The notes under the pieces: generated by a model | What the model saw: the letters and a program-made list of their open reading frames with translations, nothing else | Database searches by the model: none | What the model was told of the DNA's origin: nothing | In this document: piece by piece, positions 1-64,000 of the stretch | How the letters are laid out: every line of letters begins with the position of its first letter | Position numbering within the stretch: position 1 is the first letter of the stretch | Position numbers and translations under genes: made by a program | Assembly (NCBI GenBank): GCA_002855745.1 | Contig: NDWX01000002.1 | Span: 1-64,000 of the forward strand | Origin: Thermofilum sp. NZ13 | GTDB taxonomy: Archaea > Thermoproteota > Thermoprotei > Thermofilales > Thermofilaceae | Direction of reading: 5' to 3' | DNA: 64,000 bases

Positions 1-2
1 CC

Positions 3-230
3 CTCCTCCCAGCCCTCATAGCGGCCCTGCCCTCTCTCCCCCTGATCCTAGCCGGAACCCACCCCCTCCTCAAGGCAACCGCCGGGATGGCCGTCTACAC
101 CGCCAGCTACATCCTAGCCGCCCTCGCAACAGGCACGCTCACCAGGGCCGAGGTCTCAACGCTCATCACCGCACTCCGCCCAGCAACCCTCAAAGCCCAA
201 CCCCTCAACACTAGGGGCACAGCCCAGTGA
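3..230 (+). CDS. C-terminal part of a multi-spanning membrane protein, possibly an oligosaccharide flippase
   Basis: An open frame enters from the left edge and stops at the TGA at 228-230. The 75 visible residues hold two hydrophobic stretches (around LLPALIAALPSLPLILAG and YTASYILAALATG) joined by a short polar loop, then a polar tail. This fits the last two helices of a polytopic membrane protein. The glycosyltransferases downstream suggest a Wzx/MATE-type flippase, but that rests on context only, since most of the protein lies outside the window. Confidence 0.55.
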   Translation, partial: LLPALIAALPSLPLILAGTHPLLKATAGMAVYTASYILAALATGTLTRAEVSTLITALRPATLKAQPLNTRGTAQ

Positions 231-270
231 GCCACTCCTCACGCAGCACTGGCCACGCGCCCCAGGCTCC

Positions 271-699
271 AGGAGCTCGAGCGGCGAGTACGCTGAGACC
301 CTGCGCAGGAGGGCGCTGAGCGCGCTCAAGTGGGCGCAGAGAGCCTGCCAGGAGGGCGACTACGACACCTGCGCGCTGCTGGCGGGGCACGCGGCCCAGC
401 TCTACCTGAAGAGCCTGATCTACCGCGTCACCGGAGAGGAGGTTAGGGTGCAAGGTGTCAGGGAGCTCCTATGGGTCCTCGCGGCCGCGCTCGTCGAGCA
501 AGGCGCGGAGGACTTCGCCAGAGAGGTATCCGATTACATGAGGGCCCACAAGAGGGAGCTGGCGGAGCTCAGCGACGCCCACACCAGAGCCGCGTACGGG
601 CTCACGGGCTACGGCGAGAAGGAGGCTAAGCTGCTCCTCAGGGTCGCGGAGCAAGCGCTCGAAGAGCTAAGGCGCCTGGAGGAGAGGCTCTTTGGCTGA
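271..699 (+). CDS. HEPN-domain protein (putative toxin) without a visible start codon
   Basis: The frame carries a complete HEPN-type four-helix domain: a first helix with YAETLRRRALSALKWA, then YDTCALLAGHAAQLYLKSL, then a second helical pair ending EELRRLEERLFG. HEPN proteins paired with MNT nucleotidyltransferases act as toxins or RNases. The stop overlaps the TTG start of the MNT gene at 692, the usual pair layout. In this frame there is no ATG, GTG or TTG between the stop at 112-114 and the GTG at 448, and starting at 448 would remove half the domain. Either an unusual start (for example CTG at 301) is used or the start has been lost. The left end given here is approximate. Confidence 0.6.
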   Translation, partial: RSSSGEYAETLRRRALSALKWAQRACQEGDYDTCALLAGHAAQLYLKSLIYRVTGEEVRVQGVRELLWVLAAALVEQGAEDFAREVSDYMRAHKRELAELSDAHTRAAYGLTGYGEKEAKLLLRVAEQALEELRRLEERLFG

Positions 700-1015
700 C
701 ACCCGCCTGCAGTTGCTGAGGAGGTGGAGGGACGTGGCAGCGAAGGTCGCGGAGACCGTCGGGAGCCTCTACCCCCAGGCAGAGGTATACCTCATCGGAG
801 GAGCCGCCGAGGGCAGGCTTACAGCCCTCAGCGACATCGACGTGGCAGTAGTCTTCAACCGCGAGCTGAGCGGCAACGAGAGGGCAGACATCCTCGCGGA
901 GCTCTGGGAGGAGCTGGAGGAGCGCGGCATCCCCCCGAGCTACCCGTTGCATATCCTCGTCCTGAGCAGGAGCGAGCTCGAGAGGCTACACGGGAGGAAG
1001 GAGAGGCTCAGGTAA
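692..1015 (+). CDS. MNT-type minimal nucleotidyltransferase (antitoxin partner of HEPN)
   Basis: A 107-residue protein with the minimal nucleotidyltransferase signature around residues 36-52: GGAAEGRLTALSDIDVAVV, a variant of GSxxxG...SDxD with Gly in place of the Ser. A later strand (PLHILVLS) sits where the third metal-binding position normally falls but shows no clear acidic residue. The TTG start overlaps the end of the HEPN gene, so the two are probably translationally coupled. In characterised pairs the MNT protein neutralises the HEPN toxin by nucleotidylating it; activity here is inferred. Confidence 0.75.
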   Translation: MADTRLQLLRRWRDVAAKVAETVGSLYPQAEVYLIGGAAEGRLTALSDIDVAVVFNRELSGNERADILAELWEELEERGIPPSYPLHILVLSRSELERLHGRKERLR

Positions 1016-1319
1016 CAGCCTCCAAAAACCGCCGGAGAGGAGAGAACCGCTGAACAGGCCTCCTATAAACTAGGCGCACGGTTATTCTAGTAACGCACAT
1101 GGCGCTCAGAGTATGTGGCTAGAAAACCCGGCCCGTAGCCATCCTGATGCGTTAAAGCATGACACACCCCTCCTAGCTGCGGCGAGCTCAGAGAATACTG
1201 GGCCCCTAGAGTTCGCAGCAGTCTCTCGTGCCCGGTGGTATCGAGTGCTCCAGCTGGACAGAAAGCGAGGAGAACCCTGCAGCTGACCCTCAGGGGCCTG
1301 AAGAGGCTCGCCGACCCAA
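1016..1319. other. Gap between toxin-antitoxin genes with no recognised gene
   Basis: About 300 bp without a convincing coding frame. A short AT-rich patch near 1063-1090 (cctataaac, gttattctag) could be a promoter remnant. Open frames on either strand show no recognisable domain. Confidence 0.4.
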
Positions 1320-1733
1320 ATGGGGCTAAAGGACTTGGAGCTGGCGGAAGCCGCCGCAAGGCTCAGGAAGGTGCTCGAGGGCAGGGCTCTGCTTGCCTAC
1401 CTGTTCGGTGGGCGCGTGAAGGGCTACAGGCTGAAGGGGGACTACGACATAGCGGTGATGATGCCTGAGAACTACACGCTCTATGACCTCGGGCTCCTCC
1501 AGGTGGAGGCCGCGGAGGCCCTAGGCGTCGACGAGGAGGATGTGGACGTGGTGAGCCTAAACAGCGCGCCACCCGAGCTCGTGCTGGAGGCTCTCAGCGG
1601 TATACCCATAGTAGACAACCCGGAGAAGAGGCTCGAGCTCGAAGTGAGAGCACTGATGGAACCCCTAGACGTGAGGGAATCGCTGGAAGCGGCGAATCGA
1701 GCCGCAAGCCAGCAGTCTACCAAAACTGCTTAG
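1320..1733 (+). CDS. MntA-like nucleotidyltransferase, no obvious toxin partner
   Basis: A 137-residue protein. Residues 27-45 read YLFGGRVKGYRLKGDYDIA, a GG...G...DxD version of the nucleotidyltransferase active site, and EEDVDVVSLNSAP near residue 75 supplies the third acidic position. This is the pattern of MntA antitoxins that AMPylate HepT/HEPN toxins. No HEPN gene lies directly before or after: the next one starts 155 bp downstream and has its own MNT partner. The gene therefore seems to have lost its toxin or acts alone. The ATG start is clear. Confidence 0.7.
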   Translation: MGLKDLELAEAAARLRKVLEGRALLAYLFGGRVKGYRLKGDYDIAVMMPENYTLYDLGLLQVEAAEALGVDEEDVDVVSLNSAPPELVLEALSGIPIVDNPEKRLELEVRALMEPLDVRESLEAANRAASQQSTKTA

Positions 1734-1888
1734 GGCTTAACATCGGCACGGTGAAGCTCACGGGTGTTCGCGCTGAATCCCCGGGTAGCGATATACCCTT
1801 CGAACGCTCAACGCGGAACCGCGGCAGCTCGCAACACGTTGCTACAGCTGCGCGCGACCCGTAGCGAACTCGGAGAGGCGGCCCCCCG

Positions 1889-2272
1889 GTGAGCTTTGAG
1901 GAAGCAGAGGTCTTGAGGGAGAGGGCTGAAGCCTTCCTAGCTAACGCTAGGAGGCTGCTCGGCGAGGGGCAGTACGACCTAGCGGCCTTCAGCCTAGAGC
2001 AGCACTGCCAGCTAATGCTAAAGTACAAGCTGCTAATCAGGGCTGGCACGTACCCGCGCACGCACTCCCTGGTGAGGCTGATCAGGGAGCTGGCCAAGCT
2101 CGACGAGAGGGTGAAGGTGCTGCTCGAACCCGAGAACGTGGTGATGCTGACGAAGATAGAGGACGCCTACATAGGTGCCAGGTACCTGCCCCGAAGGTAC
2201 CTGAGAGAGGAGGTCGAGGCGATGCTAAGCTTCGTTGAAAAGGTGTTCGAAAACGCCGTCAGAGGGGTTTGA
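1889..2272 (+). CDS. HEPN-domain protein (putative toxin)
   Basis: A 127-residue HEPN protein starting at GTG 1889. The first helices carry ERAEAFLANARRLL and YDLAAFSLEQHCQLMLKYKL, the classic HEPN hairpin. The middle holds PRTHSLVRLIREL and the end YIGARYLPRRYLREE, the RYxxRxY region often seen in this subfamily. It is the first gene of a pair: its end overlaps the upstream part of the MNT frame at 2235. It resembles the HEPN protein at 39625 in layout and motifs, so the two modules are probably paralogous. Confidence 0.78.
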   Translation: MSFEEAEVLRERAEAFLANARRLLGEGQYDLAAFSLEQHCQLMLKYKLLIRAGTYPRTHSLVRLIRELAKLDERVKVLLEPENVVMLTKIEDAYIGARYLPRRYLREEVEAMLSFVEKVFENAVRGV

Positions 2273-2606
2273 TGTCTTCGTCGAGGAGGCTAAGAGGAAC
2301 AGGGAGCACTTCGAGAACCCAGCCGAGCTCGGGAGAAGAATCAAGGAGGTTGTCTCGAGGCACCACAAGGACGCGAAGGTCTACATCTTCGGCTCCACGG
2401 CGAGGGGAACCTACACGGCGGCCAGCGACATCGACGTGCTAGTCGTACTACCCGGGAAGATTGACAGCGACTCAGCGGCCAGGCTAAAGGCCGAGGTGCT
2501 GCTAGAGGTCAACGCGCCCATCGAACTACACGTAGTGTCAACAGAGGAGTACGCGAGATGGTACAAGAGGTTCATCGACGAGAGAGAACTGCTGGAGATA
2601 GCCTAG
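2235..2606 (+). CDS. MNT-type nucleotidyltransferase (antitoxin)
   Basis: The core nucleotidyltransferase motif is intact: VYIFGSTARG, then SDIDVLVVLP and IELHVVSTEEY, giving GS...SDxD and a later strand. The only canonical start in frame is TTG 2235, which overlaps the HEPN gene by 38 bp. The first dozen residues from that start are low in family character, so translation may really begin near 2274 at a non-canonical codon. Together with 1889-2272 it forms a complete HEPN/MNT pair. Confidence 0.75.
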   Translation: MKRCSKTPSEGFDVFVEEAKRNREHFENPAELGRRIKEVVSRHHKDAKVYIFGSTARGTYTAASDIDVLVVLPGKIDSDSAARLKAEVLLEVNAPIELHVVSTEEYARWYKRFIDERELLEIA

Positions 2607-2711
2607 AAACAGCCAAGCAACCATATCACCTTACGCAGCGCACAGCCGCGATCACTACGCGCGTGCAACCCCCCATCAGGCTTTTACTCGCATGGTAAAG
2701 GCTTAACGAAT

Positions 2712-2962
2712 ATGAATTGCTTGAGGCTTATCAGAAGGGAATCGATAATCGCAGACCTGGCTAAGTTCTTCAAGAGCTTTGATGAGATGGAATAGTCAAA
2801 AAACTACCGGGATCAGGTCTGAGGAGAGCCCAAATGCTTGACGATATTTGGAGGAAGATGGAGAGGAGGGGCGTGCCGTAGTGGTACCCCTTCGAAATAC
2901 ACCTCATGACGCGGGAAGAGCTTGAAGCCCTCGAGAAAGGGAAGGCCCCCAAAGTCCGCTAA
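2712..2962 (+). pseudogene. Decayed MNT-type nucleotidyltransferase
   Basis: A frame ending at TAA 2960-2962 reads LDDIWRKMERRGVP, a TAG, then WYPFEIHLMTREELEALEKG. This is the C-terminal half of an MNT nucleotidyltransferase of the kind seen at 692 and 2235 (compare PLHILVLSRSELERL). The active-site half is missing or unrecognisable; the short frame from ATG 2712 may be its leftover. It looks like the remains of a third module. Confidence 0.5.
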
Positions 2963-3093
2963 GCCACTCGAGGCCCTCAAGCAGAATGACCGCCGAAAAG
3001 CCTTGCCTGGCGCCTAGAACCCGCGAGGAAATCGGGCGCAAAGCCGGATCCCCCGTGAGTGCCCCCGAGGTCCCCCAAGGCAACGGGTTAAGC

Positions 3094-3840
3094 ATGAACC
3101 TCTTCGTCGTCGTCCTCGCGAGGGACCGCAGTCACGTAGAAGAGAAGGCGGCGGAGCTGGAGCGCCTCGGCCTACCGTTCACCGCCGTGTGCGGGGAGAG
3201 GCTAAACCACCCGCGCGTAGTCTACAGGGAGCCCAGGGGGAAGTGGGATGCCATCAACTTCGCCAGGCGGCTCGTCCCGAAAGACGCGGACGTCGTCGTG
3301 CTTAACGATGTGGATACCAGGATCCACAACTTCTGGCACGCGCTCAGCCACCTCCACAGCGCCGACCTCGTCTACTGCAGGGTCGAGGTGAGCGGGGGAC
3401 CCCAGGTGAAGTTCTACAGGATCGCGGATCCCATCAGGAGGAGGCTCCACGTCTTCGCCAGCGGCGAGCTCATGCTGATGAAGCGAGAAGTCTTCGAGCG
3501 CGTCCTGCCCGTGCCGCCCACAATCGCCGAGGACACCTACATCCTCTTCAAGGCACTCGAGCTCGGCTACAAAGCCCACTTCTGCACCAAGACCTACACA
3601 ACCACCAGGCGAACAGCCAGCGCCAAGGAGGAGGAAGCCTACAAGGCCAGAACCACCCTCGGCATCTACCAAGCCCTGAGGCACACAAGGCCACCCCCCT
3701 GGACCAGGGCCTTCTACGCACTCCTACCCCTCGCAACACCCCTCCTAGCCTTAGCCGGCGAGGACGGCAGAGCGTGGGCCAAAGGCATCGTAAAAGCCCT
3801 GAGCATGACAATAGCCGGCCACAACCCCGCGAGGTTCTGA
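3094..3840 (+). CDS. GT2-family glycosyltransferase
   Basis: ATG 3094 is preferred over the frame's earlier start at 2986 because conserved sequence begins with MNLFVVVLARDRSHVEEK. That gives 248 residues. The nucleotide-sugar binding motif is VVVLNDVDTR near residues 68-77, in the DxD position of family 2 transferases. A second acidic site (IAEDTYILFKALELGYK) matches the ED catalytic-base region. The C-terminus carries a short hydrophobic stretch (AFYALLPLATPLLALAG) that could anchor it to the membrane. It is followed without a gap by a GT4 gene, suggesting one operon. Confidence 0.75.
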   Translation: MNLFVVVLARDRSHVEEKAAELERLGLPFTAVCGERLNHPRVVYREPRGKWDAINFARRLVPKDADVVVLNDVDTRIHNFWHALSHLHSADLVYCRVEVSGGPQVKFYRIADPIRRRLHVFASGELMLMKREVFERVLPVPPTIAEDTYILFKALELGYKAHFCTKTYTTTRRTASAKEEEAYKARTTLGIYQALRHTRPPPWTRAFYALLPLATPLLALAGEDGRAWAKGIVKALSMTIAGHNPARF

Positions 3841-4914
3841 GTGAAGATCCTAGCAGTCTCACCCACATACCACCCTCACGTGGGCGGAGTCGAGTACGTG
3901 GTCGAGTCCGTAGCCGAGAGGCTCGCTAAGATGGGCCACGACGTCACCGTGCTGGCAGGGGAGCCCGGCGCCGAGGGACCGCGGGAGGAGGAGGTGAACG
4001 GAGTCAAGGTGGTCAGGTGGCCCACCCGAGCTCCGGGAGGCGCGTACCACGTCCCCAGGCAGCGCAGCGAGCTGGAGGCCCAGCTGAGGGAGCTCTCGAG
4101 AGGAGTAGACGTGGTGCACCTACACAGTGTCCACGCAGTCCTCCCCGTGTGGGTGGGCTTAAAGCTTAGGCAGCTGGGCTTCGCGGGAAGAGCCGTGGTC
4201 ACCCCGCACTTCCACGGCTCCGGCCACACGTCCCTCAGGAGGCTCCTCTGGATCCCCTGGAGAGCCTACCTGAAGAAGCTCCTCGGATCCGTCGACGTCG
4301 TGCACGCCGTGTCAGAGTACGAGGCCGAGCTCATCGGGAAAAGCTTCGGGGTTAAACCAGTGGTGGTGGAGCACGGGGTCGATGAAGACGTCTTCGAGTA
4401 CCACTGGAGCCCGGAGGACTACGCCATGTACAGCGGGAGGCTTGAGAGGTACAAGAACGTCGAGAGGCTTGCCAGGATCGTCAGAGCACTCAACGATATG
4501 GGGCTTAAGGTGAGGCTCGAAGTTTATGGCGAAGGCCCATACAGGGGGAAGCTAGAGGAAGAACTCAGGAGAATCGGAGTCGAATACCGCTTAGAGGGCT
4601 TCCAACCGAGGCAAGTATACCTCCAGAAGCTCTCCAGGGCGAGGTTCTTCGCGCTCCTATCCGAGAAAGAGGCGTTCGGGCAGACAGCCAACGAGGCCAA
4701 CGCGATAGGAGTCCCCACTGTCGTAGCGAAGCCCTGGGGGAAGCACTTCGCCAAAAGACCTAGAACCCTTGTTGCTAACCTAGCGGAGAGAGACGAGGAG
4801 ATAGCAAAGAAGATGCTCAAATTGCTTGAGGAAGCGCCAAAGCGGCCAAAGCCAAAGGTGCCCACCTGGAGCGAAACGGCAGATAAATACCTTAAGCACC
4901 TTTACACTTTCTGA
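3841..4914 (+). CDS. GT4-family glycosyltransferase
   Basis: A 357-residue GT-B protein starting at GTG 3841, directly after the GT2 stop. The N-terminal domain opens with ILAVSPTYHPHVGGVEYVVE, where the Gly-Gly loop binds donor phosphates. The C-terminal domain holds the sugar-donor site: YSGRLERYKNVERL and EKEAFGQTANEANAIGVPTVV, an ExFGxxxxEA motif variant. It probably adds a hexose to a lipid-linked or surface glycan at the inner membrane face. It is the last GC-rich gene before base composition changes. Confidence 0.8.
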   Translation: MKILAVSPTYHPHVGGVEYVVESVAERLAKMGHDVTVLAGEPGAEGPREEEVNGVKVVRWPTRAPGGAYHVPRQRSELEAQLRELSRGVDVVHLHSVHAVLPVWVGLKLRQLGFAGRAVVTPHFHGSGHTSLRRLLWIPWRAYLKKLLGSVDVVHAVSEYEAELIGKSFGVKPVVVEHGVDEDVFEYHWSPEDYAMYSGRLERYKNVERLARIVRALNDMGLKVRLEVYGEGPYRGKLEEELRRIGVEYRLEGFQPRQVYLQKLSRARFFALLSEKEAFGQTANEANAIGVPTVVAKPWGKHFAKRPRTLVANLAERDEEIAKKMLKLLEEAPKRPKPKVPTWSETADKYLKHLYTF

Positions 4915-5274
4915 AGCGCGATTAGACAACATAGGTCGAGATTCAATAAACATCTTGACCATACTATGTGGAATCTCCATAGCCTTGATGAGAGATCTAG
5001 ACATCGAGGTGATTTACAGACCCATATTGCACGGTGTCGGGCGACCACGGGACGACAAGTGATGTGCTCAGAATAGATTAGGCTGAAGAACTCGGACTTC
5101 ATGTCTGCTATGAGCTGGTAGAGAAGCTGTAATTAAGAACAGTTTAGATCCTTTCCGCGGATTGAAGCCCATTTTAAACATTCATAAGCGGGATCTGATG
5201 GGGGATGCCGGCTTTCTGCTGGTTTATGTTAATGCTTAAAAATAGTCAAAAAGCAATATGATTAGGGCGATTTC
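4915..5274. other. Composition boundary between GC-rich and AT-rich glycosyltransferase genes
   Basis: No convincing gene. Composition drops from GC-rich to AT-rich across this stretch. An AT-rich box at about 5230-5240 (atgcttaaaaatag) sits some 40 bp before the ATG at 5275 and could be the promoter of the following gene. Short frames around 4826-5062 have no recognisable domain. Confidence 0.4.
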
Positions 5275-6350
5275 ATGAAAACGATCGGCATCGTCCATCT
5301 TTTGCCGCCTTATATTCCTGTTCCACCTCATTATTACGGTGGAACAGAACGTGTAGCCTATGCGTTATTCAAGAAGCTTCACGAAATTAGGCATAGTGAA
5401 GACTATCCCATTCTACCCATACTAATCGGTAAAATTTCTACCTCCATTGACAAACATTTAAGTGAGTATATTATTAACATCGATGACCTAATACCGGATG
5501 CAGATAAACTCAATATACATGTGTTTATGTTTCACATTCTCGGTAAAGTTGAGGCTATAAAAAGAGAGTTTTGCATGGATCGGATATTAATACATAATCA
5601 TGTTATTCAAAGGGATAGCTGGATTCACTTGGCATATACAAAATATAAGTCTTTATCAACGCTACATTACGACCCCCCTCTGCTCGCTCACTTTAGGTTG
5701 CGAATAATACTGCCTAAGAATACATTATTTGGGGCCATATCTCAAAACCAATATCTCCGCCTAAAATCAATTCTAGGCCCCAATCTAATAGCCTACGTGC
5801 ATAACGGACTTGAACTTCGCGAATACCCCTTCTCTAGATCTAAGGACGACTACTTTATATCTATAAATATATAATACCGAGCAAGGGTGCCCATATAGCG
5901 GCGTGGCTAGCCAACGAATTGCAGTTCCGATTACTTATTGCAGGACCGCTCAGAGATAAAGAATATTTTGAGAGGTTCATTAAACCACAGCTCGGAAAAT
6001 ACGTCGAATATCTCGGTGAAGTAGAAGAAAGGAAGAAGAGGGAGCTTCTAGCTAGAGCCAGAGCGATGCTTTTCCCCGTATTAAGAGAGGAATTCTTCGG
6101 ATTAAACGTTATAGAGGCACTAGCCTGCGGAACACCAGTTATAGCATTGAGTAAAGGCGCTATGTCAGAGCTAATTCTTCACGGTAAGGTAGGGTTCCTA
6201 GCACATTCGTTACAGGAATTCGCTAAGTTTATAAAGGAGGTCGACAAGTTAGACCCTGAATATTGCCGGGCGTATGCACTTCAGAGACATAGTGCCGAGA
6301 GTATGGCTTTTAGATACATGAAATTATATAGATTGATATCAAAACCTTAG
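5275..6350 (+). pseudogene. GT4-family glycosyltransferase split by a frameshift
   Basis: Two abutting frames form one GT4 protein. The first (5275-5874) has the donor loop PHYYGGTERVAYALF and an acceptor-domain sequence through VHNGLELREYPFS. It runs into a TAA in an AT-rich stretch (ttatatctataaatatataa). Sequence resumes in another frame at about 5870 as IIPSKGAHIAAWLANE, then REEFFGLNVIEALACGTPVI, the ExFG....EA donor motif. The joined product would be about 355 residues, normal for the family. The break needs only a one- or two-base change, so it could be a sequencing error, but the next two genes are also broken. Confidence 0.75.
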
Positions 6351-6364
6351 CTTTTGATCCGAAG

Positions 6365-7105
6365 ATGCCTAGGGTAATAAAAGCCTACGAAAAATCTGGC
6401 GTTGCCATGCTTTCAGTTGTAGTTCTTACACATGGTAGGGATTTATATAGAGTTCGTAAAATCATCGAAATGCTTTGAAATCAGACTTATAGCAATTTTG
6501 AGCTCATTGTCGCATGCGAAATCAATGGGGATACTATTGCAGATCTTCTGAGAAGCTTTAGGCCGGGCGTTAAGGGCATAATGTTTGAGGGAGGCTACTT
6601 TAACAGAGCACTAACTGCTAACATCGCTGTTCGATTAACTAATGGAAAGTACATAGCCGTTCTTGAAGATGACCTCATCTTCGGTTCCAACTTCTTGATA
6701 GAGTTAATCAATGAATTCGAAGAGAAGAGATTTTTGGATCCAAAGCTAGGTGTCTTAGCATGTTGAAGCGTTGACCTGTTCTATAAGAAGAGCTTGATAT
6801 ATTATGCAAAGAGATTGGCGTTTGTTGTACGTATGGCTAGAATGCTGGATGAAATGCTGCTGCTGAAGCAAAGGGAGCCGGTAACGTTTGGCACCTGCTT
6901 TGTAGCTCTGCGTGAAGCTTTGATCGTTGTTCCATGGGATCATCAACTACCAGAACCAGTACTCGGAGAAGATTACGATCTTGCTATGAGAATCCGAAAA
7001 GCAGATACAAAATTGCGTATAAGTGTAAAGTTATGGCAATTCATACTACCCTCGGCATCATAAAACGATCGCAATACTATCGCGTAAATCCGAAAAGCTC
7101 ATATC
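6365..7105 (+). pseudogene. GT2-family glycosyltransferase with two in-frame TGA codons and a frameshift
   Basis: One frame from ATG 6365 reads through SVVVLTHGRDLYRV, NQTYSNFELIVACE and GKYIAVLEDDLIFGSNF (the DxD region), then GEDYDLAMRIRK (the catalytic ED region). It is interrupted by TGA at 6476-6478, just before NQTY, and TGA at 6764-6766. Both positions could have been Trp (TGG). Near 7000 the C-terminal sequence moves to another frame (YKCKVMAIHTTLG). Most of the family sequence survives, so decay is probably recent. Confidence 0.75.
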
Positions 7106-7522
7106 GTGATGAATGTAACATTGCTGCCGCTTGCCGTGAGAAGCTATGATGGTTCAACTCCGCTCTTCATATCTGCACGTGACTCCACTGATAAAACGAC
7201 GGTATACGAAGAACTTGTTCATGGAGGTGGAAAACCCATAATTGTTCCATGTATGAAGCTCTCAACATTACTGAAGCATCTTAAAATATCACAAATAGAT
7301 ATATTAAAGATGGATATTCGAAGGAGCTGAATTAGAGGTTCTATCAGATAAAGAAGCTTTTTCACATCGTCGAATCAAATCAATTGTAGGGAAATCCACA
7401 GCAAATATAACCTAGCATATGTGCTAAAAATGCTTAAGAAGTACGGATACAGAAGAGTTGAAGTATTCAAATCAGGACAAGGAACATATATCCTGTACGC
7501 TACAGAATGTGTACATGAATAG
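7106..7522 (+). pseudogene. FkbM-family methyltransferase remnant
   Basis: The frame from 7106 carries VTLLPLAVRSYDG, CMKLSTLLKHLKISQIDILK and MDI, the C-terminal half of an FkbM SAM-dependent methyltransferase. One extra base near 7318 (attcgaagga) breaks the conserved MDIEGAE motif. The correct sequence continues in another frame as EGAELEVLSDKEAF and ends KYGYRRVEVFKSGQGTYILY at TAG 7520-7522. The SAM-binding N-terminal half is missing, apparently deleted when it was joined to the preceding GT2 gene. Confidence 0.65.
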
Positions 7523-7535
7523 CCGGTGTAGTGCT

Positions 7536-8678
7536 ATGGGAAGCTTTTATTCCATTCTTATAGTATCCAGAAGGTTGAATCTAGATCAATCGGCTCCTAA
7601 GTGTAGCTTTGGTCTTGCCAAATCTTTACTAAGGTTAGGCCTCAAAGTGCATGTATTGACTTCATTCGCGGAACCTTCGCTTGTTGATTCCTTGCGTGTG
7701 CTCGGGGGTATCATTCATCATGTCAATCCGAGGCTTTCCTCAAGGATGTCCGCGCCGATCCTCTTGAGCTTATATGTAAAGTACATTAAAAGAAAATATG
7801 GAATTGATGTAGTTATTGGCAACGGGTACACCATATGCGACGATATTACATGGATACACTTCCCTCGATATGGCTGGATAGAAGCCTTGATGAATCTAGG
7901 CGAATCGATTCCAAGATCCTTAAGAGTGGAAGCCTTAGCAGAGAAGATTCTCTTTTCAACATCTAGATATTTACTTGCAGTATCGAACCTTGTCAAAAAT
8001 ATATTGTTGAAATATTATGATATTGACGAGGAGCGCATAATAGAGAATTATAACGGTGTTGACACAGACTACTATTACCCTCTTCCATCAGATGTAAGGG
8101 ATGGGCTTAGAAGGAAGATGGGCTACGATGGAAGTATACTGATTTTATACAACGGAGGGATATCTAGGAGGAAGGGGTTCGACATTTTATTAAGGGAGTT
8201 AAGTGAAGCGAAGTACAAGAAGGAGATGAAGGTTATAGTTGCAGGACTTGGATTACACAATTTCGAACATGCAAAAAGCGTAATAAGAAAGTATGGCTTA
8301 GAGGATGTTGCCATACTCAAAGGTTGGCTTGAGACCCAAGATCTTAGAATGCTGTATCAAATCTCAGACTTCTTCACTCTACCTTCGATTTTCGACCCAT
8401 TTTCGCTCGCGACACTAGAGGCTATGGCCTGCGGCTCTATTCCCATAGTTTCGAGATACGCTGGCACGGCGGAAATCGTTAAGAATGGCGTAAACGGTTT
8501 CGTCATCGACCCCTTACATGAAGGTGAAATTGCATCGATGTTAGATGGCATAGCTTCAAGCTTGGGAAGGCTTTCAACAATCAGGGAAAGAGCTATTGAA
8601 ACAGCTAAGGAGTTTTCGTGGGATAACGTGGCAAGGGATCTCATAGTTAAATTGAGGAAGAAGGGGCTAATCTCATGA
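7536..8678 (+). CDS. GT4-family glycosyltransferase
   Basis: Taking ATG 7536 (MGSFYSILIVSRRLNLDQSA) gives 380 residues; the frame is open from 7458, and ATG 7515 is the alternative. The C-terminal domain holds LYNGGISRRKGFDILLRE and LPSIFDPFSLATLEAMACG, the donor-binding loop and an E...E motif in ExFSxxxxEA form. The last four bases overlap the following membrane-protein start (ATGA), so the two are co-transcribed. It is intact, unlike its upstream neighbours. Confidence 0.78.
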   Translation: MGSFYSILIVSRRLNLDQSAPKCSFGLAKSLLRLGLKVHVLTSFAEPSLVDSLRVLGGIIHHVNPRLSSRMSAPILLSLYVKYIKRKYGIDVVIGNGYTICDDITWIHFPRYGWIEALMNLGESIPRSLRVEALAEKILFSTSRYLLAVSNLVKNILLKYYDIDEERIIENYNGVDTDYYYPLPSDVRDGLRRKMGYDGSILILYNGGISRRKGFDILLRELSEAKYKKEMKVIVAGLGLHNFEHAKSVIRKYGLEDVAILKGWLETQDLRMLYQISDFFTLPSIFDPFSLATLEAMACGSIPIVSRYAGTAEIVKNGVNGFVIDPLHEGEIASMLDGIASSLGRLSTIRERAIETAKEFSWDNVARDLIVKLRKKGLIS

Positions 8679-10204
8679 ACATTGACTTTATCATCAGCTT
8701 AATATTTGAGTTATTAATGAATTTGAGCAGGCCTATTCAATCTATTCCGAGTATTCAGCTTCTAATACTCCTTACAGCTGCAAATATTCTTCTGTTTGCA
8801 GTTGCGATTTCGGTCTCTTCTAGATGCGGAGGTGGGATTTCTATGAATCAAACGTCTCATCATGGAAATCTCTTCGTATTCATTACCTTAGCGGTACTTA
8901 TTGCGTTTGAATGGTGGTTGCTTTTAGGAATTCCTGGAGCAGTTATTGGGGAAGAAACTCCCGATGCATTCCTGATTTTCAAATCTGGTCACTGGGCTAG
9001 ATCGCTGAAGAACCCCTACTATGATTTGATAGATGTACACGCATTCTATATGGCTCTATTCGCACTCCTAGGAGAGCTACCGGTCGAGAGCATCTTCTCC
9101 GATCTCCCTCTATCCATGGCGATAGGGCTCTTCCTAGCCGTAGCTTTAAGGGCTCTCATAAAGAAGCATACAAATATTGGATGTACCTCATTCTTCATCC
9201 TATTCTTAGCTTTAGTTGCTGTGCCCGTAGTTAATCTCTTTAGCTGGTATTTAGCCGCACCTATGGCGCTCGCTCTTCTCGCAATGAATTTCGCAATACC
9301 TAGAAGCGATAAGACTAAGTGGATTATATTTGCGCTACTCTACTCGGGAGCCCTCCTATTTCACGGCTCAGCAATGCTCGCAACCCTTCTACCGCTGTCC
9401 TATGTATTTGTGCGTATATTCCTTGGGAATGCTGATAAAAGCAGCGATGTGAAGACTCTGGCCTTTGCTACATCACTCTCCTTAATTATGAATGTGCTGA
9501 GGTTCCTCTACACCACGGCATATTTGGGTGCTGAAACCTACTGGCACGAACTTTTAAGGTTTTTAAACCTCGGTTTGCAGGCAACTACAAGAGAACCGCA
9601 CTGGTTTGTGCCACAAATACCGCGTATCACTTTATACTCATTCACCGTTCTACCAGCAATGGCCTCGACCCCGCTCCTACTCTATATACTGTCAAAGATC
9701 TCCAAAAGACTAAGATGCCATTCTATCGACTCGCACTATTTGGCTCATCTCCTAACAGGGGGTACGATGCTCTTGATGGGCCTGCTCGCAAGCACCTTTT
9801 CGAACAGTTTGAGCAGAGAGCTTGGATACCCAGGTTTCATATTTGTGGCGATATCCGCTGCCTACACACTTAAGCACGTTGAGGAGAGGGGGGTTCTTCA
9901 AGTCGCTTTTGCGCTAATAGTTGCCATAGCCTATGCACTGTCACTGTTTACTCCTACTGTAAACATATGGCTCTACCTACCCTCAAACCCCATTCCAAGC
10001 TATACGCCCACGACATATGAGAGCTACTTGATAGCTGAAGCTATAGCCTCCCGCTACACTTCAGGGCTTCTATCTGTTAAATCAGTTTACTCTATTCCCA
10101 TCTGGTACTCGGCCTTTACACGTGTCATAACAGTTCTTGAGGGGTCTTCACAAGCGGGATCTCTGATCCTTAGCAGCGATATAGCAGAGGCGTGGTGGAG
10201 TTGA
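8675..10204 (+). CDS. Polytopic membrane protein of the glycan cluster
   Basis: A 509-residue protein with about ten hydrophobic helices, including LLILLTAANILLFAVAISV near the N-terminus, FVFITLAVLIAFEWWLLLG and FILFLALVAVPVVNLF. The hydrophilic loop after the second helix carries ETPDAFLIFKSGHWARS, a position where GT-C type transferases have acidic residues. The size, helix count and neighbours fit a lipid-linked-sugar-dependent glycosyltransferase (GT-C/GT39-like) or a glycan polymerase. No diagnostic motif is certain, so the role is only suggested. The start overlaps the GT4 stop. Confidence 0.6.
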   Translation: MNIDFIISLIFELLMNLSRPIQSIPSIQLLILLTAANILLFAVAISVSSRCGGGISMNQTSHHGNLFVFITLAVLIAFEWWLLLGIPGAVIGEETPDAFLIFKSGHWARSLKNPYYDLIDVHAFYMALFALLGELPVESIFSDLPLSMAIGLFLAVALRALIKKHTNIGCTSFFILFLALVAVPVVNLFSWYLAAPMALALLAMNFAIPRSDKTKWIIFALLYSGALLFHGSAMLATLLPLSYVFVRIFLGNADKSSDVKTLAFATSLSLIMNVLRFLYTTAYLGAETYWHELLRFLNLGLQATTREPHWFVPQIPRITLYSFTVLPAMASTPLLLYILSKISKRLRCHSIDSHYLAHLLTGGTMLLMGLLASTFSNSLSRELGYPGFIFVAISAAYTLKHVEERGVLQVAFALIVAIAYALSLFTPTVNIWLYLPSNPIPSYTPTTYESYLIAEAIASRYTSGLLSVKSVYSIPIWYSAFTRVITVLEGSSQAGSLILSSDIAEAWWS

Positions 10205-10337
10205 AAGTACTCTACGAGCTCATCTCAGTTAAACTTCCATCCAACGGATATAGGTCAATAAACTTGTTGAGCTTGGGGTGAAAGTACATCTCGATGTTCC
10301 AGCTCCATCTTTGCAAAAATGGGGTACGTCTAGGTGA
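10201..10337 (+). pseudogene. N-terminal remnant of a GT4 glycosyltransferase
   Basis: Directly after the membrane-protein gene the DNA reads LKVLYELISVKLPSNGYR and, after a frame change, VELGVKVHLDVPAPSLQKWG, ending at TGA 10335-10337. The first part resembles the opening strand and loop of a GT-B transferase. The rest of the gene is gone and the GTG of the next gene overlaps its end. Confidence 0.4.
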
Positions 10338-11296
10338 TAAACACTTTGAAGGTCTTGAACGTTAAGGCTCAGGCCGTTTCCGTAGATCGCGGAGACGTGC
10401 TTACACTGATTAGAGAAGGGAGTAATGTATTGCTCGCTAGGGTTAGGCCGCCTCGATTCGATGTTAAGTACCTGTACCGGTTCAACGGGGTTCGGGGCGT
10501 GCTTATTGCTAGGCTCGGCGACATCTACCTAGCTTCAGTGGATAGCACGCTGTATGCGTCCAGAGACCTTGTTGAGTGGCGGTCTGCCTTAACGGTTGCG
10601 CGCGGTAACAGTATTTGGCATGCCTGTGAATTCCCTGAGGGAATAGTGGTTCAAGAGTACGGGGAGAGCCCTACGGGGCTTTACGCCTCAGCTGATGGCT
10701 ACAGGTGGAGCCGGGTTCTAACAAACATTGAAGCGGATCCAACCTCAAGGCACTTCCACTACATTGCCTACGACCCGTATAGGGATGCGGTTCACGCAAC
10801 CCTCGGAGATGCGAACCTCGTGAGGGCTGTAGCAATCAAGGGGGGGTTCTTGGAGCCGGCATACAGGGGTCCCTGGCAGTTCCTACCGGTCGCCGTGCTT
10901 GAAGACATCGTTGTCTTCGGCTTCGACAGCGGCATAGCTAGGGGCGGCTTAGGAGTCTTCAGCCCTGAGGAGGAGAAGTGGAGCTTCATCTTCCTGAAGT
11001 GGAGGGGTGGAGGCGTTAGGCATGCGCAGATGAATGAGCTGAAGGCGTTTAAGGGCGTCTGGATTGGGGCTCTCGGAGCCTCCAGTGCATTGGCGGTCTC
11101 GGACAGACTCGGAGAGTGGAGGCTACTACACCTAGAGGGATTGAACCAAGTTTTCAACAACTTCATGAGTTTAGCCGTCGGAGAGAACTTCACTGTCGCT
11201 TCTACGGGTGAGAAGCTCATCGTATTCAATGAAAGCGACGTTAGCGAAGCTCTCCGGGGGAGCCCGTCCTGGTGCGGTACAAAGGACAAGAAATAG
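10334..11296 (+). CDS. Asp-box beta-propeller (sialidase-like) protein
   Basis: A 320-residue protein starting at GTG 10334. It contains repeated Asp-box-like turns: LYASRDLVEWRS, LYASADGYRWSRV and AVSDRLGEWRLL, each S-x-D-x-(G)-x-W spaced one blade apart. This indicates a BNR/Asp-box beta-propeller like the sialidase fold. I see no sialidase arginine triad, so it may bind glycan rather than cleave it. Its place inside a glycosyltransferase cluster suggests surface-glycan recognition or modification. No signal peptide is evident. Confidence 0.6.
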   Translation: MINTLKVLNVKAQAVSVDRGDVLTLIREGSNVLLARVRPPRFDVKYLYRFNGVRGVLIARLGDIYLASVDSTLYASRDLVEWRSALTVARGNSIWHACEFPEGIVVQEYGESPTGLYASADGYRWSRVLTNIEADPTSRHFHYIAYDPYRDAVHATLGDANLVRAVAIKGGFLEPAYRGPWQFLPVAVLEDIVVFGFDSGIARGGLGVFSPEEEKWSFIFLKWRGGGVRHAQMNELKAFKGVWIGALGASSALAVSDRLGEWRLLHLEGLNQVFNNFMSLAVGENFTVASTGEKLIVFNESDVSEALRGSPSWCGTKDKK

Positions 11297-11365
11297 ATTC
11301 AGTGAAAATTTTTTGTAGTAGATTCTAACACAATTAAGCAGGCAAATAATTTACTACAGCAAAAG

Positions 11366-11779
11366 TTGATAGTTATTCCTGTCTTGTCATTCCATGGCTC
11401 GTTCTGTCTGATGAAAAGAGAGCTTTTTAAGGCATCTCGAGGCTTTGATGAAGAATGCCCGTTCTTTTACGATGATGTAGATTTTGCATTAAGAGCTCGT
11501 GGAAGGGGCGCAAAAATAGGCGTTGTTTTAAATACCAATGTAACACACTTAGGAGGAACAATTATAAAGAAATACAGGCATGAAGCCAAATATATTACAA
11601 CAAGTCATTTGTATTTCGTTTCTAAATATTTTGGCCTGTGTTCAGCAGTATTAGAAACTTTCAAATTCTTGTCCTGGTTTATAACAAGTTTGTTTAGGGG
11701 AAAAGTTCAACAAGCGCTAGATATTTTTCTTGGAATTGAATTAGGACTGGCAAAATCCCTAAAAACGAAGCTTCACTAA
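11366..11779 (+). pseudogene. C-terminal half of a GT2 glycosyltransferase
   Basis: The frame starts abruptly with a TTG and holds only the second half of a rhamnosyltransferase-type GT2: HGSFCLMKRELFKASRGFDE, CPFFYDDVDFALRARGRG (the catalytic acidic region) and a C-terminal amphipathic or membrane segment (SWFITSLF). The N-terminal donor-binding half is missing. The preceding 70 bp are AT-rich and unlike coding sequence. It is a truncation, AT-rich like its neighbours. Confidence 0.6.
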
Positions 11780-11969
11780 CAAGGAATTTACTGAAGAATT
11801 TCCACTGAATGTGTTCAAAATAAATTTTTATCCATTCCAGAAGCTACCCAAAACAGGATTTGGACGCGTGTAATTGTTGGGAGCTCTGAGACTACTCTTC
11901 CTTATGAGCGGTACAGCAGAGTTTATAGTGCTGAGCAGAGATTTTTAATAATCCTAAGGGTGCTCGTGG

Positions 11970-12878
11970 ATGATTCCTTTAAGATCGGAAAGCATCTTGC
12001 ATACTGAGGATATAAGTGATATAGATAAACAGAGAATAGATGTTGTAATGTGTACTTATAATAGCAATAAGCCTTACTTTAGGCTAGTTCTTAAAAGTGT
12101 TAAACATGAAGCACCGATAAATAATTTTATCGTTATAGACAAGCATAGCCATGATGGCACGTTAAGTGTTGTTCGTGAAATTTTCCCAGATGCAACCATG
12201 ATTAGATGTAGCTGTAATCTGGCATATGCACGTTACTTAGGTATTAAACAGGTAGAGACCTCATGGTTTATGTTTCTAAACGATGATGCCATTCTGCTAC
12301 CTGGATGGTTTCACGCGATTAAGCGGTTACTTGTGCTACCTAACGTAGGTGCGATCGAGGGGTCTCACGTATACATTTTACAAAATTCCAGACCTCTACA
12401 GAGAAAAAGTGTCTTAAAATTAAAGTATCCCATAAACCATGTAAATGCATCTATGGTAGTTCATCGAGGACTATTTGCCCTCACCAGAGGTATGCTTATT
12501 TCTACCCTTCTGCGGAAGGATATTGTAGCTGATTGGAAGCCCCATCCTAATCAGGGTTCGTTAGAAGACTACTCAATTACACAGCATATAATTGGAAGGG
12601 GATACTTATGGGCTGTCGCTCAGAATGCCATCACATTACATGTAGGCTGGGTCATGCCGAAGTCAAATTATGAAGGAATAATTGCGGAGCTAAAAAAAGG
12701 TATGTGGGACGGATCAAACACTCATTTTGTAGAAATTCCAAAAGATATGCTTGCATTACACTTAGTAGCCCGTTGCATAGCATCGCTCCTGAAAGGGCAG
12801 ATTACCCGATTAGCATATCCTATCGGCTACATTATCGGTTACTTAAGTGGCATACGTTATTGCGAGCTCAAAAGATGA
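11970..12878 (+). CDS. GT2-family glycosyltransferase
   Basis: A 302-residue protein from ATG 11970. The N-terminal strand IDVVMCTYNSNKPYF opens the GT-A fold, WFMFLNDDAILLPGW gives the DxD-like donor site, and SLEDYSITQHIIGRGY supplies the catalytic ED. The C-terminus holds a hydrophobic segment (YPIGYIIGYLSGI). The gene is strongly AT-rich. It is followed after 16 bp by an FkbM methyltransferase gene. Confidence 0.75.
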   Translation: MIPLRSESILHTEDISDIDKQRIDVVMCTYNSNKPYFRLVLKSVKHEAPINNFIVIDKHSHDGTLSVVREIFPDATMIRCSCNLAYARYLGIKQVETSWFMFLNDDAILLPGWFHAIKRLLVLPNVGAIEGSHVYILQNSRPLQRKSVLKLKYPINHVNASMVVHRGLFALTRGMLISTLLRKDIVADWKPHPNQGSLEDYSITQHIIGRGYLWAVAQNAITLHVGWVMPKSNYEGIIAELKKGMWDGSNTHFVEIPKDMLALHLVARCIASLLKGQITRLAYPIGYIIGYLSGIRYCELKR

Positions 12879-12894
12879 TAAATAGTGTCTAGGT

Positions 12895-13824
12895 ATGCCT
12901 CCCTTCGTAGGTTATGGAATAAAAGAGTCTCTGGTTAGAGGCAAATTAGGGAGGGTCTGGAGGGTTTACAAAACAACTGGAAATTGGTACGAGGTTTTAC
13001 TAGTACATATAGGTTTGAAAAGATCTTGTGTGGCTCAATTAAGGTCTGGACACACAGTTCTAGTTAGCAAGGAGGCGTGGCCCGAGTACTGGAAACACAT
13101 CACAGTAGAATTTCTAAAAGCTAAGCTTAGGAACCTTAGTCTATCTGAGAATACAGCATCCTTTGAATACCTTGGCAAAAGGATAGCGCTTCACTTTCCT
13201 AAGGAGGTGAACCTTGATACTTTGCTTAGTACATTTTTCTACGAAGACTATGTGCATCTTAACATCGCTAGCAGATGTGTTATTGATGTAGGGGCATATA
13301 TCGGCGATACCGCAATATATTTCGCCTTGAGAGGTACAAGGAAAGTGTTCGCCCTCGAACCGTACCCATATACATACAGCCTTCTAGTCAAAAATATTAA
13401 AATCAATTCTTTAGATTCAATAATAAAACCGATCAATATTGCTATTGCAAGCAAGGATGGAGTGATACATCTCTTGTACACCGAAGAAGATACTATCGCC
13501 AAGCCAGCATATGGTAGCGCAGGAGTTGAAGTTGTATGCTGTAAGTTATCAACGCTTATAGAGAGATTAAAACGTAATTTTGAATTAGCAGAAGATTTAG
13601 TATTGAAAATGGATTGCGAAGGATGCGAATATGACGCAATATTAGGCTCGGATAAGGAGACGTTAAGAGCATTTAGAGAAATAATCCTAGAATTTCACGG
13701 AGACCCTAAGCCGCTCATAGATAAGTTGAAAGGAAGCGGGTTTAAAGTAGAAATCATAAGCAGAAACCCTAAACTTAACACAGGGTTTTTATATGCTATA
13801 CGAGAAAGCCTTAGTTTAGAGTAG
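12895..13824 (+). CDS. FkbM-family SAM-dependent methyltransferase
   Basis: A 309-residue protein from ATG 12895. Motif I of the Rossmann-like fold is CVIDVGAYIGDTAIYFAL, followed by VFALEPYPYTYSLLVKNI, then VLKMDCEGCEYDAIL, the FkbM signature M-D-x-E-G-x-E. It probably methylates a sugar hydroxyl on a surface glycan. It may be the intact counterpart of the broken FkbM gene at 7106-7522. It ends 5 bp before the next GT4 gene. Confidence 0.78.
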   Translation: MPPFVGYGIKESLVRGKLGRVWRVYKTTGNWYEVLLVHIGLKRSCVAQLRSGHTVLVSKEAWPEYWKHITVEFLKAKLRNLSLSENTASFEYLGKRIALHFPKEVNLDTLLSTFFYEDYVHLNIASRCVIDVGAYIGDTAIYFALRGTRKVFALEPYPYTYSLLVKNIKINSLDSIIKPINIAIASKDGVIHLLYTEEDTIAKPAYGSAGVEVVCCKLSTLIERLKRNFELAEDLVLKMDCEGCEYDAILGSDKETLRAFREIILEFHGDPKPLIDKLKGSGFKVEIISRNPKLNTGFLYAIRESLSLE

Positions 13825-13829
13825 ACACC

Positions 13830-15011
13830 ATGCATGCAGTTGTTATAGGTCCTAGGATTACTCCTCCTTGGGATAGTGCTACTGCAAGCCTCGCTAAATC
13901 TAGGCTGATGCTGTTTACTCACCCAAGGGTAGTTAGGTTTCTTGATGACGTGAGCTTGCTTACAGCGTTCCGTGACTACAGGAGGGTCACGCATTTCCAT
14001 GAGAATGCGTTCGGCAATGAGGTATACCGCAAATATTTTGTCTGGTTGCGCCAACTTGATGCCAAAGCGTATTTCGTCGAAGGTTGTGACCCTGATGTGC
14101 GTCCTAGGCTTGCTCAATTCATGCTAAACTACGCTTTGCACAGTGTTGTACTGCCCAACGCTTATCGCATTCTATGGTATATAGGCTATGCGCCTTCTCT
14201 ACCTTACCTGCGACGGGAACGCGGTAAAGTGTTCGTGGAAAATTTTACATTAGATTGGAGAGATGCTGTACTCAACCATGCTTACATTCGTGTTGCAACT
14301 TCGACATCAATATATCATGCGATAAGAAAGCGCCGGAAACCGGCTGTTTATCTTCCTCCGGCTATTGATGCAGGAGTATTTTCTCCTCAAAGTGGCACTA
14401 TAACTGAATGGCTTAAGAATGGAATTGAAGAGGCTGATGTTCGTTTACTCTACATGGGACCGCTAATTCGAGATAGATTTCCCATTGAGATAATTATACC
14501 CATGTTATTGAGGCTTAAGAATGCAGGTTATAAGCCGGTTTTAGTCGCTCTCAGCACTGTCCGTAATAGGGAAAGCCTTGGATACTATAGATATATTAAT
14601 AATCTTATACGTAAACATGGTCTTAATAACAATCTAATACTTAAACTAAGGGTCCTGGTAGACGATGATGAAAAGGTTTCAGCATACAACAGCTTTGATG
14701 TACTACTGTATATGCCCCTTACAGGCAAGTTAATGGCTGACCCACCTATTACCGTCCTAGAGGCCATGTCCTGCGGTCTTCCACCTGTAACGACTTCTAT
14801 TGGAGACATCGGTTATATTGTTAGTAAATACAGTGCTGGAATAGCATTAAGTAAACCAGGTCCTGATATTCTGGCTAAATCCATCATGGAAGTCATTAAT
14901 AATAAGGAGTTTCTGAGCAAAAAAGCTAGGAGGGTCATTGAAACAATGTACTCAGTTGAAGCTGTTGCTAGGCTAGCAGAAGAGATTTTCACGAAGATTT
15001 GGGGGCAGTGA
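13830..15011 (+). CDS. GT4-family glycosyltransferase
   Basis: A 393-residue protein from ATG 13830. The C-terminal Rossmann half shows LLYMGPLIRDRFPIE, then FDVLLYMPLTGKLMADPPIT and VLEAMSCGLPPVTTSIGDIG, the usual E-A-x-x-x-G-x-P block. The N-terminal acceptor domain is divergent and lacks the usual Gly-Gly loop. The pairing with the upstream FkbM gene suggests sequential sugar addition and methylation. Confidence 0.7.
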   Translation: MHAVVIGPRITPPWDSATASLAKSRLMLFTHPRVVRFLDDVSLLTAFRDYRRVTHFHENAFGNEVYRKYFVWLRQLDAKAYFVEGCDPDVRPRLAQFMLNYALHSVVLPNAYRILWYIGYAPSLPYLRRERGKVFVENFTLDWRDAVLNHAYIRVATSTSIYHAIRKRRKPAVYLPPAIDAGVFSPQSGTITEWLKNGIEEADVRLLYMGPLIRDRFPIEIIIPMLLRLKNAGYKPVLVALSTVRNRESLGYYRYINNLIRKHGLNNNLILKLRVLVDDDEKVSAYNSFDVLLYMPLTGKLMADPPITVLEAMSCGLPPVTTSIGDIGYIVSKYSAGIALSKPGPDILAKSIMEVINNKEFLSKKARRVIETMYSVEAVARLAEEIFTKIWGQ

Positions 15012-15015
15012 TTGC

Positions 15016-15377
15016 ATGGGTAAAAATGTGGCCATTATAGTATTGAATCACAATGGTTTACGCGCTCTAGGGTCTAAGCTTCTGAAGAGATGCCTTAACG
15101 GCGTCCTCAACACTGATTACAGGGACTTTATCGTAGTATTTGTAGATAATGGTTCCACGCCTATGATAAGAAAGCTATGTATACAGTTGAGAGCTCGCTA
15201 TGCTTTATATACAAGCATTATGGGTTAAAGTCATCAATTCGATGCATCCTCTCTAATATATGGTGGTTAATAGCCGAGCTCTATAGGCTCGATTTGCCCA
15301 CCGCGCTTGGCATTGCTTTTGGACTCCTCAATGGTACACATAGATTAAAGCTATCTCAGGATATGCGAAAATTATAA
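15016..15377 (+). pseudogene. GT2 glycosyltransferase with an internal deletion
   Basis: The first 55 codons from ATG 15016 are a good GT2 N-terminus: VAIIVLNHNGLRALG, then YRDFIVVFVDNGST. The frame then loses family character and stops at 15228. Overlapping in another frame is a C-terminal-type sequence (NIWWLIAELYRLDLPTALG, ending at 15377). Most of the catalytic domain is missing between the two. This is an internal deletion with a frame change. Confidence 0.6.
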
Positions 15378-15405
15378 ATAGATAACATTTGAGAGAACTG
15401 GGGAA

Positions 15406-16554
15406 ATGAAGAATGAATACTTTACGGATAGTATGAGAGAAAATCTTGCTTCGTATATAGTCTCGTTTTTGCAAAATCTCCTTTTTAGAGCTGAGAGTGG
15501 CTATGGTTACTTCTATGGCTATGACTTAGCCAGGAACAAGCCTATTGAGCCTGTCTACTGCGAGGTCACAGGTTACGGTCTCTCATTCCATAGTTTCTTA
15601 AGCGCTTTGACCGGCGATGTTGAGCACCTCGATCTTGTTAAGCTTCTCGCTGAGTTTCTCATGGTTGCTCGCAGTAAGGTGTCCGGTTCTGCCATACTCT
15701 ATGGCTTTTACCCTAGTAAGGATGCATGGTCCAGTCTTGCGTATTCCTTTGATAACGGCGTTGTTGCTAAGGCTTTTTTCGATGCCTACAGAGCTTTAAA
15801 TAGTAAAAAGTACCTCGACCATGGGCTGAGAATTTCTGAGTGGCTAGTCAGTGCTATGCAACGTAGTGATGGTGGTTTTGCAGCGGCTTACGACTATGGT
15901 GAGAAGGGATTTATAGACTTTAACACGTGGTATGGTAACGGTGGGTGCCTTCATGGTAAGCTAGCTATACCTCTCCTAACAGCATGGAAACTTAGTGGCG
16001 ATGATAGATTTAGAGATTCTGCCGAGAAGCTTCTTGCATGGCTCTTAAAGCTCCAGATGGATAATGGTGCTTTTAGGGCCAGGGAGGATACTAACTATGT
16101 CTTTCACCATACTCATTGCTATGCTCTCGAAGGTTTTCTCTATGCATGGCATGAACTTGGAGATGATAGGTATCTAGATGTTGCTGTGAGGGGTGCTAAG
16201 TGGCTTGCACGCATTCAGCATAGGAGTGGTGGTTTACCCGATTTATATCCTTATCCCATATTTGTTAGGAGACTTGTGACCGATGCTACAGCGCAGGCTA
16301 TTCGTATCTGGCTCATATTGCACAAGATTACGGGCAACGAGTTCTGGTTGATGCACGCCGAGAAGGGGCTGGGCTTCTTGAAGAGCATTATGTTCAGGAG
16401 AGCGCGTGCACACGGCGCCTTACCCGCACATGTTTGGTATCCGTTATACAGTGCGCGAAGGACGCATACGTGGTCGATGATGTTTGCAGCTCAAGCCTTC
16501 GTATTTTCGAAAAAAGAACTGTCCTTAAGCGAAATGATGCAATACCTCTTCTGA
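15406..16554 (+). CDS. (alpha/alpha)6-barrel protein, glycoside hydrolase or epimerase-like
   Basis: A 382-residue protein from ATG 15406. It is built of repeated helical hairpins with Gly-rich turns typical of six-hairpin glycosidases: SAMQRSDGGFAAAYDYG, LLKLQMDNGAFRARED and WLARIQHRSGGLPDLYP recur about 60 residues apart. Families with this fold include GH88/GH105 unsaturated glucuronyl hydrolases, N-acyl-glucosamine epimerases and C5-epimerases. I cannot choose among them. Its place next to wecB makes a role in tailoring an aminosugar or uronic-acid glycan plausible. No signal peptide is seen, so it is probably cytoplasmic. Confidence 0.6.
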   Translation: MKNEYFTDSMRENLASYIVSFLQNLLFRAESGYGYFYGYDLARNKPIEPVYCEVTGYGLSFHSFLSALTGDVEHLDLVKLLAEFLMVARSKVSGSAILYGFYPSKDAWSSLAYSFDNGVVAKAFFDAYRALNSKKYLDHGLRISEWLVSAMQRSDGGFAAAYDYGEKGFIDFNTWYGNGGCLHGKLAIPLLTAWKLSGDDRFRDSAEKLLAWLLKLQMDNGAFRAREDTNYVFHHTHCYALEGFLYAWHELGDDRYLDVAVRGAKWLARIQHRSGGLPDLYPYPIFVRRLVTDATAQAIRIWLILHKITGNEFWLMHAEKGLGFLKSIMFRRARAHGALPAHVWYPLYSARRTHTWSMMFAAQAFVFSKKELSLSEMMQYLF

Positions 16555-16609
16555 GGTTAGCACGTGTGTTAAATATTGCTTACATGTGCCAGGGTATGAG
16601 TGAGATTCT

Positions 16610-17935
16610 ATGGCAGTCAGGGTCATGATCGTTGCTGGTACTAGGCCCGAGCTCGTAAAGTTAGCTCCTGTGTTCCGGGAGCTCGAGCACGGGGGCATCG
16701 ACTACGTGTTCGTGTGGAGCGGTCAGCACTACGACTATGAGATGAGCAGGGTTTTTATCGAGGAGCTGAAGTTGCCCGAGCCAGATTTTGATCTCAGCGT
16801 CGGTAGTGGTAGCCATGCCGTTCAGACCGCTAAGACTATGATCGGCATTGAGGAAGCAATCAAGCGGTATAACCCGAATGTTGTAGCCGCTTTAGGAGAT
16901 ACGAACACTGTTGTAGCTGCTGCCCTTTCCGCTGTAAAGTCTCTTGTACCATTTGCCCATATCGAGGCCGGTCTCCGTAGCTGGAATGAGAGCATGCCTG
17001 AGGAGGTTAATAGGAGAGTTGCTGATCATGTTGCACAGCTCCTTTTTACACCCTCACTGATCGCTACCCTGAACGTGCTGGCCGAGGGGATCCCCCTCTC
17101 GCGGACGTTCCTCACAGGCAACACCATTGTCGATGTGCTACTGGAGGCTCTGCACATAGCTGAAAAGCATGGCGAGCTAGCGAGCACGCTCAAGCTAGAC
17201 AGGCCCTTCATTCTAGTCACTGTGCATAGGCAGGAGAACGTAGAAAGCTTAAGTAGACTATCCTCCATAGTCAGAGCATTGGTTAAGCTTGCCTCAGAGT
17301 ACCTGCTCGTGGTGCCACTGCATCCACGGACTAGGAAGAAATTGCAAGATCTCGGGCTACTTTACGAGCTAGAATCCCGTAGCAATGTAAGGCTTACAGG
17401 ACCACTTGGGTACTTTGAGTTCCTTTATCTGCTCAAGAACGCCCTTGCGGTACTGACCGATAGCGGCGGTGTTCAGGAGGAGGCTTTCACATTGAAGATT
17501 CCCACCATAACGTTACGCTATAATACGGAACGGCCGGAGACCGTGCTACTTGGGTGCAATGTGCTAGCAGGGGCTGATGAGGAGGCTATAGTCGAGTACA
17601 CAAGGCGTATGATCGAGATTCGTGAGCAGTTGAGGAGCAAATTGAGCAATACACCAAACCCCTATGGCGATGGGAAAGCGGCTCAGAGAATAGCAAGCAT
17701 CATTAGTAATTATGCTGGTAGCGGGCTCTCCATCGAGGAGCCGGATCTGCGTGAGACCCCTTACATCATTTACACATTCAAGCAGCTGAGTGACCTTGTC
17801 CCACAGCTGGATGATGTGTTATCCTATGTGGCTAAAGACGGCGGTTTAACCTTAGATCAAGCGAAGGCTTTTGCAGTCTATGTAAGGTCTTATGTCAGGG
17901 TTATGAAGCCGTGGGAAAGCCTAGGATCCTCGTAA
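16610..17935 (+). CDS. wecB: UDP-N-acetylglucosamine 2-epimerase (non-hydrolysing)
   Basis: Converts UDP-GlcNAc to UDP-ManNAc for glycan synthesis. Diagnostic motifs: GTRPELVKLAPV at the N-terminus, ALGDTNTV, HIEAGLRSW, MPEEVNRRVADH, TVHRQENVESL, LTDSGGVQEEAF and TERPETV, together covering the UDP-binding and catalytic Asp/Glu/His positions of WecB/MnaA. At 441 residues it is longer than typical homologues (about 370-385). Residues from about 375 on form an extra C-terminal tail (PYIIYTFKQLSDLVPQLDDV and following) of unknown role. The next gene starts inside its last 25 bp. No UDP-ManNAc dehydrogenase (wecC) is in this window. Confidence 0.88.
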   Translation: MAVRVMIVAGTRPELVKLAPVFRELEHGGIDYVFVWSGQHYDYEMSRVFIEELKLPEPDFDLSVGSGSHAVQTAKTMIGIEEAIKRYNPNVVAALGDTNTVVAAALSAVKSLVPFAHIEAGLRSWNESMPEEVNRRVADHVAQLLFTPSLIATLNVLAEGIPLSRTFLTGNTIVDVLLEALHIAEKHGELASTLKLDRPFILVTVHRQENVESLSRLSSIVRALVKLASEYLLVVPLHPRTRKKLQDLGLLYELESRSNVRLTGPLGYFEFLYLLKNALAVLTDSGGVQEEAFTLKIPTITLRYNTERPETVLLGCNVLAGADEEAIVEYTRRMIEIREQLRSKLSNTPNPYGDGKAAQRIASIISNYAGSGLSIEEPDLRETPYIIYTFKQLSDLVPQLDDVLSYVAKDGGLTLDQAKAFAVYVRSYVRVMKPWESLGSS

Positions 17936-19131
17936 TCACGACTGCTTTTCACCATAAACACAGATACAGACTTCATAGCTTCCTACCTTACCTGATGAAT
18001 TATTTCGACGTAGATGTTGTAGATGTGCCGCTGCTGAGCTACGACAAAGCCGAGGGGGAACCGTTCTCGAAGCTCATCGCTAGAGTAGCTCGGGAGTTGT
18101 CGGAGGGAGGTGTCAAAGAAGAGCCGCTGGGAGGAGGGCGTATCTACACTTTGAGATCACTTTTCCCAGGAGACTTTGGGGCCTTAGCAACTTTACCCGA
18201 ATTGGAGGTACTGATGAGCAGACTCGGGCGTAGGAGTTACGCTACAGTGCTAGCAACTCCGTTCCTAGCAGGATTCCTAGCTCTGAGGCTTAAGCATTAC
18301 CTAAAAGAGGTGCCAATAATTTACGAGGACGTTGACAGGTTCTACGACTTCTTCAGGAACCCCTTATACAAACTCGTAGCAAAAGCCATCGAGTTATGGG
18401 CTATCAGGAATAGTGATGCAGTCATTTCAGCATCCCCCCACTTGTACATAGAGGATGTTCACGTCAGGCGGGGTAAGCCCACATACTTTGTACCAAATGG
18501 CATAGAGTATGCTAGGTTCCGTGAGTCGGCCTTAAGGGCGAAAGGGCGCAATAGGTACGCTCTAGTGTACGTCGGTGCTATTGAATGGTGGTCCGGTCTT
18601 GATGTGGCAGTTAATGCGGTCTCTTTGGTCGCGAAGGAAATCCCAGACGTTAGGCTGTACATAGTGGGTGAGTATGGTACGCCTTTTGGCATCCATCTAG
18701 CCAGTCTGATTAAGCGTTTAGGCTTAAAGGATAAAGTCGTATTCTTAGGGCGGAGACCCTATAATTTCGTTGAGCATTTCCTACCGCGTTGCAGAATCGG
18801 TCTTCTCACTTTCCCTCGGTCAACGGTTACCGAGAGGGCTTTCCCGTACAAAGTGCTTGAGTATTGCGCTGCTGGAACCCCCGTGGTTTTAACTAGGGTG
18901 GGCGTACTTGCCACTCTCATCGAGAAGTACGGTGCGGGCATTGTGCATGATGTAGAAGACATTGAGGGCCTTGCATCGGGCATCGCCGAGCTGATAACAG
19001 ACGACTTAGTCTGGAGAGAGGTTAGTGAAAATGCTGTAAGGCTAGCCTCGCTATTCGATGTTGAGAGACTGGCCAGATTAGAAGCAGATATAATACGTTC
19101 AACATACGACATACGACATGTCCTGCGATAA
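17911..19131 (+). CDS. GT4-family glycosyltransferase
   Basis: A 406-residue protein from a GTG at 17911 that overlaps wecB by 25 bp. The N-terminal half contains EDVDRFYDFFRNPLY and DAVISASPHLY. The donor domain has LVYVGAIEWWSGLDVAV, then FPRSTVTERAFPYKVLEYCA and GTPVVLTRVG, the E...K-x-L-E-Y-x-A-x-G-x-P form common in archaeal GT4. The 3' end overlaps the next GT2 gene by 14 bp, so wecB, this gene and the GT2 form a tight operon. Confidence 0.8.
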   Translation: MGKPRILVITTAFHHKHRYRLHSFLPYLMNYFDVDVVDVPLLSYDKAEGEPFSKLIARVARELSEGGVKEEPLGGGRIYTLRSLFPGDFGALATLPELEVLMSRLGRRSYATVLATPFLAGFLALRLKHYLKEVPIIYEDVDRFYDFFRNPLYKLVAKAIELWAIRNSDAVISASPHLYIEDVHVRRGKPTYFVPNGIEYARFRESALRAKGRNRYALVYVGAIEWWSGLDVAVNAVSLVAKEIPDVRLYIVGEYGTPFGIHLASLIKRLGLKDKVVFLGRRPYNFVEHFLPRCRIGLLTFPRSTVTERAFPYKVLEYCAAGTPVVLTRVGVLATLIEKYGAGIVHDVEDIEGLASGIAELITDDLVWREVSENAVRLASLFDVERLARLEADIIRSTYDIRHVLR

Positions 19132-20143
19132 CACGGTTTCAGTCGTCATTGTTACACACAATGCTGGAAAGTATATCCTGCCTTGTTTAGTGTCTGTTCT
19201 CAGTTCACGCAATATACACTTGGAGGATGTCATTGTGGTGGATAATGCTAGCCAAGACAGTACTGTGGATACCATACAAAGGGTCTTTGGGAAAGACAGT
19301 CGAGTAAAGATCATTCGATTGCACAAGAACATGGGCTTCCCCTATGCATGCAATCTGGGCATAGCACATGCACATAGCAAGTATGTCGTGCTGATGAATC
19401 CAGACGCAATAGCTGATCCCTACTGCTTCGCTAACCTGCTGGCGATAATATCCAGCGACGGGCAAGTGGCGGTTGCACAACCTAAGATCGTCCACCCAGG
19501 AGGCTACATCGACAGCGCGGGCGGATTAATGGATCTCCTTGGCCACGGCTTTCACATAGGCAAGCTTCAAAGGGACCAAGGTCAATACGACAGATCTCGA
19601 GACATCTTCTATGCTACCTTTGCCTGCGCTATGCTACGACGCGACATCTACTTAAGGCTCGGTGGCATGGATCCTAGGTTCTTCCTCTACAACGAGGATT
19701 TGGACTTCTGCTGGAGGTGCTGGCTTGCCGGCTACCGTATAATCTATGCGCCTAATGCGATAGCCTATCATGTTGGTCAGCATATCACCAAGAAGCTACC
19801 GTATCAAGCCATCTACTTTGGCAGGAGAAATAGATTGTACACAGTGTTTACTAACTACCCTCTCTTAGTGGGTATCGTCGCTTCTCTCCTCCTTCTTGCG
19901 TTCTACATAGATCTTAGCTTTTTATCTGTTATAAGAGGGGATAAAATTGAGGCAAGACTCACACTGAGGATCGTATACAAGTTCTTCAGAGATCTCAAGT
20001 ATTTAACTAGGAAAAAGTTGAGCTTAGTCAGAAGAAGGCATCTTTCAGAGATTTTGGCACGCCGTTTGATTACCTTCAAGCTAGTGGGACTTAAACTGTA
20101 CCTAACAGGGCTCTATAGGAGGCAACCGGCATTGGAGAAGTAG
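19118..20143 (+). CDS. GT2-family (rhamnosyltransferase-like) glycosyltransferase
   Basis: A 341-residue protein from ATG 19118. The GT-A domain has VSVVIVTHNAGKYILPCLVS, VIVVDNASQDSTV, YVVLMNPDAIADP (donor site) and FLYNEDLDFCWRCWLAGY (catalytic ED). This matches the rhamnosyltransferase/WbbL-type subgroup. A hydrophobic stretch (LLVGIVASLLLLAFYIDLSF) near residue 260 suggests membrane association. The rml genes about 2 kb downstream could supply dTDP-rhamnose for a transferase like this; that link is inference. Confidence 0.8.
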   Translation: MSCDNTVSVVIVTHNAGKYILPCLVSVLSSRNIHLEDVIVVDNASQDSTVDTIQRVFGKDSRVKIIRLHKNMGFPYACNLGIAHAHSKYVVLMNPDAIADPYCFANLLAIISSDGQVAVAQPKIVHPGGYIDSAGGLMDLLGHGFHIGKLQRDQGQYDRSRDIFYATFACAMLRRDIYLRLGGMDPRFFLYNEDLDFCWRCWLAGYRIIYAPNAIAYHVGQHITKKLPYQAIYFGRRNRLYTVFTNYPLLVGIVASLLLLAFYIDLSFLSVIRGDKIEARLTLRIVYKFFRDLKYLTRKKLSLVRRRHLSEILARRLITFKLVGLKLYLTGLYRRQPALEK

Positions 20144-20310
20144 TAAAGCATAGCCTAAACTACATTACTTATCTTAATGGTGCTTTCTCGGTGTATCGCG
20201 TTGAGGCTATTGAAAAGTAGGGGATTATTCATGCAGTACTTCTTCATGCGAGTGAATATTATGAGTTGGGATGGAACATTTGGCGAATATTTCAACGTTC
20301 CCCTTAGATA
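20138..20310 (+). pseudogene. GT2 glycosyltransferase remnant
   Basis: Directly after the previous GT2 gene a frame reads YLNGAFSVYRVEAIEK before TAG 20218-20220, then EYYELGWNIWRIF in the same frame. These are the last-third motifs of a GT2 protein (compare YAEGSYSVYRVDYL in the broken gene at 21.7 kb). Nothing before them is recognisable, so only a fragment remains. Confidence 0.45.
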
Positions 20311-20409
20311 CTATATAGAACTGCCATGTGTTGAAGTCTGAAGCGCTTTGCCTGCAGAGTAAGCCTTAGATTGGAGGTCGACGGATTTCTGGTCGGGGCT
20401 GGATGAGGC

Positions 20410-21178
20410 GTGGAGGTTGAGGTAGGATCGCACTTAAGGCTTGCAGGGAAGCTTTACGATGCTGTAAGGTTCATCTTCATAGCAAGGCTTGCCGGAAGGA
20501 GGCTGAGGAGGCTCGCCGAGGTTTTTCCCACTCCTAGGGATGTCGTCGACAAGGCCTTCGGCTTCAGGTTTAGGGATCCGATTGCAAGCCTAGTGCTGAG
20601 GCGCGATGTCTACATCGACATTTAGGCCTGCTCAGGTGTATAAGGAGATCCTTAGGTTGGCAGAGATCATTGCAAACTTAAGGCCTAGGAGGGTTCTAGA
20701 GATTGGGACAACCGGAGGAGGAACCCTCTTCATTTGATCCAGGCTCGTCTCGGATGATGCTACAGTTATAAGCATAGACCTCCCAGGAGGCCTCTTCGGG
20801 GGCGGTTACCCTACATGGAGGGCAGTCCTCTACAGGTACTTCAGGAAATCCCAGCAGAAGCTACACCTGGTAAGGGGCGGCTCGCACGACCCTAGAACCC
20901 TTGAGAAGGTTAAGGAGATTTTGGGAGGTGAGGAGCTGGACTTCTTGTTCATAGACGGCGACCACACCTATGAGGGGGTCAGGAGGGACTTCGAGATGTA
21001 CTCACCCCTCGTGAGGGGCGGAGGCGCAGTGGCGTTCCACGACATCGTTCCGGGGCCTCCGGAGAACGTTGGAGGCGTGCCGAAGTTCTGGAGCGAGGTT
21101 AGGAATAGGTTTAAACACCTGGAGATAGTGAAGGATTGGAGCCAGGGAGGCTACGGCATTGGGGTGCTATTCCTGTGA
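20410..21178 (+). pseudogene. SAM-dependent methyltransferase (class I) with a frameshift and an in-frame TGA
   Basis: The 5' part (20410-20625) encodes LYDAVRFIFIARLAGRRLRR. Near 20622 an extra T shifts the frame. The next frame has the SAM-binding motif VLEIGTTGGGTLFI, then TGA at 20735-20737, then SRLVSDDATVISIDLPGG, LDFLFIDGDHTYEGVRRDFE and AVAFHDIVPG. This is the cephalosporin-hydroxylase/Methyltransf_24 type. The damaged second copy at 30.4-31.3 kb has TGG (Trp) at the TGA position, so Trp was the ancestral residue. If repaired the protein would be about 255 residues. Confidence 0.75.
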
Positions 21179-21194
21179 GGTGTGGGGTTTGTGA

Positions 21195-22210
21195 GATCTT
21201 GCAACAGTTGTTTGGCTTAACTACAACAGCTCTAGTTTTCTAAAATGTGGTGCTCGAGAGCCCGTGGTTACGGATAACGGCTCGGCGGATGGGAGCTTCG
21301 AGGCGATTAAGAGGCTCATTGAGGGGAGGAGGCCCAGCGGTATCAGGGTGAAGCTCGTCAGGCTCGAGAGGAACTACGGGTTTGCTGGAGGCGTTAACAG
21401 GGGTTACGCCGCTAGGGACCCTGACTCGAGGTACCTGGTTCTCCTCAACAACGACGCAGTCCCGTACCCGGACAGCCTGGGTAGGATGGTTGAGGTTCTT
21501 GAGAGCAACGAGGGGCTGGCTGCCGCTCAAAGGGTGATCGTTAGATACGGCAATCCCGGCGTTGTGGACAGCGCTGGGGGCTTTCTAGACGGGTTCCTCT
21601 TCTCCCACCAGGCCTTCAAGGGTTTGGGGACTTCTTCGGCGAGGAGGGGTTTCGACGCTACGTACGCTGAGGGGTCGTACTCTGTCTACAGGGTTGACTA
21701 CCTCAGGAGAGCTTTGAAGACCGGCGAGAGGCTTTTCTACGATTTCATGTTCGCGTACTACGATGACTCGTACCTCGGCTTAAAGCTGTGGAACGGGGGT
21801 TTTGCATCGCTACAGTGCCATGGGTGGTGGCGGAGCACGGGGGGAGCGCGACGCTTGGAAGGCTTAGGCCTAGCCAGCTCTACCTCATTATCAGGAACAG
21901 GATCGCTCTGAACGAGGTCTCGAATAGCAGGTGGAAGAGCGCTACGAAAACGCTGACGCTGAGGTCGATCCTCACGGCTAGGGACCCGAGCACCAGGCGC
22001 TTAATATACTCGGCTTACTCCGCTGGGGTGAGACTGGGGAGGCTACTCACAGGGCTCGGCGAACGCTTAGACGTTTACAGGGCCCCAGTGATCAGGCTAC
22101 CGGCCCGGGTAGCGGCGCTGGGCTTAGTTCTCCGCAGGGGCATCGACTCTTACTGCGGGGAAGCTTTGCTTAAGCTTGTTGAAGGCCCGCTTCGGTTTGA
22201 CGAAATATGA
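21195..22210 (+). pseudogene. GT2 glycosyltransferase with an N-terminal deletion and a frameshift
   Basis: The start of the domain (TVVWLNYNSSSFL) runs straight into VVTDNGSADGSFEAIKRLI with about a dozen residues missing, and no start codon precedes it. The body is good GT2: YLVLLNNDAVPYPDSLGR, EGSYSVYRVDYLRRAL and FAYYDDSYLGLKLWNGG. At a run of five G (21795-21799) the frame breaks. The correct C-terminus continues from about 21800 in another frame (CIATVPWVVAEHGGSATLG) to the stop at 22208-22210. It is rhamnosyltransferase-like in type. Confidence 0.72.
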
Positions 22211-22286
22211 TGGATTTAAGTCCCCCTAGATGCGCGCCTCGGAAGTCATTTACACTGAACCGGCGCACGCCCCGAACTCATGGAAG

Positions 22287-22297
22287 TATTTATAACA
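22287..22297 (+). promoter_or_regulatory. TATA box upstream of the rml operon
   Basis: An AT-rich box (tatttataac) in otherwise GC-rich DNA, about 85 bp before the proposed rmlA start. Transcription would begin near 22320, leaving a leader of roughly 60 nt. Confidence 0.4.
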
Positions 22298-22380
22298 TAA
22301 AGAGTATAATGATTGAATGTGTCGGGTCGCCGGCGCTCTGAACCAGTTGAGGCGTGTGTCAGCGTTTATGGTGGTGGCTG

Positions 22381-23445
22381 TTGAGGGGGCTTATCCTTGC
22401 TGGTGGTGAGGGGTCGAGGCTCAGGCCTATAACTCTCGCGGTGCCGAAGCACCTTATCCCGCTGCTCGGTAGGGCGATGATAGAGTACCCTGTTCAGCAC
22501 CTCGTGGAGGCTGGGGTGGGGGACATTGGCGTTGTTGTGGGGTACTTGGGGCACCTGATCAGGGGTTATCTGGGGGATGGGTCTCGGTACGGGGCTCGGT
22601 TCGTGTACGTTGAGCAGCCGGAGAGGCTCGGGATCGCGCATGCGATTCACCTGGCCGTGGAGGCCGGCTTCTTTGACGGCTCCTTTGTGGTGTACCTCGG
22701 GGATAACGTGCTGGCCGGGGGGATCGGGAAGTACGTCGGGAGGTTCCTTGAGGAGGAGCCCGACGTGTACATCCTGCTTTCGAGGGTTAGGGATCCGAGC
22801 AGGTTTGGGGTGGCGGTTGTCAGAGATGGGAGGGTTGTGAGGCTCGTCGAGAAGCCTAGGGAGCGTGTAGCCGACTTGGCCGTGGTGGGGGTTTACATGT
22901 TCAGGGACCCGGATCTCGTCGAGAGGGCTTACGCCTCCCTGAAGCCGTCGTGGCGCGGGGAGTACGAGGTGACGGATCTGATACAGTGGTTTATTGACAA
23001 CGGCTATAGGGTTCTCTACGACGTTGTGGATGGGTGGTGGAAGGATGTAGGCACCCCTGAGGGCCTGCTGGAGGCCCTCTACCTACTGCTGGACTCGATT
23101 GAGCCCAGGCTGGAGGGCGAGCTCGCGGGGGAGGCTGTGGGGCGCGTGATCGTTGAGAGGGGGGCTGTGGTGGAGGGCAGGGTGTACGGCCCCGCCTACG
23201 TGGGGAGAAACGCGTATATAGGTAGGGGGGCTGTGGTCGAGCAGTACACGTCCCTTGAGAGTGGTGTGAGGATGGCGTCCGGGGGCGCGTCGAGGACGCT
23301 TGTCATGGACAACGCTTTTGTGGATGTCGGGAGGCTGAGGCTTGTGGACAGCGTTTTGGGGAGGTTCAGCGTTGTTAGGTGCTCGAGGGAGCTGCACGGG
23401 GAGCTGAGGCTGGCGGTGTCGGACTACAGCAGGGTTGAAATCTAG
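22381..23445 (+). CDS. rmlA: Glucose-1-phosphate thymidylyltransferase (first step of dTDP-rhamnose synthesis)
   Basis: Makes dTDP-glucose from dTTP and glucose-1-phosphate. TTG 22381 is chosen because the protein then opens with MRGLILAGGEGSRLRPITLA, the exact nucleotide-binding start of the family; the frame is open from 22354. Further motifs: PKHLIPLLGRAMIEYP, YLGDNVLAGG and the pair LVEKP...WWKDVGTPE. At 354 residues it is the long archaeal form. The last 100 residues are left-handed beta-helix repeats (RGAVVEGRVYGPAYVGRNAY), as in RmlA-long/GlmU-like proteins. It leads an operon with rmlB, rmlD and rmlC. Confidence 0.9.
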   Translation: MRGLILAGGEGSRLRPITLAVPKHLIPLLGRAMIEYPVQHLVEAGVGDIGVVVGYLGHLIRGYLGDGSRYGARFVYVEQPERLGIAHAIHLAVEAGFFDGSFVVYLGDNVLAGGIGKYVGRFLEEEPDVYILLSRVRDPSRFGVAVVRDGRVVRLVEKPRERVADLAVVGVYMFRDPDLVERAYASLKPSWRGEYEVTDLIQWFIDNGYRVLYDVVDGWWKDVGTPEGLLEALYLLLDSIEPRLEGELAGEAVGRVIVERGAVVEGRVYGPAYVGRNAYIGRGAVVEQYTSLESGVRMASGGASRTLVMDNAFVDVGRLRLVDSVLGRFSVVRCSRELHGELRLAVSDYSRVEI

Positions 23446-23448
23446 GGG

Positions 23449-24468
23449 GTGGTGGGAGTGAGGGTTGCGGTCCTCGGCGGAGCGGGTTTCATGGGGAGCA
23501 ACTTCGTGAGGCACTTGGTTGGCGGCTACGGCGACGCCGAGGTGCTCGTTTACGATAAGCTCACGTACGCCGGCAGGCTTGAGAACCTCAAGGAGGTTCT
23601 AGACAGGGTCACTTTCGTGCGAGGGGACGTTGGGAACGAGGAGCTCCTTGCTCACGTCCTCAGAGAGTTCGAGCCGGATGTCGTGGTGAACTTCGCCGCT
23701 GAGACGCACGTCGACAGGTCCATAAACGAGCCGGCCCCCTTCGTCCGCACAAACGTTCTCGGCGTGTTCACAGTGCTCGAGACCATTACAAAGCTCGGCT
23801 CGTCGCTCTACGTGCACATCTCAACCGATGAGGTGTACGGTGACCTCGCCGGCACCTCGGACTACGCCGACGAGTCGTGGCCCCTCAACCCCTCGAGCCC
23901 CTACTCAGCGTCCAAGGCCGCGGGGGACATGCTGGTCAAGGCGTACGGGAGGACCTACGGGCTGCGCTACAGGATCGTGAGGCCCTGCAACAACTACGGG
24001 CCCTACCAGCACCCTGAGAAGCTCATCCCGAGGACCATTGTGAGGCTCCTCCGCGGCAAGCCGGCGACCGTGTACGGGGACGGGGACCAGGTGAGGGACT
24101 GGATCTACGTGGAGGACTTCTGCAGGGCCCTCGCGACGGTCGTGGATAAGGGTAGGGACTTCGAGGTCTACAACATCTGCGCGAACCAGTTCGCCACGGT
24201 GAGGGAGGTTGTCGAGAAGGTCGTCAGGATGATGGGCAGGAACCCCTCATGGGACATCGTGCGCGTTCGCGGGAGGCCTGGGGAGGACAGGAGGTACGCT
24301 ATGAGGTGCGGCAAGCTGGGAGAGTTGGGGTGGAGGCCTCTCGTGAGCCTCGACGAGGGCCTCAGGAGGACCGTCGATTGGTACCTTGGGAACGAGTGGT
24401 GGTGGAAGCCGATAGTGGATGAGACGTACGTCTTATCCGACGAGCCCTGGAGGGTGCCTTCAAAGTGA
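23449..24468 (+). CDS. rmlB: dTDP-glucose 4,6-dehydratase
   Basis: Extended short-chain dehydrogenase, 339 residues. The NAD-binding motif is VLGGAGFMGSNFVRHLV, with Ala in GGAGFMG. HISTDEVYGDLAG carries the catalytic TDE motif, and YSASKAAGDMLVKAYGRTYG supplies Tyr and Lys. RPCNNYGPYQHPEKLIPRTI matches the sugar-binding part of RmlB. The gene follows rmlA by 3 bp and its last four bases overlap the rmlD start. GTG 23449 is used; GTG 23458 is also possible. Confidence 0.92.
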   Translation: MVGVRVAVLGGAGFMGSNFVRHLVGGYGDAEVLVYDKLTYAGRLENLKEVLDRVTFVRGDVGNEELLAHVLREFEPDVVVNFAAETHVDRSINEPAPFVRTNVLGVFTVLETITKLGSSLYVHISTDEVYGDLAGTSDYADESWPLNPSSPYSASKAAGDMLVKAYGRTYGLRYRIVRPCNNYGPYQHPEKLIPRTIVRLLRGKPATVYGDGDQVRDWIYVEDFCRALATVVDKGRDFEVYNICANQFATVREVVEKVVRMMGRNPSWDIVRVRGRPGEDRRYAMRCGKLGELGWRPLVSLDEGLRRTVDWYLGNEWWWKPIVDETYVLSDEPWRVPSK

Positions 24469-25364
24469 GGGTGCTGGTGACGGGCGGGACAGGCCTCCTA
24501 GGCTGGTGGGTGGCGAGGAGCCTCGCTGAGGCCGGCTACGAGGTATATGCCACGTACCACTCTCAGGGCCCCGCCGACCTGGGAGGCGTGAAGTGGGTTC
24601 GGGTGGACCTCGCCGACGTGCGGCAGGTTGAAGGCGTTTTAGGCGATGTGAGGCCCGAGGTCGTCGTGCACTGCGCTGCCTACACTGACGTGGATGGCTG
24701 TGAGGTGAACAAGCGGCACGCGTACACGGTGAACTACGTCGCCACGAGGCTTCTTGCGGGTGGTGTCGCCAGGAGGGGTGGCTTCCTGGTGTACGTGTCG
24801 ACGGACTATGTTTTCGACGGTGAGAGGGGCATGTACAGGGAAGACGATGTCCCGAACCCGGTGAACTTCTACGGCCTCTCGAAGCTCCTGGGGGAGGTTG
24901 CTGTCGAAAGCCTCCTGGAGGGCTCGAGCGCCGTGGTGAGGGTTAGCGGCTTGTACGGCTACAGCCCGACGGGTAAGAGGAACTTCGGGGTTAGAGCGCT
25001 CGAGGACCTGTCTCAGGGGAGGGTGGTCTACGCGTTCGAGGACCAGTACCTGTCCCCGACCTACGTGCCCCAGCTCGCCCAGGCGGTCACTAGGATCGTC
25101 GAGAGAGGTATCACGGGCACTCTGCACGTGGCGGGCGAGAGGCTTTCGAGGTACGAGTTCGCGCTGATCCTGGCGGAGGAGCTGGGGGCTGACAGGAGCC
25201 TCGTGAAGCCCACCTCTCTAAGCTCCGCGAAGCTCGTTGCCAGGAGGCCTAGGGACTCGAGCCTCGACACCTCTAGGGCCGCAGGGGAGGGTTTGGCTCT
25301 GCGACCTGTGAGGGAGTGCGTGAGGGATTTTATAAGGGTTTACAGATGCATGACCGGGGGTTAG
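24465..25364 (+). CDS. rmlD: dTDP-4-dehydrorhamnose reductase
   Basis: Last step to dTDP-L-rhamnose. A 299-residue Rossmann protein with VTGGTGLLGWWVARSLAEAG for NAD(P)H binding, VHCAAYTDVDGCE (typical RmlD), YVSTDYVFDGERG, and NPVNFYGLSKLLGE with the catalytic Tyr-x3-Lys. The GTG start overlaps the rmlB stop. It sits before rmlC, giving the order A-B-D-C. A piece of its 3' end is repeated in decayed form at 28958-29003. Confidence 0.9.
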   Translation: MRVLVTGGTGLLGWWVARSLAEAGYEVYATYHSQGPADLGGVKWVRVDLADVRQVEGVLGDVRPEVVVHCAAYTDVDGCEVNKRHAYTVNYVATRLLAGGVARRGGFLVYVSTDYVFDGERGMYREDDVPNPVNFYGLSKLLGEVAVESLLEGSSAVVRVSGLYGYSPTGKRNFGVRALEDLSQGRVVYAFEDQYLSPTYVPQLAQAVTRIVERGITGTLHVAGERLSRYEFALILAEELGADRSLVKPTSLSSAKLVARRPRDSSLDTSRAAGEGLALRPVRECVRDFIRVYRCMTGG

Positions 25365-25366
25365 CT

Positions 25367-25921
25367 ATGCCTTTCGAGCAGTTTAAGCGCTTGGAGATAC
25401 CGGACGTTGTTTACGTTAAGTACAAGGTGTTCGAGGACGTGAGGGGCTTCTTCGCGGAGCTCTACAAGCGTACGGATTTTCTCTCAGAGGGGATTCCCTA
25501 CGACTTCGTCCAGGCGAACTTGAGCTACTCTAGGAGGGGCGTCGTCAGGGGTCTCCACTACCAGCTGCGGCCGCTCGAGCAGGGGAAGCTAGTCTTTGCG
25601 GTGAGGGGGAGGGTGTTCGACGTGGCTGTGGACATCAGGAGGGGGTCGCCTTGGTTCGGCAGGTACGTTGGGGTGACGCTGGAGCCCGGCTACGTGCTTT
25701 GGATTCCGCCCGGCTTCGCGCACGGCTTCCAGGCCCTGGAGGACGCCTACATCCTGTACCTAGTCACGAAGGAGTACAGCCTCCAGCATGAGAGGTGCAT
25801 AAGGTGGGATGACCCTGAGGTAGGTATTCCCTGGCCTATCAGGGACAGCGTGGTTCTGAGCGAGAAGGACAGGAGGTGCCCGCCGCTGAGGGAGGCGGAG
25901 GCGAACTTCACATACCCGTAG
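25367..25921 (+). CDS. rmlC: dTDP-4-dehydrorhamnose 3,5-epimerase
   Basis: Cupin epimerase of 184 residues. ATG 25367, 3 bp after rmlD, is preferred over the earlier in-frame start at 25316, which would overlap rmlD. Motifs: YKVFEDVRGFFAELYKRTDF, VVRGLHYQLRPLEQGKLVFA (the catalytic His in GLHYQ), WIPPGFAHGFQALED and ILYLVTKEYS, whose Tyr region is the second catalytic position. It completes the dTDP-L-rhamnose pathway in one operon. Confidence 0.92.
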   Translation: MPFEQFKRLEIPDVVYVKYKVFEDVRGFFAELYKRTDFLSEGIPYDFVQANLSYSRRGVVRGLHYQLRPLEQGKLVFAVRGRVFDVAVDIRRGSPWFGRYVGVTLEPGYVLWIPPGFAHGFQALEDAYILYLVTKEYSLQHERCIRWDDPEVGIPWPIRDSVVLSEKDRRCPPLREAEANFTYP

Positions 25922-25944
25922 CGTTGAGGAGCCGGGCTACTCTG

Positions 25945-26553
25945 ATGCCTTCCATAGTTCTATCGGGTTGCGATGGCTCGGGTAAGACTACGCTCTCGAG
26001 GGTTTTAGCCTCCTACCTCTCTAGGTATAGGTCGGTCAGGGTTTTCTGGTTTCGTGGCAGTCACCTCCTAGCCTCCCTGCTCCTCCGCATCCTCAGCCGA
26101 TTCAGGGCTTTTAGAGGTGGCTGTAACCCGTACTATGGGGTTTGCATTCCTGGTAAGCTGAAGTGGTTATGGATTCATATTGAGTTCTGGTCTGCTGTAC
26201 CGTATATTCTTCTGAGGATGGTGTTGGGGAGGCTGTATAGGTTCAATGTTTTCGATAGGGGTGTTGTAGACTTCGTTGCCTGGGTTATTGCTACCCTCGG
26301 CTACCCGGGGTTTCTGTCGAGCCTCTACGGTAGGTTCCTGGCTAGGCTGGCTTTGAGGGAGGATACTGTCTATCTTCATGCTGGCAGGGGTGTGCTTGTT
26401 GAGAGGGCTGATGTGTCGCCGGGTTTTATTTATAGGGAGTATGCTGTCTATGGTGTTTTAATGAGGTATCTTGCCAGGTGCAGTATCGATACTGGTTTAA
26501 ACAGCCCTGTAGAGGCTGCTGTAGGTGTTTTAAAGTGTATGGGGCTAGCCTGA
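25945..26553 (+). CDS. P-loop kinase, thymidylate-kinase-like
   Basis: ATG 25945 gives 202 residues starting [20 protein letters not shown], a Walker A motif of the dTMP-kinase fold. FNVFDRGVVDFVAWV is in the position of the DRY/DR-F nucleoside-binding motif. The sequence between is unlike true Tmk. The position directly after the rml genes, and overlap with a nucleotidyltransferase-like gene, suggest a special kinase that may act on a glycan precursor or lipid rather than on dTMP. That role is inference. Codon use is more AT-rich than in the rml genes. Confidence 0.6.
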   Translation: MPSIVLSGCDGSGKTTLSRVLASYLSRYRSVRVFWFRGSHLLASLLLRILSRFRAFRGGCNPYYGVCIPGKLKWLWIHIEFWSAVPYILLRMVLGRLYRFNVFDRGVVDFVAWVIATLGYPGFLSSLYGRFLARLALREDTVYLHAGRGVLVERADVSPGFIYREYAVYGVLMRYLARCSIDTGLNSPVEAAVGVLKCMGLA

Positions 26554-27404
26554 AGCTTCTACAGCTACTAGAGGGGTCTTATAAGCCGCGTGCCGACGAG
26601 CTTCCCCTGTTATCCGAGGTTGCTAGGCTTAACAAGCTTCACTTAGCCTTCCTCAGGGCTGTAAGGGATAGCCTCCCGGGTGAATGGGCTTCTGAGGAGG
26701 AGAGGTTTAAGAGCTACGTTAGGAACTCGCTGGAGGTTGCAGGCGCATTGAGGGGCCTTAGATACGGCTTCTACAAGTTCCGGAGGCCGGTGGATCACGT
26801 CTCCGTTGACCTCGATTTATTGATACACGTTGACGACGTGGGGGAGGCTGTTAGGAGGCTTACTGCTAGGGGTTTCAGGATCGCGGTTCCAGAGCCCTAC
26901 ACGGTTACGCTTGGGCGTGGAGGCTTCATCGTGGACCTCTACACGCACCCGGCTTTCGCGTGGGTGGTCTACATGGATGGCTGGCGGCTCCTGAGGGACT
27001 ACGCGGAGGATTTCGAGGTCGAGGGGGTGGCGGTGAGGGGGCTGGCGAGGGAGGCTGAGGTGGCCGTCGCGGCGGCTCACGCGGTGTACAAGGAGCACAT
27101 GGTTCTGCTCATCGACTGCCTGACCTTGGAGCGGTGGCTGTCGAGGAGGGCTGTGGAGGCTTCGAGGGAGCTGGGGGTTGAGAGGGCGCTCTGGGCTGCG
27201 CTCTCTGCGTGCAGGTCGATTCGGGCTGGGTCTGCCGAGGCTCCCTACAGGCTGCCGCTCCCGCTCCTGGCTGGGGCCTACGCGGATAAGACTCTGAGTG
27301 ACGCGTGGTTCAGGGGGACTCTGCCGAACGCTCTCAGGTACCTTGCGGGGAGGGAGGGGGCGGGTCGTGTACTTCTGTCGAGGCTGACTAGGAGAAGCTA
27401 CTGA
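26535..27404 (+). CDS. Nucleotidyltransferase-fold protein (NTP_transf_5-like)
   Basis: GTG 26535, overlapping the kinase stop by 19 bp, gives 289 residues. The N-terminal helical part contains VARLNKLHLAFLRAV. The core has VDLDLLIHVDDVGEAVRRL (the D-x-D of the nucleotidyltransferase fold, set on a strand) and FIVDLYTHPAF (third acidic position). This matches PF14907-type uncharacterised nucleotidyltransferases, often found near polysaccharide genes. A decayed second copy of part of this gene lies near 29.2 kb. The pairing with the P-loop kinase suggests they work together; the substrate is unknown. Confidence 0.6.
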   Translation: MYGASLKLLQLLEGSYKPRADELPLLSEVARLNKLHLAFLRAVRDSLPGEWASEEERFKSYVRNSLEVAGALRGLRYGFYKFRRPVDHVSVDLDLLIHVDDVGEAVRRLTARGFRIAVPEPYTVTLGRGGFIVDLYTHPAFAWVVYMDGWRLLRDYAEDFEVEGVAVRGLAREAEVAVAAAHAVYKEHMVLLIDCLTLERWLSRRAVEASRELGVERALWAALSACRSIRAGSAEAPYRLPLPLLAGAYADKTLSDAWFRGTLPNALRYLAGREGAGRVLLSRLTRRSY

Positions 27405-27415
27405 GCCCCAGTGGG

Positions 27416-28217
27416 TTGCCGGTGGTTGTTGTGGCTTTGGGTGTTAATGGTGTTTCCGTTGTTACGACGACGTTTAACGAGAGGGATTACGTCGGAGTGT
27501 TTGTGGAGCGGGTTCGGGGTGCTTTGCGGGGTGTTCGGCACAGGGTGGTTGTGGTGGATGACTCGTCGCCTGATGGGACGTATTTGGAGGCTGCTCGGTG
27601 GGCTGATAGGGCTGTCTTGGTGCGGGGTGCTGGGCAGGCGGGTGGGCTTGCGGTGGGGTTGGGGGTTGCGAGGTTCCCGGTGGTGGTTACGCTGGACGTT
27701 GACCTTGAGAACCCGCCGGAGCTGATCCCGGTGCTTTTGAGGGGGTTCGCGGGGAGGGGGCTTGACCTGCTGGTGGCGTCGAGGACGTGGCTGCCGCGCT
27801 TCTCGGAGAGGTTAGCGTCGGCGGCTGTGGGTAGGGTTGTGGGGGGTGGGGGACGTGTTCTCGAACTTCAGGGTTTACAGGCGGGGGCTGTTCGCGGGCT
27901 TCAGGCCTGTGCTGGGCGAGAGCTTCGGCGGGGAGCTGCTCGCGTACGCGTGGGCGAGGGGGTTCAGGCTTGGGGAGCTTGTGTACGAGCCGCCTCCCAG
28001 GAGGGCTAGGCCGAGGATCGGGGGTAGGGTTAGGGCGAACGCGAGGATACTCGCGGCGACGGGGAGGCTCCTTCTCTACCTGGCATACCAGGGGGCTCCG
28101 CGGGCGAGGCTAGCGCGCGTGGCAGTGCGGGGCCCTGATGCAGGCTCTTCTGAGACGCTTTCCCAGCTCTGCCGGCAATCCCGGGAAGCCTCGGGGAAAG
28201 CAAAGGAAAAATTATAA
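27416..28217 (+). pseudogene. GT2 dolichyl-phosphate-mannose-synthase-like protein, frameshifted at a poly-G tract
   Basis: The first frame (from TTG 27416) has VSVVTTTFNERDYVGVFVER, VVVVDDSSPDGTY and VVTLDVDLENPPELIPVLL, giving the D-D and D-x-D sites of DPM synthases, through to VGRVVG. At a G-rich run (six G at 27841-27846, T, then five G) the frame changes by one base. The correct C-terminal half continues as VGDVFSNFRVYRRGLFAGF, then ESFGGELLAYAWARGFRLGE, to the stop at 28215-28217. The joined protein is about 265 residues, normal for the family. A single G insertion or loss restores it, so it may be switchable. Confidence 0.75.
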
Positions 28218-28219
28218 AT
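28211..28219 (+). promoter_or_regulatory. TATA box before the small frame at 28235
   Basis: The box attataaat lies 16-24 bp upstream of ATG 28235, consistent with a short-leader or leaderless transcript. Confidence 0.3.
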
Positions 28220-28234
28220 CAAACCATCGAGTGA

Positions 28235-28415
28235 ATGCTTGATTCGCTTGTGGCGGGTGCGAGCGCGCAGCTTGTTCCGCGTGTAGCGTTCCGGCGGCGT
28301 CAGCGGCGTCGAGGTTACGCTGGGGCCTGTCCGCGCCGCCCTCGCTAAGGCTAGGCGCTCAGGGTTCTACTGGAGGCTCTCCCTGGAGAGGATCAGGGAT
28401 GCTCTGGGAGCATGA
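28235..28415 (+). pseudogene. Small basic protein of unknown function, frameshifted
   Basis: From ATG 28235 the frame reads MLDSLVAGASAQLVPRVAFR, then becomes Arg-rich and stops. The adjoining frame continues VEVTLGPVRAALAKARRSGF and ends YWRLSLERIRDALGA at TGA 28413-28415. The two parts plausibly belong to one protein of about 59 residues broken by an indel near 28310-28325. I do not recognise the family. Confidence 0.3.
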
Positions 28416-28595
28416 GTACAGGTTCTTCAGAGTGCTGGTTCGAGCTTCATAACCTGCTTCTCGCAGAACTAGCTTTCTGCGCTCGGCTTAAAAGTGCAGG
28501 CTAGTCGTCGTACTGGCAGTTACTGAGTTGTGGAAAGTTTATAGAACTGCTTTCCTCCGCATGCAGAGGTGGGCTTCAACTGTGGAGTGGTTAAT

Positions 28596-28955
28596 ATGGG
28601 TTTTGTTTATATTGACGTTATTGTCCATGGGTATAGGTCGTCGAGGAGCGTTAGGATGCTTTCTGATGCTGGCTCTACCTACATAGTCCTTGGATCCGAT
28701 GTTATTGAGGAGCTCGGCCTCTACGAAACGCCTTATACAGCTGAGGTAACCCTAGCTGATGGGAGAAGAATTAGGACCAAGCTGTATCTAGCCGAAGTCG
28801 AGGTTAAGGGCAGAAGGGGGCCTACCTTCGTAGCCGAGCTGAATACACCGACACCCTTGCTGGGGGTTTACGCGCTTGAGGCTCTGGGCTTTAAAGTTAA
28901 TCCAAGAACAGGAGAGATAGAGGAGATATCACCAGAGGGAGGTTACCTGCTATAA
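28596..28955 (+). CDS. Retropepsin-like aspartic protease domain protein
   Basis: ATG 28596 gives 119 residues. The core MLSDAGSTYIVLGSDVIEEL corresponds to the D-T/S-G-A flap region of single-domain retropepsins, with DAG in place of DTG/DSG. The end, PTPLLGVYALEALGFKVNP, matches the conserved G-x-x-x-L-E-x-L-G turn. Archaeal proteins of this family are small, dimeric and of unknown target. Decayed relatives lie on the minus strand at 33.7-34.2 kb and 37.1-37.3 kb. The DAG variant may lower activity. Confidence 0.6.
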   Translation: MGFVYIDVIVHGYRSSRSVRMLSDAGSTYIVLGSDVIEELGLYETPYTAEVTLADGRRIRTKLYLAEVEVKGRRGPTFVAELNTPTPLLGVYALEALGFKVNPRTGEIEEISPEGGYLL

Positions 28956-28957
28956 GG

Positions 28958-29003
28958 GAGCGCATGAGGGATTTTAGAAGGGTTTACAGGAGTATGACCG
29001 GGG
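28958..29003 (+). pseudogene. Fragment duplicated from the 3' end of rmlD
   Basis: This stretch encodes ERMRDFRRVYRSMTG and closely matches the last 46 bases of rmlD (25316-25361, ECVRDFIRVYRCMTG). It is too short to function. It marks the left part of a decayed second copy of the rml-to-nucleotidyltransferase block. Confidence 0.6.
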
Positions 29004-29169
29004 CCTTGCTTGAGTCTGGGGCTGCTTCGGGATCATTGGGAAGTTCTTTGAAGAAGGGAGGCCTGGCGGCGTGAGAGCCTAGACAGGAGCTTGGGCGCAG
29101 TGGGATTTACCGAGGGTTTTCAGGCTATGTAGCTCTCGCTCTCTAACCTTCCTGTTGTCGGGTTCGGCC

Positions 29170-29300
29170 ACATCCCACGCCGCACACAAGGAGCGGACCT
29201 TCACGTTGAACGAGTTCTTCACGGTTGAGAGATGGTTATCTGAGAAAACCGTAAGACTTGCCTAAGAGCTTAGGTGCGAGAATGCCTTAGATTCGCCTTA
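29170..29300 (+). pseudogene. Fragment of a second NTP_transf_5-like gene
   Basis: The frame reads SHAAHKERTFTLNEFFTVER then WLSEKTVRLA, a TAA, then ELRCENAL. It aligns with AHAVYKEHMVLLIDCLTLER and WLSRRAVEASRELGVERAL in the intact gene at 26535. The rest is not recognisable. It lies 165 bp after the rmlD fragment, in the same order as the intact block. Confidence 0.6.
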
Positions 29301-29626
29301 AGCCTGAATAGGAGAATCCGCTTAGGTTTGGTTGAAGCGCCATATGAAGTTCAGTCCCATTGTGGCTAGCTATGTTGCTGCAAAAATTCCGGGGCGACGA
29401 TCTTACAAGAGCGACCTCGGCGTGCGTGCTGAAAACCTTAACCAGCAAGCGTGCAGGCAAGCTGTTGATGTCGAAACCCGCGAGGGAGACGTACTAGCGT
29501 CAAACTCGAGCATCTTGTAGTTCCTGGCCATTTCAAGAACCCTTGCACCAAATATGTAGCAGGAGGTCGTAACAACACGCGTACAGAACATTTATATTCC
29601 CTCATAACCATAATCGGAGTTGAGCG

Positions 29627-30373
29627 ATGGAGCTGGTGGAGCTTAAGTCGAGGGTTCTTAGGCTTTTGAGGGAGGATGAGGAGTTTAGGTACGCGGTAGC
29701 GGGTTTGATAGGCTTGGATGATGTGCTGAGGAGGCTTGACAGGCACGAGGAGAGGATGGTTAAGCTGGAGGAGAGAATGCTTAAGGTTGAGGAGGAGCTT
29801 GTGAAGCTTAGGGAGGATATGAACAGGGGCTTTGAGAGGCATGATAAAGAGATAGCTGAACTCAGAGAAGATATGAACAAGCTAAGAGAGGATATGATCA
29901 GAGGGTTTGAGAGACACGATAAAGAGATAGCCGAATTTAGACAGGAAATGAACAAACTTAGAGAGGATATGAACAGGGGCTTTGAGCTTGTTAACCGCCA
30001 TCTCTCTGCTTTAGGTGCGAGGTGGGGGATAATGGCTGAGGATGCGTTTAGGGAGGGTTTGAGGGGGGTTCTTGAAAAAGAATTTGGATTTAAAGTTGAG
30101 AGGTGGAGTGCGTACGATGAGAAAGGTAGAGTATTTGGGTATCCAAGTGAAGTTGAATTAGATGTTGCAATTAAAGATGGAAAGATTATATTAATAGAAG
30201 TAGCATCTCACGTAAGGGCATCAGATATATATGAGTTCAAGAGAAAAGCAGAGCTTTATGCAGAGAAAACCGGAAATAAGCCTGAAAAACTCATGGTAGT
30301 AACTCCGTATATAGAAGAAAAAGCAATAGAGGCTTCTAAAAAGCTAGGAATAGAAGTATACACAAAGGTCTGA
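29627..30373 (+). CDS. Coiled-coil plus PD-(D/E)XK-like nuclease-fold protein, copy 1 (tail type A)
   Basis: A 248-residue protein from ATG 29627. Residues 1-40 are the family's constant head (LLREDEEFRYAVAGLIGLDD). Residues 40-125 form a coiled coil with heptads of the KLREDMNRGFERHDKEIAEL type. The tail has YPSEVELDVAIKDGKIILIE, where D, an acidic residue and IIxIE lie as in PD-(D/E)XK folds, but the usual E-x-K is E-V-A. It resembles archaeal DUF3782-type proteins, whose role is unknown. From about 30085 the codons turn strongly AT-rich while the preceding 95 bp match copy 2 almost exactly, so the gene is a mosaic. A TATA-like box lies at 29590-29598. Confidence 0.7.
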   Translation: MELVELKSRVLRLLREDEEFRYAVAGLIGLDDVLRRLDRHEERMVKLEERMLKVEEELVKLREDMNRGFERHDKEIAELREDMNKLREDMIRGFERHDKEIAEFRQEMNKLREDMNRGFELVNRHLSALGARWGIMAEDAFREGLRGVLEKEFGFKVERWSAYDEKGRVFGYPSEVELDVAIKDGKIILIEVASHVRASDIYEFKRKAELYAEKTGNKPEKLMVVTPYIEEKAIEASKKLGIEVYTKV

Positions 30374-30426
30374 AGAATAATAACTCCTAGCTGGATGTAA
30401 TCTAGTTGCTGGAGGTGTAGCACATA

Positions 30427-31316
30427 ATATGGGGGTGTGGGAAGGCTTTACAGCGCTGTGAGGCGCATTTTAATTGCAAGGCTCGCTGGAAGGCACTTGA
30501 GGAGTCTGGCCGAAGGTGTCAGCTCCCTGATGATGTCATTGACTTGGCTTTTGAATTCAGGTGCGGGGATCGATAGCGAGCGCTATGCTAGGTCGTGATA
30601 CATATTGATACAGGGCCTGCTCAGGTATATGAGGAGATCCTTGGGCTCGCCAAGCTTGTCGGTGGGCTCGAGCTTGAAGCTGTCTTGGAGATCGGTACAG
30701 CTGGCGGCGGAACGCTGTTTATGTGGTGTAGGCTCGCCTCAGACGATGCTAAGACCATCAGCGTAGACCTTCCCGGAGGCCCCCTTCGGAGGCGGGTACC
30801 CCACGTGGAGGGCAGCTCTCTACAAGTACTTCAAGAAGCCCAGTCAAAGGCTCTGCCTCATCGGAGGGGATTCGCGCGACCCGAGAGCACTTGAAGAGGT
30901 TAGGAGGATTCTCGGAGGCGAAGCTGGACTTCCTATTCATCGGCGGGGATCACACGTATGAGGGGGTTAGAATGGACTTCGAGATGTACTCGCCACTTGT
31001 GAGGAGTTGTGGTATCGTGGTGTTCCATGATATCGTGCCCGGCCCGGAGAATGTTGGAGGTGCGCCAAGGTTTTGGGGTATTTCAAATAAACATCGATGT
31101 GCAAAGATTGTCGCGGATGTTGGTTGTGGCAAGGTGGAACTAGCCGTTGTTCAGCCGCCGAACTTACAATACCCCTTTGAGCCGCACATGGATGGCCGCT
31201 ACTGTGCCTTTTACCGAGGGGAATTCAATCGAGAATCTTCAAAATGGTCGGCTACTCTTACGTCAATATGGAAGCCACGATTAAAAGAGCTTTTTAAAAT
31301 GCTGACCTTAAACTGA
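30427..31316 (+). pseudogene. Second, heavily decayed copy of the SAM methyltransferase
   Basis: It matches the gene at 20410-21178: VGRLYSAVRRILIARLAGRH, AVLEIGTAGGGTLFMWCRL, ISVDLPGG, then after an extra C (30780-30784) FGGGYPTWRAALYKYFKK, then after another shift LDFLFIGGDHTYEGVRMDFE and VVFHDIVPGPENVGG. At least three frameshifts are needed. After FW near 31080 the C-terminus departs from copy 1 and ends KELFKMLTLN, possibly from another gene. Asp in FLFIDGDHTY is Gly here. Confidence 0.7.
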
Positions 31317-31518
31317 AAGAAACGGTAAAAGTTTATCGCTTGAGCATAATGAAGCCTCTACCCTTAGCCCCAGCCTACACCTTCATAGCTGAAAAGGGGG
31401 ATCGTAAACAATCTAATCCGGATATGTAAGTAGGGAGCTAAAAGAGACCTGTCGGTGGATGGAAGATGGGTATTTATTTAAGCCTTGAGGGATCTGGCAT
31501 GACCTGGGGGTAGATGTG

Positions 31519-31740
31519 ATGGCTAGGGTTGTTCGCGCTAGGTATGAGAATGGTGTTTTGAGGCCTCTGGAGAGGCTCGATCTTGAGGAGGGGGTGGAGG
31601 TGAGGGTTTCGATTCTACCCAGGGAGTTTCCCGAGCTCGTTGAGGAGGTGGAGGTTGAGGCTAGAGAGGGTGTTGATAAGGTTATTAGAGAAGGTAGGGA
31701 GCGTTGGGTAGAGTGGTGCTCGGCGCGAATGTCATCGTGA
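31519..31740 (+). CDS. AF2212/DUF104-type antitoxin
   Basis: A 73-residue protein from ATG 31519. It starts ARVVRARYENGVLRPLERLD, then LEEGVEVRVSILPREF, the beta-rich N-terminal domain of DUF104 antitoxins that pair with PIN toxins. The C-terminal helix (VDKVIREGRERWVEW) would bind the toxin. It overlaps the PIN gene by 37 bp, as expected for an operon. A TATA-like box (tatttattt) lies near 31470. The partner toxin is broken, so this may be an orphan antitoxin. Confidence 0.72.
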   Translation: MARVVRARYENGVLRPLERLDLEEGVEVRVSILPREFPELVEEVEVEAREGVDKVIREGRERWVEWCSARMSS

Positions 31741-32206
31741 AAGCCGTTCTGAAACCGGGCAAGTGGTTGCCGAGGAGCGTTTACGAGCGTGAGCTTGAAA
31801 CCCATAGGAAGTCAAGGCTACTGGTCAGGTTGTTGAATGAGAAAGGGGTTGAGCTCCTCGTACCTTTCGCTGCTCTTGTAGAGGTAGCGGGTGTGTTGAC
31901 TAGGTTAGCATCGAGAGACCTGGCTGTGAGGGTGGATGGGTCGCTGAGAACCTCGAGGAGATACCGCATAGTGTACGAGGATGAGATTGGGGATTACGTC
32001 ATCGAAACGGCCCTTAGCACTGGCTCAAGTGGCTTCGATATCTATTCATAGCTACAGCCAAGCTTTACAACGCGGCACCGGTGACGGATGATGAGCCTAT
32101 GTCCATGCAAGCAGAACGCGTAGGAGTGAATACGATCCTTGTAAGGAAGACAAGTACCGAGGAACTGATAGCCAAGATCAATGAATTGGTGGGGATGACT
32201 CGGTGA
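31704..32206 (+). pseudogene. PIN-domain toxin, frameshifted and missing its first catalytic Asp
   Basis: The first frame (TTG 31704) starts GRVVLGANVIVKAVLKPGKW. The family motif here is VVLDANV, and Gly replaces the first metal-binding Asp. VEVAGVLTRLASRDLAVRV follows. At about 32040 one base is lost. The correct sequence continues as FIATAKLYNAAPVTDDEPMS, then NTILVRKTSTEEL, to TGA 32204-32206. Both the Asp loss and the frameshift point to an inactive toxin. Confidence 0.65.
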
Positions 32207-32974
32207 TGCGTGCTAGTGCAATCACGCACGGCTATGGGGTTAACGTGTTAAGCAAGAACCTTAGATAGACTGATGTCGATAACGGGAGCGGCCTCAACTG
32301 TGGTTTTCGCGTAAGCTAGTTAATGAGCCAGGGTTAAAGTTAACAGGTGGGATATTCGGTAGTAACTGCCGAAGATAAAATGGAGCCGAGGTTCTTATGG
32401 GTCGGTGTATGCATAGTGGCGTGGAGATGTTGAGTGCTGTGGAGAGGCTTCTCGAGGCTGTGGCTAAGGGGCTTAGGAAGCGTGGTTGCAGTACTATCCT
32501 GTCGAAGGATGTAGATGCTAGCTTCGTGGCGCTGGCTGCGAGCTTAGCGAGTTTCAAGCTTCGAGCTATAACCACGGTCTTCTATTGGGAAGTGCCAGAC
32601 CTACGCTATCGAGGCCAGTGACTAGGAAGTTTGAGGCGAGGCCGACATGTAAAGATGCGAGGGTTTTCACATAGCGTGTCTCGCTCGTAACATGGTACTT
32701 ACTATACAGTTTATTGCTTGTTTAAGCCTGTTCTCTGGTTGGCTATGCCCCTAATTTTTTGAAGCATATCAGTAGCTGAGTAGAGTCTAGGCTCTTTTCT
32801 GGGGTGAATGATGGGCACGTCCACTAGAGGTATGTGCTACATAGTTTTTCGAGCGCTAGCCTGTTGCTAAATTAATGTTTTACACGTTTATCTGTACCAG
32901 GCTCGCGGCATCTTAACCTTAGCTGGGTGAAGCAGTAAATTTAAGATGCGGCGATCATCGTATGCTGGAAGGCT
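32207..32974. other. Long gap with at most one small hypothetical frame
   Basis: Apart from the weak frame at 32397-32621 nothing coding is recognisable. 32640-32970 is AT-richer and holds several stop codons in all frames. TATA-like patches near 32700-32740 and 32925-32945 are possible promoters; the latter would serve the PaREP1 gene at 32975. Confidence 0.4.
32397..32621 (+). CDS. Hypothetical small protein
   Basis: A 74-residue frame with helical content (MLSAVERLLEAVAKGLRKRG and DASFVALAASLASFKL). I do not recognise a family. Adjacent-frame sequence after 32580 looks equally coding-like, so a frameshift cannot be excluded. It may be a gene fragment. Confidence 0.25.
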   Translation: MGRCMHSGVEMLSAVERLLEAVAKGLRKRGCSTILSKDVDASFVALAASLASFKLRAITTVFYWEVPDLRYRGQ

Positions 32975-33499
32975 ATGTCGTTAAGTGAGGCTGTTGCAAT
33001 ACCTAAGGTTATTGCTGACAAGGTTAGGAGCTTAAGTGCTGACCTGGAATCGTATGTTGTGGAGAAGCTTCTCCACGAGCTTAAGCTGGATCCCAACGAT
33101 GAGGCTAGGGTTCACTTCGAACTCGCTGAAAAATATTTCAGGGAGGGCTCCGAGCTTGTGGACAAGGACTCTGCCCAGGCGAGCGAGAAACTGTATAAGG
33201 CAGCTGAGGAGGTCGTGAAGGCGTTAGCCTATAACCTGGGCTTAACCGAAGTGCTTGGAAGAGATAGAGAGAGGGGTAGATGGACTGTGACCGACCTTGA
33301 GGTTGTTGCCCGCGAAGCCGCCAGGAGGATCGACGAGGAAATCTACATCGGTTGGGATAGAGCCAACTACCTACACGTATGGGGATTCCATGAGGGTAAA
33401 CTTGATAAGGAAGCCGTTAAAGAGAGGCTACCATACATTGAGAGGATGATTAAAATATTAAGAGAAGCCTCGCAGAAGAGACCGCCAGGAAACCCCTAA
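32975..33499 (+). CDS. PaREP1-family protein
   Basis: A 174-residue protein from ATG 32975. HFELAEKYFREGSELVDKDS followed by AQASEKLYKAAEEVVKALAY is the PaREP1 signature (helical, HEPN-like hairpins), and the end carries YLHVWGFHEGKLDKEAV. PaREP1 genes form large multigene families in Thermoproteales; their role is unknown, and a HEPN-like fold has been suggested. It is the only intact PaREP1 gene here; broken relatives are at 37346, 41424 and 44080. Confidence 0.8.
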   Translation: MSLSEAVAIPKVIADKVRSLSADLESYVVEKLLHELKLDPNDEARVHFELAEKYFREGSELVDKDSAQASEKLYKAAEEVVKALAYNLGLTEVLGRDRERGRWTVTDLEVVAREAARRIDEEIYIGWDRANYLHVWGFHEGKLDKEAVKERLPYIERMIKILREASQKRPPGNP

Positions 33500-33739
33500 C
33501 TTCACTTAGGGGGTGAATAGGTAAAAGGCCTAAATACTTCTGGATCCCCTTTAAGGTGGGAATGCTTCCCGGTGACGGAGCCCTGTGCTCTGAGCCTGCT
33601 GAGGATAGCCCATGGGTTAATGAGATCTATGGGATGAGGGAGCAGCGACACCCCCAGAACCTTCTAAGTTTATCTGCGGTATTGTATCTAGACTTAGCGG
33701 GCTTAAGGTTTTCGATACAAACAGGTATTTCTACCCCCA

Positions 33740-34221
33740 CTTACCTACGGGAAGGAGAGTGCTTGAAGCTCGCCTCAGCCCTGCTCTTCTCTCCAATCTT
33801 CCCGTTGCCGGTTTCGGCCCTATCCCCGCTCTCTCCAGGGTTTGAAGGCCTGGGATCAGGTGCTCATCCGATTTGTCTCTCCGGAGATCCTCCCTTACTT
33901 CTCTAGGTGTTTCGGCAACCGATACAGCCTCGGACTTCAAGGCCTCACCTTCTAAGACGAGCTCAGGGGATCAGAGCCTCCGCTGCTTCGACTCCGTGGC
34001 CGGATACCGGTATAAGGCTTAGCCCCCGTGTACTCAACCCCGATGCGTTCCGCCAGGCTCCTGTCCACTGAGGCCATCCTGGCCCCTGTCTCGACGAGAG
34101 CATTGCTCGCTATGTAGCTATTCTCTGACCCAATGAGCTTCACCGCTGCTCTTACTGTGACTAACCGTGAGCACCGCGCATCCGATCCCTCGACCCCTTT
34201 ATATACTCGTTGGCTTCGCAA
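33740..34221 (-). pseudogene. Retropepsin-like aspartic protease, frameshifted
   Basis: On the minus strand the first frame reads AAVKLIGSENSYIASNALVE then TGARMASVDRSLAERIGVEY, the D-T-G-A site with Asp replaced by Glu. Frames then change at least twice, near 34000 and 33970. The end reads EHLIPGLQTLERAGIGPKPA then TGRLE, the conserved C-terminal turn of these proteases. It is related to the intact gene at 28596. An active-site change plus multiple shifts indicates a dead gene. Confidence 0.55.
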
Positions 34222-34344
34222 TTAGGGAATTCGTATGGGTTTTAGTAGTCATCATCAAGATCGAGGGCTTTTGTGATAGGAAGTCATGACGGTCGTGCGT
34301 ACGAAAGTTTATTATTTCCTTTTATACCTATGTAGAGTTGAGCG

Positions 34345-35124
34345 ATGGAGTTAGTGGAGCTTAAGTCGAGGGTTCTTAGGCTGTTGAGGGAGGATGAGGA
34401 GTTTAGGTACGCGGTAGCGGGTTTGATAGGCCTTGATGAGGTGCTGAAGAGGCTTGATCGCCATGAGGAGAGGATGGTTAAGCTGGAGGAGAGGATGCTT
34501 AAGGTTGAGGAGGAGCTCGTGAAGCTTAGGGAGGATATGAACAAGCTTAGGGAGGATATGATTAGGGGCTTTGAGAGGCATGATAAAGAGATAGCTGAGC
34601 TTAGAGAAGATATGAAGAGAGGTTTTGAAAGATATGATAGGGAACTCGCTAAGCTCAGGGAGGATATGAATAAGGGCTTTGAGAGGTACGACAGGGAAAT
34701 CGCCAGGCTTAGAGAAGATATGAACAGGGGCTTTGAGCTCGTTAACCGCCATCTCTCTGCTTTAGGTGCGAGGTGGGGGATAATGGCTGAGGATGCGTTT
34801 AGGGAGGGTTTGAGGGGGGTTCTTGAAAAGGAGTTGGGCTTGAGGGTTGAGAGGTGGAGTGCGTACGATGAGGCGGGTGAAGTTTTTGGGTACCCGAGTG
34901 AGGTTGAGGTGGATATTGCGGTGAAGGACGGAAAGATCATACTAATCGAGGTGTCGTCTCATGTAAGAGCATCAGATGTGTACTGTTTCAAGAGGAAGGC
35001 TGAGTTTTATGCGAAGAAGACGGGGGAGAAGCCTGAAAGGCTCGTGATGATTACTCCATATGCAGAGGAAAGAGCGGTAGAAGCTTCTAAGAAGCTGGGG
35101 ATAGAAGTATACACAAAAGTCTAG
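34345..35124 (+). CDS. Coiled-coil plus PD-(D/E)XK-like nuclease-fold protein, copy 2 (tail type A)
   Basis: A 259-residue protein from ATG 34345. The constant head (residues 1-42) is followed by a longer coiled coil with repeats such as KLREDMNKGFERYDREIARL and by the type A tail YPSEVEVDIAVKDGKIILIE, whose next residues VSS replace the usual xK. The 5' 126 bp are almost identical to those of copy 3 (35265), while the tail matches copy 1. The C-terminus (KKLGIEVYTKV) is also shared with copy 1. Its promoter region (tttattatttcc and gagttgagcgatggag) is close to that of copy 1. Confidence 0.72.
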   Translation: MELVELKSRVLRLLREDEEFRYAVAGLIGLDEVLKRLDRHEERMVKLEERMLKVEEELVKLREDMNKLREDMIRGFERHDKEIAELREDMKRGFERYDRELAKLREDMNKGFERYDREIARLREDMNRGFELVNRHLSALGARWGIMAEDAFREGLRGVLEKELGLRVERWSAYDEAGEVFGYPSEVEVDIAVKDGKIILIEVSSHVRASDVYCFKRKAEFYAKKTGEKPERLVMITPYAEERAVEASKKLGIEVYTKV

Positions 35125-35264
35125 TAAACTGTGCAATCCGGGAAGCATGGTGAAAATTCCAAGGTCTATGCGTATAACGGCAACGGTCGTCATCCTCCAA
35201 GGCTGGCTCTCGGAGTTGCTTCAGTTTAGTATGTTTTTATTCCCCTCACAGCTGGAGATTATAG

Positions 35265-35933
35265 ATGGAGCTAGTGGAGCTTAAGTCGAGGGTTCTTAGG
35301 CTGTTGAGGGAGGATGAGGAGTTTAGGTACGCGGTAGCGGGTTTGATAGGCCTTGATGAGGTGCTGAAGAGGCTTGATCGCCATGAGGAGGGGCTTGTGA
35401 AGCTGAGAGAGGACTTCAACAGGCTCAGGGAGGACATGATTGAGGGGTTTAAGAGGCACGAGGAGGAGATGGCTAGGCTGAGAGAGGACTTCAACAGGGC
35501 TCTTCAGGCTATTGACAAGAGGTTCGAGGTCATGGATAGGAGGCTTACGAGGGTGGAGCAGACACTGGAGAAGCTCACTGTTGATGTGGAAGATGAGGCG
35601 AGATCCATCATAAGGTACAGGCTTAGGGAAGAGCTCGGCTTGGATATCGAGCTTGGGTCCCTGGTTCTTCCGGATCTTGAGATCGACATCTACGGTGTAG
35701 CTGATGACTTGTGCGTTATAGGCGAAGCCACTGTGAGGGGTGGTGTGAGCGCGCTGGTCAAATTGCTGGAAAAGGCAGAGGTGTTGAGAAGCAGATACCC
35801 GGATAAGCTGAGGCCGAAGACGATAATGGTTATTTACGTGTCGCTCGCGCTTCCGGAGCTCGTGGATGAGGCTAGGAAAAGGGGCGTGTGGTTGCTGAAG
35901 GCCACAGGGGACTACTACAAACCAGAGATCTGA
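35265..35933 (+). CDS. Coiled-coil plus PD-(D/E)XK-like nuclease-fold protein, copy 3 (tail type B)
   Basis: A 222-residue protein from ATG 35265. It has the same head as copy 2 at DNA level, then a different short coiled coil (KLREDFNRLREDMIEGFKRH) and a type B tail: TVDVEDEARSIIRYRLREEL, VLPDLEIDIYGVADDLCVIG then EATVRGG. E-I-D and G-E-A-T sit where PD and E-x-K are in the fold. The end is VWLLKATGDYYKPEI. The tail is a close relative of that at 48256. Head swapping between tails is evident. Confidence 0.72.
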   Translation: MELVELKSRVLRLLREDEEFRYAVAGLIGLDEVLKRLDRHEEGLVKLREDFNRLREDMIEGFKRHEEEMARLREDFNRALQAIDKRFEVMDRRLTRVEQTLEKLTVDVEDEARSIIRYRLREELGLDIELGSLVLPDLEIDIYGVADDLCVIGEATVRGGVSALVKLLEKAEVLRSRYPDKLRPKTIMVIYVSLALPELVDEARKRGVWLLKATGDYYKPEI

Positions 35934-35984
35934 CAACCCTATCCCTAAAAGAGTGAAGAGGTTTGCTTAGTCTTGAGCCTTTTG

Positions 35985-36621
35985 TGATAGCTGAGGAAGT
36001 AGCTTGGGGCTACATTACTACAGTATAATATTCCATGAAGACGCATCCATTACGCGTGATGTCGTAGACGACCTAGGGTTCTTCATGAATTAGAGGTACG
36101 GAGAGCAACTTGATAGGGATCTTTACGTGGTTCTTCACACTACTGGTGGAGATGCTGATGCTGCTTACCATATAGGTATTAGGCTTCAGCAGTATGTCAA
36201 GCAAGAGAAAAACCTCTTTTGCGATTATATCAACATTGTCAGGCTTGCGAAGCTGCTGGATGACCTGGTCGTGGCTAGGATTGCCGATGACTTGGTGGAG
36301 AGGGGTTACAACCCTGCGACGCTTCACCACACCTTGAGACGGCTGGTGGAGTACGGGTTTGTAAACCTCGTGGAGTACAACGGTGTCAAGTACTACCATT
36401 TGACGGGGCTTGGAGCCGAGCTTCTCAAGGTTTTGAAGAAGGCGGTAGTACATAAAGTTGTGAGGATGCTCGAGGGGAGTGGTGTCAGGTGCAGGGTGTG
36501 GTGGGGCGACAGCGAGACTAGAGCTGTTAGGCCCGTGATTCATGTCGATGGGGTGGTGAATCTACCGCCAGATGTGAGGGGTCTAGTGGAGCTCGAGGTG
36601 GTTAGGAGCATTGATGGTTGA
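35985..36621 (+). pseudogene. Chimera: SDH-type serine protease fragment joined to a winged-helix protein
   Basis: Upstream of 36127 the frame reads FHEDASITRDVVDDLGFFMN, TAG (36091-36093), then DRDLYVVLHTTGGDADAAYH. That is the HTxGG region of ClpP-class serine proteases like the one at 47186. After YVKQEKNLF the sequence changes to a winged helix: ARIADDLVERGYNPATLHHT, LRRLVEYGFVNLVEYNGVKY and YHLTGLGAELL, with a C-terminal extension to 36621. The protease lacks its Ser region, so the join looks like a deletion. The open frame from 36127 could still express the winged-helix part. Confidence 0.55.
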
Positions 36622-36742
36622 GGGAAGGGGGAAAGAAGTTAACTGGGCTCTGAAGGTCATGGATGAGATCTCCCGCAAAGCGAAGCCTGGGAAGCCTCTG
36701 GCCGAGATCATCAGGGAATTCAGGGACTGTAGGCGGGGGTGA
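36614..36742 (+). CDS. Small possible antitoxin-like protein
   Basis: A 42-residue frame from ATG 36614 that overlaps the stop of the winged-helix frame. It reads EVNWALKVMDEISRKAKPGK then PLAEIIREFRDCRRG, like the C-terminal arm of a VapB antitoxin. What follows (from GTG 36739) is not a recognisable PIN gene. It may be the remains of a longer gene. Confidence 0.3.
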   Translation: MVEGRGKEVNWALKVMDEISRKAKPGKPLAEIIREFRDCRRG

Positions 36743-37124
36743 GCCTTGTTCCTAGTGCAGGGGCTATTACTAAGTGGTTCGCTAGAAGAGGAGCCATCTA
36801 CCCGAGGCTGGTGATTGAGTTTCTGAAAGCGGCGTCTATGCGGTTCGGCTACCTGAGAGGGTTATCGCTGAGGCTCTGAGGGACTTGTAGAAGACTTGGA
36901 GCGCAGGTCATAGGGAGGTGTTTGCGATACTGAACGCTGAAGAGCTGGCGGCGGTGCGCGGAAATGCGCTTCGACTTGAAAAGTAGGGCGTCAGCTAGCA
37001 TGCAGAGCAGTGCTTAAGGTAAGGTCCGGGCCTCCCCAAGGACTCTTACTGTTGCCTAGGTGCGAGGGAAGCCGCCCGGAGAAACGCTTAGAAAATCCGC
37101 GAGGAAGGGCGCAGATGCTCATAG
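36743..37124. other. Degraded stretch without a clear gene
   Basis: Short frames such as SLVPSAGAITKWFARRGAIY (from 36739) and VIAEALRDL near 36860 have helical character but stop quickly. They may be scraps of PaREP1 or toxin genes. No confident feature is visible. Confidence 0.3.
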
Positions 37125-37272
37125 TGCTGGTAGCGCTTTAACCTTCTTTAGCTGCCTCGTCGCAGGGTCTACCTCCAGCCTGAGGCCCTCCAGAGCGTCG
37201 ACCCCGGGCACTTCCGTGTCGCCCTTCTTGGCGAAGAGGACGATTTAGTCGCCTTCTCTCAGTGTTTGCATA
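37125..37272 (-). pseudogene. Retropepsin-like C-terminal fragment
   Basis: On the minus strand the sequence reads MQTLREGD, TAA, then VLFAKKGDTEVPGVDALEGL and RLEVDPATRQLKKVKA. The VDALEGLRLEVDP part matches the conserved end of retropepsin-like proteases (compare YALEALGFKVNP at 28596). No active-site half is present. Confidence 0.35.
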
Positions 37273-37345
37273 GGCTACAGGGGCTCATTTTTAAGGCTTA
37301 AATCGAGGTGTTTAGGTTTAAAGGTTAGAGAGTGCTGGTAGGCGG

Positions 37346-37849
37346 GTGAGCCCCGTGTCTATGGTGCTTGCCGAGAGCATTGCAAGGAGGATTAGGGTGG
37401 AGGCCGAGAAGCGTGGCGCGAGCCCTGAGGAGTATATTTTGGATCTCTTGGTCAGAGAGATGGATCCAGGGGAGGGGGCTGTCGAGTATTTGGAAGCTGC
37501 GCGTAGCCTGGTTAGGCAGGCTTGGAGGGAGCTCGAGAAGGGTGACTTGAGGCAGGCCGGCGAGAAGGTCTGAGGTGCCTGTGCTCTGGCTATTAAGGCG
37601 CACGCGCTCGCGAGAGGGGGGCGGAGGCTTGAGTCTCACAGGGATCTCTGGCTGTACAAGGACGAGGTTGCCAGGGAGCTGGGGGAGTGGGTTAGGACGG
37701 CCTTCCTGAAGGCGGACTCCATGCACAGGAACTTCTACGAGGGTTTGGCCACGAAGGAGGACGTCGAGGACTCGTTGAGAGAGGTTGAGAAGCTGGTGTC
37801 AGCCATCAGCGAGCGAGTCGAGGGGCAGCACCGAGAAACGGCCACCTAG
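37346..37849 (+). pseudogene. PaREP1-family gene interrupted by a single in-frame TGA
   Basis: From GTG 37346 one frame runs 167 codons to TAG 37847-37849 with only one interruption, TGA at 37571-37573. Before it: AVEYLEAARSLVRQAWRELE and KGDLRQAGEKV. After it: GACALAIKAHALARGGRRLE and SHRDLWLYKDEVARELGEWV. PaREP1 proteins have Trp in this E-K-x-W-G-A position, so TGG to TGA is the simplest event. Everything else, including ADSMHRNFYEG, is intact. It is either a very fresh pseudogene or a read-through gene. Confidence 0.72.
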
Positions 37850-37873
37850 GCGCGGGGTAGAGCTTGGCCCGGA

Positions 37874-38279
37874 TCAGCTCTCCTGAGGGGCTTTCCTGCC
37901 GAACAGATGGTGCTCCTCGTTCACGGCCTTCAGTAGGAGCTTCTCTAGCAGTAGCGGTTGCCCCTCCTTCAGAACCTTCTCCGCGAACCACGGTGGGGCC
38001 TCGTGAGTACTGCTACGTCGATTGGGTAACCTAGCTTCTCCTCTAACTCCCCCTCGAGCCTCAGCTTGTAGTCTAGGAGGTCTCCCTCCGCCGCCACGTA
38101 CACGGCCACGTCTACGTCTCTGAAGGGGTAGCCCTTCAGGAAGGATCCATATAAGATAGCTAGCCGAACCTCTTCGTGCTTTCAAGCTCCCTTCTAAGCT
38201 TCCCGAGAAGCTCTTCCCTCTCCCGAGGCTTCAGCCTGAAGAACCTGAAACGCTCCTTCTCCTCAAGCTCCAGAGGCAT
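37874..38279 (-). pseudogene. MntA-like nucleotidyltransferase (antitoxin), frameshifted
   Basis: On the minus strand ATG 38279 starts MPLELEEKERFRFFRLKPRE, followed by RRELESTKRFG. The active site lies in the next frame: VRLAILYGSFLKGYPFRDVD then VAVYVAAEGD, with GYPIDVAVL as the third acidic site. A second shift leads to APPWFAEKVLKEGQPLLLEK near the end. It is the MntA partner of the broken HepT gene just upstream on the same strand. Confidence 0.65.
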
Positions 38280-38319
38280 ACCGCTCAACCTCCTCGACGA
38301 ACCTCCTCACCAGCCTAAT

Positions 38320-38690
38320 ACCCTTCTCCTTAACCTACTTGCACATCCCTGGCATCGTCGACCTCCCAGTACCTATGCACGATCAAGTTCCTCAGCCTGA
38401 CCAGCTTAATCATCCCCCGCCCGCATCCCTTGACAGTACACCACGCTCTGCGAGCTTCCCGGATACCTGTACGTATCCTTCAGCTTCCTCAATGAGCCGC
38501 TCACGGAGTATGTGTAGCCCTATCGATGTTGCTGCTTCAACTATCTCCACCACGCCGAGGCGCAGCGTATACCTATTTCTCACATTACCGATGAATTCGC
38601 TTAAGTTTGATGAGACGGTACTCTCCACTACTCTGAGGGGCTTCTTAACCTCTTCTAAAAGCCTTGAGGCTCTTTCCCTATCTGCGTGAC
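38320..38690 (-). pseudogene. HepT-like toxin (DUF86 HEPN), frameshifted
   Basis: The minus-strand frame reads RLLEEVKKPLRVVESTVSSN, then RLGVVEIVEAATSIGLHILR and EGYVQVSGKLAERGVLSRDA. A run of five C on the plus strand (38414-38418) breaks the frame. The rest continues as IKLVRLRNLIVHRYWEVDDA, which holds the HepT RNase motif R-N-L-I-V-H followed by Tyr. With the next gene it is a HepT/MntA pair in which both members are frameshifted. Confidence 0.65.
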
Positions 38691-38735
38691 TTGCAACTCC
38701 GCTCGAGAGTAGCCGTACAGCCTAATGTACCTAAG

Positions 38736-38744
38736 GTTTATAAG
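38736..38744 (+). promoter_or_regulatory. TATA box of the DUF104/PIN module
   Basis: gtttataag lies about 29 bp before ATG 38769, the spacing of a leaderless archaeal transcript. Confidence 0.45.
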
Positions 38745-38768
38745 GTATTCTATACCTTGACATCATGG

Positions 38769-38945
38769 ATGGCTAAGGTCATTGAAGCTATATACGAAGG
38801 GGGTGTCTTAAAGCCCTTGGAGAAGCTTAACATCCCTAACGGTGTACGTGTGCGTATACGCATCGAATGTATGTACGGACTGCTGAGGGATTGGAAGATA
38901 GATGCGCAGAAACTTAAAGACGAGCTTAGGAGTATCCATGGCTGA
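38769..38945 (+). CDS. DUF104/AF2212-type antitoxin
   Basis: A 58-residue protein from ATG 38769: MAKVIEAIYEGGVLKPLEKL, NIPNGVRVRIRIE, then the helix DWKIDAQKLKDELRSIHG. This is the standard short antitoxin of PIN toxins in archaea. It is related to the antitoxin at 31519. The PIN gene starts 5 bp after its stop. Confidence 0.75.
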   Translation: MAKVIEAIYEGGVLKPLEKLNIPNGVRVRIRIECMYGLLRDWKIDAQKLKDELRSIHG

Positions 38946-38950
38946 GGGCG

Positions 38951-39329
38951 TTGCCTCGCTACTACGCTGATACCTACGCACTTATAGAAATACTTCGCGG
39001 TAATCCAGCATACGAGAAGTATGCTGAGGAAGAGCTCATCACAAGTGAGTTTAATTTACTTGAACTAGCCTATGCATTAGTGCGAGATTACGGAGTGGAT
39101 AGAGCGTTGGTGGTATTGAGCATAGTTAGAGCTACTGTAGATATAGTTACACCTACAAATGAAGACTATGTTGAAGCTGCCGCATTACGCATAAAACTCG
39201 GGGCAGGAGGGGAGAAACCTATCTATCATAGATGCTTTAGGCTATGCTCTAGCCAGAAAGCATGAAGCGCTATTTCTAACAGGTGATAAAGAGTTCAAGG
39301 ATCTTGAAGGAGTTGAATGTATAAAGTAA
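38951..39329 (+). pseudogene. PIN-domain (VapC-like) toxin, frameshifted
   Basis: The start MPRYYADTYALIEILRGN has the first catalytic Asp, EFNLLELAYALVRDYGVDRA the second acidic site, and ATVDIVTPTNEDYVEAAALR follows. At GAGGGG (39209-39212) one extra G shifts the frame. The true end is NLSIIDALGYALARKHEALF then LTGDKEFKDLEGVECIK, with the third and fourth acidic positions, to TAA 39327-39329. Removing one G restores a complete toxin. Confidence 0.7.
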
Positions 39330-39624
39330 TGCCTTTCGCGCTCGATTCGTTACAATTAATGATGATTCTTGCTGTTGAAGAAATTTAAGACAATGACCTT
39401 GCAGAAGCCTCACCAATGATGCGGACGAGTTATCTATTTCGAAACCCATGAGTGAAATTATGAACACTAACGAACCTTATGAGGCATTCAAGAGATCCTG
39501 GAGAAGCTGCTCGGGCGGGAGATCCGGGGGAATGCACGCAGGAAAGACATTTTTGTGCATTCGCCTTTATTCAACGGGCTGTTAGCTCATGGCTCTGATC
39601 CGCGTGTAGTGGAGGTGGACTGCT
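39330..39624. other. Gap before a HEPN/MNT module
   Basis: No gene recognised. A short frame ending near 39630 (KDIFVHSPLFNGLLAHGSDP) has some coding character but no family. A TATA-like box is not evident. Confidence 0.3.
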
Positions 39625-40017
39625 TTGGCTAGGTTTGAGGAGCACCGGTACCTTGTCGAGAGGTCCAGGAGGTTCTTTGAGACGGCGTTGATGCAGATTG
39701 AGAGGGGCTTCTACGACCTAGCGGCTTTCAGCCTCGAGCAGTCCCTCCAGCTGTTCCTGAAGGCCTGCCTCCTGAAGCTGGGGGTCGACCCCCCTAGGAC
39801 TTGTAGCGTCAGGAGGCTGCTGGAGCTCATAGCCGAGGTGAGCGGTAGGGATGAGGTTAGGGAGCTCCTCCAAGGATTCGCCGTCGAGCTAGGCGCCCTC
39901 GAGGACGCCTACATATCGTCCAGATACGTGGGCAGGGAGTACACTAGGGAGGAGGTTGAGCGGCTCAGGAGGGTTGTTGAGGAGGTTGAGAGGGTTGTCG
40001 GAGAGGCTTCTTGTTGA
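39625..40017 (+). CDS. HEPN-domain protein (putative toxin)
   Basis: A 130-residue protein from TTG 39625. It has FFETALMQIERGFYDLAAFS then LEQSLQLFLKACLLKLGVDP, the same HEPN hairpin as the gene at 1889 (YDLAAFSLEQ in both). DPPRTCSVRRLLELIAEVSG and DAYISSRYVGREYTREEVER follow. It overlaps the MNT gene start by 23 bp. The pair is intact. Confidence 0.78.
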   Translation: MARFEEHRYLVERSRRFFETALMQIERGFYDLAAFSLEQSLQLFLKACLLKLGVDPPRTCSVRRLLELIAEVSGRDEVRELLQGFAVELGALEDAYISSRYVGREYTREEVERLRRVVEEVERVVGEASC

Positions 40018-40315
40018 AGAGGCTAAGCGACGCGCGGAGGTCTTCAGGAACCTCGAGGAGCGCCTCAGGGTTATCGCTGAGGTAGTCAGGGAGATGGACC
40101 GGGACGCCAGGGTTTACCTCTTCGGGAGCGTAGCCGAGGGCAGGCACCTTCTGTCGAGCGACATCGACGTGCTGGTGGTCACGAGGAGGTCGCCGGGTGA
40201 GGTGCTCGCGAAGCTCTGGGAGAAGGGCATCGGAGACCCCTTCGAAGTCCACGTGGTAACCGAGGAGATGCTCGAGCTGTACCGGCGGAGGGCGAAGCTC
40301 GTGGAAGTAGCTTAA
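39995..40315 (+). CDS. MNT-type nucleotidyltransferase (antitoxin)
   Basis: TTG 39995 gives 106 residues starting LSERLLVEEAKRRAEVF; the frame is open from 39956 but that region codes for HEPN. The active site is VYLFGSVAEGRHLLSSDIDV then LVVTRR, with all motif residues present, and FEVHVVTEEMLELYRR follows. It is closely related to the MNT protein at 2235 (IELHVVSTEEY). Confidence 0.78.
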   Translation: MSERLLVEEAKRRAEVFRNLEERLRVIAEVVREMDRDARVYLFGSVAEGRHLLSSDIDVLVVTRRSPGEVLAKLWEKGIGDPFEVHVVTEEMLELYRRRAKLVEVA

Positions 40316-40510
40316 TGAGCACTGTCAGGTAGGGCGCTACCTCCGGTGTGGCGAAGGCTCTTTTCACCGGCCTTAGCTACTTTAGGCGCTACAGTAGCCT
40401 GCTCAGGCCGGCGATTTCGAGCCAGGAGGTGTGGCTACGATTGAGGCGTAAGTAACTTCCGCTGTTCTCTCACCGGGTGCCTGCTGGCTTCGCTCTGAGG
40501 CTTGAAACCC

Positions 40511-40518
40511 TATAAATA
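40511..40518 (+). promoter_or_regulatory. TATA box of the VapBC module at 40.5 kb
   Basis: tataaata lies about 30-38 bp before the candidate starts ATT 40547 and CTG 40553. It supports initiation near there, although neither codon is a standard start. Confidence 0.45.
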
Positions 40519-40552
40519 TCTAAACCTACGTATCTACTGACGGTGTATTGCC

Positions 40553-40837
40553 CTGGCTAGGAAGATCAAGGTCACCCTCTCACTCAGGGAGGATGTCGTC
40601 AGGAGGGCTAAGAGTAGGCTTGCGATGGAGGGTAGGAGTTTCAGTGGTGTTGTAGAGGAGCTCTTGCGGATGTACGACGAGTTGAGCTTCCTCGATGAGC
40701 TCTGCGGGAGACTGGGCCTTGAGAGCAGGTTTTACACGGACTTGGAGGTTGTAGCCAACAGACCCTCGGGGCTTAGGGCTGAGGAGGTGGTGCGCGAGGT
40801 CCGGGATGGGCGCTCAGAGAGCCTACCTGTACACTAG
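40553..40837 (+). CDS. VapB-like antitoxin (ribbon-helix-helix) with a non-standard start
   Basis: The domain begins KIKVTLSLREDVVRRAKSRL, a typical ribbon-helix-helix N-terminus, and continues AMEGRSFSGVVEELLRMYDE. Using ATG 40625 would delete the DNA-binding strand. The only starts before it and after the TGA at 40538 are ATT 40547 and CTG 40553. CTG is adopted here, giving 94 residues. The C-terminus (ANRPSGLRAEEVVREVRDG) would block the toxin. It overlaps vapC by 32 bp. Confidence 0.65.
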   Translation: MARKIKVTLSLREDVVRRAKSRLAMEGRSFSGVVEELLRMYDELSFLDELCGRLGLESRFYTDLEVVANRPSGLRAEEVVREVRDGRSESLPVH

Positions 40838-41246
40838 CGCCGCCGTCGAGAGGTACGTGACCGAGGAGGGAAGTTCGCGGGTCGACGCGCTCTACAGAGA
40901 GGCTCATGCCGGGAACCTCATGATCGGCTTCTCGGTGTGGAACATCGGTGAAGTTGCCGTCGTTTTAGACAAGTACGAGAAGAGGGGTGTCATAGGGGAT
41001 GCTAGAGAGGTCTTCGCGAGTTTCATCGGCGAGACGAGGCTTCTCGCAAGGCTTAGCCAGCTGAGTCTGGTGTCGCTGAAATACGACGTGCTCGCCAGTA
41101 CTATAGGCTACGTGTTCAAGCACGGGATCTACATAGCTGACGCGGTTCAGTTCGCATCGGCTAGAGGGTTCGACGCCTTCTTGACTTACGATAAAAGGCT
41201 TGCCCGGCTGGCTGAGGTAGAAGGGTTGAAACTATATCCGGGATAA
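40806..41246 (+). CDS. PIN-domain (VapC-like) protein with Tyr for the first catalytic Asp
   Basis: A 146-residue protein from ATG 40806. It opens RAYLYTSAAVERYVTEEGSS; in VapC the motif is YLDTSALVKRY, so Tyr9 replaces the first metal-binding Asp. The second acidic region (SVWNIGEVAVVLDKYEKRG) and the third and fourth (GIYIADAVQFASARGFDAFL then TYDKRLARL) look normal. Toxin activity is probably lost or altered. The rest of the gene is intact and shows no other damage. Confidence 0.7.
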   Translation: MGAQRAYLYTSAAVERYVTEEGSSRVDALYREAHAGNLMIGFSVWNIGEVAVVLDKYEKRGVIGDAREVFASFIGETRLLARLSQLSLVSLKYDVLASTIGYVFKHGIYIADAVQFASARGFDAFLTYDKRLARLAEVEGLKLYPG

Positions 41247-41423
41247 GTAAGCACATGGAGTCGCCAGGAGAAGGATGAAGTCCGCTTAAGAGACGTTGCT
41301 TCATGCAGCTAACTTTGTCGGAAAACTCATGAAATCTCTCAATGTGAATGCTGACTAATAACACGAGGAGGGTGAGTGACCGTCGTAAGTACTCCTGGGA
41401 GAAATTATGGGAAGCTTAAAAGC

Positions 41424-41837
41424 ATGGCTGAGGCGCGGGGCGGTCAGCGGAGGGCTACGCGAGGGGCCTAGTAGCTGAGTCGGTCAACCCGGGCAACCTG
41501 GCTGAGTTCTACTGGGAAGCCGCGGCGGTATTAATGAAGCAGGCTAGGGATAAGCTCGCCAAGGGCGAATTCAGGCAAGCTGGTGAAAGGCTCGAAGCGC
41601 CGTAGCCCTCGCGCTGAAGAGCTTAGCCTACGAGCGGAAGGGTGTAAGGCTTTTAGGTCACGGTTAGCTCCGGGAGTACGTGAGGGGCTTGTAGAGGAGA
41701 CTGGTGATGAGGAGCTCGGTAGGCTTTGGATGTCGGTTAGTCCCATGCATGTGAGTTTCTGCGAGGGCTGGGCGATCCGGAAGCACGCCGAGGGGGTTGT
41801 CGAGGACACCGAGAGATTCATGGAAAGGATAAAGTAG
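41424..41837 (+). pseudogene. PaREP1-family gene with several frameshifts
   Basis: The pieces in three frames are EFYWEAAAVLMKQARDKLAK then GEFRQAGERL, AVALALKSLAYERKGVRLLG then HG (TAG), and EETGDEELGRLWMSVSPMHV then SFCEGWAIRKHAEGVVEDTE. Together they cover a whole PaREP1 protein like the one at 37346 (RQAGEKV, ADSMHRNFYEG). Breaks lie near 41597 and 41680, and one TAG replaces what was probably GAG. Confidence 0.6.
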
Positions 41838-42103
41838 CTCATATAAGTTCCTCTCTTCCAGCCCCACCAGTACCCTTCAGGTCCTCATAATCTTCGCCCG
41901 GATGGAGTCTCACCGTTGACTCCTGCGCCATTGGAATCTGGATAGCGTTGCCCGGCGACCTCCTGAGATGGGCTCCTCAGGAGGGTGAAGAGAGCTGTGA
42001 GTAAGGCGCGGCCTGTGGATTGGATCTGTTACTTGTAAGCTTCAAGATGATTATGTTTATTGTTTATAATGTAGACTTGTATACTATATTCGAAGTGATC
42101 TGT

Positions 42104-42319
42104 ATGCGTAACAGAGATAGTACAACCGACAGGATCTCCAGGTCAACGCTCAGAATGCTGGAGCGTGAACGCCAAAAGATGGGTGTAAAATCCCTCGACA
42201 TGGTCATACGGGAGCTCGTGGTGAGGAAAAGGAAGGGGGTTTTGGAGGAGGTCTTCGGCATCGACAGGGGAAGGGTGAAACCGTTCACCGAGGAGGATCG
42301 CGGTGAAGATCGTGGTTGA
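42104..42319 (+). CDS. VapB-like antitoxin
   Basis: A 71-residue protein from ATG 42104: DRISRSTLRMLERERQKMGV then KSLDMVIRELVVRKRKGVLE, with a C-terminal tail (GIDRGRVKPFTEEDRGEDRG). This is the short helical antitoxin type found before PIN toxins. A TATA-like box (gtttataatg) lies near 42062. Its partner toxin, overlapping from GTG 42303, is cut off by a repeat element after 15 codons. Confidence 0.65.
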   Translation: MRNRDSTTDRISRSTLRMLERERQKMGVKSLDMVIRELVVRKRKGVLEEVFGIDRGRVKPFTEEDRGEDRG

Positions 42320-42398
42320 CTCCTATGCATGGATAGAGCTCTTCACTGGCCGCGCCTGGCACATCTGCCCGCTTCACTTTTCTGAGGGCCCCCTTTAG
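42303..42398 (+). pseudogene. VapC toxin truncated by a structured element
   Basis: GTG 42303 starts MKIVVDSYAWIELFTG, a perfect VapC N-terminus with the first catalytic Asp. At 42348 (GGCCGCGCC) the sequence turns into the 254-bp element and the frame ends in it at TAG 42396-42398. No VapC C-terminus is found beyond the element. Confidence 0.7.
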
Positions 42399-42601
42399 GG
42401 GTGTCATGGGTCGCCCCCTTTCGGGGCGGGCCGCGTCCTAGCGGCCTTCAGCCCGCGTCGCCGCGGGCACATCCCCTCCTCGCGCCGCGCGGGGCACCCA
42501 CCCACAGCCCCCTTGACCGGGGTGGGAACTGGTGACACTCACTACTCCACCTGGTTAAGGAGCCTTATCTCCTTTTCGCTTTGAAGGCTGAAAGTGGAAA
42601 C
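42348..42601 (+). mobile_element. GC-rich hairpin element, copy 1 (254 bp)
   Basis: It starts GGCCGCGCCTGGCACATC and ends GGCTGAAAGTGGAAAC. It contains at least six consecutive stem-loops: CCCC-TTTA-GGGG, CGCCCC-TTTC-GGGGCG, GGCCGC-GTCCTA-GCGGCC, GCCCGC-GTCG-CCGCGGGC, CCCC-TTGA-CCGGGG and AAGGAG-CCTTAT-CTCCTT. Copy 2 (44803) has the same boundaries; its changes fall mainly in loops or keep pairing. It encodes no protein I recognise. It may be a non-autonomous transposon, a structured RNA, or both. It sits inside vapC. Confidence 0.7.
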
Positions 42602-42680
42602 AAAGCTGGGTACTACCTGAAGTTGCTGGACTACGGCTTCCTGAGGAGGAGCCCCCACCACGCAGGCGTCACCGTTTCCG

Positions 42681-42827
42681 TTACCGAGAAGGCGCTGTGG
42701 GGGCTGGCGCTTGGCGAGTAGCACTGCGGTCGCAGGCCCTCTCCGTCAGGTAGACGTAGCGTGTGTTGCCGACCACCGTCTCCCCGACGAAGCTAGCCGA
42801 GCGGAGCCTATCGAGGGCGCTGGCCAT
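42681..42827 (-). pseudogene. Winged-helix fragment
   Basis: On the minus strand from ATG 42827: MASALDRLRSASFVGETVVG then NTRYVYLTERACDRS, resembling the recognition helix and wing of an archaeal winged-helix regulator, to TAA at 42683-42681. On the plus strand the overlapping frame to 42721 (YYLKLLDYGFLRRS) also looks winged-helix-like. Only one can be real. Neither is complete. Confidence 0.3.
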
Positions 42828-43053
42828 GGTAGCTGGTGTTCCTCATGCCGAAGGCTTTGGTGTGGAGCTTGGGCTGAGGAGGCCGGGGTGTAAGCCTGCT
42901 GCGGGGCATTGTCGCGCGCCCGGGTAGCTTTCCATGGTATTGAGGGGCCGAGGGGGTGAGAGGCGAGGTAGCTGGGCGCGGTTGCGGCTGAAGCATTATA
43001 GCAGGTTTTTATAGAACCCTTCTTATTGGTAACGTGAGGTAAGGGTTAAGGGT

Positions 43054-43806
43054 ATGGGCTCTGACCTGAAGCTTGAGCTGCTAAGGCTGCTGCGAGAGGA
43101 TGAGGAGTTCAGGCTAGCGGTGGCTGGCCTGCTGGGCCTCGGCGAGATCCTCGAGGAGCTCAGGAAGCTCAGGGAGGACTTCAACGCCTTCGTGCGGGAG
43201 AGCGAGAAGAGGTGGGAGGAGAACGCTAGAAGATGGGAGGAGAATGCTAAGCGGTGGGAGGAGAATGAGAAGAGGTGGGAGGAGCTCAACAAGAGATGGG
43301 AGGAAAACGCGAGACTGTGGGAGGAAAACATGAGGAGATGGGAGGAGAACGCTAAGCGGTGGGAGGAGAACGCTAGGAGATGGGAGGAGGCCGACAGGAA
43401 GTTCAGGTGGCTTATGACGGCCTTAGCGGAGATCAGGGACTCGCTTGGCGGCGCCTTTGAGTACTACACAGCCAACGTGGTGAAGGCTTTGCTCTCCGAG
43501 AGAGGCTTCATATGCGGTGTTAGGGTGAACGTCACTCTGCCTGTGGACGGGTTCAGGGAGGTGGATGTCTTCTGCCCAGAACCCCTAGTGGTGGGCGAGG
43601 CCACGACGTCTCTCAGAACCATAGAGGAGGCGGAGCGGGAGCTAGCGAAGCTGATGTCGAACGTGGAGGCCGCGGAGAGGTTCACGGGGGGGAAGGCCTA
43701 CGTGAAGGTCTTAGCTGTGGAGACAGCGCCGGCCGACGTCGTTGAGCACCTCAGGAGAAGGGCTGCGGAGCTGAACGTGTACCTCATAGTGGGTAGGGAG
43801 TACTAG
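43054..43806 (+). CDS. Coiled-coil plus PD-(D/E)XK-like nuclease-fold protein, copy 4 (tail type C)
   Basis: A 250-residue protein from ATG 43054. The head is LKLELLRLLREDEEFRLAVA then GLLGLGEILEEL. Residues 52-114 are nine heptads of the type KRWEENA, a regular coiled coil encoded by 21-bp repeats. The tail (type C) has FREVDVFCPEPLVVGEATTS, with V-D and G-E-A-T at the expected metal-site positions, and ends ELNVYLIVGREY. It shares only the head with copies 1-3. Confidence 0.72.
   Translation: MGSDLKLELLRLLREDEEFRLAVAGLLGLGEILEELRKLREDFNAFVRESEKRWEENARRWEENAKRWEENEKRWEELNKRWEENARLWEENMRRWEENAKRWEENARRWEEADRKFRWLMTALAEIRDSLGGAFEYYTANVVKALLSERGFICGVRVNVTLPVDGFREVDVFCPEPLVVGEATTSLRTIEEAERELAKLMSNVEAAERFTGGKAYVKVLAVETAPADVVEHLRRRAAELNVYLIVGREY
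43207..43395 (+). repeat. Nine tandem 21-bp repeats inside the coiled-coil gene
   Basis: Nine units close to aagaggtgggaggagaacgc plus one base follow each other without gaps and keep the reading frame. Each encodes one heptad (K-R-W-E-E-N-A). Differences between units are mostly at one to three positions. Confidence 0.85.
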
Positions 43807-43931
43807 CCGCCGGCCTAGCTTCTCGCCAGCTTCTTCCCTAAGTTAGTCCTGTTGCCGCGGTTAGTCGAGTAAGCTGGCAGGCTCTCCGCAGCGGCGTTGG
43901 TTCGAACCAGTCTGCGCCCCGGCGTATCTGC

Positions 43932-44035
43932 TCCTTCGCCGCTTCGATGCCCCTTCTCGGTTTGTCATAGGCTCAGCGCCTTCGGCTAGCCCTGCCACGC
44001 CCCCCGGTCAGGCAGTCATCGGGGTGCTGCCGAGA
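43932..44035 (+). mobile_element. Diverged copy 4 of the hairpin element
   Basis: The part tcataggctcagcgccttcg matches tcatgggctccgcgccttcg in copy 3 (45613), with similar flanks (gccccttctcgg, ctagccctgcc). The ends are not recognisable. It is probably an old, decayed insertion. Confidence 0.4.
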
Positions 44036-44079
44036 CACGATCTCTCTGATAAGACTTTGAAGGGTCTTTGGGGGCGATG

Positions 44080-44240
44080 GTCCAAGGGCAGATCCCTAGA
44101 GGAGCTTGCCAGTGAAGCTGTACTAGGGGTTCTCAACGCGGAGGATCGCAAAAAGCTGGACTTTACCTGAAACTCTGTGAAAAGTACATGCGCGAAGCTG
44201 GGGAGATCTTGGCTAAGGGGGCTGCTCTCACGCTTCAGTA
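44080..44240 (+). pseudogene. PaREP1-family remnant
   Basis: The frame reads GRSLEELASEAVLGVLNAED then RKKLD, then after a one-base shift LYLKLCEKYMREAGEILAKG. This is the first half of a PaREP1 protein (helix with Y-L-x-L-x-E-K-Y-x-R-E-A). The second half is absent. Confidence 0.45.
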
Positions 44241-44475
44241 AAAGCTTGGAAGCCTTAACTGAGGACAGCGGTTTTCCCGTTAAAGGTCTTTTAAGGTCTC
44301 TGCATGCTTCTTGGTGTTCTTAAGCTACTCAGACCTTTTCCCGCAGCTGGCTTTTAGCCGCTTCGGGTTTTCCAGTCTACAATTCTGTAAAGGGGAATAA
44401 AAACGGTAGGGTGGTTAAAGGACGTAGGGATTCCTCCTTAAGTCTACTATAGGGGTATCTTATACAAGGCAACAT

Positions 44476-44485
44476 TAATATATAC
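44476..44485 (+). promoter_or_regulatory. TATA box of the vapB gene at 44502
   Basis: taatatatac lies 17-26 bp before ATG 44502, indicating a short-leader or leaderless transcript. Confidence 0.45.
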
Positions 44486-44501
44486 CGGATGGTAGTCTGG
44501 A

Positions 44502-44744
44502 ATGGTGAGCTATTTGGGTAGGCTTGTGAACGTATCTGTGAAGGTTCCGGAAGAGCTGAGGGAGTTGATGCGGCAAGTGAATGTTAACTGGAGTGAGTAC
44601 CTTAGGGAGGTGATAAAGGCAAGAATAAGGGAGGAGCTTGCAAAGGAGGCATCAAAAAAGCTTGATGAGATCCAAGCTAGAGCTGTGAGGGTGCCGACAG
44701 AGGTTGTTGTGAGGTGGCTGAGGGAGGAGAGAGAACGAAGGTAA
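44502..44744 (+). CDS. VapB-like antitoxin
   Basis: An 80-residue protein from ATG 44502: LVNVSVKVPEELRELMRQVN then VNWSEYLREVIKARIREELA, a ribbon-helix-helix type DNA-binding N-terminus, and a C-terminal helix (VPTEVVVRWLREERERR). The partner vapC starts 5 bp downstream but is cut by the hairpin element, leaving this as an orphan. Confidence 0.7.
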   Translation: MVSYLGRLVNVSVKVPEELRELMRQVNVNWSEYLREVIKARIREELAKEASKKLDEIQARAVRVPTEVVVRWLREERERR

Positions 44745-44749
44745 GGTTA

Positions 44750-44851
44750 GTGGTAGATGCAAGTGTTGCTGTAAAATGGATTATACCCGGTGAGCCTTGG
44801 GAGGCCGCGCCTGGCTCATCTACCCCCTTCACTTTTCTGAGGGCCCCCTAG
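44750..44851 (+). pseudogene. VapC toxin truncated by a structured element
   Basis: GTG 44750 starts MVDASVAVKWIIPGEPWEA, a VapC N-terminus with its first Asp. At 44803 the element begins and the frame ends in it at TAG 44849-44851. Sequence after the element is not VapC. Confidence 0.7.
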
Positions 44852-45055
44852 CGGGGTCATGGGTCGCCCCCTTTTCGGGGCGGGCCGCATCCTAGCGGCC
44901 TTCAGCCCGCGTCGCCGCGGGCACATCCCCTCCTCGCGCCGCGCGTGGCACCCACCCACAGCCCCCTTGACCGGGGTGGGAACTGGCGACTCTCAATACT
45001 CCACCTGGTTAAGGGGGCTTATCTCCTTTTCGCTTTAAAGGCTGAAAGTGGAAAC
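44803..45055 (+). mobile_element. GC-rich hairpin element, copy 2 (253 bp)
   Basis: Nearly identical to copy 1 over the whole length, with the same ends (GGCCGCGCCTGGC...AGTGGAAAC). The loop of the first hairpin changes from TTTA to TAGC while the CCCC/GGGG stem is kept. The second loop gains a T. AAGGAG/CTCCTT becomes AAGGGG/CTCCTT, still pairable with G-U. It interrupts vapC in the same orientation as copy 1. Confidence 0.7.
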
Positions 45056-45128
45056 GGGACTTCTTTGCCTGAGCGTTTTTACGGCTAAGTTGCGTCGCTG
45101 GGTATTACTATCGTTGTCTCTGTTCGCC

Positions 45129-45487
45129 TTAACCCCCTTTTCTTCAGCTCCTCGTAGGCATCCAGGAGTCTTCCGTACTCTTCTGATGCGTACAGCACCT
45201 TCCCCTCCTCTAGCGCGTCCACGATCAGCGGGTTGCACTTCTTGAGCATGGCGAGTGCCTTCTCCAGCGTGTAGGGGTGCGGCTCAACCTCTATCGGTAT
45301 ATCTCCCAGCGCTTCAAGTACCCTGCCGACCCTGTCCAGGTACTTTTCCTTGAAGTCTGATATGATTAGCAGGTCAAAGTCGCTCCAGGGCTTCCAGTCG
45401 CCCTCGCTCTTGACCCAAACAGTAAGACGGCTTTGGCGCCGAACTCCCTCCGGAGCCTTTCCACGACCTCTTCCAGCTCTCTCTCAA
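45129..45487 (-). pseudogene. MNT-type nucleotidyltransferase, frameshifted
   Basis: Minus strand: ELEEVVERLRREFGAKAVLL then FGSRA, then after the loss of one G, GDWKPWSDFDLLIISDFKEK, giving the full GSxxRG...SDxD motif. IPIEVEPHPYTLEKALAMLK and EEYGRLLDAYEELKKRG follow, to TAA at 45131-45129. It is the partner of the HEPN fragment directly upstream. Restoring one G would give a complete protein. Confidence 0.65.
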
Positions 45488-45612
45488 CCCCCGCAGCGTA
45501 TCACCTTCTCCGCGTACTCTAGTACTTTCCTAGCGGCCTCTAAAGCTCTCCGCGAGCTCTCTTCGTCGTATGCCTCATGAGTAGTTCCAGCCGGGTGTGC
45601 GTTCGGGTACCT
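45484..45612 (-). pseudogene. C-terminal HEPN fragment cut by hairpin element copy 3
   Basis: Minus strand: RYPNAHPAGTTHEAYDEESS then RRALEAARKVLEYAEKVIRC, the standard HEPN C-terminus (RYP...Y...A...A..vLEya). Upstream the sequence becomes the reverse of the hairpin element, at its GGCCGCGCC end (45613). The N-terminal half is missing. Confidence 0.6.
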
Positions 45613-45735
45613 GGCCGCGCCTGGCACATCGATTCCTTCACTGATCCGGGGCCCCCTCTTCGGGGTACTCATGGGCTCCGCGCCTTCGGTCCGCCCCGCC
45701 AACCTGCGCCCACTAGGGGCTGTGCGGCAGGGCTG
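45613..45735 (+). mobile_element. Diverged copy 3 of the hairpin element
   Basis: It starts GGCCGCGCCTGGCACATC, identical to copy 1, keeps TTCACT and a first hairpin CCCC-TCTT-CGGGG followed by CTCATGGG, then diverges. The 3' end is not defined. It lies within a HEPN gene, on the opposite strand to that gene. Confidence 0.55.
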
Positions 45736-46050
45736 CCTCAGGCGCCACAACACCTTAACGAGTCCCGTCAGCTCGAGCCGCCTGGCGACGCTCTCCCAGA
45801 CCTCCGCTTACCTCGACTATCATGGCTAAGCGCGCGAGGAGGGTTATAAGCGTTCACAGAGGCTGTGGCTGATGGGAGCCGAGGAGGCATGTAGGTGTTG
45901 CTCGGCCACCCACCAGCAACCCCCTCTCTAGTCCGCTCGAAGCGAGGGAATTAATGGGTCGAAAACGGGAAGAAAAGGGAGAAGGGTTAAAAGACTATCA
46001 GTACGCGTCGTAAGCTTTAAGCGCGTTGGCCGCGCTTTTTCCTCTAAAAG

Positions 46051-47001
46051 GTGTGCTTGCAGGTGGGTGGGAAGAGAAGGGGGGTGCTGCTCGCCGCTTT
46101 GGTGGGGGCTGTTGTAGCTTTTGCGCTGGGCTACCTCTACTGGTACGGCTTCAGGGCTCCAGGTGAGGCTGTGAAGCCTGAGGTGGTGGGTGTTGAGCTT
46201 TCGTGGGGTGGGGTGAACGACAGCGTGACCGAGGTGCTGGCTAGGGTTGTGGTCTACAACCCAAACCCTTTCCAGATAGAGGTCAAGAGGGTGACATTCG
46301 ACTTGTACATGAACGGCTTAAGGGTGGGGTCAGGTGAGTGTGGAGGTTACGCTTTGGCTGGCAGAGGGAACACTACGATAACTCTGAGGGGCTTCCTGGA
46401 CAACGAGAAGATTCCGGAGTGGTTTGTATCTCACGTGTCGCGGGGGGAGAGGACGGAGATCAGGGTAAGTGGAGTGGCTGTCATAGACTTGAAGCTAGCG
46501 GAGGCCTCCTACCCGTTCGACAAGGAGTTCACCTTCAAGACGGACCTCCTCTCGGGGCTGAACGTGACGGAGCCCCAGGAGGTATCGCTGGGGCCGCTGG
46601 TGCTGTTTCTGAAGGAGCTCGAGACCAGATGGGGTAGCGTGGGACCCGAAGGGGTCGAGGTGAACCACAAGCTTGTGCTGTTTAACCCTCAGCCGCTCCC
46701 CATCCCTCTGCCTGTGATCGAGTACAAGGTGTACGTGAATGGCGTGGAGGTGGGAGAGGGCTCGACGCGAAGAATCGTCGTGCTGAGCCCAGGGAAGGAC
46801 ACCGTGCTACTCTTCACAACGAGCCTGAACCCACGCGCCCTCATCAGGTGGTGGGTGACGCATATCAGGAACGGGGAGCGGACGAGGCTCGTAGTGGAGG
46901 CTTACTCTACGGTAGAGGTGGCGGGGGAGAAGTACAGCTTCGAGGTGTACAGGCTGGAAAAGCTCATCGAGACAAATATACTTGGAGGGCTCCGCCCCTG
47001 A
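46051..47001 (+). CDS. Membrane-anchored WHy/LEA14-like protein with two domains
   Basis: A 316-residue protein from GTG 46051 (GTG 46063 is an alternative). A hydrophobic segment (GVLLAALVGAVVAFALGYLY) near the N-terminus anchors it with the rest outside. Two WHy-type domains follow: ARVVVYNPNPFQIEVKRVTF (domain 1) and HKLVLFNPQPLPIPLPVIEY (domain 2), each with the NPNP/NPQP turn. The segments LRGFLDNEKIPEWFVSHVSR and FTTSLNPRALIRWWVTHIRN occupy equivalent places. Archaeal LEA14-like proteins are thought to bind or stabilise surface components; the role here is unknown. Confidence 0.75.
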   Translation: MCLQVGGKRRGVLLAALVGAVVAFALGYLYWYGFRAPGEAVKPEVVGVELSWGGVNDSVTEVLARVVVYNPNPFQIEVKRVTFDLYMNGLRVGSGECGGYALAGRGNTTITLRGFLDNEKIPEWFVSHVSRGERTEIRVSGVAVIDLKLAEASYPFDKEFTFKTDLLSGLNVTEPQEVSLGPLVLFLKELETRWGSVGPEGVEVNHKLVLFNPQPLPIPLPVIEYKVYVNGVEVGEGSTRRIVVLSPGKDTVLLFTTSLNPRALIRWWVTHIRNGERTRLVVEAYSTVEVAGEKYSFEVYRLEKLIETNILGGLRP

Positions 47002-47185
47002 GCTCCGGGCACTTTTCTCTGCCCGCTTAGGGCTTGAGTCCCGGTGGTAGCCTGCTGGGACTTGCCTGAGAACCGCGAAGAGGTTCTCGCCGACGAGGCG
47101 CGGCTGTTCAGGTGCGGGTGTTGCGTTTTCAATTCAGCTCACCGCAGGGCCCCTGGGCTGCGAAGGTTTTTATTTTTCCACGTTG

Positions 47186-48076
47186 ATGGGGGTACGTGGG
47201 TGTCTTGGTTTGGACGGCTTCTCGGATGTGGTGTCCCTGCTGTTCTGGCTCTTGATGCTGTACGTTTTCGTCAACCCGCAGTTGGCGATGAGGGCGCTAA
47301 CTAACGCGAGGATGAGGGTCATAAGGCGTATCGAGGAGAGGTACGGCTGGAGGGTTGTGACGCTTATCCACAGGCAGGAGACGGTGAGCTTCTTCGGGAT
47401 ACCGGTGTACAGGTACATAGACGTGGACGACTCCGAGGCCGTTATAAGGGCTATAAGGTCCACTCCGCCCGACATGCCGATAGCGCTGATCCTGCACACC
47501 CCCGGTGGACTCGTCCTGGCCGCGGCGCAGATCGCGATGGCCTTGAAGAGGCACCCTGCCCGTAAGATCGTCATCGTCCCGCACTACGCGATGAGCGGCG
47601 GCACCCTGATCGCCCTCGCGGCTGATGAGATATACATGGACCCGGACGCCGTCCTCGGGCCCCTCGACCCGCAGATCCAGACGCAGATGGGGGTTCTGCC
47701 GGCGCCGAGCATCGTGAGAGTTGCGAGGGAGCGGGGGGACAAGGCGTCGGACGAGATGCTGGTGTACGCCGACATAGCCGAGAAGGCGCTCAGGGAGGTT
47801 CAGGGCATAATAGTCTCTCTGCTCGACGGGAAAATGCCCAGGGAGAAGGCCCTCGAGGTCGCGAAGAAGCTGACCGAGGGCGGATACACCCACGACTACC
47901 CCATAACCGTGGAGGAGGCCAGGAGCATGGGGCTTCCCGTAAGGACGGACGTGCCGCCGGAGGTGTACGCGCTGATGGAGCTTTACCCGCAGACACACCA
48001 GCAAAGGCCGGGCGTTGAGTACATACAGAGACCCCTATACCCCGCTAGGGCGGGAACGGAGCGCCCTCAGCGTTAA
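47186..48076 (+). CDS. Membrane-bound ClpP-class serine protease (SDH family)
   Basis: ATG 47186 gives 296 residues. An N-terminal transmembrane helix (VVSLLFWLLMLYVFV) precedes the catalytic domain. ALILHTPGGLVLAAAQIAMA holds the oxyanion loop, PHYAMSGGTLIALAADEIYM has the nucleophile Ser in MSGG, and DPDAVLGPLDPQI has the basic/acidic region of the family (PF01972). Lys in the ADIAEKALREVQGIIVSL helix may serve as general base. It is intact; a fragment of a relative lies at 35985-36200. It probably degrades membrane or surface proteins. Confidence 0.8.
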   Translation: MGVRGCLGLDGFSDVVSLLFWLLMLYVFVNPQLAMRALTNARMRVIRRIEERYGWRVVTLIHRQETVSFFGIPVYRYIDVDDSEAVIRAIRSTPPDMPIALILHTPGGLVLAAAQIAMALKRHPARKIVIVPHYAMSGGTLIALAADEIYMDPDAVLGPLDPQIQTQMGVLPAPSIVRVARERGDKASDEMLVYADIAEKALREVQGIIVSLLDGKMPREKALEVAKKLTEGGYTHDYPITVEEARSMGLPVRTDVPPEVYALMELYPQTHQQRPGVEYIQRPLYPARAGTERPQR

Positions 48077-48255
48077 AGCGCTACCGGCACCCTTTCTCTC
48101 CACCCCCTACAGCCCCCTATGCGGCTCTCTACACAAAATATCAGGTTTTTGAGCTTGGCGCTGTTTTTCCCTTACTCGTCGGCTTGGCAACTGGGACCTA
48201 CCCCCGCTAGGCTTATTAATTTTTTAAGCCGTAGCAACTACTAGCTAGCAGGGCT

Positions 48256-48906
48256 ATGGCTTCGCTCAGAGAGGAGTTCCTGAAGCTACTGGAGGAGGAT
48301 CGAGAGTTCCGGTACGCTGTGGCAGGCTACCTTGGGGTGCTCGAGCTCCTCAAGAGGCTGGACGCATTGGCTGAGGAGCAGGAAAAAATCTGGAAGGAAA
48401 TCAAAGGCATCAGGGAGGAGATTAAGGCTATCAGGGAGGAGCAGAAAATGCTTAGGGAAGACTTTAACAGGGCTATTCGGGCTTTGGACAGGAGGCTTGT
48501 GAGAGTGGAGCGCACCCTTGAGAAGCTCACGGTAGACATAGAGGAGGAGGCGAGGTCAATCATCAGGCACAGGCTTAAGGCTGAGCTGGGCTTAGACGTA
48601 GAGCTCGCCCCCCTCGTCCTCCCAGAGCTGGAGGTCGACGTCTACGGCGTGTCCGGCGATGTGTGCGTCGTTGGCGAGGTAGCGGTTAGGAGCGGGCTGG
48701 GTGAGCTGCGCAGGCTCCTGAAGAAGCTCGAGCTCCTGAAGAGCAGGTACCCGGAGAAACTGAGGCCTAAAACGATACTGGTCATCTACACTTCCCTCGC
48801 GCTACCGGAGCTCGTCGAGGAGGCAAAGGCGAAGAACGTGTGGGTTTTGAAGGCGACGCAGGACTACTACAAGCCGGACTTCGCAAAAACGCCCGGAGAC
48901 CCATAG
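48256..48906 (+). CDS. Coiled-coil plus PD-(D/E)XK-like nuclease-fold protein, copy 5 (tail type B)
   Basis: A 216-residue protein from ATG 48256. The head is LREEFLKLLEEDREFRYAVA then GYLGVLELLKRL, followed by a short coiled coil (WKEIKGIREEIKAIREEQKM) and a type B tail: LEKLTVDIEEEARSIIRHRL, LEVDVYGVSGDVCVVGEVAV, and the end VWVLKATQDYYKP. The tail matches copy 3 (35265) throughout, but the head is diverged. An AT-rich box (cttattaatttttt) lies about 40 bp upstream. Confidence 0.72.
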   Translation: MASLREEFLKLLEEDREFRYAVAGYLGVLELLKRLDALAEEQEKIWKEIKGIREEIKAIREEQKMLREDFNRAIRALDRRLVRVERTLEKLTVDIEEEARSIIRHRLKAELGLDVELAPLVLPELEVDVYGVSGDVCVVGEVAVRSGLGELRRLLKKLELLKSRYPEKLRPKTILVIYTSLALPELVEEAKAKNVWVLKATQDYYKPDFAKTPGDP

Positions 48907-49065
48907 CTCTCCCCCCAGCACGGCGTGACCGCGTCGCAGCAGGTGAAAGTGCATTTCAGTTAGCGAAACCAGTGTTGGTTTGACTGCTTTCAAATCGGCG
49001 AACAGCTTCACTCATCGATATCCTGCTCGCAGGAAGGTTTAATAGCGAGGCCCAAGCAGTAAGTA

Positions 49066-49302
49066 ATGGAGATGCTCGAACTAAGGGCGCGTGTGTCGCT
49101 GGAGGACGTGGAGGAGGCTAGGAGGGTTAGGAGGGAGTGTGCTGACTGGGTTTTTATCGAGAGGCAGCCGCCCAGGGTTAGGGCGGCCCTGAGGTACTAC
49201 GTCGAGACGGGAGACATGTACGTGGCTTCAAGGATAGCGGGTTTAACTGTCGAGGAGTTTAACGAGCTCAGAGTGAGGGCTAGGATACCGAATGTCGGCT
49301 AG
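49066..49302 (+). CDS. Antitoxin of a PIN toxin, first of two copies
   Basis: A 78-residue protein from ATG 49066. The helical core EEARRVRRECADWVFIERQP then PRVRAALRYYVETGD is encoded by DNA identical to that in the third gene of the set (49833). The C-terminus (YVASRIAGLTVEEFNELRVR) is an HTH-like helical pair. It overlaps the toxin start by 11 bp. Confidence 0.65.
   Translation: MEMLELRARVSLEDVEEARRVRRECADWVFIERQPPRVRAALRYYVETGDMYVASRIAGLTVEEFNELRVRARIPNVG
49111..49217 (+). repeat. 107-bp perfect direct repeat, copy a
   Basis: It starts gaggaggctaggagg and ends cgggagacat. It is identical base for base to 49893-49999 and codes in the same frame for the shared antitoxin core. Confidence 0.9.
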
Positions 49303-49849
49303 GTTCGCGATAGCTGATACATGCTTTGTAATCGACTGGGCCCGCTTTCGGCACAGGGATCTAATCTTCAGGGTTTTCAGCACCGTTTTTGTACCCGAGT
49401 CAGTTCTAAGGGAGATAAAATCCGAGAACACCGTCGAGTGGGTTGCCTCCTCCCTCGCCGCAGGAGGGATGTCTGTGTACACGGAAACACCAGACGAGCT
49501 CGAGGAGGCTAGGAGGCTCGTGGAAGAGTCGAGGAGGCTTAGGTTAGCTGTGCCCGTGGACCTGCCCGAGGCCCTCTGCTTGGTGGTTGGGAGAAGGAGG
49601 GGCTACACTGTACTGACAGAGAACAAGGGTGCAATAATGGCCGTGGACTTCCTGGAGCCCTACGCGAGCGTCATCGTCTGGAGGGCCCTCGAGCTTCTCG
49701 TCGCGGCGGTGAGGGAGAGCGCGCTCAAAGTGGACTGCGCAGAGGTAGGCGCGCTCTTCGAAGCCTACGAGGCTGATACGGGGCACTTCTTCCCAAGGAG
49801 AGATTTAGCCAGGGCACTGGAGCTGGTGAGGGGTGAGGTCTGTGGGTGA
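49292..49849 (+). CDS. PIN-domain toxin
   Basis: A 185-residue protein from ATG 49292. It has FAIADTCFVIDWARF with the first Asp, VFVPESVLREIKSENTVEWV with Glu, and VDLPEALCLVVGRRRGYTVL then TENKG in the place of the third and fourth acidic sites (Glu and Glu/Asp). It is larger than typical VapC and has a C-terminal helical part (LELLVAAVRESALKVDCAEV). It overlaps the antitoxin genes at both ends. Confidence 0.65.
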   Translation: MSARFAIADTCFVIDWARFRHRDLIFRVFSTVFVPESVLREIKSENTVEWVASSLAAGGMSVYTETPDELEEARRLVEESRRLRLAVPVDLPEALCLVVGRRRGYTVLTENKGAIMAVDFLEPYASVIVWRALELLVAAVRESALKVDCAEVGALFEAYEADTGHFFPRRDLARALELVRGEVCG

Positions 49850-50084
49850 AAGTAGTATAGAGGAGAAGAAAAGGAAGTGGGCTGAGCTCGAGGAGGAGGC
49901 TAGGAGGGTTAGGAGGGAGTGTGCTGACTGGGTTTTTATCGAGAGGCAGCCGCCCAGGGTTAGGGCGGCCCTGAGGTACTACGTCGAGACGGGAGACATC
50001 AGGAGGGCCGCGCTGTTCGCGGGGCTCGACTTAGAGGACTTCCGGGAGCTCCTCAGGAAGGCGAAGATACCGGTAGTTGTGTAG
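49833..50084 (+). CDS. Antitoxin-like protein, second copy
   Basis: An 83-residue protein from GTG 49833 (GTG 49842 is an alternative). The core is the same sequence as in the 49066 protein; the ends differ (KKRKWAELEE at the start, IRRAALFAGLDLEDFRELLR at the end). It starts within the last 17 bp of the toxin gene. The set is thus antitoxin-toxin-antitoxin. Confidence 0.62.
   Translation: MRSVGESSIEEKKRKWAELEEEARRVRRECADWVFIERQPPRVRAALRYYVETGDIRRAALFAGLDLEDFRELLRKAKIPVVV
49893..49999 (+). repeat. 107-bp perfect direct repeat, copy b
   Basis: Identical to 49111-49217. The two copies flank the toxin gene with starts 782 bp apart. Confidence 0.9.
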
Positions 50085-50245
50085 CACGCGGCCCGGCTCC
50101 GAAAGCCTTGAGCCTCAGTGATTACGGAGAAAAATGCGCGACGCGCCTCATGCTCCGCTACCGCTAACCGCTACGTTAACTGCTCTTTCTCAGAACCTGC
50201 ACCACATTGCAACCCTACAGGGCTCTCAGGCCGGGGATCGGCACT

Positions 50246-51277
50246 TCACTGCATCTTACGCGCTTTGAGAACATCCGCGACCTCAGGGTTCACCGGGAAT
50301 CTAGGAGCCTCGCCATGTAGGACTCTGAGTATCTCCTCTGCCGCTGTGACCGCAAGTCTCACTCTGCACTCAACGGTGTTTGAAGCTATGTGAGGGGTCA
50401 TTGTTAAGTTTACATCGTCGCCTAGCGTCAAGAGGGGGTCGTCGGGCGGGAGGGGTTCGCGCTCGAAAACATCGAGTCCTGCGCCGGCGATCCAGCCCTC
50501 CCTTAGGGCTTTGGCAAGGGCTTGCGTGTCGATGATGGCGCCGCGGGAGGTGTTGACGAGTATTGCTGTGGGCTTCATCATCCGCAGCTCTCTCTCGCCG
50601 ATCATGTGGTATGTCTCCGGGGTTAGTGGCACGTGAAGTGTCACGAAGTCAGACTCCCTGAGCAGGTCCTCTAAGATGCGGAATTCGATGCCCAGCTCTC
50701 TCTCAGCGTCCTCTCTCCTCACCTTGTCGTAGTAAATCACCCTCATTCCAAAGCCTTTAGCTCTCCTCGCCACAGCCTGGCCGATTCTCCCAAGCCCGAT
50801 GATCCCAAGGGTCTTTCCCCAAACGTCGAAGCCCATGAAGAGGAAAGGGTTCCTGGATACCCACTTCCCCGACTTAATGTACTGCGTAGCTAGGTGGACT
50901 TTCCTCGCAAGGCACAGCAGGTGAGCAAAAGCCATGTCAGCCACAGTCTCAGAGCTAACCGGGGCTATTGTAACCCAGATTCCACGCTGGGTCGCCGCTT
51001 GCACGTCAACGTTATCATAGCCTATGCCGTGCCTAGCTATCACCCTCAGCTTTCCCGCACTCTCGATAACTCTACTAGTGACGGGCTCCACGTTCAAGGA
51101 GACGAGAAGGCCGTCAGCCTCCCTAACCGCCTCGATCAGCTCCTCCTCGGTTCTAGGGGGTTCACTGAAGACGAAGACTTCAGCCTCCCTCTCGAGCAAC
51201 CTGATACCCTCCTCGCGGATAGGCGCCGTCACAACAACCCTGTACCTCCCCCTCCCATAGCCGCCGAAAGCACTCAC
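50246..51277 (-). CDS. D-isomer-specific 2-hydroxyacid dehydrogenase
   Basis: A 343-residue protein on the minus strand from GTG 51277. It has the NAD-binding motif TLGIIGLGRIGQAVARRAKG, the catalytic Arg in LVNTSRGAIIDTQALAKALR, Glu in GLDVFEREPLPPDDPLL and His in NLTMTPHIASNTVECRV. The family includes phosphoglycerate, glyoxylate/hydroxypyruvate and lactate dehydrogenases. The length (no ACT domain) and the RHGIGYDNVDVQAA loop are general. The substrate cannot be told; glyoxylate/hydroxypyruvate reductase is likely. Intact, GC-rich and typical of the host. Confidence 0.8.
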   Translation of the reverse strand: MSAFGGYGRGRYRVVVTAPIREEGIRLLEREAEVFVFSEPPRTEEELIEAVREADGLLVSLNVEPVTSRVIESAGKLRVIARHGIGYDNVDVQAATQRGIWVTIAPVSSETVADMAFAHLLCLARKVHLATQYIKSGKWVSRNPFLFMGFDVWGKTLGIIGLGRIGQAVARRAKGFGMRVIYYDKVRREDAERELGIEFRILEDLLRESDFVTLHVPLTPETYHMIGERELRMMKPTAILVNTSRGAIIDTQALAKALREGWIAGAGLDVFEREPLPPDDPLLTLGDDVNLTMTPHIASNTVECRVRLAVTAAEEILRVLHGEAPRFPVNPEVADVLKARKMQ

Positions 51278-51380
51278 AACGATGAACTCTATAAGCTTGC
51301 CACCTAACCTGTAAGCTTATTCCTTAAGGCAAGCCTCACCGGCGTGGTAGCCCCTCCTTACGCCTTAAAAAGCCATCAAA

Positions 51381-51527
51381 TTATCTTGTCGTTTTAAGGT
51401 ACCTCTTTAAGCCCGCCACGGCAACAAGCTTCGAAGACTTGAGCCCGCGCCTGAACTCCTCAAGCTGCTCCTCGTAGTCGAAGAAGTTGGTTTTGCTGGT
51501 TTTGGGCTCGGGGTCGAAGTAGCCCAA
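51381..51527 (-). pseudogene. N-terminal remnant of an archaeal AAA ATPase (ATPase_2 type)
   Basis: A minus-strand frame reads GYFDPEPKTSKTNFFDYEEQ then LEEFRRGLKSSKLVAVAGLK and RYLKTTR, stop. It corresponds to the first 48 residues of the archaeal ATPase_2 family, ending at the P-loop, where the usual GxxRxGKT(S/T) is GLKRYLKTT, a broken Walker A. Downstream parts are missing. Confidence 0.45.
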
Positions 51528-51644
51528 AGTTACTCCCCTAACTAATAACCATTTCCCCTAGCGGAATCTGCAGCTGTGCAAGGAGAATTATTTGTGCTTT
51601 TTGTAGAAAGGTATTTATGGCGAAAACCTTTCCTGGGTATCCTG

Positions 51645-51920
51645 ATGGTTCGCGAGGCAAAGCTAAAGGTCGTCAACAAGAGCGGTCTTCACGCTAGGCC
51701 GGCGGCCGTGTTTGTCCAGACCGCCAAGAGCTTCTCCTCGAAAATCGTTGTGAGGAAGGGGGGCAGGTCTGCCGACTCGAAGAACATCCTCCAGCTCCTC
51801 TCCCTCGGGGTGGACATGGGGGACGAGATCGAGATCGTCGCTGACGGCCCCGACGAGGATAAAGCGATCGAGCAACTTACCAAGCTACTGCTGGAGGTCC
51901 TGCCCGAGCAGGACAAGTAG
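51645..51920 (+). CDS. ptsH: Phosphocarrier protein HPr
   Basis: A 91-residue protein from ATG 51645. KLKVVNKSGLHARPAAVFVQ contains the phosphorylated His16 with Arg18, as in all HPr. RKGGRSADSKNILQLLSLGV covers the regulatory-site loop; the Ser-Ile-Met of Gram-positive HPr is replaced here. It receives phosphate from enzyme I and passes it to EIIA. The frame is open from 51576 but the domain begins at 51645. A TATA-like gtatttatgg lies at 51611. It converges with ptsI, stops one base apart. Confidence 0.9.
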   Translation: MVREAKLKVVNKSGLHARPAAVFVQTAKSFSSKIVVRKGGRSADSKNILQLLSLGVDMGDEIEIVADGPDEDKAIEQLTKLLLEVLPEQDK

Positions 51921-51921
51921 G

Positions 51922-53637
51922 CTACTCGTAGAACGTTACCCCGCTTTTCTCGAGGATCTTCCTGGACCACTCTCTGACCTCGCTGGCCCTCTCCGCTGCC
52001 TCCAGGAGCTCTGCCAGGCTTTCCTCGAGCTTTTCCAGCCTAAGCCTCCTCACAACGTACTTCACCTTCCCCACGAACTGTGGGGCGACGCTGAGGCTCT
52101 CCACGCCCAAGCCTAGGAGCACGGGCACGGCCAGCGGCCTAGAAGCCATCTCCCCGCAGACCTCCACCTCTGCCTTGCCCTTCACCTGCTTGACAGCCTG
52201 TGCTATCAGCCGCAGTGCAGCCGGGTTGAGCTCGTCGTAGAGGTACGCTACGAGGCTGTTGCCCCTGTCCGCGGCCATCACGTACTGAGTTAGGTCGTTT
52301 GTGCCGAAGCTTATGAAGCTCAAACCCCCTCTCGCAACCAGGCTCCCAGCGAGGAGCGCGCTCGACGGGGTCTCAACCATCACTCCCAGCTCGAGCACCC
52401 CTGTCTTCGCGCCGGAAGCCTCGAGCCTCTCCCTCTCCTCCTCGACGATCTTTCTGAACTCCTCAACCTCCTCCACTGCGCTGACCATTGGCAGCATGAG
52501 CCTGAGCCTGCCGTGGGCGGAGGCTCTGAGCAAGGCCCTAACCAGGGGCACGAGGAGCTCATCCCTGTACTTGAACAGCAGCCTCGTACCCCTCAAGCCG
52601 AGCTGGGGGTTCTGCTCCCGCGGGAGCTCCAGGAACGGGACGGGCTTGTCTCCCCCGATGTCCGGCGCCCTCACGGTGAGCGGCTTCCCGCCCACGAGCT
52701 GGACCGACCTGGAGAACAGCTGGTAGAGCTCGTCCTCGCTGGGCGGGGACGTGCGGGCCATGTACGCGAACTCCACCCTGAACAGCCCCACGCCTCCGCA
52801 GCCGTACTGGTCGAGTATCCGCAGTTCCTCGAAGTTTCCGACGTTGCAGTAGACTTTAACCCTGCGGCCGTCAAGGGTCAGAGCCTCGAGCCCCGCCTCG
52901 CTGGCGAAAACCTCGAGGAGCTGGCTGTACTGCCTTGCCAGCCTCTCGTACCTCTCCAGCTCCCCGCTCGAAGGGTTCAGGATCAGGTAGCCTTCAAGCG
53001 CGTCCACCACTGCCTGGGAGCCCTCGCTGACGGCCTCCAGGTTCAGAGCGCTGGCTATGAGGTACGGTATGCCCTTGAGCCGGGCCAGGATAGCCACGTG
53101 CGACGTAACACCCCCGCTCCTGGTCACAAGCCCTTTAAGCCCTTGGCTAGTCATCTCGAGGAACTCTATCGGGTCCACCTCCTCACCCACAGCCACCTCC
53201 CAGCCCCCTGCAGCCCGCCCACCTTCAAGGCCCTGGAGCAGGGTCACGAGCCTTGAGGCAAGGTCCCGGAGGTCCTGGGCCCTAAGCGCGAAGAGCTCGC
53301 TACCCTGTTTGAGCATCTCGCTGTACTTCTCGTAAACCCTTCTCACGGCGTAGACCGCCGAGTACCCCTGCGAGACCAGCTCCAGCGCCTCGGACACCAG
53401 GGACTCGAGGATCAGTAGCTGCGCCTCCACGACCTCCTGCTCCTGCCTAGGCAGTAGCCCCTTCAGCGTGCTAAGCTTCCCAGCCAGGACCTCCCCAGCC
53501 CTCCTCAGCTTCTCTGCCTCAGCCCCCGCGTCAGATGCCTTGGCCTCAATGGGAACGCTCAGAAAGTCAGTCTTCCTCAGCACGCTCACCTTGCCTATGG
53601 CTATCCCAGGCGAGGCCACTAACCCTTTTAGGCGCAT
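51922..53637 (-). CDS. ptsI: Phosphoenolpyruvate-protein phosphotransferase (PTS enzyme I)
   Basis: A 571-residue protein from ATG 53637. VASPGIAIGKVSVL starts the HPr-binding N-domain. SGGVTSHVAILARLKGIPYL has the phosphorylated His180. The C-domain has GLFRVEFAYMARTSPPSEDE, PDIGGDKPVPFLELPREQNP, LGVMVETPSSALLAG, FISFGTNDLTQYVMAADRGN and VEVCGEMASRP, with the PEP-binding Arg, the Mg-binding residues and the acid Cys. The length is as in bacterial enzyme I (about 575). Archaeal PTS proteins are uncommon and are generally attributed to transfer from bacteria; here the gene is GC-rich like the host. Confidence 0.92.
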   Translation of the reverse strand: MRLKGLVASPGIAIGKVSVLRKTDFLSVPIEAKASDAGAEAEKLRRAGEVLAGKLSTLKGLLPRQEQEVVEAQLLILESLVSEALELVSQGYSAVYAVRRVYEKYSEMLKQGSELFALRAQDLRDLASRLVTLLQGLEGGRAAGGWEVAVGEEVDPIEFLEMTSQGLKGLVTRSGGVTSHVAILARLKGIPYLIASALNLEAVSEGSQAVVDALEGYLILNPSSGELERYERLARQYSQLLEVFASEAGLEALTLDGRRVKVYCNVGNFEELRILDQYGCGGVGLFRVEFAYMARTSPPSEDELYQLFSRSVQLVGGKPLTVRAPDIGGDKPVPFLELPREQNPQLGLRGTRLLFKYRDELLVPLVRALLRASAHGRLRLMLPMVSAVEEVEEFRKIVEEERERLEASGAKTGVLELGVMVETPSSALLAGSLVARGGLSFISFGTNDLTQYVMAADRGNSLVAYLYDELNPAALRLIAQAVKQVKGKAEVEVCGEMASRPLAVPVLLGLGVESLSVAPQFVGKVKYVVRRLRLEKLEESLAELLEAAERASEVREWSRKILEKSGVTFYE

Positions 53638-54116
53638 CGAGAGAATTCAAACACGCACAGAAAAAAGGTTACTACTCACTACTAAATTTAAATTTTTTAA
53701 TTGCCGAATATTCCTGAGGTAAGCGCTACGAGGCTGAGCCTGGCGGGGTAGCCTGTGTTTCGGAAGCCGAAGGCCTTGCTGAGGGGGCTTTGCTCGAATA
53801 TCCCTTCCTCAACTCCCCACCAGCCCGCTGAGAGCCTGGGAAGGTATGAGTGGAACACCTGAGGAAGCAAGGGGAACTAAAAAAGTGGTATCGCTACCTC
53901 TGCAATAGAATGCAAAAGCCACCCCTACCCACGACCTTGTCCGAGGAACCTCCGGTAGCGTTCGAGTTGACTTTCTCGTAGAACAACTCGGCTACCTCGT
54001 CGTGCACATGAAACCTTTGACTTCAGTGATAGTTAAGGGTTATTGCTCGCGGCACGTCGGAGCTACAATGTGTTGTTACAGAAAGTTTTTCCGCGCGCCG
54101 GCTGAGGTTAAGACGT
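53638..54116. other. Divergent intergenic region of ptsI and nagA
   Basis: The AT-rich stretch 53676-53700 (ctaaatttaaattttttaa) is a likely promoter for ptsI on the minus strand, about 45 bp before its ATG. The rest (53710-54110) is GC-mixed without a clear gene. A minus-strand frame near 53900-54010 (VHDEVAELFYEKVNSNATGG) is short and unassigned. Confidence 0.45.
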
Positions 54117-55268
54117 ATGAGGGTTATAGTTAAGGGAGGCAGAGTCCTAACCCCATTTCTGGACCTCGGGGAGATGGACGTGGCTATCGAGTCCGGAGTC
54201 ATTGTTGAGGTCGGCGAGAACCTGTCGGGGGACAAGACCATAGACGCCTCCGGCCTAACCGTCGCGCCGGGCTTCATAGACACGCACTTCCACGGCTACG
54301 GCGGCGTGGACTTCACCCTCGCCAGCTCCGAGGACGTTCTCCGGGTCGCCAAGCACGTGGCGAGGCACGGGGTCACGTGCTTCCTAGCATCCCTCGTTGC
54401 GGCCCCCCACGACGTGCTCCTCAAAGCCTCGTCCGAGGTGGCGAAGGCCATTGAGAGCCAGAAGCCCGGCTCAGGCTCCAGGGTGCTCGGGCTACACCTC
54501 GAGGGACCCTACCTCAACCCCAATATGAGGGGCGCCATGGACCCGCGCTTCTTCCGGCAGCCATCCATCGAGGAGTTCACGGAGTACTACAGCGCCTCCA
54601 GGGGGCACCTCAAGCAGATCACGGTGGCGCCCGAGCTGCCCGGAGCCACAGAGCTCGTAAGGCGCGCCGCCGGGATGGGCGTCACCGTGAGCCTCGGCCA
54701 CACGGACGCCACCTACGATCAGGCTGTGAAAGCGGTGCTGGCCGGCGCGTCGAAGGCTAACCACATCTTCAACCAGATGCGGCACTTCCATCACCGCGAG
54801 CCGGGAGTAGCCTTCGCCCTGCTCGAGCAGCCGAACGTGTTCATCGAGATGATCTCCGACCTTATACACCTCCACCCCTCGACCGTCAGGCTCGTCGCTA
54901 GGCTCGCAGGCCCCTCCAGAACGGTCCTCATCACCGACGCTGTTGCCGCTACAGGCCTGCCGGACGGCGAGTACACCTTAGGGGGGCTGAAGATAGTGGT
55001 CAAGGGCGGCGTCTCGAGGCTCGCCGACACGGGGGCGCTCGCGGGGAGCACGCTCACGATGGACAGGGCTGTCAAAAACATGGTCAGGCTCGGCTTCAGC
55101 CTCGCCGACGCCGTGAGAATGGCCTCAACAACGCCAGCGGCGAGCATAGGGCTAGGTGGGAAGCTCGGCGTCGTGGCGCCCGGCTACCCCGGGGACCTCG
55201 TGCTTCTCGACGATGAGCTCCGCGTAGTCAAGACCATCGTTGGGGGAGTGGAGGTATACGGTGGCTGA
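54117..55268 (+). CDS. nagA: N-acetylglucosamine-6-phosphate deacetylase
   Basis: A 383-residue amidohydrolase from ATG 54117 that makes GlcN-6-P plus acetate. TVAPGFIDTHFHGYGGVDFT has the H57-x-H59 motif. GLHLEGPYLNPNMRGAMDPR has the metal-binding Glu, VTVSLGHTDATYDQAV the His, NHIFNQMRHFHHREPG the substrate loop, and RTVLITDAVAATGLPDGEY the catalytic Asp. It is followed 3 bp later by the GlmS-like gene, so the two are one operon. Confidence 0.9.
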   Translation: MRVIVKGGRVLTPFLDLGEMDVAIESGVIVEVGENLSGDKTIDASGLTVAPGFIDTHFHGYGGVDFTLASSEDVLRVAKHVARHGVTCFLASLVAAPHDVLLKASSEVAKAIESQKPGSGSRVLGLHLEGPYLNPNMRGAMDPRFFRQPSIEEFTEYYSASRGHLKQITVAPELPGATELVRRAAGMGVTVSLGHTDATYDQAVKAVLAGASKANHIFNQMRHFHHREPGVAFALLEQPNVFIEMISDLIHLHPSTVRLVARLAGPSRTVLITDAVAATGLPDGEYTLGGLKIVVKGGVSRLADTGALAGSTLTMDRAVKNMVRLGFSLADAVRMASTTPAASIGLGGKLGVVAPGYPGDLVLLDDELRVVKTIVGGVEVYGG

Positions 55269-55271
55269 CGA

Positions 55272-57101
55272 ATGGGCGGCATCCTCGGGGCTGTAGCGAG
55301 GGGCAGAGCCAACGTAGTGCCCAGCGTAGTGGAGGGCCTGAAGAGGATGCGCTTCAAGGGGTATGACAGCGCTGGAGTCGCGGTGGTCGAGGAGGGCGTG
55401 CTGAGCGTTTACAAGGACGTGGGCTGGGTGGACTACGTGGCCGAGAAGCTGGGCCTGCTCAAGCTGTCCAGCAGCGTCGCGCTCGGTCAGACGCGCTACG
55501 CCACGCACGGCAGGCCGACAACGGAGAACGCGCACCCCTTCGCGGACTGCAGGCAGAGAGTCGCGGTGGCCGGCGACGGGGCGATCAGCAACTACGAGAA
55601 GCTCAAGGACATGGTTGTCATGAGCGGCCACAAGCTGCAGTCGAGGAGCGACTTCGAGGTGCCTGCCCACGTGCTGGAGGAGGAGCTTGAGAGGGACAGG
55701 GGCTTCGTGGAGGCGCTCCAAGCGCTCCAGGGCATCCTTGAGGGCTTCTACGCGATCGCGGTCCTAGACAGGGACTCTGAGTGCATCGGAGCCTTCGCAA
55801 GCTCGCTGCCCCTCTACGTAGGCATATCGGGCGAAGCCTTCTACGTCACCAACACCCTGACAGCCCTGCACGGCCTTGCGGACAGCTACATCCAGGTTGA
55901 GCCCAGCGAGCTCGTGCTCGTCTGTAGGGGTGGGGTTAAGGTGTACCGGCAAGGGGCTGAAGCCCAGCTGAAGCCCCCGAGCAGGTTGGAGGTCGACCCA
56001 GCACTGGTGGACAAGGGGGGCTTCAGGCACCATATGCTCCGCGAGATCTACGAGGTCCCATACGCGCTTCTCAGGACGCTGAGCACGGTCCAGGAGAAGT
56101 ACCTCCAGCTCGCCGCCCGCCTTGTCCTCGGCGCTGAAAGCGTCTACATCATAGCAAACGGGACCAGCCTGCACGCAGGGATGGTGGCGTCATACTACCT
56201 CTCGGAGCTGGTCGGCGTGAGCCCCGTTGTGACCAGTGCCGCCGAGTTCCCGCTCTACTACGTCGAGAATATTGGGCCGGGCAGCCTGGTCGTAGCGATA
56301 TCGCAGTCAGGCGAGACGGGCGACGTGCTCTCCTCCCTTTACGAGGCGAAGCTCAGGGGCTCCACCATCCTCGGCGTCACCAACTACATAGGCTCGAGGC
56401 TCGCAAGGCTGTCGAATGTCTACCTGCCTATAGCCGCGGGCCCCGAGCTCGCCGTCCCCGCCACCAAGACCTTCACCTCGACCCTCCTCCTGCTCTACCT
56501 GATCTCGCTCAGGGCGTCCAGGGAGTCCGGGAGGACGGACGCCGGCACGCACGCGCAGAAAGTCTCCTCCGTCAAGGCGGCTGCAACCGCCCTCGCGGAG
56601 TACCTCCCCAGGATAGACGAGGAGACGAAGCAGGCCGTCAGGCTCTTGAAGGGCTGCAGGGGAGGCTACGTGGTTTCCAGGGGGATCACGTACCCACTGG
56701 CACTCGAGGCTGCCCTGAAGCTCAAGGAAGCCTCCTACTTCCACGCCGAGGGTGTTGAAGCCGGAGAGTTCAAGCACGGCCCCTTCGTGCTCGTCGAGGA
56801 CGGCTTCTTCACGGGCTTCATAATGCCTGTCGAGAGGCTCTCCGCCGAGGCCACCTACCCGCTGATACAGTCAGCCATCGAAGCGGGGGCGTCCACCGTG
56901 GTCGTCGGGTTCGAGGGCGATGGGAGGCTGGCGCAACTCAGCGGTGAGAAGCTGGCCGTCATCCACGCTCCCCCAGCCGAGAGGCACCTCGCGCCAATAA
57001 TCTACGCGGTTCCGCTCCAGCTGCTTGCGTACAGGCTTGGGGTAGAGCTCGGGAGACCCATCGACGCGCCCCGCTACCTGACTAAAGCGGTGACGAGGTA
57101 G
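55272..57101 (+). CDS. GlmS-like protein with a dead glutaminase domain; possible GlcN-6-P deaminase
   Basis: A 609-residue protein, the normal GlmS length. It starts MGGILGAVARGRANVVPSVV where GlmS has MCGI: the nucleophilic Cys is Gly. Also changed is GDGAISNYEKLK (HNGIIEN in GlmS). The SIS domains are intact: IANGTSLHAGMVASYYLSEL, VVAISQSGETGDVLSSLYEA, AVPATKTFTSTL, and the end PRYLTKAVTR (normally PRNLAKSVTVE). Without the Cys it cannot take ammonia from glutamine. With NagA upstream, deamination of GlcN-6-P to fructose-6-P, or synthesis from free ammonia, is likely. The reaction direction is inferred. ATG 55272. Confidence 0.85.
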   Translation: MGGILGAVARGRANVVPSVVEGLKRMRFKGYDSAGVAVVEEGVLSVYKDVGWVDYVAEKLGLLKLSSSVALGQTRYATHGRPTTENAHPFADCRQRVAVAGDGAISNYEKLKDMVVMSGHKLQSRSDFEVPAHVLEEELERDRGFVEALQALQGILEGFYAIAVLDRDSECIGAFASSLPLYVGISGEAFYVTNTLTALHGLADSYIQVEPSELVLVCRGGVKVYRQGAEAQLKPPSRLEVDPALVDKGGFRHHMLREIYEVPYALLRTLSTVQEKYLQLAARLVLGAESVYIIANGTSLHAGMVASYYLSELVGVSPVVTSAAEFPLYYVENIGPGSLVVAISQSGETGDVLSSLYEAKLRGSTILGVTNYIGSRLARLSNVYLPIAAGPELAVPATKTFTSTLLLLYLISLRASRESGRTDAGTHAQKVSSVKAAATALAEYLPRIDEETKQAVRLLKGCRGGYVVSRGITYPLALEAALKLKEASYFHAEGVEAGEFKHGPFVLVEDGFFTGFIMPVERLSAEATYPLIQSAIEAGASTVVVGFEGDGRLAQLSGEKLAVIHAPPAERHLAPIIYAVPLQLLAYRLGVELGRPIDAPRYLTKAVTR

Positions 57102-57138
57102 CGGTGGCCCTCAGGGCGTAAAGGCTTTCATCGACTCG

Positions 57139-58209
57139 TTGCAGGTCGTCCAGATAGGCCCCTTGACTGTGAGGGTCTGGGACGCGATGGGGGTTGCTGG
57201 AGCAGTGCTACTAGCTCTCGGCGCCGCGATCATGATGAAGATGATGCTTTCAAGGAAGACTGTTGCATTCTACATCCTTGGATTCGCCCTCGCCGCCTAT
57301 TTGAAGCTGAGCCTCCTGGCGATAGCGCTCATCGCCGGCTCCATAATATTCGCCCTCTACCTGTTCACGCACAGAGAAGTGCTCGAGGGGATGACCTCGA
57401 CATCCACCGCGCCACCCACAGGCAAGGCAACGGCTAAGGACTTCCTCCGCTGGTTCGGAGTCTCGTGGTTTATCCAGTCCCCCTGGAACTACGCGAGAAT
57501 GATGGGCACGGGCTTTGCTCACGGAATGCTGGAGGTGGAGAAGAGGCTTCGCAAGGATCCCGAGGAGCTGAAATCTTGGATGCGCCTACACAACGAGTTC
57601 TACAACACCGAGCCGCACCTCCACAACGCGATCTACGGAATGGTGATCTCGCTGGAGGAGCAGGGCGCAGACCAGGACACGATACGCGGCATCAAGACAG
57701 CTCTCATGGGGCCGTTCGCCGGACTAGGCGACTCGATGATTTGGTTCATTCTGCTGCCCATAGCCTTCCTTCTCGGGGCGTCGCTGGGCGTGAACGGCAA
57801 CATCCTGGGGCCGATCGTCGCGCTGCTGATCTGGATACCTGTATCCTGGGCTGTGAAGTACTACACCCTCGTGTACGGCTACAAGTACGGTTTATCCTTG
57901 GCTGAGGTTCTGAAGGGCGACGTGCTGAAGGTCTTCAGAGAAGCTATCATGGGCTTCGCTATGGCCATAATCGGGGGCATTACAGCAACCTACGTGAGGG
58001 CTACAACACCAATAGTCCTAGCGTCATACCACGGGCAGGCCATAAAGCTCCAGCCTGTCCTAGACCAGCTGATGCCGTCCCTGCTACCGCTCCTCTTCAC
58101 ACTGTTCACGTACTGGCTCATCAAGAACAAAGGCTACAGCTACGGCAAAGCCGTGATAGTGCTGTTCCTAGTAGCCTTCATACTTGCGTTGCTGGGCATC
58201 CTCGGGTAG
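57139..58209 (+). CDS. Mannose-family PTS IID component with a IIC-like N-terminal segment
   Basis: A 356-residue protein from TTG 57139. Residues 100-356 form EIID: FLRWFGVSWFIQSPWNYARM, LRKDPEELKSWMRLHNEFYN, TALMGPFAGLGDSMIWFILL and four to five C-terminal helices. Residues 10-90 are three hydrophobic helices (AVLLALGAAIMMKM; FYILGFALAAYLKLSLLAIA) like the C-terminal end of a IIC subunit. A full IIC, IIA and IIB are not in this window. It could be a IIC-IID fusion after deletion of most of IIC. It follows nagA and the GlmS-like gene. Confidence 0.75.
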   Translation: MQVVQIGPLTVRVWDAMGVAGAVLLALGAAIMMKMMLSRKTVAFYILGFALAAYLKLSLLAIALIAGSIIFALYLFTHREVLEGMTSTSTAPPTGKATAKDFLRWFGVSWFIQSPWNYARMMGTGFAHGMLEVEKRLRKDPEELKSWMRLHNEFYNTEPHLHNAIYGMVISLEEQGADQDTIRGIKTALMGPFAGLGDSMIWFILLPIAFLLGASLGVNGNILGPIVALLIWIPVSWAVKYYTLVYGYKYGLSLAEVLKGDVLKVFREAIMGFAMAIIGGITATYVRATTPIVLASYHGQAIKLQPVLDQLMPSLLPLLFTLFTYWLIKNKGYSYGKAVIVLFLVAFILALLGILG

Positions 58210-58219
58210 CGAACTAAAT

Positions 58220-58906
58220 TTAAACTATTTTTTCCCCAATTATCTTTCTCACAGCCTCAATTACGCCGCTTCCGTACTCTCCGTTAGTCACGAGGTCTGC
58301 CGCTTCCTTGACCTTCTCGTCCGCGTTAGCCACAGCCACGCGCGTCCAAGCCTGCTGGAACAGCGGCAGGTCTGAAGCGCTGTCGCCTATTGCGACAACA
58401 CGGATACCGCTCCAGCCCGTCAGTCTGAGCAGCCTAGCAAGCCCCACACCCTTGTCGAGCCCCTTAGGCGCAAAGACGTAGGTCCTGGAGCCAACCTTCT
58501 TCAGCTCAAGGGAGGCTTCCCCAAGCCCCGAGGCCACCTTTTCAGCAATCTTCAACGAGTCCTGGTCGAAGTAGTAGAGCACCTCCCCCCTGTTCACCGA
58601 GGGTACTTCTCGGGAAATCCTTTCGAGGATCCTACCCCAAACCCTCGGCTTGAAGACCACCACCTCCCCGGGTGAAAGGTAAACCACTGACCCCAGCTCA
58701 AGAACCATCGCGTCGAAGATGCCTAGAGTCACGAACGCCTCGATGTCCGATAGCGGGCGCGCGGTAGCTAAAGCAAGCTTAAAGCCGCTCCTCTGCTTAA
58801 GCGAGCTCAGCGACTCAACAATGCTCGGATCAGCTTTCTCGTTTTCCCTGGCGAGAGTCCCATCATAATCCACAACAAATAACAGCTCACCCACAATCCT
58901 CGCCAT
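58220..58906 (-). CDS. HAD-superfamily phosphatase (Cof/phosphoglycolate phosphatase-like)
   Basis: A 228-residue protein from ATG 58906. It has FVVDYDGTLARENEKADPSI (nucleophile DYDGT), LALATARPLSDIEAF (Thr/Ser site, C2 cap type), FAPKGLDKGVGLARLL (Lys) and VAIGDSASDLPLFQQA (GDSxxD). This is HAD type IIB, as in phosphoglycolate and sugar phosphatases of archaea. It lies between the IID gene and the HTH-PRTase gene; the substrate may be a sugar phosphate. Confidence 0.8.
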   Translation of the reverse strand: MARIVGELLFVVDYDGTLARENEKADPSIVESLSSLKQRSGFKLALATARPLSDIEAFVTLGIFDAMVLELGSVVYLSPGEVVVFKPRVWGRILERISREVPSVNRGEVLYYFDQDSLKIAEKVASGLGEASLELKKVGSRTYVFAPKGLDKGVGLARLLRLTGWSGIRVVAIGDSASDLPLFQQAWTRVAVANADEKVKEAADLVTNGEYGSGVIEAVRKIIGEKIV

Positions 58907-58976
58907 GAATACGCTTCGCGGGAACTATTTATTGTCTATTTCTAATGAGAAGATAATGTCAGCACGCGGAAGTGGT

Positions 58977-59705
58977 TTAAATTTGCAGGATGGCTGTGAA
59001 GTGGGAGTCACTTGGCGCAGCCTCCCTCCACGCGGTTCCGAGCGCGACCATCGCCAAACCACCCACTACGTGCGCATTAGCCTTCTCGACGATGCTGACT
59101 AGCGCCTTCAGTGTTCTACCACTCCGGAACAGGTCATCGGCTATTAGAACCCTGTCCCCGCTTCTCAGCAGGTCGGCGGGGAGGTAGAGGTGGACGTAGG
59201 AGGGCGGATCCCTCAGGAACAGGCCCGCCTCGAGGTACCTGAGCGTCGGGCTCTCGCGCTCCCTCCTCGCGGCTGCCAGCTTAGCGCCTAGGAAGGAGGC
59301 CGTCAGAGTAGCTAGGGGTATACCGTTAGTTGCCGCTGTTACCACGGCGTCCACCCTGCTCCTGAAAAGCGTGAAGGCAACCGAGGCCGCGAGCTCCAAG
59401 AGCTGGGTGTTGTAAGCTATTAGCGGGACGTTCACGACGCCCTGGGAGTCGACCTCCACCGCCTTTCTGAAAGCCTGCGCGACGAGTCCACTGCGGTAGA
59501 TTACCTCGAGTATGGTGTAAGCTTTCTCGGGCGAGGGGAGGACTACGCCGCTGAGGTAGCGGCTAAGGTCGACGGGCGAGATCTCAATCCCCGAGGCGTA
59601 GAGAGTGTCGAGTATTTGGCGCGGCTGAACGTAAGAGCGCAGGGCGCGGAGCGCCTTCTGGCACGCAACCTGCGCAACGGCCTCATCGATGCGGCGAGTC
59701 TGCAT
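58977..59705 (-). CDS. HTH plus phosphoribosyltransferase-domain protein, probable transcription regulator (GfcR/PurR-like)
   Basis: A 242-residue protein from ATG 59705. The N-terminus (YVQPRQILDTLYASGIEISP then VDLSRYLSGVVLPSPEKAY) is a helix-turn-helix. The C-terminus holds the PRTase site RVLIADDLFRSGRTLKALVS and DAVVTAATNGIPLATLTASF. Proteins of this layout (GfcR in haloarchaea) control sugar metabolism genes. It is divergent from the ECF transporter operon, with shared AT-rich promoter DNA. Confidence 0.72.
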   Translation of the reverse strand: MQTRRIDEAVAQVACQKALRALRSYVQPRQILDTLYASGIEISPVDLSRYLSGVVLPSPEKAYTILEVIYRSGLVAQAFRKAVEVDSQGVVNVPLIAYNTQLLELAASVAFTLFRSRVDAVVTAATNGIPLATLTASFLGAKLAAARRERESPTLRYLEAGLFLRDPPSYVHLYLPADLLRSGDRVLIADDLFRSGRTLKALVSIVEKANAHVVGGLAMVALGTAWREAAPSDSHFTAILQI

Positions 59706-59727
59706 ATTATCAGAGTAAAGCTAATGT

Positions 59728-59737
59728 CTTATAAAAT
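59728..59737 (-). promoter_or_regulatory. TATA box of the HTH-PRTase gene
   Basis: attttataag on the minus strand, about 27 bp before ATG 59705, the spacing of a leaderless gene. Confidence 0.45.
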
Positions 59738-59757
59738 TTTCTTTTTAAAATAAAGAT

Positions 59758-59769
59758 AAATTTATAAAG
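59758..59769 (+). promoter_or_regulatory. TATA box of the ECF transporter operon
   Basis: aaatttataaag lies about 27 bp before GTG 59791, so transcription probably starts at the first codon. It is shared with the divergent regulator promoter. Confidence 0.5.
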
Positions 59770-59790
59770 TCATGCAAACATGCTTCGCAC

Positions 59791-60585
59791 GTGACGGGGA
59801 AAGCACAGGTTAAGAGACGAGTTACCTGGGCCCACATAGTGTCGTTCGTCCTGGCGACTGCTATCGCGTACGTCCTCGCAGTCCTGTCCTCGCTCATATT
59901 CCCCGTACTCGGCGCTCCGGGAGTTTCCGCGCTGTACGTTGCGACAGCCGTCTACGTTCCTCTAGGTGTCTGGATGGGGATGTGGGGGGCGCTGGCCGGC
60001 TATTTCAGCTGCTTCTTCCTGGGTCTGTACCCCAGCGGGTACACCGTCATTCAGTCCGCTATATGGTCTTTCGCTGACTTCATCGAGGCGTTTATCCCTG
60101 CTCTGATTTTCAGGCTTCTCAGAGTAGACCCTAACTTTGCCGTTAAGCGCGGGAAGGCGGCTAAACTGTTCCCAGTCTTTGTATCGCTGGGTTCGATTAT
60201 ACTTATACTGGGCATCGTGGTGCAGGTGCTCTGGGGGGCCTTAGGGGAACCTTTCACGACCTTCTACGTCGGGAGCGTCTACACTGGCTTGGCGCTAGCT
60301 GTAGTGGGCATCGTTCTGGGGCTCCTTGTAGGCGACGCTAAAACCTGGGGAGCGTATACGGCGGGGATCATACTGACGGCTTTGCTCTCTGGCATCTGGG
60401 GGGCAGGTACGCTCACGGTCTTCAACTTTCCGCCGCCGCTGCCCGCTGAGCTGTTCTGGCCCGTCTTCACGGGGTGGGTTATCGGGGACCTTATAGTACT
60501 CTCGGTGCTCTCAACACCAATACTAACAGCACTAACGCCTATCTTCAAGCGAACAGGGCTGTACGTTGAGGGTTGGTGGAGCTAG
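59791..60585 (+). CDS. ECF transporter substrate-binding (S) component-like membrane protein
   Basis: A 264-residue protein from GTG 59791 with six or seven helices: VLATAIAYVLAVLSSLIF, LYVATAVYVPLGVWMGMWGA, IILILGIVVQVLWGAL, GLALAVVGIVLGLLVGDAKT. The middle loop IQSAIWSFADFIEAFIPALI resembles S components. It is followed 3 bp later by the T component and then a double ATPase, the full ECF set. The substrate is unknown. Confidence 0.7.
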   Translation: MTGKAQVKRRVTWAHIVSFVLATAIAYVLAVLSSLIFPVLGAPGVSALYVATAVYVPLGVWMGMWGALAGYFSCFFLGLYPSGYTVIQSAIWSFADFIEAFIPALIFRLLRVDPNFAVKRGKAAKLFPVFVSLGSIILILGIVVQVLWGALGEPFTTFYVGSVYTGLALAVVGIVLGLLVGDAKTWGAYTAGIILTALLSGIWGAGTLTVFNFPPPLPAELFWPVFTGWVIGDLIVLSVLSTPILTALTPIFKRTGLYVEGWWS

Positions 60586-60588
60586 AGG

Positions 60589-61416
60589 ATGCCAACCATA
60601 CTTGAGGAGCTAGTAGGAGTGAGAGCGAACCCCACGGTCTACAGCAGGCTAGACGGCTCTGTGAAGATACTGGTACCGCTTTTTATATCCCTTGACGTCA
60701 TCTTTGTGCGGGACCTACTCTCAGCTTCTCTCCTAGTTCTGGTATCGCTGGGGTTCGCTATTCTAGCCGGTGTTCCGTTAAGGTTCCTGAAGTCCTACAT
60801 GCTCCTAGTCTCCAGCCTTTCAGTCTTCATCGTCCTCTCATTCGTCCTCTTCACTCAGGTCCCCGGAAAACCGCTGTTCTCGGCTACCCTGCTGAGCCTG
60901 AGGGCGGAAAGAGGGGTCTGGGAGTGGAGGCTCGTGGTCACCGACGCTGCTCTATCTAAAGCCGCCTTCTTCATCGCCCGCATTCTCGCGATGATCCTCG
61001 TAGCGACAATATTCGTGGCAACGGTCTCGGACAGGGATGTTGTGTGGGGTCTCCGCCGCCTCGGCCTGCCGGCGGGGCTAGCGGTCTCCGCGTCTCTCTT
61101 CTTCAGGGGTCTGAGCTTCTTTGTCTCCGACTTCTACACCGTTCGGGAGGCAATGATGGCTAGGGGCGTTGACTTCGAGAGGACTAGCCTGGCGAGGCGA
61201 TTCCTGCTTTACGCCAACGCGCTGATCCCCCTGCTTTCACTGATGGTGACCAGGAGCCTGGAGATATCGCTGGCCCTAGAGTCCAGGGGCATCGCCCCCT
61301 CCACGAGGTTCACCACAAGGTACCATCGCCGCGGGTTAACGCGGTTGGACTTAGCAATCCTCGCCGTAGCTGTAACCGCTACGGTGTTATTCGCGTGGTG
61401 GTCCCTATGCTCGTAG
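60589..61416 (+). CDS. ecfT: ECF transporter transmembrane (T) component
   Basis: A 275-residue protein from ATG 60589. It has four to five helices and the two coupling motifs of EcfT: REAMMARGVDFERT (ARG) and ALESRGIAPSTRF (SRG), which contact the two ATPase domains. It overlaps the ABC gene by 10 bp. Confidence 0.82.
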   Translation: MPTILEELVGVRANPTVYSRLDGSVKILVPLFISLDVIFVRDLLSASLLVLVSLGFAILAGVPLRFLKSYMLLVSSLSVFIVLSFVLFTQVPGKPLFSATLLSLRAERGVWEWRLVVTDAALSKAAFFIARILAMILVATIFVATVSDRDVVWGLRRLGLPAGLAVSASLFFRGLSFFVSDFYTVREAMMARGVDFERTSLARRFLLYANALIPLLSLMVTRSLEISLALESRGIAPSTRFTTRYHRRGLTRLDLAILAVAVTATVLFAWWSLCS

Positions 61417-63065
61417 CGGAGGTTAAGGATCTCTACTGGAGGTACCGAGGCTCGAAGGAGCCAGCTCTGAGAGGCATTACCCTAGAGGTTAGGGATGGAG
61501 AGTTCCTGGCTATCACCGGGCCGAGCGGCTCTGGGAAAACCACTCTGATCCTAGCCCTCACGGGCATAGTCCCTCAGAGGGTGCCGGGGGAGTTCAGCGG
61601 CAAAGTACTGGTTCTCGGACGCGACAATGCGACGACTGATGTTTCCGAGCTGGCGAGGGACGTCGGCGTAGTGTTCGAGGACCCCGAGATTCAGTTCGTG
61701 ATGAGCACAGTTGAGGACGAGATAGTCCTAGGGTTAGAGCCCCTCGGTCTGGACGAGGGTGAGGTGAAGGAAAGGCTGCGCTGGGCCCTGGGCCTCGTAG
61801 GACTGGACGAGTCTTTTCTGCAGCGCACTCCGAACCAGCTGTCGGGGGGTGAGAAGCAGCGCGTAGCTATAGCTTCTGCTGTCGCCAGGATGCCGAGGCT
61901 ACTGCTCCTCGACGAGCCGACCTCCGACCTAGACCCAGCAGGCAAGGAGGAGGTGGTCTCGGCCATCAGGAGGCTGAGGGACGAGTACAGAGCCACCATC
62001 GTCATGGTGGAGCACGAGCCCGAGCTGATCGAGGAGTTCGCTGACAGGCTGGTGGTGATCGATGGCGGAAGGGTGGTGCTGGAGGGTAGCCCGAGCGAGG
62101 TCTACGAGCTGGGTGAAGCCGCGAAGCGGCACGCTGCCTACCCCCCTGAGCACGTCGAGCTGGCGGAGAGGCTGAAGGTCAGCCCCCCGCGGCTCGACCA
62201 GCTCATAAAGGCGGCGCGAGAAGGAGCGGTGAGCATCCAACCTATCTGCGACTCCGTACCCCCCTTGAGCTATCAGAGAGAGGTCGTGGCCTCAGTCAAG
62301 GACGTCTGGTTCTCCTACACGAAGGGTATTGACGTCCTCAGGGGGGTCAGCCTCGAGCTACGCGCGGGCGAGCTAGTCGCCCTCATGGGCCCGAACGGGA
62401 GCGGCAAAACTACGCTCTCGAAGATCATCGCAGGCCTCCTGAAGCCCAGGAGAGGAACAGTCATCGTCGACGGGGTTAGCATCGACAAATACACGCGCCT
62501 AGAGCTTGCGGCGAAGGTCGCCTACATCTACCAGAACCCGCAGCACCAGATTTTCAACCCAACCGTGTGGGACGAGGTCTCGTTCGGGTGGAGGATCCGG
62601 GGCGTGCCCGAAGAGGTCTACTCGGAGAGAGTTCGGGAGGCGTTGGAGCTCTTCGGGCTTAGTGGGCTTGAAGGCGAGCACCCCTTCTTCCTCAGCAAGG
62701 GTGAGAAAAGGAGGCTCGCGATAGCCAGCGTATACACACTGGAGCCCAAGCTCCTAATAGTCGACGAGCCGACAACGGGGCAGGACAGGAGGCTCAGCGA
62801 GCAGCTGATGGCCACCTTCAAGTCCTTCGCGGAGCGCGGTAAATCTGTTCTCGTAGTGACCCACAACGTGAACCTAGTGCTGAAGTACGCTGACAGGCTC
62901 GTAGTTATGGTCTCTGGCAGGGTTGTTGCTGACGGGCACCCAAAGGTGGTGCTGAGCGACGACTCCGTGGTCAGGGAGGCGAGGCTGAGGCAGCCCGCAG
63001 AAATAAGGGTGTGCAAGGAGGCCGGCCTCAGCCCTCTTCCGGGCTACACGCATCGACCTCCATAG
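61407..63065 (+). CDS. ecfA: ECF transporter double ATPase (fused A-A')
   Basis: ATG 61407 gives 552 residues. Two ABC domains: Walker [15 protein letters not shown] and [14 protein letters not shown]; signature [17 protein letters not shown] and [17 protein letters not shown]; Walker [14 protein letters not shown] and [14 protein letters not shown]-loops are present in the first (EDPEIQFVM) and second (YQNPQHQIF). The fused arrangement replaces separate EcfA1 and EcfA2. The 3' end overlaps the convergent gene by 38 bp. Confidence 0.88.
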
Positions 63066-63963
63066 CTCTCTCTAGCCCCTTCTTTCTCCTCTCGTAAACC
63101 TCTTCAAGCCATCTCTCGTACCAGGAGGCTTTCAGCACAGCCCCCCGCAGCTCCTCCAAGCTCTTCAAGCTCCGCCCGAGGTGCTCTCCTATCCTCCCCC
63201 GCTCGTAGCCAAACCCGTTGAACAGAAGGCACTGCCTCTCGCTCCAGTCCCCCGGCTGGTCCATCCCCGGGAAGTACTCTAGCGCCATAGCCTTGAAGGC
63301 CTCCGGTGTCGTGACACCTGCAATGGTCTTGCCGGCGTCGACCCCGGCGGGACCTATGTCGGGGCCGTAGAGGGGCATGTCGTAGTTGTTCGAAGCCAGC
63401 GCGGCGTAATCCTGGATGGCGAAGAAGAAGGGCGCGACCCCCCTCTTCTCGAGAAACTCACCCACAGCACGCGCCCCCTGCTCGGAGATAAAGCCGTATA
63501 TAACGGCTCTCTCGAGCTGAGCGCCCTGGAACCCTGCCACATCGAGGGTGAGGCTGAGAGCCTGGATGAGCGTTCTCCCGGTTGCAATAGTGTCGGCGAC
63601 TACTAGGGTCTTCTCGCCGCCTGACAGCTCGCTAACCTGAGCGTTTACCACGTGCGGCTGCGCATCTGCGTGCTTCTCCCCCGCACCTCCGGCGTAGGCA
63701 ACCCGGAGGAACTGCTTCTTCAAGTCGAAGCCGAACTCCTGGAGAGCGACGTCCAGCCTGTAGCCCTGCGAGCCTCTTAGAACGTGGACGAAGACGACGG
63801 GAAGAGACCCCTGCTCCAGCTGCTTTAAGTAGCCGGCCACGAGGCGTGCAGGGCTCATGCTGAGAGAGTCCAGCTCCCTGCCGACGATCTCCGGACTGCT
63901 TGCAATGAGGGCCCCTTCACGGGAGTGGACGATGAAGGCCTCACCAGGTACCTCCAGCCGCAC
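63028..63963 (-). CDS. Phosphoribosyltransferase-domain protein of unknown substrate
   Basis: A 311-residue protein on the minus strand starting at GTG 63963. The PRPP-binding motif is KTLVVADTIATGRTLIQALS, preceded by PVVFVHVLRGSQGYRL. The C-terminal 150 residues (PLYGPDIGPAGVDAGKTIAG; LEYFPGMDQPGDWSERQCLL) are not found in ordinary PRTases and have no function I recognise. It could be a nucleobase salvage enzyme or regulator related to ECF substrate use. The true start could be further downstream. Confidence 0.6.
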   Translation of the reverse strand: MRLEVPGEAFIVHSREGALIASSPEIVGRELDSLSMSPARLVAGYLKQLEQGSLPVVFVHVLRGSQGYRLDVALQEFGFDLKKQFLRVAYAGGAGEKHADAQPHVVNAQVSELSGGEKTLVVADTIATGRTLIQALSLTLDVAGFQGAQLERAVIYGFISEQGARAVGEFLEKRGVAPFFFAIQDYAALASNNYDMPLYGPDIGPAGVDAGKTIAGVTTPEAFKAMALEYFPGMDQPGDWSERQCLLFNGFGYERGRIGEHLGRSLKSLEELRGAVLKASWYERWLEEVYERRKKGLERAMEVDACSPEEG

Positions 63964-64000
63964 TCTTATAACCCCAGCCTCCCTGCTACCGTAAACGGTT

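Follow-up and report, generated by a model that had tools for sequence, protein, structure and literature searches.

Repeat copies in the window

The window, that is, the whole stretch of 64,000 nucleotides that was analysed (G000:C2:1-64000), belongs to the assembly of Thermofilum sp. NZ13 (G000; 1.88 Mb, 33 contigs, 98.9% complete). It harbors two near-identical repeats, at 42348-42601 and 44803-45055 (94% identity), together with two diverged relatives, as the sequence-only reading had proposed; a covariance model trained on other copies recovers all four, each on the minus strand. Among the 16 columns that differ between the two near-identical copies, 13 are unpaired and three are paired with pairing kept in both, in agreement with the earlier claim that differences lie mainly in loops or are neutral to pairing, although the fold was predicted from these same two copies, with 57% of the columns paired, and the count leans toward the structure.

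Copy 1 carries, at 42348-42530 on the minus strand, a putative omegaRNA of type A, the first of two subfamilies (R1 covariance model: 81.5 bits, E 6e-18; BLAST families), with a right end reading ...CAGGCGCGGCC (plus strand GGCCGCGCC at 42348). The host DNA directly 3' of this end (42328-42347, minus strand), which is the start of a truncated PIN-like reading frame, would be the guide if reRNA biology applies (PMC8612924). On the other side lies a segment at 42519-42601 (minus strand; internal 'LEshort') with an A+T stretch (CTTCAAAG/GAGATAAG), which may act as a promoter, is placed by the BLAST map and is common to nine tnpB-less copies. The far end of this promoter-like segment contains the region around the GTG start of a divergent gene, designated gene X (AGTGGAAAC, plus strand), whose N-terminus persists as a remnant (KAGYYLKLLDYGFLRRSPHHAGVTVSVTEKALW) at 42608-42712 (plus strand; tblastn map and homologous upstream regions), and a remnant of a winged-helix-like ORF lies at 42732-42860 (minus strand; tblastn map). 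A PaREP1-like gene was considered as the flank on the AGTGGAAAC side and rejected, the flank being the start of the element's own gene X.

Copy 2, also of type A, has the same organization on the minus strand, with the putative omegaRNA at 44803-44984 (78.4 bits; right end at 44803), a presumed guide at 44783-44802, assigned from its position relative to the right end and located within a truncated VapC-like reading frame of the host, and the promoter-like segment at 44973-45055, where homology to the other copies ends. Copy 3 belongs to a second, longer subfamily (type B). The sequence-only reading had placed a diverged copy at 45613, and it does belong to the family, but only the 3' part of the omegaRNA is present (45613-45767, minus strand, right end at 45613; covariance model match at 45618-45767, 103 bits, model positions 44-188), joined to left-part remnants that extend to about 46005. 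This left part (45730-46005, minus strand) includes a winged-helix remnant at 45730-45777 and a weak left-end profile match at 45947-45992 (E 0.022; ends approximate), so that copy 3 resembles an element of about 390 bp with an internal deletion. The fourth copy is degenerate and lies at 43910-44101 on the minus strand (best part 43924-44045); it scores 19.7 bits (E 0.0024) when the window is searched and 29.3 bits in locus L002, and is 76% identical to type B by blastn.

Distribution in the genome and in relatives

The window contains the 18-nt end motif GGCCGCGCCTGGCNCATC three times, whereas 0.02 occurrences are expected. The search for further copies that had been suggested gave 38 BLAST matches genome-wide for type A and 45 for type B, and a covariance model made from 17 type-B copies returned 35 genome matches at E 6e-7 or better, full-length for type A too; the family can be put at about 36 omegaRNA copies in G000. 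Beyond these searches, the genome was read in the stretches that surround the matches. Many copies are truncated on the BLAST map. Nine tnpB-less copies, with both RNA subtypes represented, have one and the same promoter/omegaRNA layout, which suggests that the tnpB-less form has itself multiplied or recombined.

An Rfam search with the element matched no family. No blastn match was obtained among 40 relatives; between species, only TnpB and the RNA core are conserved. When GTDB contigs and IMG/VR were scanned for exact matches to the end motif, only hits in GC-rich bacteria and viral contigs came up, and these look like chance matches.

Association with tnpB and architecture of the full element

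TnpB is an RNA-guided DNA-cutting protein and an ancestor of CRISPR Cas12. In the 400-nt type-B query, the part away from GGCCGCGCC encodes on its minus strand the C-terminal zinc ribbon of a TnpB (CSKCGLVYGRDWAA..). The corresponding domain, PF07282, has 26 matches in the genome, 24 of them over the cut-off, and about 16 loci have a tnpB gene immediately upstream of the RNA on the same strand, mostly with 150-220 nt between its stop codon and the RNA end. On the tnpB strand, the gene itself is followed by structured sequence, mostly 150-220 nt long, by ...CAGTGAAGGGGTGGATGAGCCAGGCGCGGCC and finally by locus-specific DNA. The right end is sharp at 36 loci, beyond which the sequences are unrelated and no motif is common to the 36 right flanks.

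GGCCGCGCC on the plus strand is the right end of the element and the 3' end of a minus-strand RNA, and the strand and 3' end first assigned have to be exchanged for these. The strand assignment of the RNA is based on tnpB orientation and folding energy, as counts of G-U versus A-C separated the strands unclearly. Regarding the ends said to be common to the copies, GGCCGCGCC stands, with differing host DNA beyond it, but AGTGGAAAC is not a transposon terminus: homologous sequence continues past it in at least five short copies, including that at 42348, and homology is lost in only four. Likewise, the absence of an encoded protein holds for the 254-bp copies but not for their full-length relatives, which encode TnpB. 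In the 254-bp copies, an 83-nt segment matching the region upstream of tnpB takes the place of tnpB.

Homology upstream of tnpB extends for about 1 kb, and the parent element can be read as a left end (TAGCAATG..CTTTTTAG), a winged-helix-like ORF, an opposite-strand SWIM-like gene, a putative divergent promoter, tnpB (about 470 aa), the omegaRNA and the right end. The SWIM-like gene is gene X, divergent with its GTG start at the AGTGGAAAC motif, which shows a CDC..CTH motif (PF04434, E 0.02, below cut-off); the winged-helix-like ORF lies beyond it on the tnpB strand. The sharp left end TAGCAATGSTRCTTTTTAG recurs at about 25 places, amid unrelated flanks. Where both ends are present, the element is 1.3-3.5 kb long (2681 bp at C13:24181-26861, for instance), and the full elements of 2.7-3.5 kb also bear the SWIM-like and winged-helix-like reading frames, both of which are frameshifted in most copies. 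These two units can be found without the RNA as well, with 50 matches in all, and in some copies a third block of about 1 kb, with no coherent reading frame, lies between SWIM and tnpB.

RNA structure and conservation

At most one of 200 shuffles folds as well as the element, with z of -4.2 on the plus strand and -3.4 on the minus strand. For type B on the omega strand, RNAalifold gives 46 pairs, including a closing helix of GCCGCGC near the 5' side with the terminal GCGCGGC. Inner pairs of helix I (AGTTCCC..GGG) vary among G-C, C-G, A-U and U-A and are thus compensatory. The covariance check proposed earlier revealed covariation, both-sided changes being present in 19 cells against a shuffle mean of 6.4, a value that none of 500 shuffles reaches. 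Furthermore, 97% of cells are paired against 36-49% with slid partners, bearing in mind that the structure was derived from the alignment on which pairing was counted and that the slid-partner control leans in its favor. Consensus energies on the omega strand and its complement are, respectively, -51.5 and -46.9 kcal/mol for type A, -79.5 and -60.3 for type B, and -98.2 and -84.5 for the RNAs of a same-genus genome (G002).

TnpBs of this family have six matches in G002 and 15 in a same-family genome (G013). Behind the tnpB genes examined in these two genomes, a diverged RNA with the same core can be found, comprising the GTTCCC stem, CGCGCG, CGANGAGG, CCCATGAC, GATGAAGGGGGATGAG, GATGAAGG and a GC-rich terminal partner, which marks the RNA as part of this TnpB clade rather than a single-genome repeat. 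The G000 covariance model recognises none of the G002 RNAs at E 0.01 and reaches those of G013 weakly, so that homology of the G002 RNAs rests on position and core motifs.

Active site of TnpB and selection

In a core alignment of seven TnpB members, D209, D350, E355, D423 and the four zinc cysteines are invariant. Alignment to solved structures puts Ala/Val at the position of the canonical RuvC-II glutamate, beside the invariant D350 of a DVPxxES motif. As a similar motif recurs in most of the related TnpBs compared, it characterizes the clade and does not reflect loss in one copy. Another group of TnpBs possesses a repositioned RuvC-II glutamate, Ealt (PMC10711439); at the Ealt position the present TnpBs have Asn, with Glu/Asp one residue before. 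Given that the canonical glutamate is not conserved, nuclease activity of this clade is, from its residues, a plausible prediction.

The 13 intact tnpB cores share a median protein identity of 72%, with pairwise dS of 0.55 or more (median 0.78) and dN/dS of 0.18-0.34 (about 0.25). One of the intact genes in G000 lies at C13:24372-25769. They are old duplicates under purifying selection, and no recent duplicates exist among the tnpB copies.

Transposase, ends and targets

No match to Y1 TnpA (PF01797) was obtained in G000, G002 or G013, the controls and one same-genus genome being positive, and G000 has no match to the serine recombinase/resolvase domain of IS607-type TnpA (PF00239). As for the autonomous TnpA/TnpB partner that had been anticipated, tnpB elements with the right end in common do exist, but a TnpA-bearing partner was not found in the assembly. 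Some contigs begin inside these repeats (e.g., C9, C22, C23, C29, C30, and C32), and an unassembled copy bearing a transposase may therefore exist. Gene X and the winged-helix-like ORF were considered as transposases and rejected, given the weak SWIM match as the only one in Pfam and the frameshifts in most copies.

The elements have neither terminal inverted repeats nor evident target duplications. Left flanks outside the conserved left end show G at -1 and no other motif, and no TAM can be read from them beyond this G, although the opening bases of the conserved left end may conceal one. When flanks were joined to look for empty sites, some elements (C2_200542, C1_136320, and C8_24431) yielded open frames, but at least two of these lie at gene ends. 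No Pfam domain spans the joint; together with the gene-end positions, this means that joined flanks do not fix the exact target. A nested insertion in G002, tried as an empty site, was not clean. Several right ends have presumed guides 0-50 nt from gene starts, and the flanking genes differ locus by locus.

Interpretation

The 254-bp repeats are very probably tnpB-less, non-autonomous derivatives of a TnpB (IS1341-type) element, in which a promoter-like segment is followed by a putative omegaRNA, some 180-200 nt long, and by the right end GGCGCGGCC, next to which host DNA is the candidate guide. The identity of the omegaRNA is supported by tnpB linkage at about 16 loci, covariation, the sharp right end, the RNA core in G002 and G013, the one layout of nine copies, selection on tnpB and the fit to published reRNA anatomy (PMC8612924). 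The sequence-only reading, which had weighed an RNA, a PATE-like transposon and an omegaRNA-like IS200/IS605-type remnant, is borne out by this linkage, by the compensatory changes and by the diverged homologue behind TnpB in same-genus and same-family genomes. Assignment to tnpB-less omegaRNA elements, PATE-like in derivation, is well supported. Mechanistically, a minus-strand RNA would be transcribed from the promoter-like segment and would fold into a GC-rich scaffold, its last nucleotides pairing back to the upstream GCCGCGC. Such a solo omegaRNA could bind TnpB produced at another locus, the 16-20 nt of host DNA next to the element would act as guide, and TnpB might cut the element-free allele, by which the element would be kept in the population.

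Several other readings have to be weighed against this one. That the hairpins are kept for a single-strand transposase reading DNA, with no function as RNA, is highly improbable. The lack of terminal inverted repeats and obvious target duplications and the hairpins by the right end do resemble IS605-type elements and PATEs (PMC3119063), but the structured block of about 190 nt with long-range pairing goes well beyond an end hairpin, consensus energy is lower on the omega strand in all groups, the structure sits exactly at the position of a TnpB guide RNA, and no Y1 transposase was found in G000. Decay of the short copies into plain relics, with RNA and element both inactive, is rather unlikely: the mostly frameshifted SWIM and winged-helix ORFs, the many truncated copies and the absence of recent tnpB duplicates would fit, whereas the 94% identity of the 42348 and 44803 copies with differences mainly in loops, the selection on tnpB and the fold kept by divergent copies speak against it.

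It is also quite unlikely that the elements are no longer selfish and that the host uses TnpB with many guide RNAs, e.g., for defence or for RNA-guided repression as in TldR. TldR is a TnpB-like repressor that has lost RuvC catalytic residues. Thirteen intact and old tnpB genes (dS 0.55 or more) under purifying selection with no transposase, presumed guides close to gene starts and the missing RuvC-II glutamate could all be explained in this way. However, the other RuvC aspartates and DVPxxES are invariant in A2 and the motif is clade-wide, in contrast to active-site loss in TldR; gene proximity is to be expected in a dense genome, and each locus has different flanking genes. A broader proposal, to which low probability is given, is that of a multiplied and long-kept TnpB/omegaRNA family without a classical transposase, in which intact nucleases with an alternative RuvC-II active site and about 20 solo guide RNAs (nine with the promoter-like segment) might act in trans as a genome-wide guide set, either retaining elements or serving the host. 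Returning to the tnpB-less omegaRNA elements as such, any solo guide RNA equipped with a promoter-like segment of its own would serve as a trans-acting guide as it stands, and with 13 intact, old tnpB genes and no TnpA found, persistence must be explained by guide-directed retention alone, by another mover or by host use.

Relation to known systems

In IS200/IS605 elements, the reRNA spans the tnpB 3' end as well as the right end, and its guide is formed by about 16 nt of the adjoining DNA (PMC8612924). The present family resembles the omegaRNA/reRNA of IS200/IS605 TnpB, such as that of ISDra2 (PMC8612924), in having a structured RNA from the tnpB 3' end to the right end on the same strand, scaffold covariation and a variable flank in guide position, and its TnpB has the RuvC aspartates (D209 and D423 invariant) and a four-cysteine zinc ribbon. 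It differs in its sequence, in a longer GC-rich scaffold, in a helix closed with terminal right-end bases and in its many copies without tnpB, the guide role here being presumed by analogy. An alignment and a structure, together with TnpB sequences paired to the RNA in three genomes, now define the family, which is absent from Rfam.

Some PATEs have been described as short forms arising by core loss from an IS605-type element (PMC3119063). As with those of Haloquadratum (PMC3119063), the short copies are too short to code, have lost the core of a TnpB element with right end and hairpins kept, lack terminal inverted repeats and obvious target duplications, have hairpins near an end and outnumber recognisable transposases. 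Unlike them, they retain a whole omegaRNA and a promoter-like segment and not merely fused ends. PATEs have a target sequence of 4-5 nt (PMC3119063) whereas none is seen here. As regards mobility, of which strain-specific insertions would be the sign, the one strain analysed shows dispersed copies with unrelated flanks. Archaeal IS1341-type (tnpB-only) elements, as in Natronomonas and Haloquadratum (PMC3119063), likewise combine tnpB without adjacent tnpA with many diverse copies; in the present case, however, the whole assembly yielded no tnpA, and the full elements bear the SWIM-like and winged-helix-like ORFs.

Stand-alone omegaRNAs have been reported for IscB in Ktedonobacter. Both cases comprise guide-RNA loci without a nuclease gene and a nuclease elsewhere in the genome, but the present ones involve an archaeal TnpB and a common promoter-like segment. 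With regard to TldR, the TnpBs of this family retain two invariant aspartates, and where the canonical glutamate is absent, the clade-wide DVPxxES stands in its place.

Both 254-bp copies of the tnpB-less omegaRNA element are located within, or border, plus-strand PIN-type (VapC-like) toxin reading frames that end after about 15-20 codons, the frame at 42290-42347 adjoining the copy at 42348 and the frame at 44750-44802 the copy at 44803. An antitoxin-like ORF lies ahead of each truncated frame, and a third PIN ORF can be found at 40806-41246. Between the copies, a plus-strand ORF of 250 aa (43054-43806) harbors nine tandem RWEEN-rich coiled-coil repeats of 21 nt (7 aa) each. No Pfam family reaches its cut-off for this ORF; its C-terminal part may have a nuclease-like fold, and a related second ORF is present at 48256-48906.

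SWIM-like genes with winged-helix ORFs can also be found as units without tnpB or omegaRNA, at about 50 places in the source genome (e.g., contigs C4:6733-7172, C33:11874-12360, and C2:118917-119462). They share the sharp left end of the TnpB elements and possibly constitute a separate mobile family. In at least four elements (loci L315, L317, L318, and L319), a conserved, GC-rich stretch some 1.07 kb long, with no coherent reading frame, is flanked by a SWIM remnant on one side and tnpB on the other. With regard to catalysis, the related, Thermoproteota-type TnpBs of loci L257-L268 and L348-L395 have in common a DxPxxES motif at the expected site of the canonical RuvC-II glutamate; this motif could be an alternative active site.

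Follow-up and report, generated by a model that had tools for sequence, protein, structure and literature searches.

Three bases downstream of nagA, and on the same strand, lies a gene for a full-length homologue of the glucosamine-6-phosphate (GlcN-6-P) synthase GlmS, whose product lacks the N-terminal cysteine of GlmS. The gene is located in a stretch of 64,000 nucleotides from Thermofilum sp. NZ13, which was analysed as a whole and is referred to here as the window. This raises the question of what a building enzyme with a disabled glutaminase site does beside a gene of amino-sugar breakdown. The sequence-only reading had proposed a catabolic deaminase, and this interpretation was supported overall. 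We consider it likely that the protein (the variant, below) is a GlcN-6-P deaminase, with a substrate and a direction that we infer, and that it arose a single time, within Thermoproteota, from a full-length GlmS. The relevant features of the window are as follows.

51576..51920, plus strand: PTS HPr (profile/Pfam match)
51922..53637, minus strand: PTS enzyme I, EI (profile/Pfam match)
54117..55268, plus strand: nagA, GlcNAc-6-P deacetylase (TIGR00221, 307 bits against a cut-off of 226)
55272..57101, plus strand: GlmS-like protein of 609 amino acids with a disabled glutaminase site, proposed GlcN-6-P deaminase (ORF, profile match, alignment)
55272..55991, plus strand: N-terminal Ntn glutaminase-like domain of the variant (alignment, model, fold match to 1xff)
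56019..57098, plus strand: two-SIS isomerase part of the variant, catalytic residues intact (Pfam, alignment, fold match)
57108..57115, no strand: deletion junction, where about 4.78 kb of G023, a genome of the same species, are missing (genome comparison)
57139..58209, plus strand: remnant of a PTS IIC-IID fusion, consisting of the last two thirds of the fusion, with IID whole and IIC cut N-terminally (profile/Pfam match, comparison with G023)

The variant scores 470 bits with the NCBIfam GlmS profile TIGR01135 (cut-off 418.05), and Pfam recognizes both SIS and glutaminase domains. Its N-terminus reads MGGILG, and AGDGAISNY stands in place of the GlmS sequence VHNGIIENY; the replacements of MCGI by MGGI and of HNG by GDG noted earlier were thus borne out in the ORF. 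Compared with E. coli GlmS (mature numbering), Cys1 is replaced by Gly (codon 2 of the window gene), Trp74 by Tyr (codon 76) and Asn98 by Asp (codon 102), residues which we take to be the nucleophile, the channel gate and part of the oxyanion hole of GlmS, respectively. Other positions of the glutaminase domain are unchanged (R73, T76, H77, G99 and D123), and the equivalents of Arg73 and Asp123, which presumably hold the main-chain ends of glutamine in GlmS, are codons 75 and 127. The isomerase domains are intact, as had been suggested, with positions 301-303, 347-349, 352, 399, 402, 481, 485, 488, 504 and 603 identical to those of E. coli GlmS, including the catalytic residues Glu488, His504 and Lys603.

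Relatives of the variant were gathered from the order (27 genomes), from a sample of the phylum (398 genomes) and from fetched regions. Those read comprised one full-length member with its N-terminus in each of 48 genomes, and one fragment at a contig end, making 49 genomes, one of which (G005) lies outside the 398-genome sample. The copy in G104 is cut by a contig end and was left out of the Cys1 count, and G139 and G252, which hold only a Cys-containing GlmS (Cys-GlmS), were dropped from the variant counts. The 48 members whose N-terminus could be read come without exception from Thermoproteota. All of them have Gly1, and the start codon immediately precedes Gly-Gly in every one (28 ATG, 12 GTG and 8 TTG). 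Position 98 is Asp in 49 of 49 members, position 74 is Tyr, Phe or Ser in all 48 rows of the tree set, and the catalytic isomerase residues are conserved across the family. A read error or a one-off mutation in the window gene is excluded, since both changes recur in a second genome of this species (98% identity) and in 46 other relatives. The cysteine is therefore truly absent from position 2, and conserved as absent, and the window protein, correctly described as a Cys-less GlmS, is one member of a large Thermoproteota family and no single oddity.

The variant was detected in at least 50 of the 398 sampled Thermoproteota genomes, a lower bound because only the stronger hits of the later phylum search were read individually; the first phylum search (whole protein, E 1e-110) missed G331 and G376, which were found later. 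A scan of a wider contig collection with one short pattern, which differently patterned phyla could escape, yielded 92 matched stretches and 37 relatives, many of them already counted. Gly1 and Asp98 are both present in 36 of these relatives, which belong to Thermoproteota lineages according to their titles. The remaining one, a GlmS-like ORF running to the end of a contig in a Clostridia MAG (L172:5935-7449), has Gly for Cys1 and Ser for Trp74 with HNG (Asn98) kept, and represents either a second, independent loss of Cys or an error.

On the isomerase part, the variant forms one clade (SH-aLRT 99 among 91 rows), and a more careful tree of 69 thinned rows, from which the longest stand-alone SIS branches were left out, places the variant clade (97/90) apart from Cys-GlmS. 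Both trees were thinned of near-identical rows by hand, and the 91-row tree contains, among others, 39 of the 48 variant rows and nine of the 37 contig-scan rows. With a single clade, there is no need to assume that Cys was lost several times over in the family. The fixed differences between the variant and Cys-GlmS include G1/C1, Y74/W74, D98/N98, A398/G398, P400/A400, T408/Q408 and G588/A588, the last four being in the isomerase part. A decaying pseudogene is excluded for the clade by dN/dS and protein length, with one split member. In that member (G376, L167:2956-4772) the gene is split by one frameshift and lies 1.5 kb after nagA, and a GlmD-like stand-alone SIS gene is present on the same contig.

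The window genome (1.88 Mb, 33 contigs, 98.9% complete) also encodes a second full-length GlmS, located on contig 24, with MCGIVG, HNG and 37% identity to the variant. This is the Cys-containing copy that the sequence-only reading had suggested looking for elsewhere in the genome; it shows that the variant is not the sole GlmS and that a glutamine-dependent building enzyme is present. A second copy of the Cys-GlmS type occurs in 48 of the 49 variant genomes, as judged by reading in 30 of them and by score and identity in the other 18. The exception is G343 (Ignisphaera-type, 97% complete), which has the variant and gave no Cys-GlmS match, so that the variant could be biosynthetic there. Several genomes of the same order (L014-L025) have no full-length GlmS match and carry instead a stand-alone SIS protein with catalytic residues.

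The linkage of the variant gene to nagA is not restricted to the window. Among the 49 variant genomes first read, nagA exceeded the curated cut-off in 37. Its distance from the variant is no more than 500 bp in 16 of them, which come from five families and show three relative orientations. In the window's genus the two genes share a strand (six genomes); they are divergent in five genomes of family f32 and two of f25, and convergent in two genomes of f16 and one of f51. They lie apart in the other 21 genomes with both genes, at a distance of 9-10 kb in three of them. By contrast, Cys-GlmS was not within 12 kb of nagA in any of 49 places (48 genomes). Thus, the association first seen in the window recurs in other families and in other gene orders, and Cys-GlmS never shows it. 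In the 398-genome sample, nagA was present in 38 of the 50 genomes with the variant versus 23 of the 348 without it, corresponding to a Fisher odds ratio of 45, which ignores kinship, so that related genomes overstate its significance. No nagA match was found in 12 of the 49 variant genomes; these are mostly f16 genomes, in which the neighbouring genes that were fetched, including a tRNA synthetase gene, show no amino-sugar link. Throughout, neighbours were identified by scanning a selection of 40 proteins with Pfam.

The distribution of other deaminases was also analysed. Classical NagB is absent from all 51 variant genomes searched, including the window genome, and among nagA genomes it exceeded the cut-off in none of the 38 with the variant versus nine of the 23 without. 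In 26 of the 37 genomes with both nagA and the variant, the window genome among them, there was no match to NagB or to a stand-alone SIS protein. In the remaining 11, a stand-alone SIS protein accompanies the variant (a fragment in one case, AgaS-like in another), so that a further deaminase may be at work there. In G007, nagA is adjoined by a GlmD-like stand-alone SIS gene, and in G372 such a gene lies inside the nagA cluster; in G113, a Sulfolobales-type genome in which no variant was seen, the gene that overlaps nagA codes for a stand-alone SIS protein. That one slot is occupied either by the variant or by stand-alone proteins of the deaminase type is the strongest argument for a deaminase.

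In the proposed pathway, NagA would convert GlcNAc-6-P to GlcN-6-P, which the variant would hydrolyse according to GlcN-6-P + H2O → fructose-6-P + NH3. The SIS site would carry out ring opening, imine formation, isomerisation and ammonia release, the reverse of the synthase half-reaction; these steps are drawn from GlmS chemistry, and SIS chemistry is reversible. With C1G, N98D and W74Y/F/S, the N-terminal domain would be unable to feed glutamine nitrogen to the isomerase site and, lacking the nucleophile, the oxyanion Asn and the gate Trp, glutamine could not be burnt against the direction of breakdown. Counted against a deaminase are the variant genomes without nagA, those in which the two genes lie apart, the additional stand-alone SIS proteins, G343 and, in the window genome, the incomplete PTS linked to the gene. 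The NCBIfam profiles count against it as well: the variant passes the GlmS cut-off and stays below those of GlmD (NF041128, 71.3 against 580) and NagB-II (NF046059, 109.8 against 430). NagB (TIGR00502) was not among its profile matches.

Alternatively, the variant could be an ammonia-dependent GlcN-6-P synthase, in which the same site works towards synthesis and free NH3 takes the place of glutamine. This would agree with the reversibility of SIS chemistry, with the Cys-GlmS-free G343, with the 12 variant genomes that lack nagA and with the position of the variant in G335, where it is divergent from a gene for an Amt ammonium transporter (L066:3550-4758). Human CPS1, which works without glutamine and keeps a glutaminase domain that has lost its catalytic Cys, provides a precedent for such an ammonia user (PMC4655335). 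However, a second synthase is unneeded in the 48 of 49 genomes that have a copy of the Cys-GlmS type, and repeated adjacency to nagA belongs to breakdown, which makes ammonia-dependent synthesis an unlikely general function. The genomes without nagA, G343, the Amt neighbour and the extra SIS proteins fit such a synthase in some lineages; they also fit a supply of GlcN-6-P from sources other than GlcNAc-6-P, or two deaminases sharing the work.

If the variant is instead a breakdown enzyme for another sugar, it may be a galactosamine-6-P deaminase with an AgaS-like role, downstream of a GalNAc-type PTS and a GalNAc-6-P deacetylase. For the linked PTS components IIA, IIC and IID of its relatives, the top-scoring models are those for GalNAc/galactosamine or for the mannose family in general, with no score reaching its cut-off. 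Yet the variant is a GlmS by sequence, with no AgaS match at E 0.001, G023 has a separate cluster with an AgaS-family protein, an AgaZ/GatZ-like subunit and a second nagA, and most variant families have no PTS genes alongside; a galactosamine substrate therefore seems about as improbable as synthesis from ammonia. The co-occurrence of both proteins in 48 of the 49 genomes would also be expected if the variant were inactive itself and regulated Cys-GlmS by joining it in mixed oligomers. Such a role is highly improbable given that the isomerase residues are kept, that the isomerase part is the more constrained one in most pairs and that the variant gene sits with nagA, away from that of Cys-GlmS. 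Deamination of GlcN-6-P is thus the reading that we prefer.

The disabled glutaminase domain is under purifying selection. In seven variant pairs with finite dS, dN/dS was 0.07-0.15 in the glutaminase part and 0.03-0.11 in the isomerase part (dS was saturated in two of ten pairs), and in the closest pair, the window genome and G023, the isomerase part is the looser one. Mean identity among variants is 41% in the glutaminase part versus 53% in the isomerase part, whereas Cys-GlmS proteins of the same phylum have a mean identity of 55% in both. An AlphaFold2 model predicts the glutaminase domain to be folded with high confidence (mean pLDDT 93), and the modelled domain matches E. coli 1xff with Z 35.9 and an rmsd of 1.5 over 235 residues. 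None of the 16 stand-alone SIS proteins in the tree falls inside the variant clade, and every sampled member has kept the domain, which speaks against its being dispensable. The stand-alone SIS protein beside nagA in G113 is not a stripped variant either, as it is nearest to other stand-alone SIS proteins.

Because it is kept in every sampled member, the domain probably has a structural or regulatory part, either holding the dimer or the active site together or binding a signal in its remodelled pocket. Of these, a sensor is a tentative suggestion: a small molecule that signals amino nitrogen, be it glutamate, glutamine, ammonium or some other amino compound, might bind in the pocket and thereby switch the GlcN-6-P deaminase. 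This idea is based on the kept Arg73 and Asp123 together with the invariant N-terminal Gly and the invariant Asp98. If true, an Ntn-hydrolase fold would have been reused to control amino-sugar breakdown across Thermoproteota.

SIS-type GlcN-6-P deaminases (GlmD and NagB-II) and retained glutaminase domains without Cys (CPS1) are already known. The variant resembles GlmS/GFAT in its full length and two domains, and its model matches the E. coli and human enzymes over residues 2-607, but it lacks Cys1, Asn98 and Trp74, forms a separate clade and is linked to nagA. Thermococcus GlmD is reportedly an archaeal SIS-domain GlcN-6-P deaminase. GlmD from Thermococcus and Pyrococcus (PDB 2cb0, 2dec) shares with the variant the two-SIS part (Z 39.7, rmsd 2.3, 322 residues) and the proposed reaction, and NagB-II of the Shewanella SO3506 type (PDB 8eol, 8eym; Z 37.4 to the variant model) is likewise a SIS-type GlcN-6-P deaminase. 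Both lack a glutaminase domain, in contrast to the 609-residue variant with its folded N-terminal domain, in line with the suggestion that the dead domain is kept here, unlike in GlmD. The CPS1 glutaminase is of another fold class than that of GlmS. CPS1 resembles the variant in retaining a glutaminase domain without the catalytic Cys (PMC4655335), but catalyses a different reaction, in the direction of synthesis.

A search of the open-licence literature found no paper describing a full-length GlmS without its Cys, or a deaminase of this kind from Thermoproteota, which is no proof of absence; nor did it turn up a full-length GlmS that is encoded beside nagA and retains a uniformly disabled glutaminase domain. 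Databases still name the variant as the building enzyme GlmS. If the deaminase assignment is true, at least 50 of 398 Thermoproteota genomes carry a missing post-NagA breakdown step that passes as GlmS, and the metabolic maps of several hyperthermophilic archaeal orders would be corrected. The family would also present a natural case, with 48 aligned examples, of a bifunctional enzyme reversed by silencing one domain and yet keeping it.

The gene had also been described as lying beside PTS genes. HPr and EI are indeed there, but the PTS is incomplete and the third gene is only the IIC-IID remnant. The deletion spans the region from the end of the variant gene to the middle of IIC, with an 8-base overlap at the junction. 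Relative to G023, it removes PTS IIA and IIB, genes for a Gfo/Idh-type dehydrogenase and a ceramidase-like protein, and the first part of the IIC-IID fusion. It reflects either a strain difference or an assembly error. IIA and IIB were not found elsewhere in the window genome, although IIA is present in all five other searched genomes of the genus. With IIA, IIB and part of IIC lost from the linked PTS, uptake by this system should fail in the strain, or in the assembly. In sister genomes the variant cluster holds IIA, IIB and the IIC-IID fusion, and in other families the nagA link occurs without PTS genes alongside.

Only one nagA was seen in the window genome. The second cluster of G023 (L200:12748-18974) encodes an AgaS-family SIS protein, an AgaZ/GatZ-like aldolase subunit, a second NagA, a NagK-like kinase and a SIS_2 protein; it probably represents a distinct route for GalNAc. 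A SIS_2 protein of about 247 amino acids (NF002805; L154:5649-6392 and L056:11238-11975) recurs by nagA or PTS genes in several families.
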